Part shown: piece by piece, positions 1 to 64,000 of the stretch
How positions within the stretch are numbered: the first letter of the stretch is position 1
How the letters are laid out: each line of letters starts with the position of its first letter
Assembly: GCA_022749755.1 (NCBI GenBank)
Contig: CM040446.1
Span: forward strand, 399,339 to 463,338
DNA: 64,000 nt
Direction of reading: 5' to 3'
Source of the DNA: Azadirachta indica
Lineage: Eukaryota; Streptophyta; Magnoliopsida; Sapindales; Meliaceae
Program-made: the position numbers and the translations under genes
The notes under the pieces: model-generated
Databases searched by the model: none
What the model saw: the letters and a program-made list of their open reading frames with translations, nothing else
Told to the model about the DNA's origin: nothing

Positions 1-251
1 AAAAGATTTGCCTTTCTTCCCATAATATTTCTCTTATATGCACGCATACATAATAGTGTAGTGATTAAATATCAACATTACCCAATAATCAAACATGCTT
101 TTTTGAACTAATATTTTTTTTTGCAAGATAATAATAATTTTATTAAAGAAGTTAAAAAGGAATACAGAAAGCAGCCCGAAGGCAAATAAGAAAAATCAAG
201 AAACAAACATATCTTGAAAATTAAAGATATAATCAAGGAGATTCTTTCTTT

Positions 252-317
252 CCTTTCTTTCCTCCTTTGTTCAAAGGTTATTGCACTCGCATTGCATCTC
301 CGCCGGCTTCTATTTGA
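252..317 (+). pseudogene. C-terminal fragment of a prolamin-like (ECA1-type) gene
   Basis: The last 21 codons plus a TGA stop of a prolamin-like gene. They read PFFPPLFKGYC followed by a short Ala/Pro/Ser tail, matching the ends of the intact genes at 2400 and 9383. No signal peptide or upstream cysteines are present, so the 5' four-fifths are missing. The next 240 bases also resemble the 3' flank of the intact copies: a TTATT run, then a block resembling the one after 2885 and 9860. The duplication therefore included downstream sequence. The upstream junction near 245 joins unrelated AT-rich DNA. Confidence 0.75.
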
Positions 318-619
318 GTCACTGCAGCTGCAAATGTAAGGAAGAAGAGATGTGTTGGGTCTAACTATGGAAACTGTTAGTCAGCTTGATTATTATTATT
401 ATTGTTGTTGTTAGGCGGATGGTAAGATAATTAGATATTTGATTTTTAAGTCATATCTTATTTAATAATTCTTGATTAGAGAATAAAGTTAATTTGATTG
501 ATTCTTCTCTTATGAGTTGATCATTTTAATTAATTTGGTTCTAACTTCATGCATATTAAGACACATTGACGCACAAGTTTCATTATTTTATGTCGATAGG
601 CTACCCAAAACTACAGAAA

Positions 620-2390
620 TAATAGTTATCATTCTATCTACTAATAAACATTATCTTTTAATTTTGACGGAAATTATCTACGAAGTTCTAGCATTATGTC
701 GGTAAATATATATTTTTTTCTTCCACTGCACACATACATGTATGGATTTATGTATGCATGTATAACATTTATTCATTAAATGAGGCCTCTCATTTCTAGT
801 GCCACCAAGAATATTAACTCCAATTAACTATCGTATCTGTAACGTTATTATTTTCTCGAAAGCTACGAATGCTCTGAAAATTCATCATTGACAATGGATG
901 GCAGCAATTGACCCAACAATTCCACAGGTCCCAAGTTTTAGTATGCCTCTTGATAACATTACTTGAGGGAGCTTATGGTAGTGATCTCGATCATTAATGC
1001 TTCGGATAATATATACCATCTCCCTCCAATTTTATTTAAGTGTTTAAGTTCCACCATCGACGTGTGGATATAATTTCTTCCAAATTTAAGGACTATGTTA
1101 CATGACCTAGATATTGGAAACATATAACCAACAAAAATAATAGCTGTACTAGGTCTACATATCTGGAGTATATGCAGCACACCTCTAATAGTAAAATATT
1201 TATAAGTGAATGACATCATTATATAACTAATCAAGTTATTGTAGAATTGCTGTCAATTGTGTAAAATTTTGGTGTTTAATAATAGTATGTTTAAAATCAA
1301 TGAGTAAATTAACTAATTATACAATTAAACGGACTCAGTTTGAGTGGTCAAAAGGCTTGACTCCTAAATGAGAAGTCAAATCTTTGATTTTATTGATTGA
1401 AGCTACTAAGATTAATTTTTTACCTTGTATGGGAATTCATATCCACTATAAATGTGGCCCACCATGTTAGAGTATGGATAGAATTTTCTCCAAATATAAG
1501 GACAAAACATTATTCAAATTAAGTAAAAATATTCAAATAATGTCATATGTGACTCAATCAAAATTCCTCAAATCTCTAATATAATATTAATAGTTTATAT
1601 ATGTAATATTTAACAAAAATAACTAATTATATAAGACAAGTTACACAACAAATTCAACAAGATTACTAATTGTTTAACGTATCTTTTCAGATAGAGTTTT
1701 TGTGGTAAAGTTTACGGTAGAGTTTTCACAAGTAAAATTTTTAATAAAAGTTTATTAATTATTTATATCACAAGCTTCTGGGAAATTTTGATTAAAAACT
1801 TTAATAAAGAAAATTTTAATAATATATTTTAAAGAAATATCACAAAATTTTTAAAATAAAAATAAAAATATTTTACATAATTTTATCTTTTAAAAAAATT
1901 AGATAAATTTTACTGTCAAAAACTCAAATTTTAAGTTTTTTTCTAATAAAAGAAAATTAACTTTTTAAATTTTTAAAAACTTTTCTGTAATGTTAATCAA
2001 ACAATATTCAAAAATTTAAAAAAAGATTTTACTATTAAAAAAAAATGCTTTTAACTAACATAATACTAGTAATCACTTCAGTCTTAAAGCACTTAAAAAT
2101 TATTTATTTCTTTCATTAACTATAATTACGTCGGAACTAATAAACGTTATAAATATTTAAAGGGGAAATTAAGTTTCAATTCATCATCTTAATTCATTAA
2201 TATAATTCTCTAATTCTGTAACTTCCGTAAGCACATGAATATTTAATTAATAAAAGCATTCGCAATTCTCTCCGGTACAAATTATGATCTATCCATTAAT
2301 CTTCTTGAAATCGCAGAATCAAATACCGATACAGTCTCTTTCAGAATCCATCTTAGTCCTCCTGTTACGACAAAAACTCAAGTGTTTCGC
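620..2390. other. AT-rich spacer without a recognisable gene
   Basis: No supported coding region. A roughly 45-base segment at about 1050-1095 recurs imperfectly at 1460-1505 (ATAATTTCTTCCAAATTTAAGG versus AGAATTTTCTCCAAATATAAGG type, shown here in outline). From 1750 to 2160 the sequence is almost entirely A/T. A possible TATA element (TATAAATA) lies near 2149, about 250 bases before the first intact prolamin-like gene. Confidence 0.6.
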
Positions 2391-2399
2391 CACTACACC

Positions 2400-2771
2400 A
2401 TGTCAAAGCAAGTTCAATCTCAAACACTAAATTCCTTTCTACTAATGGCCGTCTGCATTGCAGTGCTGCTGGTCCAGACAGGGGTAGCCCAGTTTCAAAC
2501 ACCGCAATTTCCTGGTGTGCCTCCACCAGGCTCTTCAGGATCAGGCAATGTTCAGTGCTGGTCATCACTCGTTAACATTCAAGGATGTGCTTGGGAAATA
2601 TATAGGTCTGTGTTTACTCTACAATTCAACAACATTGGACCTAGTTGTTGCAGGGCTTATCTTGAAATTGATGCAAAATGTTGGCCTAAAATGTTCCCAT
2701 ACAATCCTTTCTTTCCTCCTTTGTTCAAAGGTTACTGCACTTCCATTGCACCTCCACTGCCTTCTAGTTAA
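2400..2771 (+). CDS. Prolamin-like secreted cysteine-rich protein (ECA1 gametogenesis-related family)
   Basis: Single-exon gene for a 123-residue protein. Residues 1-30 form a signal peptide with a hydrophobic core ending GVA, with predicted cleavage before Gln31. A Pro/Gly/Ser-rich linker follows to about residue 50. The prolamin-like domain (DUF1278/ECA1 type) has six cysteines at 53, 63, 83, 84, 94 and 113, including the family pattern GPSCC, CWPKMF and PFFPPLFKGYC. An in-frame ATG lies six codons upstream at 2382, but the start at 2400 is preferred because it gives the MSKQ N terminus shared by paralogues at 9383 and 11429. Family members are mostly secreted in female gametophytes and flowers; EC1 relatives act in gamete activation. 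The specific role of this copy is unknown. It is nearly identical in its central domain to the 9383 gene, so the duplication is recent. A TTATT microsatellite lies in the 3' flank (2846-2884). Confidence 0.88.
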   Translation: MSKQVQSQTLNSFLLMAVCIAVLLVQTGVAQFQTPQFPGVPPPGSSGSGNVQCWSSLVNIQGCAWEIYRSVFTLQFNNIGPSCCRAYLEIDAKCWPKMFPYNPFFPPLFKGYCTSIAPPLPSS

Positions 2772-2845
2772 TTGACCAGTTATCAACACTACTGCTGCAG
2801 CTTTAAGGAAACTGGTTCTATGAAAAGTTTTTATATTAAGCTTGA

Positions 2846-2851
2846 TTATTA

Positions 2852-2884
<33 letters not shown>
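2846..2884. repeat. ATT microsatellite in the 3' flank
   Basis: A run of about 12 ATT units, with one GTT interruption, 75 bases after the stop codon. Similar ATT runs follow the paralogous loci at 390-410 and 6057-6082, so the repeat was carried along with the gene duplications. Confidence 0.85.
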
Positions 2885-3903
2885 GGGTGGATAGTAAGAT
2901 GTTCAATTAGGTTTGTGATTTTAAGGCATGCATACGTTTAATCATTCTTAATTAGCGAACAAAATGTGATTGCTTTTTCTCTTAATTAGTTGATCTTTAT
3001 TTGTTTCCACTTCTATACATATTAATCAATGTATGTGTTCAAATTCACATAATTACTGGTTAGCTAGCATTCTACTAATAAACAATCAACCACAGTGTCT
3101 CAAGCCAGCTGGAATTATATTGATCCTTGCATGCTCAATATTCATAACGGTTGCTTGCTCCAGCTTTAGCAGCAACAACTGAACAAAGTGGATCGTTGGT
3201 GCCACTGTATTTTGTTTGTACAATATGATCCTGTTGTTGAGAAGTGTGCTTGTCAACTCTGCAAATTAAGAGTCAATGCTATGGGCTGATATAGGATTCC
3301 TGTGCACACACTATGCCAAATAATACATATTTATTGTACATGTAAAATTATGTGGATCTCACTTTTAGTTCACTGTTAATTATCGTGTGATAAAATGTAA
3401 TTAAGAATTAACTAAAAAATAAAAGTAAATATTAATTTACCGAATATTTTTGACAGACAGCATGTTCTTATAAAAATAACTAAAAGTATGTAAGTCTCAA
3501 ACATGCCTTTATCAATAATATAAATATTCTATATTGAATAAATTGTGTCACACATGAGTTTCTTCTAATTTACAATAGTAAAGATACAATAGTAACATCA
3601 CTTTTGAAACATTTTAAACTAATATTGGGTTACTTGGAAGAATAGTATTACACATCTCAAATTTTAGTAATATGATATTCTAAATTTTATTAAGAGATTT
3701 ATCAATGTTACATCATTTAAGGATGAAAAGTTTGGTATACAAATTAAAAAATATAATATTATATATTTTAACCTTCAAGTTTGTATTTAGTTGCTTCTTT
3801 TAATATGACTCCAATCTCTGTCACAGAACTTGTCTCCAGCTTTTAGTAATTTTAACAACCTTGGAGATTTGTGCGCCTATATAGGTAAAATCCTAGTGTC
3901 AAC

Positions 3904-3954
3904 GGGATGTAGCTCAAATGGTAGAGCGCTCGCTTTCGATCCCCTGCATCTACA
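3904..3954 (+). pseudogene. tRNA-Ala pseudogene lacking the anticodon loop
   Basis: The 5' acceptor strand and D arm (GGGATGTAGCTC ... TGGTAGAGC), then the first half of the anticodon stem (GCTCGCTT), match a plant nuclear tRNA-Ala. The sequence then jumps straight to the 3' T-arm and acceptor strand (TCGATCCCC, TGCATCT). The anticodon loop, the 3' anticodon stem, the variable loop and the 5' T stem are gone, leaving 51 bases instead of about 73. The A box is intact and the B box is cut in half. The piece cannot make a functional tRNA. Confidence 0.75.
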
Positions 3955-4314
3955 ATAAAATTTTTTAACACTGTTTCTGTTTAAAGTGTCTGCCAAGTGA
4001 TTTCCAATTATAATTCTCAAGTTTGTCATTCTAGTCCCCATTGGCATGCTTCCTCCGTTCCTCCGCGGAATCAATCTACGTTCACTGTGATTTTCTTGCC
4101 TTGAGAGCTTGTTTTCTATGAACATACTCTTCTACCTCACACATTACACATATATTATTCAGGAAGGGCAGACAGGCTAGCCAACATGATGAGCATTGCA
4201 TTGCAATCTCTTCTTCTTATTGGTGGTCTACGAAATTTCCAATTTTCTAGGACAGCATGGGTTTCCCATGTTATCATTTCCATTAGTCTCTTTTTCTATT
4301 TTATATTATTTTCG

Positions 4315-4454
4315 ACGATTGTTGCAAGTTTTTTCTTGTAGTCGACGAAAATTGCTGGCCTAGGATGTTTCCAACCAGTGATTCATTTCCTCCGTTTTTA
4401 AGAGATTATTTTATTAATCACGTTGCAGCTTCACCATATACTACTCGCAATTAA
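4315..4454 (+). pseudogene. Prolamin-like gene fragment (C-terminal half)
   Basis: From the sequence encoding the CC pair (GATTGTTGCAAG) onward, this stretch aligns with the last 45 codons of the intact genes. It contains CWPRMF, then SFPPFLRDY, and a TAA stop at 4452. A one-base indel between the CC pair and the CW motif breaks the frame, and the last cysteine (GYC) has become Phe (DYF). No signal peptide is recognisable upstream. It is more diverged than the 5625 copy and is closer in character to the minus-strand relative at 33.1 kb (NCWPEVF). Confidence 0.65.
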
Positions 4455-5624
4455 CGCAGCTGCAAGAGATCGGGAGTTGGGTTTAACGATCGAGCGACGA
4501 CAGAATTAGGTTTTAATCTTTTCTATATAATTTAGAGCTTGATTATTGTTAATTGTTGACATCAACACGTTAAATCCCATTCGAAAATTTATAACTATTT
4601 GCATGACTTTTTTTTATAATAAAATATATCTATTTTAACGGAATAAATAAAGAAAATGAGATTTTAAAATGGGAGAATGGCATTATAAGGATGCAAAACC
4701 CTAACACCATATAAAAAGATGAACAAACAAAGATGAAACATCGATAGATGAAAAAAAATAACGTAAATGTAAGTGTACGTGCACTTTCTAAGAACAAGAG
4801 CTGACCTAGCAGGCTTTAATTACATGCTTTCAATAGTCGAGAAAAATGTATGATAAAATGGTAAAATCAGTGTTCATTTTCCTAGAAGATTCTTAGCTAT
4901 TTTCTCTCACTTTCCAAGTAATCAAACAGATGTAAATCCATTAATTAAAAAGCAAACATAAGCAAATCTGACCGAAATGGTTTTAAATTAAAATCAAAAC
5001 TCTTTCAGTGAAGCATACGTCTCATTAAATGTACCAATTTTAAATTGGTAGAATCCAAAGTTTATAAACTTATTTTAATATTTACAAATTTTCTTTTTCA
5101 AAAACGCTGAACAAGCTGATGAAAAAATTTAATTATCTTTCTTGAATCATTTCCGCAGCATACTTTACTACATTAGTTTTCATTATCGTTTAATTTCGTT
5201 CTAAAATAAAAAACAAAAATAGCATTTAAAAAATAAACTACATATATTAAAAATTAATTAAAGATATAAAAATGGGTATCTACAAAATATATAAGAACAT
5301 TAATTAACCAAATGTCTTCTAACTAAATATCTGCGTAATAGAGAATAAAAGAATTTGTGCCTGTTGAAAAATCAGCCACTTTGGCAAATATATCAAATCG
5401 ACCATCCACTTAATTACAAAAGTAAATTCAATTAATATATGATTAACACTAGGAACTAACTCCAGGCTTAATGCCCATAAATCTAGAATTAACTTTGCTA
5501 TAACTTATGCTGAAAATTAAGTTAAAAAGGAACTGCTCCATATATATATATAAACAAATCCTTGTTGCCAAATTCTCTGCTTCAAATCTTCATCAATTTC
5601 TATTCAAATATTATTTCAACGACG

Positions 5625-5977
5625 TTGTCAAAGCAAGCTCAAGCAGTGGCTTCTTTTATAATAGTACCCACGTGCATTGCAATGTTGGTTGAGCCAGGAA
5701 CAGCAGTACCAAGAGCTCCTGCTGTGATTCCGAGAGGAGTTCCGGAGAAGAAATAAAGCAATGTTGGTCGCCCCTATACAAAATAAAAGGATGTGTTTGG
5801 GAAATTCACAAGTCTGAGTATGGCACAAAATACAGCAATGTCACCCCTCATTGTTGCAAGGCTTTTGTTGCTATTCATGGAGATCGTTGGCCCAAAATGT
5901 TCCCTGTATATTCTTTCTTCCTCTGTCGCTCAAAGGTTATTGTGCTTGCATAGCAGCTCCGCCAGCATCTGTTTTGA
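5625..5977 (+). pseudogene. Prolamin-like (ECA1-type) pseudogene, close copy of the 11429 gene
   Basis: Near-complete copy of the gene at 11429. The start codon is TTG instead of ATG, although the signal-peptide reading (SKQAQAVASFII...) is otherwise kept. Before the first cysteine the frame is lost: a TAA appears right before the CWSPLY segment. A single-base deletion in the PFFP region breaks the frame again near 5920. The CW cysteine after the CC pair is Arg (CGT TGG). Three independent lesions make this a clear pseudogene. Its flanks from about 5410 to 6510 match 11210-12290, so the whole locus was duplicated. Upstream, the TATA element of the 11 kb copy is shortened by four bases here. 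Confidence 0.85.
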
Positions 5978-6053
5978 TCAGTTTTTGTTGAAACGGATTG
6001 GAATTGGGTTAAGTTGGAGAATATATAGTATTTAAGCTTGATTAGTTTTTTTC

Positions 6054-6084
<31 letters not shown>

Positions 6085-6486
6085 TCTGACTACTTTAGTT
6101 GGAAATCTTTTGGGAGCCGCATGCTTACATTGAATTCAAGATTATACAATCGGATACAAATGAAGTTACTAATCATGGTTTAAAGCCTAAACTAGACATC
6201 ATTAAACGAATTTTTAATTTGTTTATAAAATTTGGGTCAATCCGTGATTCAATGAAGTTGAACAACATAATCCCTATGAATAAACAACTTTTATTGTTTT
6301 AACTCGGAAACCCATTTTGTCTTGCTCATTGGTTTCCTTGTGGGATTACAAAAAAATAGAATAAAATAACGGGATGGCGCTGAGTAGACATGCACCAATC
6401 ACACATTTTAACTTGGTCCTATAATTGTTAAGAAACCTCAATATTAAATTATTGCTTAGTAGACTTCTACTTGAAGCCACTTCCTG

Positions 6487-6571
6487 AGATAAAATTTGAA
6501 AAGATAAAATAATAATTTGATTTTATTAATTTATAATAATAATAATAAAAATAATAAAAATATAACAAAAG
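6487..6571. repeat. Direct repeat, left copy (pair with 7627-7708)
   Basis: About 80 bases of near-identical sequence (GGATAAAATAATAATTTG followed by an ATA-rich run and AATATAACAAAA) occur here and again at 7627-7708. The pair brackets about 1.05 kb ending just before the tRNA-Tyr gene. Confidence 0.75.
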
Positions 6572-7626
6572 GAAAGAAATATTGTATTGAGAAGTTATCC
6601 AAAGTTAGGTTGTTCATCCTACAATTGCTATTCTTTTGGTGCCCTTTTATCATTACTCTAAAAACTTTATAATTGAGTATTATTATTGTCCCTTGGTAAT
6701 CATAAATACTCCTTAAATATTGGATCATAATAATACTTTCCCTTACATATATGATGATTAAATGGGACCCTACCCAAAATTTATTCGTGTCATATCTTAA
6801 TTAGTTCAAAATATTTTTTTCTTTCATATACTTTTTCATTTTGTGTCATATTACCATTTACCCTTTTAAGTGTATGTATACAACCATCATTTTAACTTTG
6901 AAATTAAGCATTACTATTTATTTTTTGTTTTTAATAAAACTATTATATGGAGAAAGATTTGAAATTTTAATTGATTCTCATTTTGCCCTAATATTTAAAT
7001 ATTCTCATATAACACGAGAAGAAGAAGACTTGGAAATTTTTTTAAAAGGGAAAAGCCCACCAAACTCAATGTAATTGAAAAACACCAAAGTTTAATTGTC
7101 TTTTTGTGGGAAATTGATGGGTGTAATTAGCCCTAATAGCCCAAAACGGAATGTTTATTACTTTATTAGATATTTTACTTGACTAGTCATTTTAATAGAG
7201 ACTGTAGAAAAAATATTTTGCTTCAATTCTCAAGAAAAAAACAAAAACAATGCTTTAATATTAATTAATGATATTAGTTGTATTTTTTTGCACACAAATA
7301 TAAAGCATTTAACAATTTTCTTTTTAAAAAAATAGATAAATAAATATTATTGTATTGAGATAAGCTTGATATTGGGATGAAAAGATTTTAACATCTCCAT
7401 TGAATAAGTCATTGATGTGATTTTATAAATTTACATTTTGTAATAACGATATTGTTCACTATCATATTAAAATTTGATTATAGCATGTAACTGTCATATT
7501 TATAAAATAAAATATCACACTCACACCGTTGAATATTAATTTTTGACATTTATTATATGATAAATATGATGTTTGACGTTACAAAACATGAGTGTCGGCA
7601 ACATGATTAGGATTATTAGGATTTTG

Positions 7627-7708
7627 TATAAAATTTTAAAGGATAAAATAATAATTTGATTTTATTAATTTATAATAATAATAATAAATAATAAAAATAT
7701 AACAAAAA
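7627..7708. repeat. Direct repeat, right copy (pair with 6487-6571)
   Basis: Second copy of the 80-base AT-rich direct repeat. It ends at the 3' side of the minus-strand tRNA-Tyr gene, so the repeat lies directly downstream of the tRNA terminator. Confidence 0.75.
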
Positions 7709-7717
7709 GCGGCAGCC

Positions 7718-7722
7718 AAAAA
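7718..7722 (-). terminator. RNA polymerase III terminator of tRNA-Tyr
   Basis: Five A on the plus strand, read as TTTTT on the minus strand, five bases after the 3' end of the tRNA-Tyr gene. This is the standard Pol III stop signal. Confidence 0.7.
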
Positions 7723-7727
7723 CAAAC

Positions 7728-7815
7728 TCCGACCTGCCGGATTCGAACCAGCGACCTAAGGATAACAGTTTGCCATAACTACAGTCCTCCGCTCTACCAA
7801 CTGAGCTAAGGTCGG
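7728..7815 (-). tRNA. tRNA-Tyr (GTA anticodon) with intron
   Basis: Reads on the minus strand as CCGACC, D arm TTAGCTCAGTTGGTAGAGC, anticodon arm GGAGGACTGTAG, an intron of about 15 bases (around TTATGGCAAACTG), the 3' anticodon strand ATCCTTAG, T arm GTCGCTGGTTCGAATCCGGC, and acceptor GGTCGGA. The acceptor stem pairs CCGACC with GGTCGG. The A and B boxes are intact. The intron lies one base 3' of the anticodon, the canonical position in eukaryotic nuclear tRNA-Tyr. It is an intact, presumably expressed gene; CCA is not encoded, as expected for a nuclear tRNA. Confidence 0.95.
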
Positions 7816-9273
7816 ATTATGAACCGTTGCGCTTATGATAATATATATATAGACGTTTCCATGAGGATCAATTGGTTAACTCACGTGCAATGTCTCACAG
7901 TTAATTCCTTCGCCATTCAAGGTGTAGTTGATGCTAACTTCCCTAATTTTCCAATCATGAATTACCATCAGTCCTAGTATGATTCTGATGGCTGATGCTT
8001 TCACTTTTAAACTAAAGGTTTTTTTTTTTCGATCGAAAAAAGTGGACGCAACAAGCTCGGCTTCGAAATTCTCCACACTTCCATTAGAGGGTTTTGCTTA
8101 AAATTCTGAAAGAGACAATCAATATTTGATTTTGTAATAATTTGAAGAAAAATAATAGTTGACAATTTATATAGAAGAGAATTTAGCAATGCTTTATTAT
8201 TTCATTTCTTATGAAGTTAACAAAATTTGGGAATTAATAGAGCTATACAATTAATAACAGTGAAAGTTATTCATTTTCCCTTTAAATATTACTCAAAGTT
8301 ATTAGTTCTAAATTAAACTGAAAGAAACAAAAGTTTAAAGGATTTTAAGACTGAAGAAACGCCTGGTGTTTAATTCTGTTGAATTTATTTTGTAACCGTC
8401 TCGCTATTTATGTTTATTAATTTGTTTTATAACCTCTATAAATTACACAATATTTAACTTCTTTAACTCAATTTCACAACAAATCTAGCTTAAATATCTT
8501 AACTATAACATTTTTTTCAATCACAATTCATGGTTAGATGCTTAAAGAGAGCAAACCCCAATTAAAATTAGTGTTTATTATACACTTAAATACAGTAATT
8601 ACAAAATTTGTAAAAAATCATTTGTCTTAAATTAGATATGATAAACTTGGTATCTGTTAATTTAGTTTGGAGAAGATCATACCTCAAGTTCACTCTGTCA
8701 ACAAGAAATTTTGAACTATCACTTGATTTAAAAGTTTAAGTATGAAGAAAAGAATCCCAAAAGTTATATGTGAGTGATTTAACACTCTTTCTAACATATA
8801 TCTTCATTTTATTTAATCAGTTTTGTCATTGTCAACAGAACTTTATTTAATTTCAACGTATTTCAGTTCTCGGATTATCCTACTGAAGATTTCTTGTCAC
8901 TTTATACTTCAATAAAAAGATAAAAACTTGTTATTAAACTATTAAAAATTTAAGAAGGTATTTCAACACTGTTTCATGTACTAACTAATGCAAAACTAAG
9001 CTAAATTAAAAAAAAAAAACGAAATTATCCCAGGAAATTAATGTGAAATTAATCTAGAATCACACTTAAGTGCCTTCTTTCAATAGTCAAAATATTAATT
9101 CTGACTGTGAGTTAACCTTTGCAACAAAATATTTCTGATAGTAAAGGCTAAAAATACTTCTTTCTTTAAATAGCATTGATTTCAAACCATATTGACTATA
9201 ATTAACCAAATTCACTTAATTCTGAAATCAACCGTTGCCAAATTCATTAATTTGGTTTCCCTGAAATTCCTTG

Positions 9274-9279
9274 TATAAA
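9274..9279 (+). promoter_or_regulatory. TATA box of the prolamin-like gene at 9383
   Basis: TATAAA in the context TTGTATAAATTC, 104 bases before the ATG. A pyrimidine/C-rich stretch follows, consistent with a short unspliced leader. Confidence 0.5.
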
Positions 9280-9382
9280 TTCTCACCCATATTTTCTTCC
9301 TCCAATCCTAAGCCAAAGTATTCAACCTTCTTATAAGCTAGTCTCGAAACAATTTCAAAAAAATTTTGCTAGCTACTGCACC

Positions 9383-9754
9383 ATGTCAAAGCAAGCTCAA
9401 GCTAAATCACTGATTTCCTTTATACTAGTGACCGCATGCATTGCAACGCTGGTCGAACCAGGGCTAGCCCAGATGCAAACACCACAAGTTCCAGGTCCGC
9501 TTCCACCATGGGCTTCAGGATCAGGGGAAGCAATGCAATGCTGGACATCACTTGTTAACATTCAAGGATGTGCTTGGGAAATTTATAAGTCTGTGTTTAC
9601 TCTACAATTCAACAACATTGGACCTAGTTGTTGCAAGGCTTTTCTTCAAATCGATGCAAAATGTTGGCCTAAAATGTTCCTATACAATCCTTTCTTTCCT
9701 ACAGTGTTCAAAGGTTATTGTAGTCGTATTGCATCTCCACCAGCTTCTACTTAA
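9383..9754 (+). CDS. Prolamin-like secreted cysteine-rich protein (ECA1 gametogenesis-related family)
   Basis: Single-exon gene for 123 residues, the same length as the 2400 paralogue. A signal peptide (residues 1 to about 29, ending GLA) is followed by a Pro-rich linker and the six-cysteine prolamin-like domain, with Cys at 53, 63, 83, 84, 94 and 113, exactly as in the 2400 gene. The segment from SLVNIQGCAWEIY through FNNIGPSCC differs from that paralogue at one residue (Lys versus Arg), so the domain is under constraint or very recently copied. Signal peptide and linker differ more. ECA1-type proteins are secreted and typically expressed in ovules or flowers; the exact role is not deducible. 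The downstream flank resembles those after 2771 and 317. Confidence 0.9.
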   Translation: MSKQAQAKSLISFILVTACIATLVEPGLAQMQTPQVPGPLPPWASGSGEAMQCWTSLVNIQGCAWEIYKSVFTLQFNNIGPSCCKAFLQIDAKCWPKMFLYNPFFPTVFKGYCSRIASPPAST

Positions 9755-11280
9755 TTGAGTTACCAACACTACTAGCTAGCTAGCTAGTACTGCAGCTACC
9801 AAGGGAAATTGCGTTAAATATATAGCAATGGATAGTTTCAATTTATTCAGCTTGATTGTTATTCTAATTAGATGGATAGGAAGATCGAGTTTCGGTGATT
9901 AGACATTTCTTTAATTAATAATTCTTAATTAGCGAATAAATGTTGATTGGATTTTCTTTGAGTTCATCCTTCTTAGTTTCCACTTTCATGCTTATTGATC
10001 TTCTTTTACATTTTTTTTTTCATTAGAACCAACTCACATATAAATTTATTTTGATAGTAACCAGCAGCAACATAATTAAAAGTTAACACATGTAAGTTTT
10101 ATATATATATATATATATAATGCTGAATATAGGTTGATCTGTGCTGATTATATAGCAGCAAGATTATTTAACAAATTTATCAATTAATTAAATTAAAGAA
10201 GAGACCTTGAATAAAAGTTAAAATGTGAATGTCGGCGCATTTTTAATAAAAATTGATTTGGCAAGCTTTAATTATATGAAATTGTAAAATGTATGATAAG
10301 GATAAAATTAGTGTTCTATCTCTAGAAGATTCTTAGTACAAATTTAAAAATAATTTATTAATAAATTATATGAAATTTAAATTTGTACTATTATGATAAG
10401 GATAAAATAATTTATTAATAAAATAATTTATAATATTTTTTCTCACTTTCTCGAATTTTCCAGTAACCAAACACAAGTAATGTGAGTAGAAAACATTGTA
10501 AATTAAATTAATCACAAACTTAGAGAAGATTAGAACAAATACACTGGTAAACCCAGCAAGTCAACTCAACCAAATAAATCAAGTTTAGTCTAGCTCTTTT
10601 GTCACTGTATCATTTCCATTATAGTTTTACTATTTTGTGCAGTGGACTAGATCTTTACGTCAATATCTAAAATGTTAAATAAAAAGTGTTTTTGAATTTT
10701 GCAATTTTTTCAAAGAATATGAAAAAATAAAACTGTTTTTTATATTTTAAGTTTTGATTATTCGGTGATTTTTTTAAATTAAGTACAAATACATTATATA
10801 ATTATGACACATTTTAAAGATTTTCGCACACCTAAACCTAACATTTGATAGAGAGAGTCCCACAAGAGATTAAAAGGAATCTTACGTTAAGTACGGCTTG
10901 AACATATATCCTCATTTAAAAAAGTTTATATGTCCTAAAATTTGGGTGGTTCAGCAACTTTTAAGTAGACTCTAATAATATTCATTAGAAACTCATTCAC
11001 TTAATTAAATAAATGTTGCATGACAATTTTTAGCTCAAAATATAAAATTTAAGGAAATTTTATTAGTCACCTAATTAAATAACTTATTTCACTTAAGTAA
11101 CACAAAACTGATTTCACAATAATTAATGGTAATGAATCAATATAACGCTATACCTAGTCAATATATGATTAAATATCTATTAATGCTTGTATAGTTAATA
11201 GTAATTGATTACAAAAGTAAATTCAATTAAGTATATGATAAATACTACTTAGTTATAACCCCCAGACCTTAATGCCCATA

Positions 11281-11286
11281 TATAAA
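11281..11286 (+). promoter_or_regulatory. TATA box of the prolamin-like gene at 11429
   Basis: TATAAA in the context GCCCATATATAAATC, 148 bases before the ATG. The pseudogene at 5625 has the same surrounding sequence but reads GCCCATAAATC, four bases shorter, at 5474-5483. Confidence 0.55.
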
Positions 11287-11428
11287 TCTAAAATTAACTT
11301 TCTTAAAGAAAATTGACTTACTTTTATTTTAACTTTTGTATTCTCTTCTTTGAATCTTAATCTATTTGTATTCTTTCCAATATCACAGATTTAGGACTCA
11401 AACTTCAAATATTATTGCTACATTAATA

Positions 11429-11797
11429 ATGTCAAAGCAAGCTCAAGCACTGGCTTCTCTTATAATACTGGGCACATGCATTGCAATGTTAGCTGAGCCC
11501 GGGGTAGCTCAGCTTATAATACCACGAATGCCTTCTCTGATTCCTGTAGGACGACCTACAGGAGGAGAAAAGGTAATGAAATGTTGGTCGCCCCTATACA
11601 AAATACAAGGATGTGTTCAAGAAATTCATACGTCTGTGTATAGCAGAAGATACAGCAACGTTAGCCCTGATTGTTGCAAGGCTTTTCTTACTGTCCATGC
11701 ACACTGTTGGCCCAAAATGTTCCCTGTACGTCCTTTCTTTCCTATCTTGTTCAAAGGTTATTGTGCTCGCACTGCCCATCCAACACCCTCTGTTTAA
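11429..11797 (+). CDS. Prolamin-like secreted cysteine-rich protein, divergent paralogue
   Basis: Single-exon gene for 122 residues from the MSKQ start. The frame stays open 21 codons further upstream to 11366, but the inner ATG matches the paralogues and a normal signal peptide (residues 1 to about 27, ending GVA). The mature domain has the six family cysteines at 52, 62, 82, 83, 93 and 112, with motifs SPDCC, CWPKMF and PFFPILFKGYC. It is clearly more diverged from the 2400/9383 pair than they are from each other. Its closest relative in the window is the broken copy at 5625. Mature protein is predicted to be small, disulfide-linked and extracellular. Expression and partner unknown. Confidence 0.88.
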   Translation: MSKQAQALASLIILGTCIAMLAEPGVAQLIIPRMPSLIPVGRPTGGEKVMKCWSPLYKIQGCVQEIHTSVYSRRYSNVSPDCCKAFLTVHAHCWPKMFPVRPFFPILFKGYCARTAHPTPSV

Positions 11798-12299
11798 TTG
11801 ATTTCTGACAACTTTAGCTCGAAATATTTTGCGAGCTACTTAGTTTGGATCCATGACAATACGATTTGAATACTTATTAGTAAACAAGTTGTTTGTTTAT
11901 GAAATTTGGGTCAAATCCTTCTCCAATGAAGTTGAACAACATCTATATGTAAGACACGTATTAGGTAATAATTGTAGTTGAAATACATAATATTCATTTA
12001 AAAAATCAACCTAATCATGATCATATTGTATACACACATTTTCTTTTTTATTTAATTTAGAAGCCCCATTTTGTCTTACTTATTGGTTCCTTTGTTAGAT
12101 CATTCATTACAAATTTAGAAAGGGACAGCGATGAAGTAGACTTGTAACAAATTACATATTTTGACTTCCTATCGGCTAAGCAAATTAATTAGAAAAGGCA
12201 CTTAATTAAATTCTTAAGATACCTCAGAATTAAATTATTGCTTTTATAGACTTCCACTTCCCACTTCTTGACATAAAGTTTAAAAAGATGATGAATAAA

Positions 12300-15200
12300 T
12301 GAAAGTCATTCTCTACTTGTTTGATAGTTTGCTTATCTTCTGTTCGCTTCACCACTCAAATTGGATAACTCTCCCTATAGGTTGTTAAATAAACTTTCTT
12401 CACTTCTAGGTTAAGGGTATTGTCAATAACTTAACCTTTTTTCTTATTCTATAAGGCTAATTAATTATGATTGATGATACTTTTTTCTTTTTTAAATGAA
12501 TTTTAATGCTGAAAAGGAATCAATATAAAAAGATCCGAAAATGTTTTAGTAAGGTGTGATAGAGTAAGGTGTGACAGAATTGGAGAATGTGAAAATGTCT
12601 TCAAAATGTTTGTAGGCAAAACCACTTGGTGGGTTTAAGAATGAGTGTGAAAGCTTGATCTTTACCGTATTGCTAACAATTATTTTTAATGTAAAAATGT
12701 CATTTTGAAATCATATAATTGTAGACGCTAAAACGACACATTTCAACTTTTATCCCTTTCTTGTTTAAAATGGAAAAACAAAAAAAAAATCAAAAGACAA
12801 AATCGAAAATCTATATGCAATTTTGTCTTATTATCCATTTATAAAATAAAATATAGGAGCATTTCTTGGTATATGTTATTTTTATTTCATTTAATCCATT
12901 TCTCCATCAGTGTTGTGCACTATACAATAAAAAGTATAAGAGCATTTATAAATTAAAAATATATTAAAATAAGATTAAAATTGTATATTATTTCTGTTAA
13001 TTATTTCTAATAAGGTATACCGGCCCTTTGACATAATGTATCAATTATTATTTAAAGCAAAAATTTACCACTTAAAATGTGGGGCTCTCCACCGTTCTGT
13101 GCAGACAAATTTTCATTTTATATAAGTAGATATCACTCGGATTTGAAGATAAATTACGCACATATTGTGTGAATGTATCTATGATACTTGTCAAATTTTT
13201 TTAAAAAAATAGTTATTATATTTATTTAGTTCATATAAGTGGCAGATATGGCATATGGGAATATATGTATATATACAGAGACACAAAGAATTTAGAAGAA
13301 CTTTAGTAATTTAAATAAAAGGGAGAATATTTGATAGACTCCTATTGCTTGCTTAATATCATATTGTCTTATGTTATTTGTCAAAACATATGTCAAAACC
13401 ATATCAAATTACTTAATTGTGCCTTAAAAAGTTAACGATTTTTGTTAACAGAGATAATATTATAAAAGTATTATTAAATTATTTGACAAATAATAGAAAG
13501 TAATGGGGTATTAGACCAAATAATAAAGATGTATGAAACATTCCCTTTAAATAAAATGTTTAATTTGATTCAATTATATATCGCTCTTAAATATATTTCA
13601 TTACAACTTTAATATCTTTTCATTGGTAGATTATTTTTTGTTTAACTTATATGCATTTGAGATATTATAGGAATATAAAAGATATATTTTCACAATTAGA
13701 TTTTTCTTTTTTGACATTATACAAAAAAAAGGAAAAGAAGGTTAACAGTATTATTTAAATAAAAAGAACATCTGAAATCCAAGTAGTTGAATTAACTAAG
13801 TAAAAAAGAAAGTCACAAGAAATGAATGAATGCCGTAGCATAGTGGTTTTCAAACGCAGCCATAGTTGAAAATATGTTTGTCCGATTCTTACCAAAAACA
13901 TCAAAATATATATAAAGCATTAATTTGACTAATTACTTAACACAAAATCTATATGTATGACTATATATTTCTATATCTAATTATTTTAATCTTTACAAAA
14001 AAAAAATAAAAATAAAAAAGCTTGCATGCATCAATTCCATAATATGTTTAATAAATTTTTTCTTTTTTCTTTTTTAATCAATTTCTCTTTTTTCTTTTGG
14101 GTAATGACATATATGTATCAAATCTTAAGTTTTGGTATAGGAAATCAAAAATGGATAAGCATAGAAGGTGATGGTGTAGTGGGTGAAGGCTAAAAGGAAG
14201 AACAAAAGTGTCGAAATTAGAAGGTGTTAGGTAGTCGGCTATATATGTGCCCAACAAATTAATTTAATTTAATCTTGTTATTTTTAAATAATTGAAGCTT
14301 GGTATTGGGTAAGATATCCTTATCCTATTATATCTAACATTGAACGGATTAGGTTTTGGTGGATCTAACGAATCATGATATTGAAGTGATGCAAATTATT
14401 TTTAAAATAATTAGTTTTGAAATAGGTGTGTGTATTCGCGGGCGTGGGGGCGCGTGTAGATGCCAATAGTAGAGATATAGTCAATAACTTTAAAAGGAAG
14501 AAGAGAAGCCTTTAGTAATTAGCTTTAATTTATTTACACTAAAAGTAAGCATGTACTAGGCCGATGCCACATGGGGTTTCTTTCATTTTCTGTGAGATGA
14601 CAGTTTGCTCAGCAGTTTATACTTATACGTGTGTGTTGTGTTTTCCCTTTTCTTATGCTATTCCATTCATGGTTGCCAGCCATTCAATATTTAATTAGAA
14701 TAATTTAACATCAAATTATATATATATATATATATATAGCAATGATATGACCCATCAACCTACATGAGTTTAGTTCGAGTTCATATTTTGGAAAGAAGAG
14801 TCTAATAGATTAATTATCATGACATTGTCCTTTTACTGCACGCTGCATCATGTGATGTGCTAAGTACCAATTTATAGTTAGTAATTCTCAACTTTATTGC
14901 TCTCTGTACTATTTTATATTTGCTATGCGTTAAAGAAAGAAATAAGACTTCAAAATAAAGAATATTCTGTACAATAAAACTTGTGTGCTTACAAGAGACT
15001 CACTCAACTTAATGCTTTCCTCCTCTCACACACTTCAAGGTGCTATTTATATGTATATGTTTGTAATCCATACTCTTAGTTACTTAGAGACAAATATAAT
15101 ACTTATAAACTGTAATCAAACAGTGCTCCATTTCCTTTGATTCAAAGAATCGCCATGTCAATTTTATGAAAACTAGGTCCTTTTTTGGTGCATCAAAGAG

Positions 15201-16373
15201 ACCAAGGGATTGTTTGGCGTTGTCTCTATTTTTCTATGACATCTCGACTTGTTATAAAACCCCAAACCAAATGTATAATTCAAATATTAATCTACAATTC
15301 AAAAAGTTAATGTCAGAAAATCTAGCTAAGTGAAGCAGAAACAAAATCAGAAAGTTTATTAGATAAAGGAGATCTATTTTTATAACAATATATCGAGATA
15401 AAAGTTTTTAAATACACTTAATAATTAAATACGTTTTAAAATAAATTTAATTTTGATGGTATATTTATAATTGTTTCTCTATACTTTTTATATTTTCATA
15501 TATTATAATATTTATGATGATTTGAAACTTCTTTTGATGTTAGATTAGTGTGGGGTTCAAGAGAGAAAAATGCTTATTGGGGTTGGGGCTTGAGCTAGTT
15601 TATAGTGAGGTCTCAGCTTGATCTTAATCGGGCAATTTCATTTTTATTTATTTATTTTTTATTTATCGACAACTTGTAACTTTTCGGTGGACCTGAATTT
15701 GCTCCAATCAAAATTATTACTTTTTTTTAAATTAAGCTTATGTTTTAAATTATAAAAGTAAAAAGTATATACCCATTATATTATATAATTAACTCTTAAG
15801 AAAGATTTAACTTAATTAAATAACAAAAAGAACATTGCTTTGTAAACTCATTTTTTCTAAAAACGAGTAATGACATATAAAATTTACAAAAATCTTATAT
15901 GGTTAAAAATCTTAAGAATATTTGTAAAATCTTAATTTGTTGAAAATTATATATCATGAGTTAAAAAGAATTTAATAATTTATAGAAAATTAATTAGATG
16001 GCACCTTAAATTATAAAAAATTTCTCTAAAATTAAATACTATTTTTATAACTTTAAAAAAATAAAAAGTAATTAAGTGTGATGAATACTTTATAGATATA
16101 GAGAAAAAGTAAGATACATAATAAAAAAATATTTAATAAAGACTTATTTAGATATTTACAAGAGCAAGTATATAATAAAGTTTAATTTTTTAAATATAAT
16201 TAATATTTTTTTATTTTAACAGTGATCTAATATTTCAACCATTAATTTGAACAGAGGTTAAACAAGAAACTATATTATTATTAGTACAAAAATGCAAAAA
16301 ATGGGGGATTTGAATGTTATTAATTATATTGCATTCATACATCATTCGTGCATCATTTGATGTAGAAATTTTA

Positions 16374-16452
<79 letters not shown>

Positions 16453-17250
16453 AGAGTCACTTGCTTTGCTCATCCCATTAAAATATATTTGTGTAACAAT
16501 AGATGTGATATATGTGTTCACGTGCAAACTAATTCATTGTCATTTTTTCTTGTACATAATGCCTCGGTATATATCAAGTAACATTAATTTTCAAAGTAAT
16601 CAATCATTAGTGTTATTCTCACTACACAAATTATACTCCATCAATCAAATCAAATGATAATGTTTAAGATGACCAAATACCCTTAATTAATATTGTTATT
16701 ATACTCACTACATATACATTTTCTTTCCTTTGAAAAGGGTGTTAATTGTTAATAAAAAAAAATTTATGAAACACAGTTCAACTAAGGGAATATTTAATTC
16801 TACTAATTAGTTAACAATACCCTTAATTAGCCAAACAAACTCCATTGATAATCTCAAAAGTGAATCTAATCTAAACCTTGCTCTAAATTGTGGTTGGGAA
16901 TTTCGTAATTATTCAACCCTACAATATAATATAATTATTAATAAATATAATTTACTAATTAAGCTATAAAAATTAATTTATTGTAAAACATATTTATAAG
17001 AAGACTCTCTTCACAAGCAAATTCTTGAAGAAAGCACTAGTCATGGTCCCCACTTTCAACCAACATCACATTATTCTGAACTGCCAAAGTTCCAAACGTA
17101 AAGTATAATATTTCAATGATTTTTTTTTTTTAAAAATTCCATAAATCTCATATATACATGCAAATATAAAGATTATATACACATAAATTCGAATTAAAAT
17201 GAATTTATATATATATATATGTATATGTATATATGCTTTACAGTTAATAT
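12300..17250. other. AT-rich intergenic region, no gene seen
   Basis: About 5 kb without a supportable coding region on either strand. It contains simple repeats: TA runs at 14717-14739 and 17206-17220 and a long ATT run at 16375. A short GC-rich island (GCGGGCGTGGGGGCGCG) at about 14437 stands out locally. Nothing else was recognised. Confidence 0.6.
16375..16451. repeat. Long uninterrupted (ATT)n microsatellite
   Basis: About 25 perfect ATT units in 77 bases. On the minus strand it translates as a poly-Asn run, which is an artefact of the repeat and not a protein. Perfect arrays of this length are usually highly length-variable. Confidence 0.97.
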
Positions 17251-17266
17251 TGTGATCTTCTTACTT

Positions 17267-17272
17267 TATAAA
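17267..17272 (+). promoter_or_regulatory. Possible TATA box of the GH79 gene
   Basis: TATAAA in the context CTTTATAAAACA, about 207 bases before the ATG. The distance allows a normal plant 5' leader. Only position and motif support it. Confidence 0.4.
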
Positions 17273-17478
17273 ACAATACCACTCTTATTTATGTAAACTT
17301 AATAATTATTATACATATGTCGTTTAGCCTTCAGTGGGGAACTCAGCAGTGTGGCTAGCTAGCAAGCAAAGCAACCTTCCATTTTCTTCACTGTTTGTGT
17401 TTCATTGTTTGCTCATAAATCCATTTGTATACATACACTCAGATCTTGTTTTGAGGAATAACCAGAAAACCAGCAGAG

Positions 17479-20430
17479 ATGGGTTCACATACTTCTTTAA
17501 TGGGTTTGCTTTCAGGGATTTCACTCTTCATCTGCTGCACCTTCGTTTTACAGGCCACAGTAGATGCAGCAGCTTCTGTTGAAGGAAGTGTTTTCATTGA
17601 TAGAAATAATGTCATTGGAAGGATTGATGATGATTTCATTTGTGCTACTTTGGATTGGTGGCCTCCTGAGAAATGCGACTATGGGACATGCAGCTGGGGT
17701 ACAGCTTCTCTGCTCAATCTGGTAATGCTTTTTCTTTTCCTTTTCCAAGGATTGAATTTGCTAGCTATAATATTTGCAGCTGCAAACAATTTTCATTAAT
17801 GCAGTTTTATATATATTTTTTCTGGCAATAGATTTGAGATCTCAGAGACATTTTTTTTTGGTTGCTGTTCTAATTTTTATTTTCTTTTCTCACTTTTTGC
17901 ATCTGTATCTGGTTTTTGCTTTCTGGCAACTTTCATTCAGTGAATTTGCTTTGGTTAATAGTTCTTATGAGTTAACATAGATTTCATTTCCATTCATTAG
18001 TTCAATTAATAAATGAATCTTATATTATATAAATGGGTATGCGATGTATATGTCTCCACAAATGAAAAATAATTACAGAGGTGGGTATTTGAAGTTAGTG
18101 ATAGAAGAACTGGTAACAGAGTTGATGCATTCTGTAATAATTGATGTTTTTCTTTCATTCATGCAGGACCTTAACAACAATATTTTCTTGAATGCAATTA
18201 AAGGTGAGAAATTCTTCTGATTAGAAGACAATTAGCAATAATTACATCTTTCTTCATAATATTTAGACATTTCTTTGATTGATTGATCAGCTTTTTCACC
18301 ATTGAAGATTAGACTGGGTGGCACCTTGCAAGATAAGGTTATATATGATACTCCAGATAATCATCAACCCTGCACTCCATTTACCAAAAGTTCCGAGATG
18401 TTTGGTTTTACCCAAGGATGTTTGCCGATGCATAGATGGGATGAACTTAATGCTTTTTTCAAGAAATCTGGGTATGATCAGTTCTGTTTATTGTTTAAAC
18501 TTGTTTAACACAGGCCTGCGTTTTCTGAAAGTTGAGCCATTTTTGTTGAACTGTACCTGCTGTTTTCAACTCAGGGCTAAGATTATCTTTGGATTAAATG
18601 CTCTCACTGGACGGACTATACAACCTGATGGTTCTGCTCAAGGAGCTTGGGACTATACTAATTCTGAATCCTTGATACGATATACAGTTGAAAAGAACTA
18701 TACGATTCATGGTTGGGAGCTTGGTAAGAGCACAGTACAATTGCAACAGAGTATAAAATGTTCATACTATTTGCATGGCAGTAGTATAGAGATCTCTGTA
18801 TTTGGTAATAATACCTGTATCTTCGCTGGACAGGGAATGAATTGAGTGGAAATGGAGTTGGAACTAGAATTGCAGCAGATCAGTATGCTTCTGATACAAT
18901 TGCTTTACAAAATATAGTCCAGAAAATTTATAAGGGTATGGACTATAGGCCTCTAATAATTGCACCAGGAGGATTCTTTGACCGAAATTGGTTCAAAGAA
19001 TTCATAGATAAATCAGGCAGATCTTTGGATGTGGTCACCCACCACCTATACAATCTTGGACCAGGTATCTGTTTACAAAATGATATTGAAACTTCTTACA
19101 TACCATGCCTGGGGAGAACATGTACATCTAATCTGACTGCATCCTTTTTTTTTTCCCCTATAATAGGAGTCGATCAACACCTTGTTGAGAAAATTCTTGA
19201 TCCATCCTCTCTTGATGGTGAGATTAAAACATTCAGTGAGCTAGAAAACACCATCAAGAGTTTGGGGACTTCTGCAGTTGCGTGGGTTGGTGAGGCAGGA
19301 GGGGCTTACAACAGTGGTCACAATCTTGTTACCAATGCGTTTGTCTTTAGCTTCTGGTAAGTGAACTATAGCTTATGTCCTATACTTTCATTTTCTGTGC
19401 TTTATTTCTAAATCATGTTATCAACATGATAAACAGGTATTTGGATCAGCTTGGTATGGCATCAGCTCATGATACGAAAACATACTGCAGGCAGTCATTA
19501 ATTGGGGGAAATTATGGTTTACTCAACACAACCAATTTTGTACCAAACCCAGACTACTACAGGTTATTAAATACTCTTTAAGTCCTCTTAAAAGCGTTCC
19601 CTGCAGAACAAGACTTTTCCTCCTAACATCTTCCAAGCTTTTTATGTTTAGTTAAGTCTTGTCAGCAAAACAGTCAATGAAAAAGGCATGTTTAAAATAT
19701 TAGGATCACAACAGGATACAAGGACTTCAAAATGTCCCCTGAAAGAAGAAGAAACTAAGCTTGGAGCCTTTATTTCATTCCTAGGATTCCTCATTATTGC
19801 TTCCGAGGTTTTAGTAGCTTTAGTACAGTCACAGTGAAGCAATGCTTGATCCTCTGTTATCTTAATTGCAGTGCTCTTCTATGGCACCGATTAATGGGTA
19901 GAAATGTTCTGTCAACGAGCTTTTCTGGGACCAAAAAGATACGCTCTTATGCTCATTGTTCAAAAGAATCAGTAAGCTACGTTCCCTTTTTTTTTTTTAT
20001 TAATTTTACATTTAATTTTTGTTCCTGGTGTTTCTGAACACTCTGACCTTGTTCATACTTCACTTTGCAGAAAGGGGTAACATTACTTCTTATTAACCTA
20101 GACAATAGCACCACTGTCCACGCCAGTGTCAAGTTCAATCGTACCCGGAGTTTGCGATACAAACATAATGTTCATAGAACTAAAATTATAAAGCTTTCTG
20201 AAGCTTCCGTAGACGGAAATGAAAGGGAGGAATATCATCTAACAGCGAAGGCTGGAAATTTGCACAGCCAAACCGTGCTACTTAATGGAAATATTCTAAG
20301 TGTAAATTCAGCCGGAGATATACCTCCATTGGAGCCTTTACATATAAATTCAACAAATGCAATAAGTGTTGGTCCTTTCTCTATTGTATTTGTTCACATG
20401 CCCCATGTTATTCTCCCTGCTTGCAGTTAG
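17479..20430 (+). CDS. Heparanase-like protein (GH79 endo-beta-glucuronidase family), nine exons
   Basis: Exons 17479-17721, 18167-18203, 18291-18471, 18575-18723, 18834-19064, 19167-19356, 19437-19562, 19872-19971 and 20071-20430 join in frame (1617 bases, 538 residues), close to the 536-543 of Arabidopsis heparanase-like proteins. All introns are GT-AG. A signal peptide covers about residues 1-30, so the protein is secreted, probably to the cell wall or vacuole. The GH79 (clan A) barrel shows WELGNE, whose Glu206 is the expected acid/base, and [12 protein letters not shown], whose Glu323 is the expected nucleophile. Other family motifs are [15 protein letters not shown] and [10 protein letters not shown]. 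The C-terminal beta-sandwich includes the last exon. Family members hydrolyse beta-glucuronide linkages, with arabinogalactan-protein glycans as likely plant substrates. No lesion seen. It ends tail-to-tail with the PHT4 gene, 547 bases apart. Confidence 0.93.
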
Positions 20431-20977
20431 ATGGAACTAAAGTTGGCTCGATTCAGTGATTGATCAAATAAGAGATAGAATATAATGAAAAAGCATTTAA
20501 TTCTTCCATCTTGTTGAAAAGTAGAATCCTATTTTCTTCTGTAATTTGTCCATATTGAGAATTCATACTTTTGGTTTATTTTAAAATGTCCCCTCCAGAA
20601 ACGGTATCATAGAATGTCCAAGCAATTCATTGGTAGGTCAAATAGAAAGGTAGTACAAAAAGTTGGTGAGATACTTTAAAACCGAAATTCTTGACTTTCC
20701 AATATAATTACAAAATTTGAGTAACTTATAAATAAACATACAACAAAGTATACATCATTTTGTTGGCCAACCAACACTTTTTTAGACAGAATATACATTA
20801 GAAAAAAAAAAAAAATGTATAACATCCCACCGTAATACAGTTGGAACCATATACAAACCTAATCAGCAGATGATGCTCCACCCGCCGTAGCTGAAGAAAG
20901 GAAATTAGTAATGTGGCTGACTCATTTGCTCCAGCTCGGATCCTTGTTCATCAAAACCAATGTCAAGCACAGAAAGT

Positions 20978-23900
20978 TCAATCTCTTGTAGAAAAGCTTT
21001 GAGGCTTACTGCTGGCGAATGCCAACCATATGATTGTACCAGTCAAATAGAAGAAGATTGATGGTGCAAATAATGACATCTACATAACAAAAATGCAAAA
21101 TAATGTAAAATCTCTGGTGAAATGATTGCCAGTAAAGAAATCAAACCTAGGATGGTGGTAACTTACACTCCATGAATGAGTTGAATCGAGGAGATAACCG
21201 GTTAGAGCAACACCTACAATTCCTGGGACAGCCCCAACAGTGTTCGTAATACCCTGGGTAGGAAATGTTCATTATAGACTAGAATTAAGAATTGGAAGAC
21301 ATTATGGAAATGCACATACGCCACTGCAAACTTTAATAGATGGGTGAAGAAGGGACGTGCTTCAATTTTAAGACACTGATATAAAGTAATATATTTGCAG
21401 GGAGAGCTCACTATTCAGACCCAGATATCACATGAATGACCCAAGACTATGATCTATAGCCAAATATAAGAAGAATGAATCAAAAGGCTATTTGACAGGG
21501 AATATAATGTCAAAAGCAAGTATCATTATTAAGTTTCAGTTCTATTATGGTCTGAAACTTCTGATTATAAGTAGATAATCTATTCACTAGATGGTTAGTT
21601 ACAACAATAAAACTAGGTACTCCATTTCATTATGAAGAGGCTAGCTAAAGAATGAGCTGAATGATATAAGAACATGATGCAGTGGTCATTGCAGCACACA
21701 ATGTTTTGCTACCTTCGCATAAAAAAAATATATAATGGCCTGGTCTAAGAGGAATGCTTTGGACAGGTCAATATACTCAAATTGTCTGTCATGAACTTAG
21801 TTTGGATGATACAAGTCACACACAATAAGTTTACAGCACAAATAGTGGGAATTACAAATGAATTTATAAACCAAGGTTTCACATCTAAGATCAAAGGGTG
21901 CCTAATAGAAAACTAAAGCACATGGCAAATGAACAGTTATAAACTTACATACCAAAAGTATACTTGCATATTCAGGTGAAATATCTTGATGGGTACAGTA
22001 AAGTCCTGAGAAAGATTAAAAAATAGAAAAAGGTGTTAGCCATTTACATCACATGGACAGATCCTACCATAAAATTATCAATGTAAGATTATCATTACCA
22101 GACAAGGCAAAACTTGAAAGGGCTAGGCCACCTGTAAGAATCCCCACAATTTCCCAAGGCGGCAATCCTAGATCCACAGAAGATAGAGTCATGCAGACAG
22201 CAGGAGACAAAAATGCAATTGTTTGGCAAATCTTTCGCACCTAAACATAGAAAATTGATGTTGTCACAATGGTTATAATACAGAATCAGAGTACCTTTAA
22301 ATAAACATTGATCTTAGCATTGATTGTCATCCACAACTTAAGGCTTGACAACAAAAATTAGAAAGAAAAATAGCAGAAGCGAGAATAAGATAATCATGGC
22401 CAAAGATTTATGACACAGATTTCACAACATTAGCAATTATAGTATCAAGTGTAGCACACAGATACATGTTGGTGGAGGTAATTCTGACTCATAGAGAGAT
22501 AAATATGGATAGAAAGAAGTACTTCTTCAGCTTCTTTCCTTACCATAGTGGTTTCAACTCCACTGGCAATTAAGTTGTCTGCGAATTGTGCAGCAATGCT
22601 GGTCACAAATATTGAAGCCAAGGGGGGTAGGATGGAAACCTGTGAAGGTTGAGACACATATTTTAGAAATAAATTCTTCAACCTTCAGATAATGTAGAAA
22701 TTGCAGTGAACAATTATATGCAAATTTCAACTTTGATATGAGAAACAGCTTTTACAAATTAGGGTAGCCTTGGTAACCATAATGCTTACTGTGGGATATT
22801 TGGATGATGCAACCAAAAATGTCATACTAGTATTATTGTTTACTTTTATTTAGTACATGTAAATCTTCCAAGTTATCCAAGAGATAAAAGGGGAAGTATT
22901 TATGAGCACATCAAAGCAATTACAAAAATTAATGTTACAGCTTCCCAGTCAAAGTTCATTGTTTAGATTCTGCTCATTTAGCTGTTACTGAAGTCAGATA
23001 TTTAGACACCAAGAGAAGCATTCTGCATGAATGGACTACAGAGATTTGGGACTTATTTAATTTAGAAACAACTGTTATCTTCTAATGACATTAACTAATA
23101 TTTTTCAAATATTTTAAAAGACCATGAAGTACTTTAATTTCCAATCCAATATATTTAATTAAGTTTCAAGGAACTGAATGTGCTAGAATATAAAATGGCC
23201 TAGAATCTTTTGGGCTTACCCATGCAGCTTCCATCAAATTTAGGTTCAGCTCCTCACTGCATTGCAATTAAACTGAAACTTAGAAACCTTTTGTATTAAA
23301 AAGTATGCAACCATAAAAATCAATATATCTATAGCAGATAGTAAATTTCTTAAGAGTAATATTTTCTTCAATTCTAAACTTGTGGATGAACAATAAGGTC
23401 AGAAAAAGTCCAAACCCTGTATTCTGACCAAAACAAGGCATAATTATTTCCACCCATACAATCAAAATTTTATGCTGACAGGGTAACAAACTGAAACTCC
23501 ACAAGTTTCCATCTAAACTTAGGGTAATGTATATGTGTTTGACATGAAGTCAACTGCATAGTTATTTGTATGACAGAATTGTTGCTGCTTGGAATGTATG
23601 GATGAATTTTCAATTTTTCCCTTCATAATTTACCTTGTAATATTACATGAAATTGTAAATTGGGTAGTAACTTTCATCCCAGAGCTTTGGAAAAGTAACA
23701 AATTAAGGCATGGTTTGCTCAACTGTGACATTTTAGTCCCTGGTACATTGTCAGAGCCAAGGTTAAATACAAAGGGCAGGGTAGGGATTAAATTGTTAAA
23801 ATTCAGCAAACCATGCCCTGACTTATTACTTCACCAAATTTCAGCAATGAAATCATCGCAATTGTAAATATTCAATAAGACAACATAAGATTAAAGTAAG

Positions 23901-26900
23901 AAAGTGTCCTGCAAAACCAGTTGGTGCAGTTTCTTGGCAAGTGCCATTATATCATAAATATAGTGAATTAGAAAACTAAATATGGTCAGCAGTAAAAATG
24001 ATACCTAAAATAAGTAGGAAGCCAAGACAGACAATTGTAGTGACCCCAACTTCCACAAAAATGAGTATATATCATTGCCCATACAGCCTTACTCTTGAAA
24101 AATGCTTTCCATGGTACATCCTATTGCATAAAAGCACATAAGAAATCAACGAAAATAATAGCTGGCAATAAGTATTAAGAATAGCAGTCTCATGCACTCT
24201 ACAATATATCAGAACTACTACAAATACTTTTTGTGCTACGACTTTGGTGGTTAAACATATGCGAGGATGATTGAAATAACCGAGGAAAAACAGTGCTTAT
24301 GGTAGAAGCTTTGCCATCAAAATGTCTGTGATGTTATAATTAAGTAGTTAGTTCAGGGATGCCAATATAAATTCACAAATCATGTTTGGCATTCAAAATT
24401 AAGGCCATATCCTTGTCACATCATCAGCCAATATCGAATTTTATCAATATATAAATCATACATGATTGCAAAAATATCAGTTTTTAGAAAATTTCACCAG
24501 AGAATGTGTCCCCCATCATAAATCTAAGGTCTGATTCAGACAAAATCACGACTTAACTAGAAATATCTCCAAGTTTCCTTACAAGTTAAGACCAGCAGGC
24601 CGGCTCAATAACTTGACAATCTGTTGAGCAAGTTGGACATGACTCACAACTGCATCCAAGGCTGTACGTAAGCTTAAGGAGGTCATATTTAACCAGCTTT
24701 TGCATGCCTTCACATCTACTGCTATTCCTAACACTGGGAGAAGAGGGGATCAAATGAATAGACTTTTCTACTATTTTAACACAAGTTACTGAATGAAAAT
24801 TTATAACACTAAAAGTTCATTGCCAAGAAAATTCTGCCTTATTGATTACAGAGCATGACTTTATATCTGAACTCTGTAAGCAAGACTTTGTTAATGGCTT
24901 AACTTTTCAATCAGACAAATAACCATATCATGAAATACTGAGCCAAAACCATATACGGCAATCAGCATTGCTTGAATGATGTTATGATTACAGAATAATA
25001 GAACTCTACTAACATGAATGAAGAATTCAAGATCTAGGTCTGCGTATCTGCCCCAACAAAATCCAGCTTTTAATGGAAGGCATTGAAGATGCTAAGAGGT
25101 AATAAATTAAAAGAAAGCCATATTTGACTGAATTGAACCCCACTGCTTATAGATGTTAGATTGGCTAATGGTAGGGCTCTTTAATCAGATTATTAATCAA
25201 ACCCCAGGATACCAGGCCAAAACTACAGCTGATCATGTTTGCTTCCTTGGGTGTTTGGCAATAATAGATCTACTTTCTGTTTCAGGAAAGTAGAATATGC
25301 ATGAACGTAAACTAGCAAGCTAAACAAATTATGGCATGTTTGGATCAAGGGAGCCCCAAACTGACATTATCAATTAAATACAGCTTAGAAAAATGATATC
25401 AAATTTATGGTAAAATAGAAATTTCACAATTGAATTAAACTATGATATCTTTAAGAAAATCATACCTTCAAAGATCCACCTAAATCTTCCAGAGATGTTT
25501 TGAATGATTTTTTCTTATTGATAGACTGGTGCACTGCCAAATTAAACGAAAAGGAATTCCTGATTAGAATTGTGTGGAATAACTGGGTAGAAAACATATA
25601 ACAGCTATTTAATCATTAATGCAAACAACATAACTGTTCATGAAGAACAAGCTAGGCTAGTTTTAGCATTATTTTTACTTTTCTTATCATCTATTTTCTT
25701 GTTAGAATTGTGTTTGGGTTATTTATCTTAATTAGTTTCAGTTGTAAAGGTAGACTTTGAAGAATATTGAAAAAAATTGCCGCCTATTTCTTCTGTTCTT
25801 TCCCCTCTCGTTTTATATCTCTTCCCTTTCTATCTAATTTTCTTCCCTTTCCATTCTTCCTATTTGGTGCTACATCAGACACATAAACAAAAACTATGAT
25901 TTGGTCTACAAATTAGACAATTTGAAAAAATAGAAATAGTTCAGGGAGAATCCAGTGAAGTCGTGTGCTTATGCTTTTGGCATAAACTTATCGTCAATAA
26001 ATTGTTCGTCAGATTGCCAAATTTTGTTATCATTATTTTTATTTTTTTATGAAAATGAAGATGAATGCATTGCTGATTTTACTTGGTTAAGTTCACCAGG
26101 GAACTGTATGTACCAATATGGACTCAAGAAGAAGAGTTTGAATTCTCCCATCCATAATATCCCCTTTGGGTACCTCTTTCAGTGCAGTTTTATATTTGAA
26201 GCCAAAAAGGCAATAAAACTCAATATATCAGTGGTAGCATATATTCAATAATATTCTCTAAGCATGAATTTTTACGTTGTGCAAGCAAACACATTCCATT
26301 GATAGGTCATGGGTATGATGGTTCCTAATAAAAGTATTAACTGATTATCATCTGCATGGAAAGGAATATTCTTTTTCAAATAAACAATAAAAGAGGAAAA
26401 TAAGGATTGACTACTAACATGCAATAGATGCCCCATCGTACGAAGAATCTCCTTCTTTAAGAAACCGAAATCCTGAAAACCTTCAATGTTTGGTTTGATC
26501 ATAACATGAGTTTAAAGTCAGACTTATTTAACAATTCATGTGAAAAGTGCGTAGAAAAAACAAAAAAAGAAATTGATAGAATTGACCAAGGAATTTCTTG
26601 TAATCATCAGATTCAAAATAACAGCAAAAGAAACATCAAGAAATACTATTTTCCATTTTACGTTAACTACTTTCTTTTGTGTATGGCTTTGCACAAAGGA
26701 AAAATTACTTGAAAGCAGGTTGATAATCCAGTGAATTAAGTAGTGGCTACTGACCAGGCAATCCCAAGGAACCCGAAGATATAAAACACAGATTCCCAAC
26801 CGAGATTTTGAATAAGTGGAGGAGCTAAAAGAAGCCTGAAAGACATTTTAATGTAAGAAATAATACATTAACAAAACCTGAGCACTCATTCAATTCTATA

Positions 26901-29900
26901 AATAAAAACAGCAACAAGGAATCCTCACTTGACAGTTATCACTAACAGAACAAGTACAATCATAGAAGATTAAGGGGGAAATTAATAGACTTCAGTTATC
27001 AGAAGACATAAGCAATCACACAATATGCACTAAAGATCATCATTTTTTTGATCTTTTCATTGCAAACTTAAGAGAGAGCCAAGTGTGCACTTATTTCTTA
27101 TTGACAATTTTCAATATTTCATGGTTGGATGTTCACCATTGTGCGTTTTAAATCATGGTTAAGCCAACTACCAAGCATTTTACTTCACCACAAAGATAAT
27201 ACCTTCTCAACCCAACACAGTTCTAAAAAAACATACCCAGTAACACTTCCGAAACTCAGTCCACCAAAGACAAACGATACAGCCCGAGATCGCTCTTCCA
27301 AGGGTATTACCCTGTTATGGTGTTGGGGAATTGCCAATCAAGTGGAAAGACAGAGAAACATAAATTAGGTCTTTGTTAATATATGAACTATACAATCAAA
27401 ATAACGTCATATAGGGAGATAAAAAGAGAATCAACGTAAAATCATTTAGAAAGGGGGAAATAGGAAAAAGGATATACTTAATAAATCCATATTTTATTAT
27501 ATCATAACAAAATGATATTTAATAAATAATATTTTTTAGCATCTAGAATCATAAAGATGATGTTAAACACTATACAAGGAGTCAAGATGTAATCTAGTAC
27601 CAGCTGGTTCAATGGGTAAGATCTCATAGAATAGTACAAGATGTTTGAGATTTGAATTTCACTCACATTATGAGTAGGGGCGGGTTTGGTTTTCATTTAT
27701 TTAGTATTTAAAAAGGATACTTTTTATTTTGTAAGGGAAAAAGAGAGAGGAAAAAATTATTTGAGTTAGAAAGCAGAGGTTGGAAATAGAGAATGAAGGA
27801 AATTTGGATTCAATTTGGTCAACCCAAAAAAAGGGTGTCAACCATGCTACCTATGTAACAAAGAAAGCCAAACAGAATTTAACCAGCTAGAAGAGGAAAT
27901 TGACCAGAGAAACTAAAAGGCTGATGTCAAGATACATTCAAATAACATTACTCACAAATGACTCAAATGCTGTTTAAATGGGAATGAAATATCCCATAGT
28001 CTAAACTATGAAGTTCCCAGAGATTATGTGATTAAAATAGACATAGGATATAGCACAAAATATGAACCCCCTATTACCCCCAGAACTGTGATGTTATATC
28101 CACGAAGTTTTCAACTAAAAATGTTTCATTTTTTTTCGTCTAGATTTTGCTCATTAACTACATTTCCTTATCGAAACCAGGAAAAGCGAAATCCTCAGGA
28201 AGCATCAAGGATATTACATGCCTGGCAATAAGGTCAGTAGCAGCCGATGGTGAAACACCTTCTCCTATTCCAACCTAGATTTAAAAGAGAAGAAAAATGC
28301 CCGTTATTCATGGGAAAGTAAGTTAACATTCAAGGCATAGAACTCAGAGCTGGAGATTGGTGTGAAACATAGAGAGAGTTCATCAAGATTCTATCAAATT
28401 ATCACATATGATGCATGAATCAACAAGATGATCTGATCTTAACAAAAATTGAACCATTCAACAAGAACACTAACATGTTCATAGACATACATAGGCACAT
28501 TGCAAAAGGTTGAAATATAAAATATATATTGAAGACAGACTGAAATAATAAAAGTTGAAGACCTATACCAAAATCCTTGACAAGACTAATCCAGGCATAT
28601 ATCCAGCAAGAAAAGGTACTAGTGCTGTGGCCAAGGACCAAGTGAATACTCCAATCTCAAGAACTTTCCTGCACCAGAAGAATAAAATAGTTGAACAAGA
28701 TGTACAACTTGTGTTGCAGGCATCTCAAGAACCATCCATCTGGGATATAAGGGGATCTTTTGTTCAGTGCAATAAGAGAAGTCTCTGGCTTCTAGAGCCA
28801 TCACACTATTTTTCCACTCGAAGTTAATTATTGCTTCAATTACATGATCAATACGATGGAAACAGCCATATAACCAAATGCCTTTTGGAAAAAGAGCTAA
28901 AGAAAGTTAGTTGAGACAACAGACCCCGAGAATATACTTTCTAAAGTTGGTTTGCCCAACTCTAATTACATCTGTTCTTTGTTGTATGCACAAAAAGTGT
29001 GTGACTACTGCACCTACCTAAACAGCTTAAACAGGTTTAAAAGTCTGTGCGCGTATGTATTAAATTCCATCCTCTTGTGAACTGGAATCTGCCATGTTTA
29101 TAAGAGTGAAATTGTAATTATGGCTAATACCAAATCATGGACAAATATTTGGGGTGTGTCTAAACATATGCATATTGCATAAGGACCACTAACTTGTTGA
29201 GAACCATGATTTGGTGATCTTCACCAAGGTTCACAGTGGACATGATGGGAGAAAAGCTACACTATGGTAGAACATTGAGAATGGCTGCAGCTGCTTTCAT
29301 TTCATTACAAAACTAACTTTTTGCTAGAAGTAATCTAAGTTCAAAACTAAAATTTTTCAATTTCATGGCTTTCATGGTTTACAGTCTCTTCACAAAAAAC
29401 ATAACATTGAGCATGGCCAGTGTTAACGTTTAGATACTATTGTTTACGACCTTACCTCTAAGCTTCAGCTTTTAGGTCGAGTAGTAACTCTCAACTTAGT
29501 ATTAGAGCATATTTAACCTCATGGTCTAGCACGGAGATCCTCCCTCACTCCCCATCCAAACAGTAATAACTAAATTATAATTCACAGAAAATGAAGTGGG
29601 CTGCCTCTGCTTAAAATTTGGATTCCCATGAAAGCCTATTAAACAAATTTATGTGAGGAATGTGTCAAAGCTTAAATACTCCTATTTGGAACCTAAACTT
29701 TTAGGTCAAGTTTAAACTTTTAGGTCAGGTGGTAACTCAATAGCAAAAACCTCAAACAGCCCAACTAGGCACCTATCTTGAGTAAATTCAGGTCCATCAG
29801 TTTTTGTGTGAACACCATAAAATTTGACTTCAGGGGATGTGATTTCAAGGGGTCTAACTTAGCCTTCATATTTGTTACTATAAATTCCACAATATTTTTT

Positions 29901-30885
29901 CTTTTAATCGTTTGAGAAAGGAAATGCATAGTTTGTCATTGAAGGCTATTCAAAGATTCTTCTTAACACCGGTGCAAATAATGAAACATAACTAAAATAA
30001 ATTAGGGCTTCAAGTACGGACCTGCCACCAAATATCTTGGAAAGCCAACCCCCAGGCAATTGACTCAATGCATAACCCCAAAAGAAGGACGATTGAACCA
30101 ATCCAGCCACAGATGAATTCCAACCAAACTGGTGTGACATTGGAATTATGGCAACGCTCAAGTTCACCTATGCAATTCAATAAACAAAAAATAATTAAAT
30201 GAACATGAACATAAAAGGTCAGCGACTAAACAAGCAAAATTTAATAGACTCCTTATCCTGACTCAATAATCTAAAGCACATGAGTGATCAATTTCTCCTC
30301 GATCATCAACATCCCTAAAATTTTAAAGGTGCCATGATTTATATATTTCATTTCCCATCACTTATATATTCACATAATTGTTTAATGTTCCTTCAGAATT
30401 TGTTACTATTCTACCACCAACATTTACTCTGCAAAACAATTTCCCTTCATATAAAGCACCATCTGTCGGTAGAAATGACAGAAAGACGGTGTGCAAAAAG
30501 TAACTACTACCTTATCCATATTGCAAATAACAAAGGCAAGCGAGGTTGTTCCAACAAGTTTATATCGCTGAGGGATATTCTTCCATGGCGGCCAACTCCA
30601 GTCATGACCCACCTCTTCATCCCCAGGACCAGAAACTTTAGCCGCTGGGTCGAGTTCCTCCACCCGTAGCCCACTAAGCACTTTATCAAACTTATCAGTT
30701 TCTTTCACATCTTCTTTCCCTTTAATGCAACATAAAACCCTGTACCTCAAGCAGCCTTCAGAGGAATATAAAAAATGAAACTTTTGACGCTTCACTGAAC
30801 TACTTTTGCTAAAGATTAATCTCCGTGAGCTTATATTGTGAGAAAGAAAACAAAAGTTATCTGCTCTGAGTGTAAATTTCGCCAT
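20978..30885 (-). CDS. PHT4-family anion transporter, probably plastidic (ANTR6/PHT4;5-like), fifteen exons
   Basis: Exons in transcript order: 30885-30511, 30167-30022, 28668-28569, 28274-28222, 27311-27237, 26835-26755, 26480-26419, 25533-25466, 24120-24005, 23256-23220, 22639-22544, 22240-22099, 22005-21953, 21253-21167 and 21079-20978. They join in frame to 1593 bases, 530 residues. Residues 1 to about 60 are Ser/Arg-rich with few acids, typical of a plastid transit peptide. A major-facilitator core follows: MDKVNLSVAIIPMSHQFGW, then SFFWGYALSQLPGGWL, the GEGVSPSA segment, HFCGSWGHY, and a last helix ending in STRD. PHT4 proteins carry phosphate or other organic anions such as ascorbate; the subtype is from memory of the N-terminal motif. 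All introns are GT-AG except the one after the exon ending at 28222, which starts GC. Introns carry a foldback MITE (23707) and a SINE-like piece (27597). Confidence 0.92.
23707..23817. mobile_element. Foldback MITE-like element in a PHT4 intron
   Basis: Two arms of about 35 bases, 23707-23741 and 23783-23817, are near-perfect inverted repeats (GGCATGGTTTGCT ... AGTCCCT, and its complement AGGGATTA ... AGCAAACCATGCC). They enclose about 41 bases. The outer 13 bases match exactly; the inner part matches with several differences. Structure and size fit a miniature inverted-repeat transposable element. No clear target duplication was seen. It lies in the intron between the exons at 24005-24120 and 23220-23256. 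Confidence 0.65.
27597..27690 (+). mobile_element. tRNA-derived SINE-like fragment in a PHT4 intron
   Basis: TGGTTCAATGGGTAAG resembles a Pol III A box and GATTTGAATTTC about 40 bases later resembles a B box, the spacing expected for a tRNA-derived SINE head. A T-rich tail follows. It lies antisense to the host gene in a 910-base intron. No target duplication was identified, so this is a weak call. Confidence 0.35.
29440..29770. repeat. Repeat-derived intronic segment
   Basis: The phrase CTTTTAGGTCGAGTAGTAACTC at 29469 (written here as its key words CTTTTAGGTC and GTAACTC) recurs at about 29698-29740. The first copy is followed by TTAGTATTAGAGCATA, resembling a retroelement primer-binding region. 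This type of phrase is common in dispersed plant repeats. The family was not identified. Confidence 0.35.
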
Positions 30886-31319
30886 ACTCTAGTTTCTGAA
30901 GAAAAAAATGAACGGGTAAAGAGAGTATTACAGAGTTGTGTTTTCGTTTTTCTGGTTATGATGAATTGACAGAGAAAGAAAAGAAGGAAGGTACGGCATC
31001 GCGCAGAGTGTTTGCAAGGACTCGAGGCGTCCACGAAAGAGCCGGTTTGTGGCTCTGATTAAAAGGAAACCGGAATCTCTTCGAATATTTTGTTCTTGCA
31101 GTCCGTTAATAGGACCCACAAATCACATGGGGCCCACATAATTATGACATGGGATCTATTAATTGGCTGTGCTTCTCTTAAACAACTGCTGGACCCCATT
31201 GGTGGAGTTAAAGTCTTTCGCGCTTTGACTAATTTAGAATTTTTGTAATCCTTGACATGGGAAATACTAAAAAATAATAATCCGTTTTCATATCTAAAAG
31301 TAAAAATGTCCACGTAACA

Positions 31320-33050
31320 AAGTCTTATTAAAAAATGTCCAAAATCTCATTCTTTGTAGATAAAAAAAAAATGAATTTTAAAAAATTTTTATTAAAAATG
31401 GAGATTAGGGGCATTTTTGTTCAACAAGAGTGAGATTGAATATTTTTTAATAAGAATTTATTATATGGGCATTTTTTATTTTTGAATATAAAAATAAGGT
31501 ATCTTTCGTTTTATTCCATTTTACATCGGTCATTTGAGGTTGAAAAAAAAAGAATTTTAGTAATAATAAAATCTCCCTTTTTTTCTTCTTGTTGTTTAAT
31601 CCTAATTAAAAGATAACAAATAATTTTTTTTAATAAAATATTGTTTTCTGTCCATTTAAAGAAGCTTCACATACAAGTTCTGTATGAGTTAAATTTTTTA
31701 AATGTGAAATTTTTAAATATAATTATTATATGAATCCAATTTTTTGTAAACAATTATATAAAAACAATTATGTTTATCATAAATTATTAACAGTGAAATA
31801 ATTAATAATTTATAATTTATTAATAATATAATATTTATGAACATATTATAAATTTATATATTTTATAAATAATATGAATAATACTTGTTAACATATTATA
31901 ATTAAAATATAAATTTATTTATTTTATAATATATTAACAATTTAATAGGAATTACATATTAAAAATAAATAAAATGAATCATAAATAAATATTAATATAT
32001 AAATAAAATAATCATAGTACAATACTTATTAATATATTAAAATTTATATTTATGTATAACTAAAATATATTATATATTTAATATACATAATATAATAAAA
32101 ATAAAATATATTATTATATTAAATGTTACTTTATTAATGTCCTATTTATTAATGTATTTTTTATAAATATATTATATTTTATTTATTATTTTAAAATAAA
32201 TTAATATTTGTACCAATATTTTTAAAATTATTAGAATTAATAAAACATTAAAGCAAACCTTATTTTTGATAATACTATTTTCCTGACTGCTATCTATCAT
32301 AATTTTCTGAAAGCCACTTGCTTGTACAGGATGCTATACACCCTTTCTTTTACTGTAAATTTTCTAGCTGTTAATCATGGTTTTTCTCTTTTTTTTTTTT
32401 TTTCCCTGTTTAAACCTCAGAAAAAACAAAGGCAAACTATGTAAAAGAAAAAGAGAAAACACACACCAAAAGAGGGGGACATAGATATTCTAAACCGAGG
32501 GAAAAAAATAAAAAGTGGACCAGCTAAGGAAAGGAAGGCCTTTGAGGAAGAAGAAATATGAAAAATACACAGAAAAAACTTAACTGGTAACTAGGAAACT
32601 ATTTGCATCCTTGCATAAAATCCTCCATCGGAGAGGAATCCCACCAATTGAAAGCATTACTACATGCTCGGAGCCCGGCCTTGCTAGAGAGAAAGGAATC
32701 CGAAGAGCAGCACGAGTGTCTCTGTCAGACCCATAATAATGAAATTAAAAGTTATGTTTAATTTGTGCGAATTGCTTACATTTCCTGTCCATAATTTATA
32801 AAGAAAAATTAGTGTCTTTCTACAGTGGCGGGTAATGTTGAATTTGGTTTTTTAATTTGTTTAGTATGTATAGCAAACACATGTGGGAGAGAAATAATAT
32901 GGGAACAAGGCAATATTTTATATTTTCATCATCATTTTTAAAATCAGAGAAACTATTCTATGCATTCCTAACTTATGAAAATCAACTAATAATTAAATTA
33001 CAAGAAATCCGAACCAATGACAAGTTATTAGTACTACACATTTATTTTTT
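31320..33050. other. Extremely AT-rich spacer, no gene seen
   Basis: From 31320 to 32280 the sequence is almost only A and T. It shows many TAAATA/ATTTAT permutations, resembling matrix-attachment or decayed repeat DNA. From 32400 to 32760 a less AT-rich patch contains CTCGGAGCCCGGCC and looks like an old repeat, but I could not assign it to a family. No coding region is supported. Confidence 0.55.
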
Positions 33051-33055
33051 ATAAT

Positions 33056-33494
33056 CTATGCCTTTAGAAGAAGATCTGACAAACTACAGACTTCACGGGC
33101 AATTGTTCTATTTTCTGGTGGATGGCAATGGCGATGGGATGCATTCTTCAAGATATGGGCGCAATGATCCTTGATCAATGTAGGGAAGAAATGGTTGAAA
33201 GGAAAAACCTCAGGCCAACAATTTTTGTCAACTTCATTGAAGGCCTTGCAACAACTAGCACTGCCAATTAATTGGACTCGATGGCTTAAGAGTGAGCTTA
33301 TGACCTCTTCCCTACAGCCATGAACACTCTTGAGAGTTGACAGACACTTCTTAAACATCAGGTTTATCATGTCCGAACAAGGGTGGCAACAACGTTCCTG
33401 TTTGATCAGAAAATGTTGCTAAACCTGGAGCAGCCGTCCGGAATACACATGCAATGATCAACAAACTCGAGTATGTGATACTAGCACGAGACAT
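33056..33494 (-). pseudogene. Prolamin-like (ECA1-type) gene, frameshifted
   Basis: The minus-strand ATG at 33494 opens a signal peptide (MSRASITYSSLLIIACV, then a small-residue site APGLA). This frame ends at a TAA near 33356. One base out of phase, the prolamin-like domain continues to the TAG at 33056. It has a KKC start, HGC, GSASCC, KNCWPEVFPF, HFFPTLIKDHC and a basic tail. Family genes are normally intronless, and no GT-AG pair restores the frame sensibly, so a one-base shift around 33360-33372 is the simplest reading. It is either a recent pseudogene or an assembly error next to a gap region. It is the most diverged member in the window. A TATA box precedes it at 33583-33592. Confidence 0.72.
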
Positions 33495-33582
33495 TTTGGT
33501 CTGAGTATATATTTTGATTGTAAAAAGCTCTTGGTTTACTTTATTTTGCTGCTATTAATGACATCATGGTTGTAAATGGCGT

Positions 33583-33592
33583 GGTTATATAG
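33583..33592 (-). promoter_or_regulatory. TATA box of the minus-strand prolamin-like locus
   Basis: Minus-strand CTATATAACC, about 90 bases before the ATG at 33494. The spacing is similar to the TATA-to-ATG distance of the intact 9383 gene. Confidence 0.5.
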
Positions 33593-34066
33593 GGCAAAGA
33601 TGGTAATGTCTTGTAACTGCTGCTTTTAATCCTCATTTCGACAGCTTCTAGATTTTAATGGTAGTTAAAGAGCGAAATTAATGATAAGAAGCAGTTTTAA
33701 CATGATCTGGGGCTGTTCTTGATTTTGCTTTCAATACATATCAGAAATTTTTGCATTAATTGAATATTAACTTAATTCGTGTACTCATAAAACAGTCAAA
33801 GTCAATAATATATCACTAAAATTGAGAAGCCGATCAAGAGGTAATTACTACTTATAGTAGATATAAAATAGAGAAAACATTCAAGTATAAAATAATTTAT
33901 ATAAAGAGTTTTGTGTTTATAATACCATTTAATATAAATGTAAAGAATGAAAGAGCTAACAAAATATTTTTTTGTGGTCATTTTATATAGTTGAGTACTC
34001 TCGTGAACAAATTAATGTCAACTATCTTACCTGAGCTAACTGTTAGCAGAACAGGAAGTGAAATTT

Positions 34067-34166
34067 NNNNNNNNNNNNNNNNNNNNNNNNNNNNNNNNNN
34101 NNNNNNNNNNNNNNNNNNNNNNNNNNNNNNNNNNNNNNNNNNNNNNNNNNNNNNNNNNNNNNNNNN
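34067..34166. other. Assembly gap (100 N)
   Basis: Exactly 100 N, the conventional placeholder for a gap of unknown size. Coding sequence of the ERDJ2-type gene begins at the first base after the gap, so missing 5' exons must lie inside it. Confidence 0.99.
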
Positions 34167-37100
34167 GTAACTTGACACTGATGCTGCTTTGGGTCATCAT
34201 GATAATCCTCGTTTATTACATTAAAAGTACTAGTCGTGAGGTACATACGTTTATTAAAATGTTTATCTATGACTGCTTGCTCATTATACTTCTCCTAAAA
34301 ACTATGCTACTTATATCTAGTGAATCACTTTGTCTTAGCCCTTAAATAATATCCATGTTTTCTTGATGCTTAAATTATTTATTTTTTCCTTTCAATGAAG
34401 ATGCAAGTTTTTGAGCCATTCAGCATACTTGGACTGGAACCAGGGGCTTCGGATTCAGATATAAAGAAGGCATATAGGAGACTCTCCATACAATACCATC
34501 CTGATAAAAACCCAGATCCAGGTTGCAGGTGTTTTGTGTTTTTGTTCTTCTGTTTATATGTGATTGCTTAGTGGAACTTTAGTTAACGGGAAATATGAGA
34601 TATTTGAATATTAACCTGTACCTACTGACTGTTGTATTTTATATTTCAGAGGCCCACAAGTACTTTGTGGAATTCATCTCTAAGGCCTACCAAGCTCTGA
34701 CAGATCCAATATCTCGCGAGAATTTTGAAAAATATGGTCATCCAGATGGTAGACAGGCAATGTTCCATTCTCTTCTAAGAAGCCAATGGCAATTAGCATT
34801 TAATTTTCTTCCGAAAATTTATTAAGTCATCTGGCAATAACAATATTGAAACTAATGTGCAAGTTTGTTGATACAGGGATTTCAAATGGGCATAGCTCTC
34901 CCTCAGTTCCTGCTTGACATTGATGGGGCATCTGGTGGCATACTTTTACTTTGGATTGTTGGAGTTTGTATACTCTTGCCATTGGTGATAGCTGTTATTT
35001 ATCTCTCAAGATCATCAAAATATACGGGAAATTATGTCATGCATCAGACACTGTCCACATACTATTACTTCATGAAACCTTCTCTTGCCCCAAGGTACTT
35101 GCTCCTTTTACCTATGTTTTCATTACTAATCTTTTTTATAAATTAATTTCAATATGAACCATTTATTATTGTCACTGTATATGCACAGTGTATATGATGG
35201 TAACTGAGTGATGGAATGCACGAGAATAACTTCTTACAAGTGAGAACGTGCATTCCTTTCTTTATGATTGCGTGGCATAAGTAGAAAGGCGTGACAAGTA
35301 TGGTTCCGAAGTCAACTCTGTATCTAACTGCAATGCTATTAACATGCAGATGTCTTCATAATAAGTACATGATAATATTTGGAATTTAGCTATTACCAAT
35401 AGGATCACATGCAAACTATATAAATGTCAGAATCTGAAGCCATGTTGGTCTACATAGTATGTGGCACCATACTGGTTAGCGTGGAAGCATATGTGATGTC
35501 TGTCTTTGAGAAATTGCTCAAATTAAGTTTTCCAATGGTGCTGTGAACAGTCTGATTATATTATTTTGCTTTTCTGATTTGATTCATTAACTACACAGCA
35601 AAGTAATGGAAGTTTTTATTAAGGCTGCCGAATACATGGAAATTCCAGTCCGTAGGACTGATGATGAACCTCTCCAAAGCTGTTCATGTCAGTGAGAAGT
35701 GAATTGAATCTTGATCTAAAAAACATTAAGCAAGAGCAGGCAAAGTTCTGGAAGCAGCATCCAGCCATTGTTAAGGTAATATTGTGGACCAAGATTTAGC
35801 CATATTGAGCATTTAGTGTGGGTTTCCTTTCTATGAAGTTTCTTATGCGTCTGTGCCCATTTTTCTGTACAGACAGAGTTGTTGATTCAGGCTCAGTTAA
35901 CTCGTGAATCAGTCGCATTATCTACAGCTTTGCTAGGTGATTTCAGACGTCTGTTAGAACTTGCACCTCGTCTTCTAGAAGAATTGATGAAGGTAATATT
36001 TGTGCATTCTGGATTATGGCAGACTTTTATAGATGAGAATGGTATTTGACATTTCATCTTTTCCCGTAAGTCTCTGACTTATTTTATGTAAGGCTTCTGA
36101 TAAAATATAATGACATGATTAACACTTGATAAACAAGTCTTATAATTGAGTCTGATTGAGAAAGTTAGTTTCATGAAAGAGAAAAGGAAATTGATTTTGA
36201 CTTCTTTTATCTTTCGGGGTTTTACAGCACATGTTTTTACCCAAGTAACAGTTCTTCAGAGCTTTAAACTATTGTAGTTTACAATATTCAGTCTTGGTTC
36301 TCTTTTTACTACCCATGTCCTGTGTTTAGTGAATTATTTCATTTTGCATGCAGCGTATTGGAAATTTTTGGTCACTTTCATATATGCGATGCTTCTTGTC
36401 TGCAACTCCGTTGTCATTTTCTTTGATGACATATTTATCTACCCCTCTACCCCCCTACCTTATTGAGAAATTTTATGAAAATGACCAACTCTTGGGCTGA
36501 ATTTTCATGAATGCCTACTGTTCAAAATTTGTTTAAAAAATGACCCGCTTGAATTTTTTTGGACGAAAATACCCCTACTTGAAAGTGTATGTTGGTCATT
36601 TTTTAAACATATTTTGAATAGTGGTCATTTTAGAAAATTAGATTTAAAATTTGGTGACCGTTGAAAATCTCCCCCTATTTGAGATTTTTCATTAATATCA
36701 TTAATGCATTACTCTCTCTGCTCAGATGGCAGTTATACCGCGCACAGCTCAGGGTCATGGATGGCTTAGACCTGCAATTGGAGTTGTCGAGCTTTCTCAG
36801 TGCATCATTCAGGTTATTTTTCAGGGATTTTAGTTACTCTGTTGTCATGACAGCATCTTCTGTATTTTTCCCGACAGTGGCATGCTAAAAGAACTTAAAA
36901 TTTCTTACTATCTTTTTCTGTCTTTTTTTTTTCTTTTGCTTGTGTTCTTTTGATTTTATGCATTAGCTAGTAATTTACAGGCAAATCAATTATACTGGAT
37001 GGTCAACTGGTTAATCATATTTATAAGTTCTAGACTAACAGATGTTTTAGAGCATTTCCCTCACTCCTTTTTTGACCTGCCATTTTAACCCCTTTTAGAT

Positions 37101-39070
37101 CTTAATTCTGCTAAATTTACTGGTTTCTTATTTTTAAGCTGTGGTTGAAAATTTTACTTTTCAATGTCTTGGTAACAACTGAAAACTTGTCTGTAATTTT
37201 GATGTTTTTGCTAGTTTCTGCCAGACATTAATCTGCAGCAGTTGCTTCATGTTTGTAATCCTTGCTCCCTGTCCCTTTTGTCTAAAACCTAGTTTAGCAT
37301 TGGGAAGTCAGCTTCATCTATACATTCCACATCTCTTGGAAAAAAATATTTCTGCATGCATGCCTCTTTTTATATTCTGTTCTGTTAGTTGGTCATATCA
37401 ACTCTTAAGATGTACTTTTGTTTTTTATGGACTTGGATGCAGGCTGTACCTCTCAGCTCGAAGAAGGCAACTGGAGGATCCACTGAAGGCATTGCGCCAT
37501 TCTTGCAGCTGCCACACTTTAGTGAGGCTGTTGTCAAAAAGATAGCTCGCAAGGTCAGTGCATAAAATGCTATATTTTTGTTAATACAGCGTTTTTCTAG
37601 CTGTCAACGAGCACCACATATTTCGGCTTTTGTTACTACTCAAGAAGGTCTTCCTGAGTATTTTGCTCTGTCTATTGCTGTTTCTTGCAATAGGTTTAGT
37701 AAACACTACTAAGCCATTTATTAGTTTCCATGTCTGGGATATGATTGAATAGAACCCTGAGTTAAGTTTCTTTGCAATTTAACCAAAAACAATTAAAAAG
37801 CTGCATTCATGTTACCCTATGTATTTGAATATTTTCACCTTTCACGTTGTTTGAGATGTACAGTGCTTTGACTGTGCATTTCAAATAACTTCTGAGTAGT
37901 ACAGATGTGTTTGAGGAGTTGTTTTTCCTTTAATTGTATGGCTGCAAATGTGGTTGTGGATGATCTCATTCAGACTCTCAGAGGAATATTTTCACCTTTC
38001 ACATTGTTTGAGATTTAGTGTCCTTTGACTGTGCATTTCAAATTACTTTTTGAGTAGTACAGATGTGTTTGAGGAGTTGTTTTTTCTTTCACTGTAAGGC
38101 TGCAAATGTATTTGTGGATGATCTCATTCAGACGGAAACAGGAATACTATTTTGAACAAATTAGAGATGGTGCATGTCCGAATTAGATATTATGAACCAT
38201 TTTTTTAATACTTGTTAAGGGGCCTTGTTTTGTCAATTGCAGAAGGTGAGAACATTTCAGGACCTATGGGATATGAACCTTCAAGATCGTGCTGAGCTGC
38301 TTACTCAAGTAGGTGGATTTTCTTCAGCAGGAGTACAGGATGTTGAGATGGTACTGGAGATGATGCCTTCCATAACAGTTGAAGTTACATGTGAGACAGA
38401 GGGTGAGGAGGGTATACAAGAGGGTGACATTGTGACGGTTCAAGCTTGGGTTACTCTCAACCGTGGTAATGGCCTGATCGGTGCCCTCCCCCATGCCCCG
38501 TACTACCCATTCCACAAGGAAGAAAATTTCTGGTTTCTGCTTGCAGATTCTGTCTCAAACAATGTGTGGTTTTCCCAAAAGGTTAGTTTCATGGATGAAG
38601 CTGGAGCTGTATCTGCAGCTTCAAAGGCAATTGAGGATAGTATGGAGGGGTCAGGAGCAACTGTGAAGGAGACAAATGCAGCGGTTAGAGCAGCAGTTGA
38701 GAAGGTGCGAAGTGGCTCCAGACTGGTGATGGGCAAGATCCAGGCCCCAGCTGAGGGTAGTTACAATTTGACTTGTTACTGCCTGTGTGACTCGTGGATA
38801 GGCTGTGACAAAAGGACAAATTTGAAGCTTAAAATTCTGAAGCGAACTCGGGCAGGCACTCGGGGTCTTGTGTCTGAAGAAGGACCCATTGTGGAAGATG
38901 GAGCTGAAGAAGAAGAGGAGGATGAAGAAGAGGAGTATGATGATTATGAGAGTGAATACAGTGAAGATGAAGATGATGATGATGACACAAAAAAGAAGGG
39001 CCCTGCTGCCAATGGCTCTGTGAGTAAAAAGGGTGCAAAAGCTGATCGTTCAGGCACAGATGAGGAATGA
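34167..39070 (+). CDS. ERDJ2: ERDJ2/Sec63-type ER J-protein, 5' partial and with one frameshift
   Basis: Exons seen: 34167(partial)-34240, 34401-34521, 34650-34756, 34877-35094, 35599-35775, 35873-35992, 36726-36812, 37443-37553 and 38243-39070. The product is the plant Sec63 homologue of the ER translocon, which recruits BiP to Sec61 through a lumenal J domain. Visible parts are a membrane helix ([16 protein letters not shown]), the J domain with HPDKN, a third helix near [19 protein letters not shown], the Sec63/Brl domain, and an acidic Glu/Asp-rich tail. About 65-70 N-terminal residues fall in the N gap. In the fifth exon, CTCCAAAGC lacks one A relative to the family reading (Leu-Gln-Lys), putting a TGA in frame at 35693. 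All downstream exons are intact, so an assembly error in an A run or a very recent mutation is likely. The third-exon donor is GC, not GT. Confidence 0.88.
36517..36623. repeat. Inverted repeat in an ERDJ2 intron
   Basis: Left arm 36517-36545 and right arm 36594-36623 are complementary with few mismatches (TTCAAAATTTGTTTAAAAAA paired with TTTTTTAAACATATTTTGAA). About 48 bases separate them. The flanks (AAAATGACC at 36478, GGTGACC at 36652) suggest the inverted structure extends outward. It may be a MITE or a retroelement scar. Confidence 0.6.
37828..38140. repeat. Tandem duplication of a 156-base intron segment
   Basis: The segment starting GAATATTTTCACC at 37828 is repeated from 37984, about 90 percent alike by eye. 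Shared blocks include CTTTGACTGTGCATTTCAAA, AGATGTGTTTGAGGAG and GTGGATGATCTCATTCAGAC. The second copy ends about 100 bases before the last ERDJ2 exon. Confidence 0.85.
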
Positions 39071-39537
39071 AACAAATAACCCTATTTATCGATTCAAAAC
39101 GTAGACCATTTATTTTAATTTTTAATTATCAGCCACCACAGTGAGTCATTTGTTCCCTTCTTCATAGTTTTGACACTGTAGACCTGGGTTTCAACCCATT
39201 TTTAGCCCTTTCAGTGAAATTTATGATTAACATGAGTAACATCATACACTTTTAATGCATATTTTTCTTCTTTCTCCAGTTTTTCGTGTATTTCTCATAT
39301 CTGAATTTTAGTGGCAATGGTGTCCAGTTGAAGTCAGACGCCTCCAGTCAATTTTGAGCAGTGTACCGAAACATCGTTTTGTGTACATCAAGAGTTCTGG
39401 CCTATATTATCTCATGCCTACTGTTTCTTGATTTATAAATTATCTACCTCGTCTATGCTGTGTGCTGACAGTTGGCAAGGAGGGAAGAAGCCTTGCAAAA
39501 TGTTATTTGCTCATTTTTTCCGCCTAGATTTAAGGTA

Positions 39538-40065
39538 TTTGGGTGGTAATTCGGGGTACCGTGCAATTATTCAATATGAATTTGATATCATTAAATGAAT
39601 TTAAATTTAAAAATTTTGATACAAATAATAATTATATTATATTCGTATTGATATAATTATTGTTCTTGTATTTGTATTTGGTTTAAAATATAATTATTTG
39701 TTTAAAATACAATTAATTAAATGAATAATCGTATCTTAAAAAAAAAAACGAATTGTATTCATGTTTTAAATTAATTATATTTGTGCCTTAATCGAATCGT
39801 ACTTAAATGAATAATTGTATTTTAAATGAATAATTAGATTTAAAACGAATAATTATATTTAAACGAATAAATAAATAATTATTTTTAAATAAATAATTGT
39901 GCCTAAATGAATTGTATCTAAATAAACAGATCGTATATGAATTTAAAAGAATTGATATGAATATTAAACGAATCTTATTTGTGTCAAACAAATATTAAAT
40001 GAATCGTATTTATATCGACCTAAATTCGATTCCTTTATCTCAATTGTCACCCCTACCACCCCTAC
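39538..40065. repeat. AT-rich non-autonomous repeat with TIR-like ends
   Basis: The left end GGGTGGTAATTCGGGG and the right end, read on the minus strand as GGGGTGACAATTGAG, are imperfect inverted repeats. The interior is a degenerate array of AAACGAAT, AATTATAT and ATGAATAAT words. The GGGTGGCAATTC-type end is typical of a widespread class of plant non-autonomous repeats. It lies 470 bases after the ERDJ2 stop codon. Confidence 0.45.
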
Positions 40066-40747
40066 CTAGATATGCATCCCAAGTACAATTCTTATTGAAA
40101 GCTGAAAGAGCAATAACTGTGGTCTAGGTTTAGTGCACTGGTGGCTGTAAATCGCCATATATAGGGAATTGGTAAATAAATTTTAAGAATGACAGACGGA
40201 GGATATTTCAGCATAAATATAGTCAAAATGTAATGACCAAAACTTTTTAGTCCTAGTCTTTATCTTTCAACCTGCTATAAGACAATTCCACTCACATAGG
40301 AATCGCCAAATCGGGATGGCTATAAATCTGATTAAGCTATATGTATACATATAATGCAGGAGATTCCAAATTCCCCACCCACGCTTAGTAATTTCCCACC
40401 TCATCTCTTTCAACAAATTTTTGTGTAACGTCAACATAAGTAATTGTACAAGTCATTACAATTCAAGGATACACTTCATGCTGGGTATCTGTGATAGACA
40501 CAGGAATGGTACAACAGGTTGGTGTGTTTCAATTTTTGCACTTCCTTCCATCTAGGAAATGTTTGCACTTGACCAAAATGCTCTCTCAATTTACACTCCA
40601 GCTGCGTGGATCCAATCATCAGATTTTCAGATATAACGTCTTCTCAGAGATCCAAATAAATAAAATGTATTTTCTACCACCTCAAATGCCAGACTATGAT
40701 CCCAACAAGAACCAAATCTACCCAACTGCCAGAAATTATGATATAGA

Positions 40748-42538
40748 TTAGCATGACACACAGCTCTCAGAAGAAATGTTCACTTCATTTGAATTTGCTT
40801 CAGTTTCCTTGATCAATTCATTTGTATTTGCTTCCATTTCCTGAGAAGACTCATTTCTATTTTTTGTTAGTTTCCTTATCCTCAGTCTCGCCTTCAGCAG
40901 CACCATCCAATCTCGGATCCTAATACGCTTTTCTTTGATGCATCGATACTCCCATTTAGGTGGTGGTATTTCTTATTTAATTTCTGTGTTTGTCCAACAT
41001 GCCCAGTTTTTGGAAGACATCTCCCATCATCAAAACAATTGAATATTTGGTCGAATATCAAGCTCCTCCATGTCAGCAAATATCTACAAGAGTAAAAACC
41101 TAAAAAGTTATATACCCAGGCAAAAGAGTTCAAGTCTATCATATAAACTATTAAAGTTTATGCAGTATGAACTGTCTCCAATTATGGAAACTTAAATTCT
41201 ACATAATGAAATATAGTTCTTAATGTTGAAATGCCATATCAATTAGGAGAAAACAGGAGTCCAGGAAAGATTGGCGATGGGCATTATAAAAACAGAGGTG
41301 TGGTGAATTATATTCCAGTGTCAATACCATATGGTTCAACTACTATGTCATCTTGGCGTGATACAACAGGTTGATTGAATCATATTCACATCACAGCTGT
41401 AGTGAGGTTTGGTTTATTATAAAGAAAATTTTCTAAAAAGTTTATAGTCTAAAACCAAGAAATACTGATAAATATGGTTCACCCAGTGGAGAAGGTCATA
41501 TACTGACTTGAATAGATTACCAGTCAAGCACAATGAACAACTAGCACATATATTACAGCAAACGTTCCCATATGACGACATGCTTGTCCGATAATTGAGA
41601 ACCTTGCCTACTTGGAACATTCCCTCACATTAAAAGCACTTAGCTAGAACTTTTATATGCATATATTTTCTCTCAAATTTGAGATTACCTGTAAAACAAA
41701 CAAATGGGATGAAATAACAGAGCTTACTTTAGAATGAGATTTCATGGGGTAACCTCAAACATCTTCTCATACATGCCCCTATTATAATAAGTAGAAATCA
41801 TTTTATCAAAGAAAGCAAGTGGTGTGCTTTCTAGGTTATCCGAAAATATTTTCGTCCAAAGTTTTTAAGCTTCATCAAGTCTCCCATCCTCTGCCAAAGC
41901 ATTCAGTAAAAGTATAATAGCTTCCCATCGTTCTCCCTTGATCTTTGCTCAACATCCACTTTGTCACCTACAACAAACCATTGTACTTTCCTTGTTTCAC
42001 TTACGATCCTTCATGCAAATTGCCACACAGAAAAGGCGAAAAGGTTTAGCTGAGTTGTTACTATCTGAATTATTCCCTTTCATTCCTTTACATTCTCAAG
42101 AGTCTTCAATGCTTTCTTTACTGTAATAAGAGGAAACTCCAACTCCCAAGCAATAATGGAATCAAGAGAACTGTAGATTTCCTCTTTAACATTTGACAAT
42201 CATTTTATCTGTGAGAGCAAACACAGAAAAGCATTATCTCAAGAAGCAAAATAACATCAACTTCAGGTCCATTAGTTCTTATAAAGTTCATTCAACAAGG
42301 AAAATTTAATTAAACAATTCGGATTCCAGCAAATGGGAAAGCTTTAAATTCATCAGTACTGGCAAAACCTTAAACAAACTAGCAATAAAAGAAATGACAC
42401 ATGAAGAAACACAGAAAATGAGATAAAAGAAGGAGCTAACACAAGTAACAATCTTGGCTGACTTGGAGATAACCCCAATTCTCCTCGTTTTCCGTACCCC
42501 AGGATATCGTGGACGTGGACCTTTTGCAGCACATACCT
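40748..42538 (-). pseudogene. Decayed PPR protein gene (At4g18975-like), introns retained
   Basis: Minus-strand exon remnants appear in order. About 42538-42435 reads [13 protein letters not shown] ... ISKSAK. About 42220-42070 reads [20 protein letters not shown], then [14 protein letters not shown], with a TGG-to-TGA stop. About 41965-41730 reads VTKWMLSKDQGRTMGSYYT, then in another frame LLNALAEDGRLDEA followed by a stop, then KLW. About 41085-40748 reads FADMEELDIRPNIQ, then, shifted, DVFQKLGMLDKHR, KLNKKY and a C-terminal tail ending at TAA 40748. Intact relatives are organelle-targeted PPR RNA-binding proteins; the named relative is from memory. At least two stops and three frameshifts are visible. 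Spacers between blocks end in AG-like acceptors, so this is a duplicated or dying gene and not a processed copy. Its 5' transit peptide exon was not found. Confidence 0.7.
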
Positions 42539-43539
42539 GAAGATTATTGACAATTTAATAGCAGGCCATACAACATAAATAAACTATGTTTTCAAAGTTT
42601 ATAGAAATTCAAACTTAATTAAATTCGATTACTTCTATCTCAAATTGACAATCAATGGATGCAACAACTTTTGAAGACAGCTAACTTATACAATATCTCT
42701 ACCAATTCAACAAAAGCTTACCACAATACTTTTAGTATTCCTGGAAATCTTGATTGGTCCCGATCTTTTAGTAACGAGAGGCAAAGAATATCTCAAACAA
42801 AGCATTCTGACAAACAAAGACAATTAAATCCTTCAACATCAGTGTAATGTTTCTATAGAATCTCTTGCTTTCAAGAAGTAAATACGAAAAGCAAATTCTG
42901 ATTTTGGAAGCAAGAAAGCACTTTGGAAACACTATTTTATATTACCAACATCTCACTGAAAAGCTAATCCAAAACAATAGTGCCAACAGGGATAAAGAAT
43001 TAGAAGAAAACACAGAACAGATATCAAATTGAAATTCAGAGTTTGCAATTTTTATCTAAGTAATGGCATTTATCACCTACTTCTCAATTAGCGCCTGCGC
43101 CTCTATTTGGTCACATGCAAAGGAAATGTTCTCATTTCTTCAAAATGACAATCGAGAAAGAGTTACTGAAATTGAAAAGATTATCTGTAGAACTAGTGGA
43201 GGATTTCATTTCTTTTGGTATGTTAAGTTTGTCTTTCTCTACTGACAATTTTCTCTCGTGACTCCCGGCGTCCCTCCAGTTTTTCGATTTTACTGGCATC
43301 CAAACAGCGGAAGTGAAAGGTGCAAAAACGATGCGTTTAACTCTGCCACGTGGACGACAAAATGCCCGATTGTTGTGATATAAGTTGTTGTTATTACGCT
43401 AGAACTCAGCCTCGTACCTTATCTTCACGCTAGCCCTTTCAGAGTAGGATGATGCTTGTGCGTCACAAAATCAGACCATCCTTGTTTGTAATACATAGAG
43501 AGAGAAAAATAGAAATAAAGTGATAAATTTAAAAGAAAA

Positions 43540-43683
43540 ATGATTATGATGGCCGTCCGTTTTCCCGCTGGCACAAATTTCTGCTCCTCCGCCGCCTTAT
43601 CTCGTAACTCTTCCTTTCACTATAACGACCTTTTAACCGTCAGCCCGCCACATTACAACTTTCCGTTTCTCTTACTTTTCTAG
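43540..43683 (+). CDS. Hypothetical 47-residue ORF or truncated first exon
   Basis: A short ORF with GC-rich coding-like composition and a Ser/Ala/Arg-rich N terminus (MAVRFPAGTNFCSSAALSR from the third Met) that resembles the first exon of an organelle-targeted protein. It stops at TAG 43681, about 60 bases before gypsy sequence begins. It may be the 5' exon of a gene cut by the retroelement insertion, or may be chance. No family recognised. Confidence 0.25.
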   Translation: MIMMAVRFPAGTNFCSSAALSRNSSFHYNDLLTVSPPHYNFPFLLLF

Positions 43684-43744
43684 CATTTTCTCGGTAACCA
43701 AACATTGCATTGTACTTTGAATTTTTTTTCTCATTTTACGCTCC

Positions 43745-45370
43745 ATCTGCAACGCGGAGGAGGTGTCAACATCACACCTCGCAGGATTTTTTCTGCGATC
43801 GTGGCATAATTGACCTCAATTCCTTTTGACAAGATTCTGTGTCCGAATACGGTCTCCTCTTACACCATTAACTAACACTTCATCTAATTAAGTATTAAAT
43901 TTATTTCTTGACACCTACGGAAAATTAATGAAAGACTGTGAAGACATATACCAAATGATGAACCAAATAAAAAGTCATCCACAAATTTCTCCATTATCTC
44001 CTCCATCATATCCGCAAAGATTACTATCATACAACGTTGAAAAGTAGTAAGGGTATTACAAGTCGAATGATATTTTGCGTAAAGCAAAAGTACCACGTAG
44101 ATATGTGAAAAAGTGGTCTTTTCTTGGTCTTTAGGGGCTATAGCAATTTGATTGTATCCAAATACTCATAAAACAAACAATAATATTTATACTCAGTCAA
44201 CCTATCTAGCATCTCATCAATGAATGGAAGTGGGAAGTGATCTTTTCTTATTGCTTTGTTGAGTTTCCAATAATGAATACACACACATCACCCAATCACA
44301 GTTCTTGTAGAAATTAACTCATTGTCATCATTCTTCACAACTATCATCCCCTTTTTTAAACAGAACTTGAACTGGACTAACCTATGAGCTATCCGAAATG
44401 GTATAAATGATCTTGGCATTTAACAACTTCAATAATTCCACACGCACTACTTCCTTTATTGCCAAATTGAGTCTATGCTGATGCTCAATGGTTGGTTTGT
44501 AGTTGTTTTCCATCAGAATTTTGTGCATACAAATAGTCAGGTTGATACCCTTAATATTTGTAATGGACCACCCTGAAACGGACTTGTGCTTCCTCAACAC
44601 TTCAAGCAATTTCATCTCTTCTTCTCGATTCAAAAGCGCTAGATAATTATCGGAAACAATGAATTCTCTTCTAAAAAAACAAATCTAAGATGGCCTGGCA
44701 ATTTCTTAAGCATCAACCTATTACAAGAAAGTTCCGTAGCCTTCTTAGATTCAACCCCTTCATTTTTCAATTCACTTCCAATAAAATTGTCACACCCAAC
44801 CTCATTAACTGGTAAAGCTTTTAATGCACAAACTTAATCAATCAATTCTCTACAATCATCATCACAATCATCATCAAGATTAAAGTCATGCAACACTTCA
44901 TTTTCAGATAAAGTTTTTACAAAGCATTTTTCCAATGGATTTTTAGGCATCACATCACAAAATATATCTCTAACACACTCTAAAATTAAATCAGTTTAGT
45001 TGCAAGAATGTACCTTATCCAGGAATTTCAAAGTGTTGTAAATGTTGAATTTTATCTCTTCTTTATTAACTTGTAGAGTGAGTTTTCTATTATGCACGTC
45101 GATTAAAGCCTTGCTGGTAGTCAAGAATGGTCTTCCAAGTATGATAGGAACCTTGCGATCCTTTTCATATCCAACATCACAAAATCAATTGGAAAAATAA
45201 AGTTATCCACCTTCATTAGTACATCTTCAATGATTCCCCGTGGATAAGTGAGAGAGTGAGTCACCATTTATAATGAAATGGTCGTCAGTTTAACTTCTCC
45301 CAAGCCCAACTTCCTAAAAACTGAAAGGGGCATTAAATTGATGCTTGCCCCTAAGTCATATAGTGCCTTC
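43745..45370 (-). mobile_element. Ty3/gypsy fragment (non-chromovirus type): protease to reverse transcriptase
   Basis: On the minus strand the order is protease (45360-45000, DLGASINLMPLSVFRKLGLG), a linker with PGHLRFVFLEE-like sequence (44700), the RT N terminus (EEEMKLLEVLRKH, ICMHKILMEN at 44630-44385), the RT core with TFQRCM, the catalytic FVDDFLFGSSF (44096-43884), and the end of RT with KGIEV (43830). FVDDF in place of YVDD and the protease context suggest an Athila/Tat-like lineage. Several stops and frameshifts occur and RNase H/integrase are absent. The right border near 45370 abuts unrelated AT-rich sequence; the left border is near 43745. Confidence 0.8.
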
Positions 45371-47542
45371 ATAATTAATATAAGTAAGTCTTATTCATTT
45401 ATGTATTCTTGTACTTAAAGCTTCTAATTTATTGGAAAATAAATTAGTTGGTTAACCATGAATAAATGAATGAATGCTTAAGAAAGACTAATTTGTGCAT
45501 TAGGATAAAGAAAGCTTCTGAACTCTGAGAGTCTGGGAAGATATCGTTGTCTACATAATCAAATTAATACTATGGAGGTCAAGATATTAAGAGGTGATTG
45601 AGTATTTAATTATTAATAACTAGTAAATCTAAAAGAACATTTGATTAATCTAGTCAAATAGGGATATTAATAAGGTTGGTTGAACATAGGGCCTGGTTTG
45701 GCACTTAGGAAAGGTAACCAAGTCAAATTATATTCCGTGATTAGTAAATTAAAGCATAAGCTATTAACAATTCCCAATTAGGATAAATGTAGTAAAGTGA
45801 AGTCAAAGCCCTAAGACCATTTTCATATCAATTTCACTCACACTTTCTCTATTACTTCTATTTCTAAAATGAGAAGTGACCATTTTTAGTTCTGATTGTG
45901 CACATTATATGATTCTGTCTTATCATTTTAGAACTGAATCTCAGCTAGGTCAAATAGAGATATCAATCGTAGTTGAACAGAATCAATATCAGAATCAGAA
46001 TCAAAATTAGAATACTATGGACAAATAAGCCATACTATTTTTCTTTCATAAACCACATAATCATTTATTTCAAATATATTGGCTTGCGTTAATACATACT
46101 TTATCAAATCATTTGCAATTAAATTTTCAAGATGAGATTAATGTTATAAAAAATCTATTATTCTAAATATGAAGACAAGATATACAAGTTTATACCATAA
46201 CTTCTTTTAATAATGAAAGTTTCACAGATATTTCTAAAATATTAAAATAAATAGATATTTAGCATAAAACATATTTATGTTGTAAAACAAACACAAATAC
46301 ACTATGAGCGGAATTACTTACCTTAATTCAAGCACAAGTCTTAGGCTACTTCTATTCATCCAAAGATTCCAAACCCTCTATATGATAAAGGACACTTAGT
46401 ACACCACATGCACATAAATTTCAGAATTTTAATCATGCCCTAAATAATATATTTTAGAACCTAAATTTAACCCTTCATGATAGTTTCTGGTTTTTTTTCT
46501 AACCATCCTATTTTTATCTCTCAAATTATGAATTGAATCAGCCCAGAATTTTCTAGATTTGCTTACTACACTTTAAAATATCATATGTAAAAGTTTCATC
46601 TCAGTTCTGGTTTACTAGGACTTTCTAAACAATTTAGATTTCATTCAATAGAAATATGTCCAAAATGTAACAATTTTATAGTATCTTCAATAAAAAATTT
46701 ATTACTATTCTTGTGAAGACTCAAAAATTACGAAATTTATTGGAAAACCACTAGATAGATAGAAGAACCATCATACCAAATTTTATAATTTTTAAAAATC
46801 ATTTAGCCACTTAAATAGTTTTTTTTAGAACAACATTGCAGAATTTTTAGACTTCTAGAATCTAGGTATGAACTTTGAAAAATTATATACAATTAAATTT
46901 TGAACCAATTTGAGTGAAACAAAATTCAACATGCACCTCAATTCGTGTTGTCTAAATTTGTAAAAACTTAAATACAAAATTCTTAACAGAACTTTTGTTA
47001 GAGTTGTTCATATACTCTATCCTCATCAAATCCTATAAAGTTCAATGAAAATCAATTCACTAGTATGTAGAAAGTTAAGTAAAACTAGAATTCCTAAATC
47101 TAAAATCACAAAAACTACTTTTAATAACAGCCTTTAAGAATCTATATAAAAAATTATGAAATAACAAGATATAAGAATCAAAAATATGGATGAGTATAGT
47201 ATAGTTAAAACTTTTGCCTTGACTTGACAAGTCTATAAGAAAGCCACAACACCAAGGTGAGTAAAGAAATATGTTTATGTGTTTTGTAAGAATGAAAGGC
47301 AGAGACAAAGAGAAGAAAGATAAAATAAAGTACGTTTATATAACACTTCCTAAGACAAACCCTAAACTAATATGGAAAAGACAAGGACTTAGTATGTAAC
47401 AAATCAAATTATCTACTTTTCAATTTTAAAACATATAATTTCAAAATTTAAAAAATTATATGTTATTAAAACTACCCTATAAAGCTCATATAATTTGTTT
47501 CCTAATTAGTAAGAAAGATTAAAAAAAGTAATAGGATGTTAT
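45371..47542 (-). other. Probable 3' LTR and decayed flank of the chromodomain gypsy element
   Basis: About 2.2 kb without coding sequence between two gypsy fragments. On the minus strand the junction at 47543 reads GAGAGAGGAAGAAG (purine tract) followed by TATAACATCC, close to the TGTAACATCC that opens many plant gypsy LTRs. The length suits a chromovirus LTR. No second LTR copy exists in the window to confirm it. Confidence 0.4.
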
Positions 47543-49680
47543 ACTTCTTCCTCTCTCAAAGAAATTTCGTCCTCAAAATTTGTACGTACCTTGCACCTTA
47601 AAAAGTTCAAGGTACTTTTCTCGCATTTTTGCTTCACGTTCCCAAGTCGCTTCCTCTCTTGTATGATTCCACCAATATACCTTCACTAATAGAATAATCC
47701 TATTCCCTAGGACTTGTTCTTTTTGATCAATGATCTCTATGGGCTTTTCCTCATATGACATATCTTCATTAATCTGGATCGGTTGATGGTCTAACATATG
47801 TGTAGGGTTTGGCACATATTTCCTTAGTACAAAAACATGAAACACATTGTGCAATGTAGAAAGATTAGGTGGTAATACTATGCGATAAGCCACAAGACCA
47901 TTCATCTTTAGAATCTCAAATGGTCCTATGAACCTAGGGCTAAGTTTATCCTTTTTCTTAAAGTGAAATACTCCATTCCAAGAGGACACGTTTAAGAACA
48001 CAAGGTTCGCAACTTGAAATTCCATGTCACGTCTGTGATGATCTATATAACTCTTCTATCTACTCTGTGCTGTTCGAAGTCTTTCTCTAATTAATTTGAT
48101 TTTCTCTGCAGTAATTTGTACAATTTTTGGCCCTAATAGTCGTCTTTCTCCAACCTTGTCCCAATAGATAGGAGATCTATACTTCCCACCATACAAAGCT
48201 TCATAAGGAACCATATTTATGCTGGAATGAAAACTGTTATTGTATGCAAACTCAATAAGAGCGAGATGCTCCTCCCAAGTACCACCCAATTCTAGAACAC
48301 AAGATCGCAACATGTCTTCGAGAGTCTTTATTGTTCGTTTTGATTGACCATCTGCTTAAGGATGGAGGACTATGTTGAAACTCAACTTTGTTCCCAATTT
48401 CTTGTGTAGGCTAGCCCAAAACTTAGAAGTAAAACAAGGATCCTTATCAGATAAGATTGACACTGGTAAGCTATGCAACTTACTACCTCGTGTAAGAATA
48501 TCTTTGCCATCTACCCCAAATTGTCTAAATTTTTGACTGCTAGGAAATGAGCAGACTTAGTTAACTGGTCGACAATTAACCATATGGAATCATAACCTTT
48601 CTTAGAACGAGGTAATTCATTAATAAAGTCTATAGTTATATTCTCCCATTTCCTCTCTGGAATAAAAAGTGACTACAAAAGCCCTTATAGTCTCTAATTA
48701 TCAATCTTAACCTACTGAAATACCAAGTATCTTAATACAAATGTAGCAATCTCATTGTTCATATATTTTCCGCCAGACGTTTTTCTTCAAATCACGATAC
48801 ATTTTGTTACTACCAAGATGTAGATTGTAACTTGACTTGTGGGCTTCTCTTATAATTTCTTGCTTTAGCTCCTTTTTCATTAGCACACATAACCTTTGCC
48901 CTAACCATAACACATCATCATCTACTAATCTAAACTCTGATTTGCGCCAATTCTTCACTTCCTCAATAATCTTAATAAGTTGTGAATCCTCCTTCTGAGC
49001 CACTTTAATCCTATCAAGTAAGGTAGGTTGAACCTTTAAATGAGCCAAAAGGTTAACTTGTCTGTGTGCCACCACCTTGATCCCTATCTTCTCTAAGTCT
49101 TTTAAAATACATGTCTGAGATTAAGCATACCATAGAACTAGAGCACCGCACAGTGAAACACTAGGACAAATAAAACTTTTATCTAGTAATTTCTGCAACT
49201 GCACCTTTAGTTTTTTTAGCTCTATAGGTGCCATCCAATATAGGGCCTTAGATATTGGCGTTGTGTAGGTACTATGTCAATACCTAACTTCACCTCTCTA
49301 TTAGAGGGTAACCTTGGTAGTTCATTATGAAAAACATCATCGAACTCTTGTAGTATAGGTATATCTTCTAGACAAACCTTGTCAACCTTATCAACTATTA
49401 GACAAGCCAAGAACCCCGCACAACTTTTCTACAACATTTTCTTAGCTTTGACCATAAAAATAAAAAGATGGCTATAATTTTGAATTCCTCTGAAAACAAA
49501 CTTTGCCTCTCCTAGGATATGGAACAAAATCTCTTTAGTAAAGTAATCTACTGTGGCATGGTAAGCAGCTAACCAACTCATCCCAAGTATAACATCAAAA
49601 TCATGCATCTCTAGAGATAACAGATCAACTAAAAACTCTATACCAAAAAGATCAATTACACAAGAATTTAAACCTTATAT
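47543..49680 (-). mobile_element. Ty3/gypsy chromovirus remnant with internal RT deletion
   Basis: Minus-strand order: protease C-terminal part (FDVILGMSWLAAYHATVD, about 49600), RT N-terminal spacer (EFDDVFHNELPRLP, 49330; [14 protein letters not shown], 49230), then directly the integrase zinc-binding region (49075-48752). The integrase core (about 48690-48350, ITIDFI and VDQLTKSAHF) and its C terminus ([19 protein letters not shown]) follow. The element ends in a chromodomain (EEATWEREAKMREKYLELF, 48025-47573). RT catalytic core and RNase H, normally about 1.5 kb, are absent between about 49200 and 49090. Stops and shifts are scattered throughout. Confidence 0.82.
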
Positions 49681-50329
49681 AACAAAATATAAATTTCAAC
49701 CGAGTTTATCCCTCATTTTCCCTTTCTGTTTTGTTTTCTGTCTACTGCTTCTAATGGCAAGAGCAAAGACTACACATACAAATATATATATATATATGTA
49801 TGCATTTATGTGACCAATTCACCAAAGGCTTACACCCTTTAATTTATTATATAGATAAATTTTTCAATCTTTACTTACACGTTGCACATTAAAACTAAAC
49901 CAAAAGCCAAAAATCCATCAACTCCTTACACATGATAATTCCTAACTCCACCACCAATAGTCTTAAAACATTTGTAAAAAAAATCATCTCATTTTATTTA
50001 TTTTACTATTTTTGTCTTTCGCTTCACCAACTTAAGGGAAGCCATTTTGGACTCTGAACTTCATTCAAGCCCCTCAATTTTTTCTTTTTCACTTTTCACC
50101 TATAATAAATTCTTATTACCCAAAATTCCTTCTATTGTAAACATGTAAACAAATTCATCCATAATCAAATAATTTATTTCCAATAAATTTAATTATTTTC
50201 TAATTACTATATATATGTGTTTTTGTGTGTGTATGCATTAATCAAAATCTGAGTATCACAATATGAGAACTAGTCCATATATTGGAACATCAATTCGTCA
50301 TTAGAACTAAATAGGTATCTAGAAGCAAG
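49681..50329. other. AT-rich spacer between retroelements
   Basis: No coding region or LTR recognised. It contains a short TA run near 49785. It probably includes the truncation points of the two adjacent elements. Confidence 0.5.
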
Positions 50330-53300
50330 ATGGATGAATCCAATATGGCTGTTAGGAATAAGGCTAGATTAGTGGCCAAAGGATACAATCAAGAAGAAGG
50401 AATTGATTTTGATGAGACATTTGCATCCGTAACTAGATGAAAATCCATTATAAATTTGGCTTGCATTTGCATTGTATAAAGAATTCATTTTGTGTCAAAT
50501 AGATGTTAAAAGTGCTTTTTTGAATGGTTATATTATGGAAAAAGTTTATGTTGAACAACCTCCAGGTTTTAAAAAGTTTCAGCATAAAGAAGGTAGACTC
50601 CACATTATTCATTAAATATAAAGGACATGATTTACTCATTGTTCAAATTTAATGATATTATATATGATGATATTAATAATTTTGTGTGAGGAGTTTGCAA
50701 ATTGTATGAGAAACGAATTTGAAATGAGCATGATGGGAGAATTAATGTTCTTCCTTGGTCTTCAAATTAAGCAACTCAAAGATGGAATCGTTATTAACCA
50801 ATCCAAGTACATCAAAGATCTACTTGAACGATTTGTTAGAACTTTAAAAGAATGTAGCAACTCCAATGAGTTCAACCCTCAAGCTTGACAAAGACGAAAA
50901 GGGAACTGATGTGGATAGAAAGAAATATAAAGGTATGATTGGATCCTTATTTTAATTGTAAGCAGACCCTATATCATTTTTAGTGTATGCTTGTGTACAC
51001 ATTTTCAATCTTGTCCCAAAATCTTATTAGTTAAAGTTAGCACATTTTTCAATACTTGTATACTACTATATATTTTGGTGTATGGTATCTTAGAGGCTCA
51101 TATTTTAATTTAATTAGCTATATCAATGTACACTTTGTCAATAACAAAGTCGATAGGAAAAGCACTGGTGGCACATGTCATTTTCTAGGATATTCATTAG
51201 GCTCTTGGTTTAGCAAGAAACAAAATTCTATTGCAATCTCTATTGTTGAAGCAGAATATATTATCGCTAGTAGCTGTTGTGCACAAACATTGTGGATGCA
51301 ACACACTCTTAGGGATTATGGCATTATAGTTAATCTTTCCCCATTTTGAGTGATAACACCATTGCCATAAATTTGTCCAAGAATCCTATTTGTCACTCTA
51401 GGGCCAAACACATTCAGATTAAACATCATTTCCTTAAAGACCACGTTCAAAAGGAGGACATCTCTATGGAATCAGTTCCTATAGAGAAACAACTTCCAAA
51501 TATTTTCATTAAACCTCTTGGAGAAGATAAAGTCACAACCATTAGGCATAATCTTGGGATATTGAGAATTACACATTGAGATATATACTTATTTAATGGT
51601 ACATGTAATCTTAAAAGTTATTACTTTTATATATGTTCATCATGATACTTGAATGCTTTGTTTTACCCAACAATTTTGTATAATTTATGTTCTTCATTTA
51701 TGCTTATGCTATATCAAATGTTGTGCATGCATATTTAGTGGGCCATTGGCCTTTTCGATTTTTAGTAAATAAATGGCAAGTTTTTCATTGTGTAATTTGC
51801 CTCAACACTTCATTTTGCATGTTATTGGCTTAAAAATAAACAATTCTATCATAATTATTATTTTAATTCATGTAAGCCAAACATAAACATCTAGAATCAA
51901 TTACAGATGACCAAAAAGGCATAAACATCAGAAAACCAAAAACTTGTCAAAAAGCCTAGTTTTGGTCGACTAAATGGAAGAAACGGTCGATTAAGGTTGT
52001 CGCCAAAATTTTCCCTCTTTCAGGTCCTCCAAGTACTACCTATTTGGTTGAACGAATTTGGAAATTTATATATATCAACAGTCAATCGATTTCATTTTTC
52101 TCCAACTCCCTCTCTCTCTAAAGCTTCAAACCAGTCTCTCTCTCTCTCTCTTAAAGTCAAACCAATCTTTATCTCCTTTATCAAATCTCCTCAAGATTAT
52201 TCTATTTCTAGTTCTCAAACACTCTTTCCCCTCCATTAATTCCACCTTTTAACTTCAAAATACTCAATCTCTAAATCAGACTTATACCCCAAAATTCAAA
52301 ATTTTCAACTTTGAGCTTCTTTTAACAAGAAGTTGTGGCTACTTCTTCAAAGAGACAGAAAGGAACCCTTCAAGAGGCTATAGCCATTGAAAGACAAACA
52401 AAAGGTAGGTATGATGCAACCTTTTTTGATTCTCTTGATTTGGCAAAGAAGTTTAATGATAACTTTGCAAAACGAGCTATTAATCCACGTACAATGGTCA
52501 ATATTGAGATGCTTAGGACATTTAATTTGGTGAAATTTTTTTATTCTAAAAAATGAATCATTTGCTAGGAGCGATTTAGTGTTCCTAGACTAATGAGATT
52601 ATTTTACACAAACCTCAACTTTGAGGGTAGAGAATCTAACAAAATTTACATCTTTTCTAAGGTCAAAGTGATCGAAATGCATTTAGATTGTGATAAAATA
52701 AGTACCATTCTTAGAAATCCTAATTTTGGACATAAATTTTTTCTCAATAATGATTTTTGATCATTTGCATGTATTATTGGAGAAAGTGTTTGACGTTCTT
52801 GGAGATGAGAGCTAAGACCTGATAAAAGTTGCACTTATCACTCACTCGAGCTCTCCTTGAAAAGTAAAATCTTGCACCAAGTTATATTCATTGTTTTTCT
52901 ACCCAAAGCAGATCACTTGGCAGACCTAGGGATATATGTAGAAGTACTTACTTTTCTGCCTACTTATGCATGATTTAGTGAATTTGGGTTATTTGTTGTT
53001 ACATAACATAGCTAAGATAGCCCATCACTTTATTACGAATAGTTGTTTACTCTTATTTTTAAACACTATGCTGTATCGTTAGAGGATGAAGAGACTATAG
53101 AAATTCCTGAAGGTGATATTTTTTACTTTGAATCGCTCAAGAGGATAGGTTATAAAAGAACTCAAGATGGAAATGGGTAAGGAAAGTTAGATTGGGGGTA
53201 GAGAAAGAATTGAATGAGATGATAATGATGAAGAGGGTGAGGTGACAAGCTCATGTCATATATCTTTGGCCTCTCTTCAAGATCAAATGGATATCCTTAG

Positions 53301-53752
53301 TATTGACATACATGGCTTTAAATCTCATATAGATACTCACACTGGTAGCCTTGAAAACTCTATAAGTATTATGCAATATTATGCAACATGACATTGCATA
53401 AGTCTGTTAGCTCCTTTGCCATAAACATTCACCGTCCAGGCCGTCCACCTCATGATTCTACATACATCTCATCATCATGCCTCATGTTCTATGTTTATTT
53501 ATACTCCATTATATGATTTTTCATCTCTCTTTTTTTTTTTAACTTGTACTCATTTATATGTTATGATATGTACTAGTTGAACAAATTGATATTCCATAAT
53601 TTCAGAGTTGTTATTTTATATAGACCAATCTTTGGATTCGTATTTGGCTTTGTTTCAATATTGTTCTGGTCTTTGCTTTCAAAATTTTGATGATCTACTA
53701 CTATCTTTGCTTATCCATATGTAATGTTGCTACAGTTCTTTTTTATGATGCT

Positions 53753-53767
53753 AAAAGGGGAGAAAAA
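53753..53767 (+). other. Extra polypurine tract (Sirevirus-type)
   Basis: AAAAGGGGAGAAAAA, repeating the core AAAAGGGGAGA of the terminal PPT at 54018. Repeated PPTs upstream of the 3' LTR are a known Sirevirus feature. Confidence 0.6.
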
Positions 53768-54017
53768 TAGCTGCTTTCGTTAATTAAACCCTTTATGATA
53801 TTTTGTGCTTTTGGTTTTGAGCTTGTTTGTGTGGAGTTAAGAAGAACTTTGATTGAAGAGTTATGAAGTTGTAAGTAGAACATATATAGAAGTGTATCTT
53901 TTTATGGTTGTGTGTGGAGTACTTTTTGTAAGGAAGATTTTGCTCAAGTACATAGAGGGAGCAAATTTGATTGTCATTAAGAAAAACTCTCTATGACTCA
54001 ACTATTTCGTCATCATT

Positions 54018-54030
54018 AAAAAAGGGGAGA
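54018..54030 (+). other. Polypurine tract before the Sirevirus-like 3' LTR
   Basis: AAAAAAGGGGAGA immediately before TTGTTGACC, the beginning of the LTR. Confidence 0.75.
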
Positions 54031-55010
54031 TTGTTGACCTTAGTTCACAACCCTAATTTTGATGATCACAAAACACGTCATCCAATTAAAGAAATCAAAA
54101 GGACATTTCAAGCTCAATTCCTGAAGATAAGGTACAATAAAAAAAGACGATACTCTATATATATTTTATTTGTTTAAACTTGTGTTTTTGTAAATGTGTC
54201 ATGCATTAATTAAGGGCTTAAAACATTTTATGCATATCATACATTTTTTGAAAATTGAACTTAAATGAAAATTTTCAAAACCTACATTTTAGAACTTAAA
54301 TGCAAAATTATCAAAGTTTTTTTTAAAAAAAAACCAGTCTCTATTCATGGACCAGTCACTGCTCATGAATCGAGTACTATTACTGAACTTTGTTTTGGCT
54401 CAATCGATTTTCTACATGGATCGGATACCGTTCATTCGACCGAACTAATTTACGTTAAAGTGTTCCTTAAGTTTGATTGCACATTTGGTCGATCGAATTT
54501 ACCACTTGGTTAATCGAATATGCCACCTAATCGACTGAATCACACGAAATTTAAACGTTTTGGGTTTTTAACAACTAGTTTTTGAGAAAAATATAAAATG
54601 AGGCTTTTATTTCTTTTATATATCATTCATTAAGCTTATTTTCAAAAACCCTAAGATCACAAAACATCTTACACATCCTTTTGAGCTCTATTTCGTGTAT
54701 TCTACGTTAAAATCTCCAAGAACATTCAATTTCATCATCTATTCTTGAGGAGATCAATATTGTGAATGTTCTTTTCTTATTATTGTTCAATTTTATTGTA
54801 AGAAAGTGAAAGAAATGGGTCTTTCATCTAGTTTGAGTGATTTTGTGAGTGTTTAGGGAGTATAAACGCTTGCATACGGTTGTTGGGAGCCAAAACCCTA
54901 GGTTGCTTTAAAATACTTAAGTTTAATTAGTAGGTGAATGAAAAAAAGTTACATATGCACAAAGTTTATACACTCTTTAGTATTTGCATAAAATTGTACC
55001 AAATCAACCT
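54031..55010 (+). mobile_element. 3' LTR of the Sirevirus-like element
   Basis: Begins TTGTTGACCTTAG directly after the polypurine tract and continues with CCTAATTTTGATGATCACA, a start typical of copia/Sirevirus LTRs. It contains several TCGATT/TCGACT words (54400-54540). The end is set approximately, after a GGTTGCTTTAAAATACTTAAG block; the matching 5' LTR is absent, so it cannot be placed exactly. Confidence 0.55.
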
Positions 55011-56091
55011 TTTTTCGTAGTAGAAGTATTTACCGGTTCCTCAAAGAAATATGTTGGTCTAGCAAAAACAATTAAAGGAAAAATAAATAGTTAGAAATGG
55101 AGATTCCATGGTAATTTGTAAATATTGCTCAATTCTCATTATATTTAAGAGTGTATATGGAAGGAAAATTCAGTGGTCATCACCTCCTGAATCACTTCAT
55201 AATGGTAGCGAAATTTTGAATCCATTATTTTGTACCTGAAATTGAAAGATCAAACTCACATAGAAATATATACAAAAATAAAGTGAAAAAGAAATTATTA
55301 AACATGATTATCCTAGAAAACATCATAAAAAGAACCTTTCCCAAAACTCCTTGTTTATTGAAACCATAAACCTTCTTATTCCATTGACATGATTTTGATA
55401 ACTAAAAATGTGTACATTTGCATGCCCTTTTGCAAACTTAATTGCTTCATCCTACCTTTGAAATATAGCCCATACTTCCTTCCCAAGAAACATTCAACTA
55501 CAGTAAAATTCAATTCTACAGTAAGGTCAAGACATATACAGTGAAACTATAGCTAAACTATTTGGAAAATTTTTTAGGAAGAAAAGAGCAGAAATATCAG
55601 TTACACGAAATACCTTAATTTTGATTTATCTTGTTCACAAAGATCAATATGTATTTATTTCATACGATAGTCACAACAATTAAGCTCAATGGTCTTTTCA
55701 AAGGCACACTATATGGAGTGCCATATGATAAAATACAACTGGAGATATTTGCTTCCCACAGTTAGAGCCATTCACTTTAACTGTCAGATGAAACAAGTAG
55801 TAGTTGAAGAAATAATGTTACTAAATCCAATCAAATTAAGTTCCATAACAAAATAAAGGTTGAAGCCTCTAACATAAAAGTAGAAAAAGAGTAAAAAATC
55901 AAAGACGTATTTATATTTACTTTCATCATTCATATCAATTCAAAAAAGTGGAACTTCGTACACTAAGCAAGATTGTAGCATTAAAAGGTCATATAGCGTG
56001 AACAAACTATATATATATAAGTGAAAACATTGTTCCCTTACAATTAAACAAATTATACAAGTGGACATCATTTACACTTCTCTATCCATTG
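55011..56091. other. AT-rich spacer, no gene seen
   Basis: No supportable ORF, RNA gene or repeat family between the Sirevirus-like LTR and the next copia element. Confidence 0.5.
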
Positions 56092-56606
56092 TGTTGGATA
56101 TTTGAATGAATTGCAAAGAAAATGGAAAACAAAAACAGAGTATTTGTTGAGTTGTTGCTACAGAGCTTAATACTTTATTTTCTATATTTTATATTCTACA
56201 CTTGCAGCACAATATAAATAACAATTGACCATTCTAGAAAATCAATTCTAGAGAATTCTAAACATACTTCTAGAGATAAGAACTTTAACTCTAAATACAA
56301 AACATTGAAGGAGAATTTTGACAGCTTTATGTAGAAGTTTCAAATTGACTTTTTATTTGAACATCCTTTAAACATTTGACCATAACTTTCTCTAAAGAGC
56401 ACTAAATTGAACAAAGTAAAATTTGCTAAAAACTTAACTTATGGATCTTTCTAATGGTACCAACAATGCTCATAAATGATCTCTCAATCAATATAGTTTA
56501 AATTTTGAAAATGCCTTTTTAATAGTGTTTTGTAAATTTCATAACTTGCAAATACTGAAAAGGTATTGTTTGACAACTCACAAATATTAAAAATGCATTA
56601 ATTCTA
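56092..56606 (-). repeat. 3' LTR of the copia element
   Basis: About 515 bases matching 60371-60904. Shared blocks include GGATATTTGAATGAATTG, GAGTATTTGTTGAGTT, CTAGAGAATTCTAAACA, ACAAAACATTGAAGGAG and TAACTTTCT. Many substitutions and a few indels separate the two copies. Confidence 0.88.
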
Positions 56607-59600
56607 ATATGCCTCCTTAATGCAGTTTTCTTACAACTTTAATGAGTTCTCTAAGATACGAAAATCTTTCTCTTGGAAGAGTTTTAGTAAGAATGTCAGC
56701 AAGTTGCTCCCCTATTCTGCAATATTCAAGCTGAATTTCTCCTTTCTCAACAGCTTCTTTGATGAAATGATATTTGATTGCTATATGTTTTGTGCGGTCA
56801 TGGCTAACTGGATCTTTTGCAATGGTAATGGCTGACTTTTTGTCATAAAACAATAAAGTTCTTTTGTCTTGCTTTTCTCCAAGATCTTCAAGAATTCTTC
56901 GAAGCCATATGCATTGAGAAGTAGCCTTCGCAGCAGTAACATATTCTACTTTAGCAGTTGAATGTGTTACAACTTTTTACTTTTTCGAAACCCATGAACA
57001 TATTCTTGAACCAAGAGAAAAAATATAACCTGAAATACTTTTCATATCATCTTGACAAACAGCCTAATCATTATTAAAATATCCAACTAAACTTGAGTTT
57101 TCAGTGACCTTATACAAAATGGCATAATTAAGTGTTTCGTACAAGTATCTTAAAACTCTTTTTATTGTTCTATAATGAATTTGACTTAGTTCACGCACAA
57201 ACCAATAAAGTTTACTGGCTGTAAACATTATGTCAGGTCTTGTTGTTGTAAGATATAAGAGGTTGCCAAAGAGACTTCTATACTTTATGGCACTGCCATT
57301 TCAGCTCCATCTTTTTTCTTTAACTTCTTATTTGTAATTAACGGAATTGCAACATATTTACAACCTAGCAAATTGAATTTCTTTAAAACATTCTCTATAT
57401 ATTTTCTTTGAGAAATGAAAATCCCACTTTTAGTTTGAGATATTTGAATTCCAAGAAAGTAATGCAAGAGACCCAAATCATTCATCTCATAAGTTTTCAT
57501 CGTATCCTTTTTGAATTCTTGTATCATGTCCTCATCATTGCTAGTAAAAATTAAGTCATTAACATACAAGGAAACAACAAGAATAATGATCCTTTTTCTT
57601 CAAAATGTAAAGAGTTGGCTCATTTTGGCTTCTTTGAAACCCCTTGTGTGAAAATATTTTCAATTTTGGCGTACCAGGTTTGGACTTATAGTTTCCAATG
57701 TAGCAACAGGTGCAAAGGTTTCATAGAAATCAATACCTGGCTTTTGAGTGAATCATCTAACTATAACCCTTGGTTTATACTTTTGAATGCTCCCATATTG
57801 ATTGAATTTTGTTTTGAATCTCCATTGGACTCTAATGACTTCTTCGTTTTTTGGTCGTTCTATAAGCTCCCATGTTTGATTTTTCTTAATCATGCTAATT
57901 TCTTCTTTCATTGCTTTGACCCAAACTTCTTGTTTTTTAGCTTATTTAAAGCTTTCTAATTTAATGTCAAAAAAATTGCATGACAAATCTGTGCTTGAAT
58001 TAGAGTTAGATGGTGTCTACAGTGGAGTGGAATCTTACTGTAAATTCTAAATTTTCTGTTGTTCATGAAAAAGAACATAAGGCAGCTCTTGTTCTTTATT
58101 TTCACTCCAATCTCATGCAACTTTTTCATTGAAAATAACATCTCTACTCACAATCAGCTTTATAGTTTCAACATTATATAACCGATATCCCTTTGTGTTG
58201 GAGCTATAACCCACAAAAATGCATTTTTGACTTCCTTCATCAAACTTGGTTCTCTTTTTAGCAGGAATATGAGCATAACAAATGCTTCTAAAAACTTTAA
58301 AATGCCTTACTAATGGTTTGATTCCATTCCAACTTTAAATAGAGTCATGTTTTTCACGGCTTTAGTTGGACATTGATTAAGAAATATATATAGCTGTATG
58401 AATAGCCTCTTTCCAAAAACTTTTAGGCAAAATTTTCTCATTTAGCATTGATGTGACCATTTCAACAATAGTACTATTTTTCCTTTCTGCTATGTCATTC
58501 TATTGAGGACTATAACCTGCTATGAGTTGCTTCCAAATGCCTTCATTTTTGCAACAACTTACAAATTCTACGGGGTTTAACACTTTAAATGGTTTTAATG
58601 GTGCAACTGCTTTACTTCTCTATAAATGCTTTAAATTTTTTAAACGCCAAAAATATTTTTGATTTTTCCTTCAAAAAATACACCCAAGCCAATCAAGAAT
58701 AATCGTCAATGAATAAAAAAAAGTACTTGTGTTGATTTAAGGATGTAGTTTGCATTGGACCGTATATATCGGTGTGAACAAGCTCCAATGGTACTATTGC
58801 TCTCCATGAACTTTGTCTAAGAAATAAAGAGGGATGTTGCTTTCCTATAATGCATTCTTCACATGGTTTTTCGGGCTTTTCAATCTCTGGTAACCCTTTA
58901 ACCATAGCTTTCTACTTCAACAACTTTAAGTCTTCAATGTTTAAATGATAAAACTTTTTATGCCATGGCTATGTATCTTCAAGAACCTCTCTTTTCATTG
59001 CAATAATTGAATTACAATGAAGATTAATAGAAAAGTTTATGTTCTTCTCCATTTTGACATAAGCAATCACCAAACTTTTCTCTTTTTTATCATAAATAAT
59101 ATAGTTGCTTTCTTCAAAATGAAGAAGATAGCCATTTTCAACAAGCTGTCCTACACTAAGCAAATTTTGATTCATATCTGGTACAAGCAGCATATCATTG
59201 ACATATTTTGTTCCCTTTTTAGTTTAGACAGCAATTTTTCCTTTTGATTGCACAACAACCCCATTTCCTAGTTTTATATTAGGAGAAACTGTTGATTCAA
59301 CATCAAGGATGATTTGTTCATTACCTGATTACTGCAACTATGTCAAGATACTAGCTACTACCATCTTTTTCTTCAAGGGCCAATTGGCAAGCATAAAGCA
59401 TATTGCCATCAGCTTCATTCTCCTTCATAGATGAACTAACTTGATTTGATGATTTATATCTACACATTTTTTCGATGTGCCTAAACTTCTTGAAACAATA
59501 GCATTGAAGCTTCCCATGATGCTAACAACTTAAAGTAGCATGATTTTGCTTCTTGCAAATTTTGCATAGAGATTTATTATCATCAGCCGCTTCTTTGTCT

Positions 59601-60355
59601 TCCTTTTTTGACTTTTTTTTCTCCTTCTTTGATGAGTTTTGCAGCTTGGTGCTTATCTTTGATTGAAAAGCATTCTTAGTAGATTATTCACCAAGTTTCA
59701 ATCTCCTTTGCTCATAAGACTCTAAAGATCCCATCAGTTTTTCAGCTAACAATGTGCTGATATCTTCAGATCCTTCTATCACAATAACAACATGATCACA
59801 CTTTTCGGGAATGCTATTTAAGATCTTCATGACAACTATTTCTTTAGGACCATCATCACCAAAAGATCGTAAACGATTAATAATATTAATTACTCTAGAA
59901 AATTAGTTTCGAACCATTTTAAATTCTTGCATTCTCTAGTTTTGAAACTCCTTTCGAAAAGATTGAAGTTCAATGATTCTTGCTTGGTTATCTCCTTGAA
60001 TTTTCCAAGCTTGCCTTGCTATAGTGGCTCTTATAATTCTAGGAAAAATGGCTACAATAACTCTATTTTGAATTTTTGAAAGAGCTCTTACGTTAGTCAT
60101 TCTCATGGCTTCAAGTTTCTCTTGTTATACTTTTGTAAGTTTATCTTCATTTTTTGGTTCTTCAAAGCCTTTGACAATAATATTCCATAACTCTTTAGAC
60201 ATAAGCAAAATCCTTATTTTCACTTTCCAAAAATCATAATTTTTTTCTCCAAATATTGAAAGAACAAATAGTGAAAATGATCCACTCTCCCCCTTAAAGG
60301 AAGACAACTTGATACCTTAAGGATAAAAAATGCCACAACTTGATCTTAATAACAC

Positions 60356-60368
60356 TGCTCTAATACCA
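60356..60368 (-). other. Primer binding site of the copia element
   Basis: Minus-strand TGGTATTAGAGCA, one mismatch from the TGGTATCAGAGC complement of initiator tRNA-Met, two bases inside the 5' LTR. Confidence 0.8.
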
Positions 60369-60370
60369 CT

Positions 60371-60904
60371 TTTAGGATATTTGAATGAATTGTAAAGAAA
60401 ATGGACAACAAAATAGAGTATTTGTTGAGTTACTGCTACAAAACTCAATATTCTACAAAATTTTTTTGTTTCTATGTTTTGTTTTCTATGTTTTTTATTC
60501 TCACTTAGAATACAATAAAAATAACAATTGACCATTTTAAAAAATCAATTCTAGAGAATTCTAAACACATTTTGTAGAAACAAAATATTTTGACCGCAAA
60601 TACAAAACATTGAAGGAGGATTTTGACAAATTTATGTAAAAGTATCATATTGACTTTTTATTTGAACATCCTTTAAACATTTAAGCATAACTTTCTTTTG
60701 AGAATTCCAAGTTAAAAATCGTAAAATTTACTAAAAGATTAACTTTTTGATCTTTCTAACGGTGCCAATTATACTAAAAAATGATCTCCCACTTCATTAA
60801 TTTAAATTTTGAAAATATCCCTTTAACAATGTTCTATAAATTTTATAACTTGCAGAAAATGTACTATTTAACAGCTCATAAATATTAAAAATACATTAAT
60901 TCTA
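60371..60904 (-). repeat. 5' LTR of the copia element
   Basis: About 534 bases, partner of 56092-56606. The visible divergence between the two LTRs (dozens of differences) marks an old insertion, in contrast to the adjacent retrozyme. Confidence 0.88.
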
Positions 60905-61018
60905 TCCCACTGACTGCTGATCACAAAGATAGAAACACCAAAAGATGGAGTGACCTCATGTTTCAAACCCTCTTGCTTCAATTTGTGCTTTCTTCTTTTT
61001 ATTTATCTCATATATAGC

Positions 61019-61022
61019 ACAT
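61019..61022. other. Target site duplication, left copy
   Basis: ACAT immediately before the TGTCACG start of the retrozyme; the same four bases follow its end at 62061. A 4-bp duplication is what retrozymes produce. Confidence 0.7.
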
Positions 61023-61302
61023 TGTCACGGCACGAGAAATCGCATGTTGGCTGGGTGTGCTGGGGTGTGACAACTCAAGCACACTGATGTTTCATGGTGC
61101 AAAGTCGGCTTCAGTCTCAAGGGCTATCATGTAGAGGGGACTTAGACCACCCCTGCCCGAACTGGTCGGGGACTGAAGCCGTCCTCCTGATGAGGCCAAG
61201 GTAGGCCGAAACCAGTTAAATATGCGACGGGATAACAAGGCTTACCCTCGACATGGGGGTCTACGAGGGTGCCGCACGTGCCTTTCCGCTGGGCGCGTGA
61301 CA
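61023..61302 (+). repeat. Retrozyme 5' LTR
   Basis: 280 bases, TGTCACG...CGTGACA with 7-bp terminal inverted repeats. No difference from the 3' LTR was found on reading both copies through. Confidence 0.95.
61160..61217 (+). ncRNA. Type III hammerhead ribozyme, 5' LTR copy
   Basis: 58 nt with every conserved core element. Stem III is AACTGG (61160-61165) with CCAGTT (61212-61217). The cleavage triplet is GTC, cutting after C61167. Stem I is GGGGAC (61168-61173) with GTCCTC (61181-61186), one G-U pair, closed by the 7-nt loop TGAAGCC. The core CTGATGA is at 61187-61193. Stem II is GGCC (61194-61197) with GGCC (61204-61207), loop AAGGTA. The core GAAA is at 61208-61211. The two loops are placed for the tertiary contact that speeds natural hammerheads. 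The minimal stem III is six pairs, longer than in many plant hammerheads of this class, which suggests it can cleave as a monomer. Confidence 0.95.
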
Positions 61303-61304
61303 GA

Positions 61305-61316
61305 TGGTATCAGAGC
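61305..61316 (+). other. Primer binding site of the retrozyme (tRNA-Met)
   Basis: TGGTATCAGAGC, exact complement of the 3' end of plant initiator tRNA-Met as used by many LTR retroelements. Two bases (GA) separate it from the LTR end. Confidence 0.9.
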
Positions 61317-61704
61317 AGGAACGAGAATTTCCGCAAAATCTCGCTACGTTCCTGACTCCTGTGGGAATCCACCGAGATAGCCGAGGATATTAGCCCGTAA
61401 GATTGGGCGAGGGAAAATGAGGTGTCTATTGTGTGACCCTTCGCCACGCAGCCTCGAATGTGGGCGTGCTCGCACAATGATGTGTCCTGCGGTATGGGGA
61501 TCTTCCTGGGGGGGAAGATGAGCATAGTGGTTTGAAAGGCAACCGCATAGCGCCTCATCTACGCCAAGCACTGCTACCACCGTACGTCGAGGATGGCGTG
61601 CCTGCACGACGTGGTGTTATCGTGTTCTCTTTATGGGAGTCTCCTTAGCCCGGAGGAGATGGGCGTTATGGAGTGGAGCGGCATGCAGGGTAGGACCTCG
61701 ATGG

Positions 61705-61720
61705 TCTACCAATTGAGCTG
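61705..61720 (-). other. tRNA A-box-like segment inside the retrozyme
   Basis: On the minus strand CAGCTCAATTGGTAGA closely resembles the D-arm/A box of plant tRNAs (AGCTCAGTTGGTAGA). No full tRNA fold, acceptor stem or B box was found around it. It may be a captured tRNA fragment or an antisense Pol III promoter element, or chance. Confidence 0.4.
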
Positions 61721-61768
61721 GCGAAAAATTTGAAGATGGCCGCGTGCACGAGGACGTGCACGATTTTC

Positions 61769-61780
61769 GGTGGTGGAGAA
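61769..61780 (+). other. Polypurine tract of the retrozyme
   Basis: GGTGGTGGAGAA directly before the TGTCACG start of the second LTR. Two T interrupt the purines, as in many gypsy-type tracts. Confidence 0.8.
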
Positions 61781-62060
61781 TGTCACGGCACGAGAAATCG
61801 CATGTTGGCTGGGTGTGCTGGGGTGTGACAACTCAAGCACACTGATGTTTCATGGTGCAAAGTCGGCTTCAGTCTCAAGGGCTATCATGTAGAGGGGACT
61901 TAGACCACCCCTGCCCGAACTGGTCGGGGACTGAAGCCGTCCTCCTGATGAGGCCAAGGTAGGCCGAAACCAGTTAAATATGCGACGGGATAACAAGGCT
62001 TACCCTCGACATGGGGGTCTACGAGGGTGCCGCACGTGCCTTTCCGCTGGGCGCGTGACA
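61781..62060 (+). repeat. Retrozyme 3' LTR
   Basis: 280 bases, apparently identical to 61023-61302, followed by ACAT (target duplication, 62061-62064). Confidence 0.95.
61918..61975 (+). ncRNA. Type III hammerhead ribozyme, 3' LTR copy
   Basis: Same 58-nt hammerhead as in the 5' LTR, offset by 758. Cleavage is predicted after C61925, releasing a 758-nt RNA with the 5' LTR site. Confidence 0.95.
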
Positions 62061-62064
62061 ACAT

Positions 62065-62277
62065 GCTGAGAACATACAAACACAAAGAAAAGTATAGCAA
62101 AATCAAGCAGACAAAAAAATGGAGAAGCGTGCAACTCGTACAATTTAGGCACGTCGTGACATCCATCACAAAAGGCACATCTTTGAAACAGAAATTGCCC
62201 GAATTCAAGCTCAGACCGAAGAATTTTAAGTTTAAATTCCTCGATAATCATAAAATTAAGTATAAATTAGTACTCTA

Positions 62278-62321
<44 letters not shown>

Positions 62322-64000
62322 TTAACACATTTAACATTGTACTCCTTGAATTATCATAAAATTAGACCCAATTAATTAAAGAAACACTAGCGCACTTGTA
62401 ATTGCCGAATCTATCACGAAATATGCGAAATTAAAGTTCACGCCGAATCCCTTATTGTCCATACTCTTACACTCAGAGAGACGCCGCATTAGAGTCGTTG
62501 GAATAATAACATTTGGGTCCTCAATTTTTCTAAAACTGTAATTAAAATATAATTTACATTTTAATTTACCGTTTCTTTAAAAATTAATCCGCAAATAAAA
62601 TTAATAATTTGATTGTAGTACCACTTAAAATAAAGTAAACTTTGAAATTTTTTATTTTATTAATAATTTTTTTAATGGAATCTAGCAAAAAAGATAAGAA
62701 AATATGTTCTTAGTTTCTTGAGAATTTTTTAAAAAAAGTTAGGAAATCAAAAATTGTTATCCCATTTGTTAATTAATATATTATTTTAACTAAAACAATA
62801 AAAAGTTTAAAAAATTATGTGTATTGAATTTCAAGTGCTAAAACTATTTACATAACAATTTATTATTAAAGTATTCACGTATGATTGATAGTAATTATAA
62901 TCTTTGTTCCAAACTCTAAATTCCCGAGGGCATTTTCCCCCAAACTGAAGGGGCCATATATCAATTTCTGTATTACAAATAATTTAATAGAAGTGATATT
63001 TCCTATATAGCCCTGGATGTGCCTGCAAAAATTTCTTATAGGTCCCTAAATATTTACTTAATTAAAAAGATATTATTATACGTCAATTTTTTTGATCCCA
63101 AGCATTGAACACGTTAGATTCTGCACAGGGCGTGGGCGTCAAGAGTAAGAATCCAATGAATATGAAAAGAAACATCCATCAAATAGCGGCATCCATTTAC
63201 GTGCTCACACACTTCCTTGTGGTCAACCAAGATTTTGACAATCTAAGTGCTAGAAAGAAGTCAAATTTAGAAAGCAGGCAAGTGGACAGCAGTACTGCTA
63301 CAAATTGTATAAATTCCTCGTGTCTTAGGACTATTTTCCTCACAAGTCACACAAAATCCAGCAAACTTGAACTTGCAATTTGAAATAAAGACAATGGAAA
63401 ACTGCAGTTTCATCAAGATTACTCTTGTGATCTCAATTGCTTCACTTATTTTCTAGGGCCTTATGAGAGTGTGTGCACTGTTTGATAGAGGCCCAAAAGC
63501 CTAGAAAAGTGTTTAAGCAAAAGCATAGGATAGGGCCCAATTCTTGCAGGCTTTTTCGTAGTGATATGATCAAAATGGTTAGGATTCGTACATAGGGATG
63601 TTCCAAACCGATATCTCTAAATCATTAAATTTGAGTAGTGATTTTTTTTTTTTTTTAAGTTTGAATACGAATAAAATTTGAATTTCATTAAAATATAAAT
63701 TTAATTATATATTTATTTTTTATCGTAAAAATTTAAAAAATATAAATATTAAATTGTTTATTTTTATAAAAATTAATATGTTGATTTATATATTTAAAAA
63801 ACTTAAAACTAATTTATTAATTTATTAACATATATATAAATGTTAAGTAATAGATTATTATAGACAAATAAAATATTTAATTTATTTAAATATTTAATTA
63901 TTCATATTTAAGTTAAAATTTTTAAGTTAATTAAATTCAAACATTTTTAACTAATTTTTATGTATAAGTTATAAAACAAACAGTTTTTTTAAATATGAAT
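62065..64000. other. AT-rich intergenic region, no gene seen
   Basis: Contains a compound TA/CA microsatellite at about 62278-62322 and long A/T-only stretches after 63600. An open frame of 92 codons at 63105-63383 has no recognisable family, signal or domain and was not called. Nothing else was supported. Confidence 0.55.
62278..62322. repeat. Compound (TA)n(CA)n microsatellite
   Basis: About 14 TA units followed by seven CA units. Confidence 0.9.

What the first reader, a model, noticed from the sequence alone, without database searches (positions are those of the whole stretch)
61023..62060. Intact retrozyme: a miniature LTR retroelement carrying hammerhead ribozymes
The element has equal 280-bp LTRs with TGTCACG/CGTGACA ends, a tRNA-Met PBS two bases inside, a purine tract, a 4-bp ACAT target duplication, no protein, and a complete hammerhead in each LTR. 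This matches the retrozyme class of plant non-autonomous retroelements, which move through self-cleaved circular RNA. Such elements are usually missed by annotation because they have no ORF; a gene-finder reports only shadow frames here.
Basis: partly seen in the sequence, partly recalled or inferred. Interest (0 to 1): 0.95.

Follow-up and report, generated by a model that had tools for sequence, protein, structure and literature searches.

The report
Retrozyme and its chromovirus partner
The window holds a small jumping gene that carries self-cutting RNA, a known kind; relatives of it elsewhere in the same genome are fused to a larger jumping gene, which points to the machinery that may copy it.

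Summary
Observation confirmed. Window 61023-62060 is a 1038-bp LTR element: identical 280-bp LTRs, ACAT target duplication, PBS, purine-rich tract, no protein, and a type III hammerhead in each LTR (RF00008, 44.6 bits, E 3e-8, below Rfam's gathering score 48.5). Its LTR-PBS-interior junction occurs about 100 times in this genome. It is a retrozyme, a known kind.

New here: 15 independent loci (16 with one duplicated region) carry this retrozyme fused to one Ty3/gypsy chromovirus family, called RE2. In 13 of 15 the fused unit has one exact outer 4-bp target duplication, so it integrated as a single chimeric DNA. At ten loci a switch lies in the 21-bp LTR-end/PBS box, the one significant match between the two (a junction search found some of these by design; without it, 5 of 10). 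Three loci carry exactly one 758-bp retrozyme unit between RE2's LTR and PBS. Both elements prefer GC-N4-GC targets. Best reading: the retrozyme is a satellite of a chromovirus lineage, reverse-transcribed and integrated with it. In the passages I read, a Ty3-gypsy helper is only presumed. A second gypsy-like family, RE3, is also fused at several loci. Circular RNA, self-cleavage and helper activity were not tested.

The parts
61019..61022 (.). left target-site duplication ACAT, preceded by AGC
   Evidence: sequence
61023..61302 (+). 5' LTR, 280 bp
   Evidence: 100% identical to the 3' LTR
61160..61217 (+). type III hammerhead, 5' LTR; predicted cleavage 61167|61168; stem III 61160-61165/61212-61217, stem I 61168-61173/61181-61186, stem II 61194-61197/61204-61207
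   Evidence: RF00008 44.6 bits, E 3.4e-8, below gathering score; stems read from the sequence
61305..61316 (+). primer binding site TGGTATCAGAGC (initiator tRNA-Met by recall; tRNA-Met PBS is given for retrozymes in PMC4918200)
   Evidence: sequence; part of the 21-bp box shared with RE2
61303..61780 (+). non-coding internal region, 478 bp
61168..61925 (+). predicted 758-nt ribozyme-cut unit (putative circular RNA)
   Evidence: from the two predicted cleavage sites; folded as a circle
61769..61780 (+). polypurine-like tract GGTGGTGGAGAA
   Evidence: sequence; with the LTR start 17/19 like RE2's PPT/LTR start, E 0.68
61781..62060 (+). 3' LTR, 280 bp
61918..61975 (+). type III hammerhead, 3' LTR; predicted cleavage 61925|61926
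   Evidence: RF00008 44.6 bits
62061..62064 (.). right target-site duplication ACAT, followed by GCT

Best explanation
The element is a young, intact copy of a plant-type LTR retrozyme that lives as a satellite of a Ty3/gypsy chromovirus lineage, RE2. Inferred cycle: transcription, cutting by the LTR hammerheads into a 758-nt unit, circularisation, entry into the RE2-lineage particle, tRNA-primed reverse transcription that may go round the circle more than once, and integration by the RE2-lineage integrase at (A)GC-N4-GC(T) sites with 4-bp duplications. When retrozyme and RE2 templates share a particle, the reverse transcriptase sometimes switches between them, often at their common LTR-end/PBS box, and the mixed cDNA integrates as one unit. 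Shown by sequence: the anatomy, the family, the single-integration chimeras, the shared target preference, the shared LTR-end/PBS box. Inferred: cleavage, circle, particle, and which RE2 copy supplies the enzymes.
For: 1) Chimeras. Retrozyme LTR end -> PBS -> RE2 interior at 11 places; RE2 LTR end -> PBS -> retrozyme interior at 7 of 9 hits (the other 2, at 3 mismatches, are not retrozyme); reversed-pattern control 0 in both. Five more loci have other junctions. Total 16 loci; L050 and L051 have the same flanks and count once. 2) Exact outer 4-bp TSD in 13 of 15 independent loci: L029, L052, L069, L043, L015, L037, L050, L067, L054, C7:17790k, C10:7050k, C10:3653k, C11:3174k. 3) One retrozyme unit of exactly 758 bp, by junction spacing, between RE2 LTR and RE2 PBS at C6:865625/866383 (and its duplicate), C7:17790763/17790005 and C11:3178740/3177982. 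4) Target: GC before the TSD in 25 of 33 and after it in 26 of 33 retrozyme sites (expected 1.0 each, P about 1e-31 and 1e-33); 5 of 7 and 5 of 7 for RE2 (P 5e-7 each). 5) The only significant match of retrozyme to RE2 is the 21-bp LTR-end/PBS box (20/21, E 2e-4). 6) RE2 family: Gag, protease, RT, RNase H, integrase and chromodomain across its forms. 7) Array L044, four LTRs inside one TSD TGCC. 8) Two junctions within 1-2 nt of the predicted hammerhead 5' end: C19 (L037) and C9:4866064.
Against: No RNA, particle or enzyme data. Retrozyme LTR ends also run into a second gypsy-like leader, RE3, at three C1 places and a similar leader (by eye) at two more, so RE2 is not the only partner. Two of 15 chimeras lack an exact outer TSD (L023; C3:3230k, TTTT against TTGT), and C11's GATG equals the start of the retrozyme's own PBS region. 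The junction searches could find only box junctions; among the 10 independent fusions met without them, 5 switch in the box and 5 elsewhere. At C3, C7:17790k, C10:3653k, C10:7050k and C11 only ends and junctions were read. The two cleavage-site junctions came from searches aimed at that site. The circle's fold is only modestly better than shuffles (z -2.5; 67% paired against 65%). The PPT box match is not significant alone (E 0.68). The covariance score is below Rfam's cut-off.
Confidence: 0.8

Rival explanations
1. An ordinary retrozyme copy; the fusions to RE2 are nested insertions or later DNA recombination between separate insertions.
For: Nesting of gypsy elements is common (PMC6911290, abstract and passages). 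L023 and C3:3230k lack an exact outer TSD, and L023 has a piece of inverted RE2 on its left.
Against: In 13 of 15 independent chimeras one exact 4-bp TSD bounds the whole fused unit. Ectopic recombination would join different flanks. Three loci carry exactly one 758-bp unit at the LTR/PBS border, which random nesting would not give.
Confidence: 0.1
2. Helper-neutral: several gypsy families share a PBS box, and the retrozyme uses whichever is active; RE2 stands out only because it was recently abundant.
For: RE3 fusions. RE3 and RE2 Gag N-termini are related (34% over 137 aa, E 2e-21).
Against: The GC-N4-GC target was measured for RE2 but could not be for RE3 copies; both partners are gypsy-type, so the lineage-level claim survives either way.
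Confidence: 0.35
3. The templates are uncut linear transcripts or finished cDNA and the hammerhead plays no part in mobility.
For: Ordinary LTR elements need no ribozyme; chimera formation alone does not prove a circle. At CpG sites the ribozyme is no less variable than the rest of the LTR (5/604 against 29/2771, p 0.82).
Against: The 758-bp insertions need a template running from interior through the complete LTR, U5 included, into a PBS; a conventional transcript ending in R lacks that (finished cDNA does not). Overall the hammerhead is less variable than the rest of the LTR (24/5849 against 169/22124, six high-frequency sites left out; Fisher p 0.003; copies are not independent). Two junctions lie at the cleavage site.
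Confidence: 0.17

Closest known systems
Plant LTR retrozymes (Cervera et al. 2016, PMC4918200; Nicotiana benthamiana NbRZ, PMC9695139)
   Same: LTRs with type III hammerhead, tRNA-Met PBS, PPT, 4-bp TSD, no ORF, 600-1000-nt ribozyme-delimited unit, tandem copies, ribozyme paired away in the predicted circle fold, likeness to Ty3-gypsy only at the small boxes.
   Different: LTR is 280 bp (reported about 300-400). Here copies are fused to an identified chromovirus family within single insertions, and the target preference is a strong GC-N4-GC. In the parts and passages I read the helper is only presumed; for Jatropha the TSD consensus WWRR is given.
TRIM / SMART small LTR elements
   Same: Tiny non-coding LTR elements moved in trans.
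   Different: No ribozyme in the LTR (as set apart in PMC4918200); here 39 of 40 LTRs scanned in 20 loci carry one.
Ty3/gypsy chromoviruses, perhaps the Galadriel clade (RE2)
   Same: RE2 has Gag, protease, RT, RNase H, integrase and chromodomain across its forms, and 4-bp TSDs; Galadriel is reported as mostly 4-bp TSD (PMC6911290 passage).
   Different: Clade not tested by an RT tree. Many RE2 copies seen are 3.4-kb or 4.5-kb forms without RT. The one RE2 copy scanned (in L047) has no Rfam hammerhead.
Carnation CarSV retroviroid
   Same: Hammerhead circular RNA with a DNA form joined to a reverse-transcribing element, with RT template switching suggested (PMC11722881 passage).
   Different: CarSV DNA is described as extrachromosomal multimers next to a pararetrovirus; these are chromosomal, TSD-bounded insertions with an LTR retrotransposon.

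Membership tests
LTR retrozyme | two LTRs of about 300-400 bp | tested here: met
   identical LTRs, 280 bp, slightly short of the reported range
LTR retrozyme | type III hammerhead in each LTR | tested here: met
   RF00008 44.6 bits twice, E 3.4e-8, but under the gathering score 48.5; core letters intact
LTR retrozyme | 4-bp TSD | tested here: met
   ACAT here; 33 of 39 loci not fused to RE2 are exact
LTR retrozyme | tRNA-Met PBS and PPT boxes like Ty3-gypsy | tested here: met
   PBS/LTR-end box 20/21 like RE2, E 2e-4; PPT/LTR-start box 17/19, E 0.68, not significant alone; tRNA identity by recall
LTR retrozyme | no coding capacity | tested here: met
   longest frame wholly inside 87 aa
LTR retrozyme | 600-1000-nt self-cut unit, highly structured | tested here: inconclusive
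   758 nt; circular MFE -293.8, z -2.5 over 60 shuffles, 67% paired against 65%
LTR retrozyme | self-cleavage and circular RNA in tissue | not testable with these tools
   needs RNA
LTR retrozyme | multi-copy, with tandem multimers | tested here: met
   104 LTR-PBS-interior junctions at up to 2 mismatches; arrays L044, L037
Ty3/gypsy chromovirus (RE2) | gag-pol with RT, RNase H, integrase then chromodomain | tested here: met
   domains found in pieces of L062; none of the three 6-kb copies (L060-L062) has a frame over 963 aa
Galadriel clade (RE2) | RT phylogeny | not tested
   no reference RTs at hand; 4-bp TSD only

The most novel reading that the evidence does not exclude
Some fusions are working hybrid elements. 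At C7:3714k-3718k (TSD TGTA exact) and C3:3224k-3231k (TSD 3 of 4), both outer ends are retrozyme LTRs with RE2 between them: at C7 of the size of the RT-less Gag-protease-integrase form, at C3 of the size of the full 6-kb form. That would be a ribozyme-bearing element that carries its own protein genes, a step from satellite towards an autonomous retrozyme. The interiors were sized from junction positions and mostly not read.
Probability: 0.12. Interest if true: 0.88.

Novelty: new member of a known kind. Interest (0 to 1): 0.68.

Why it matters
Who copies and integrates retrozymes is left at 'presumably' or 'may be' Ty3-gypsy in the papers I looked into. TSD-bounded chimeras are genomic footprints of the two templates being copied together, and a shared, sharp target preference points to a shared integrase. 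This names a testable helper family in one genome and a way to look for helpers elsewhere: chimeras at the LTR/PBS box. It also offers a genomic trace of one-lap copying of a 758-nt unit.

Tried and rejected
Rejected: (a) a chance hammerhead: two copies at E 3e-8, and intact core in 98 of 101 fetched LTR copies. (b) Nested insertion or ectopic recombination as the main cause of the fusions: see rivals. (c) A hammerhead in RE2 itself: none in Rfam at E up to 1 in the one copy scanned. (d) C1:8439073, C10:5679042 and C10:5679763 as cleavage ends: they are a deletion between GGGGAC direct repeats, and C1:8193884, C5:6223294 and C13:5315114 are point changes at the cleavage-site C; that leaves 2 junctions of 8 places. 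(e) A tRNA in the interior: ARAGORN finds none there. (f) A 13-N hammerhead pattern was my miscount and found one chance match only. (g) Host identity was not pursued; 'plant' is inferred from the kind of elements. There is no genome-wide ribozyme census: the gapped pattern did not complete. Before the TSD count the RE2 fusions (L010, L015, L023, L029, L037, L043) were set aside; the 39 loci left include one array (L044), one partial array (L056) and one solo LTR (L057); 6 lack an exact TSD (L002, L014, L021, L022, L031, L056). L014 also lies 46 bp from a piece of RE2 interior and was not counted as a fusion. In the LTR variation counts duplicate loci were dropped (11 loci; those plus L051). 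One search stopped with an error at L043, after the table.

Full report
Observation. The window holds a 1038-bp element at 61023-62060 with two identical 280-bp LTRs, TSD ACAT, PBS TGGTATCAGAGC two bases inside the 5' LTR, and a purine-rich tract before the 3' LTR. No frame of note lies in it. Each LTR matches the Rfam type III hammerhead at 44.6 bits, E 3.4e-8, under the curated 48.5, which is why the default scan of the window shows only a tRNA. By reading, stem III is AACUGG/CCAGUU, the cleavage site is GUC, stem I GGGGAC/GUCCUC, then CUGAUGA, stem II GGCC/GGCC, GAAA. The two predicted cuts delimit 758 nt.

Family. The window lies in a 280.8-Mb, 21-contig genome. The element has 44 listed matches, a lower bound (40 of 217 candidates scored); the LTR has 355 candidates (40 scored). 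The LTR-end/PBS/interior junction occurs 104 times at up to 2 mismatches, array units and fused copies included. Among 39 loci not fused to RE2, 33 have an exact 4-bp TSD. LTR pairs differ by 0 to 8 bases of about 280 in the loci tabulated, mostly transitions. In 20 of the fetched loci, 39 of 40 LTRs score as RF00008 at 36.8-44.6 bits; 98 of 101 LTR copies keep the core letters. The 58-nt ribozyme varies less than the rest of the LTR (24/5849 against 401/22740; 24/5849 against 169/22124 without six high-frequency sites, p 0.003; at CpG sites alone no difference, p 0.82). The copies are not independent, so this is only indicative.

Arrays. At C10:1095900-1098456 (L044) four LTRs stand head to tail inside one TSD TGCC with AGC before and GCT after. 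L037 holds a partial multimer.

Chimeras. Copies without a TSD led to a second element, RE2: LTR 626 bp, TGTCACGCCCC...GCCGTGACA, PBS GTTGGTATCAGAGC, PPT GGTGGGGGAGGA. RE2 comes in forms of about 3.4, 4.5 and 6 kb. A 3.4-kb-form copy has an open 674-aa frame with Gag, protease and chromodomain; a 4.5-kb-form copy has 1043 aa with integrase domains added; pieces of the 6-kb L062 show Gag, RT, RNase H, integrase and chromodomain. A frame of 1043-1047 aa is open in 5 of the 10 copies of the 4.5-kb form examined (L064, L066, L068, L050, L046); one of 671-674 aa in 2 of the 4 of the 3.4-kb form (L045, L047); none of the three 6-kb copies exceeds 963 aa. RE2's own LTR pairs differ by 0-5 bases of 626-632 in ten pairs measured, two of them (L060, L062) duplicates by flank, so it too is young.

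Types of fusion. (i) Retrozyme LTR-interior-LTR, then RE2 PBS-interior-LTR: L029, L052, L023, C10:7050k. (ii) RE2 LTR, retrozyme interior-LTR (758 bp), RE2 PBS-interior-LTR: L050 (=L051 by identical flanks), C7:17790k; C11:3174k has this and a further RE2-to-retrozyme step. (iii) Retrozyme LTRs at both outer ends with RE2 inside: L054, C3:3230k, C10:3653k (there the RE2 3' LTR is cut short and a new retrozyme LTR follows). (iv) End-to-end or inverted joins: L043 (GA), L015 (GATGTTAC, RE2 inverted), L067 (GTATC, retrozyme inverted), L069 (GATG, part of an RE2 LTR), L037. At C7:17790k, C10:7050k, C10:3653k, C3 and C11 I read only the ends and junctions; at L054 the middle is mostly unread. Junction patterns gave 11 retrozyme-to-RE2 and 7 RE2-to-retrozyme places, with 0 for the reversed pattern. 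These patterns find box junctions only. Of ten independent fusions met without them, five switch in the box (L023, L029, L050, L052, L054) and five elsewhere (L069, L015, L037, L043, L067), so type (iv) is undercounted genome-wide.

Single integration. Exact outer TSDs: 14 of 16 loci, 13 of 15 independent. C11's TSD GATG also equals the start of the retrozyme's PBS region, so it is weaker. L023 (TTAA/GTGG) and C3 (TTTT/TTGT) fail. In one search the L029 row printed no TSD because I gave the end two bases short; one search shows ATAG on both sides. The base between LTR and PBS is T at some junctions and A at others, and the RE2 part is of the 3.4-, 4.5- or 6-kb size, so I infer several independent switches rather than one spreading hybrid.

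Why a template switch. BLAST between retrozyme and RE2 gives one significant match, the 21-bp LTR-end/PBS box (20/21, E 2e-4). The PPT/LTR-start box (17/19, E 0.68) lies at the expected place but ranks below a 12-bp chance word (E 0.17). A template that runs interior-whole LTR-PBS exists in a circle or multimer, or in finished cDNA, but not in a conventional transcript that ends in R; this is inference from the known LTR cycle.

Target. Retrozyme sites read (A)GC-N4-GC(T): GC on the left 25 of 33, on the right 26 of 33, both 19, expected 1.0 per side; AGC 17, GCT 23. Chimeras: 8 and 10 of 13 (12 RE2 fusions plus L095, listed before C10:3653k was closed). RE2: 5 and 5 of 7 (one of the seven a solo LTR in L053); L061 without TSD and the chimera L067 were left out, and L060/L062 counted once. 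Plant LTR elements are reported to have weak palindromic preferences, with Tos17 as a sharp case, and Galadriel mostly 4-bp TSDs (PMC6911290, passages).

Cleavage-site junctions. In L037 the RE2 LTR is joined to the retrozyme at element position 147; the predicted cut is 145|146. C9:4866064 has what by eye is an inverted retrozyme piece joined at the same place. Searches looked only at this site, so there is no matched control.

Second partner. The retrozyme LTR end also runs into another leader, RE3, at C1:1349914, C1:1405276 and C1:8003194 (the three share a 549-bp spacing to the next retrozyme junction and may be one event copied), and into a similar leader, by eye, at C13:4466953 and C2:6509474 (these two are not among the hits). 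L095, read in full, is retrozyme LTR, RE3 PBS/leader/gag start, then retrozyme from LTR position 111 on, with TSD AAGT. One search lists only the first 100 of 128 places, so other partners are not excluded.

Fold. The 758-nt circle folds at -293.8 kcal/mol; 60 dinucleotide shuffles average -273.4, sd 8.0, none as low. The ribozyme's 5' half pairs with an upstream LTR stretch, like the blocked state described in PMC4918200. The fraction paired is not unusual.

Literature. PMC4918200: parts 1-4 of 7 read. PMC9695139, PMC11722881, PMC7761336, PMC4918198, PMC12029980, PMC10886601, PMC6911290: passages only. The 34 papers of the library that hold the word retrozyme were seen as a listing; some searches were further searches, seen as listings. 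In what I saw, the helper is presumed to be Ty3-gypsy, and retrozyme/retrotransposon chimeras do not appear; 'chimer' has 0 hits in PMC7761336, PMC4918198, PMC12029980 and PMC10886601. Most subscription papers are not held, so absence from print is not shown.

Noticed in passing
window 7728-7815 (-): tRNA gene at 60 bits with an insert near the anticodon; ARAGORN gives no isotype. Possibly an intron-bearing tRNA-Tyr (recall).
   Followed up: no
window 61697-61724 (-): By eye the minus strand of the interior looks like a tRNA D-arm (GCCAGCTCAATTGGTAGACC), perhaps a decayed box A; ARAGORN finds no tRNA there.
   Followed up: no
L064, L066, L068, L050, L046: RT-less 4.5-kb RE2 copies keep one open frame of 1043-1047 aa (5 of 10 examined); L046's was typed as Gag, protease, integrase and chromodomain. 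A recurrent RT-deletion form that seems to spread.
   Followed up: partly
C6:864500 and C6:5784500 (L050/L051); C10:1285700 and C10:5275300 (L062/L060): Pairs of places with identical flanks around the same element: duplicated genome regions or assembly duplication.
   Followed up: no
L043 2001-2330: Inverted 318-bp piece of retrozyme (3' LTR plus PPT side) head-to-head with a nearly full retrozyme, then RE2, all in one TSD ATAT: looks like self-integration or fold-back before insertion.
   Followed up: partly
C11:14507464, C12:92880 (L101, L100): A diverged retrozyme form with CCAGGTTCGAG after the PBS.
   Followed up: no
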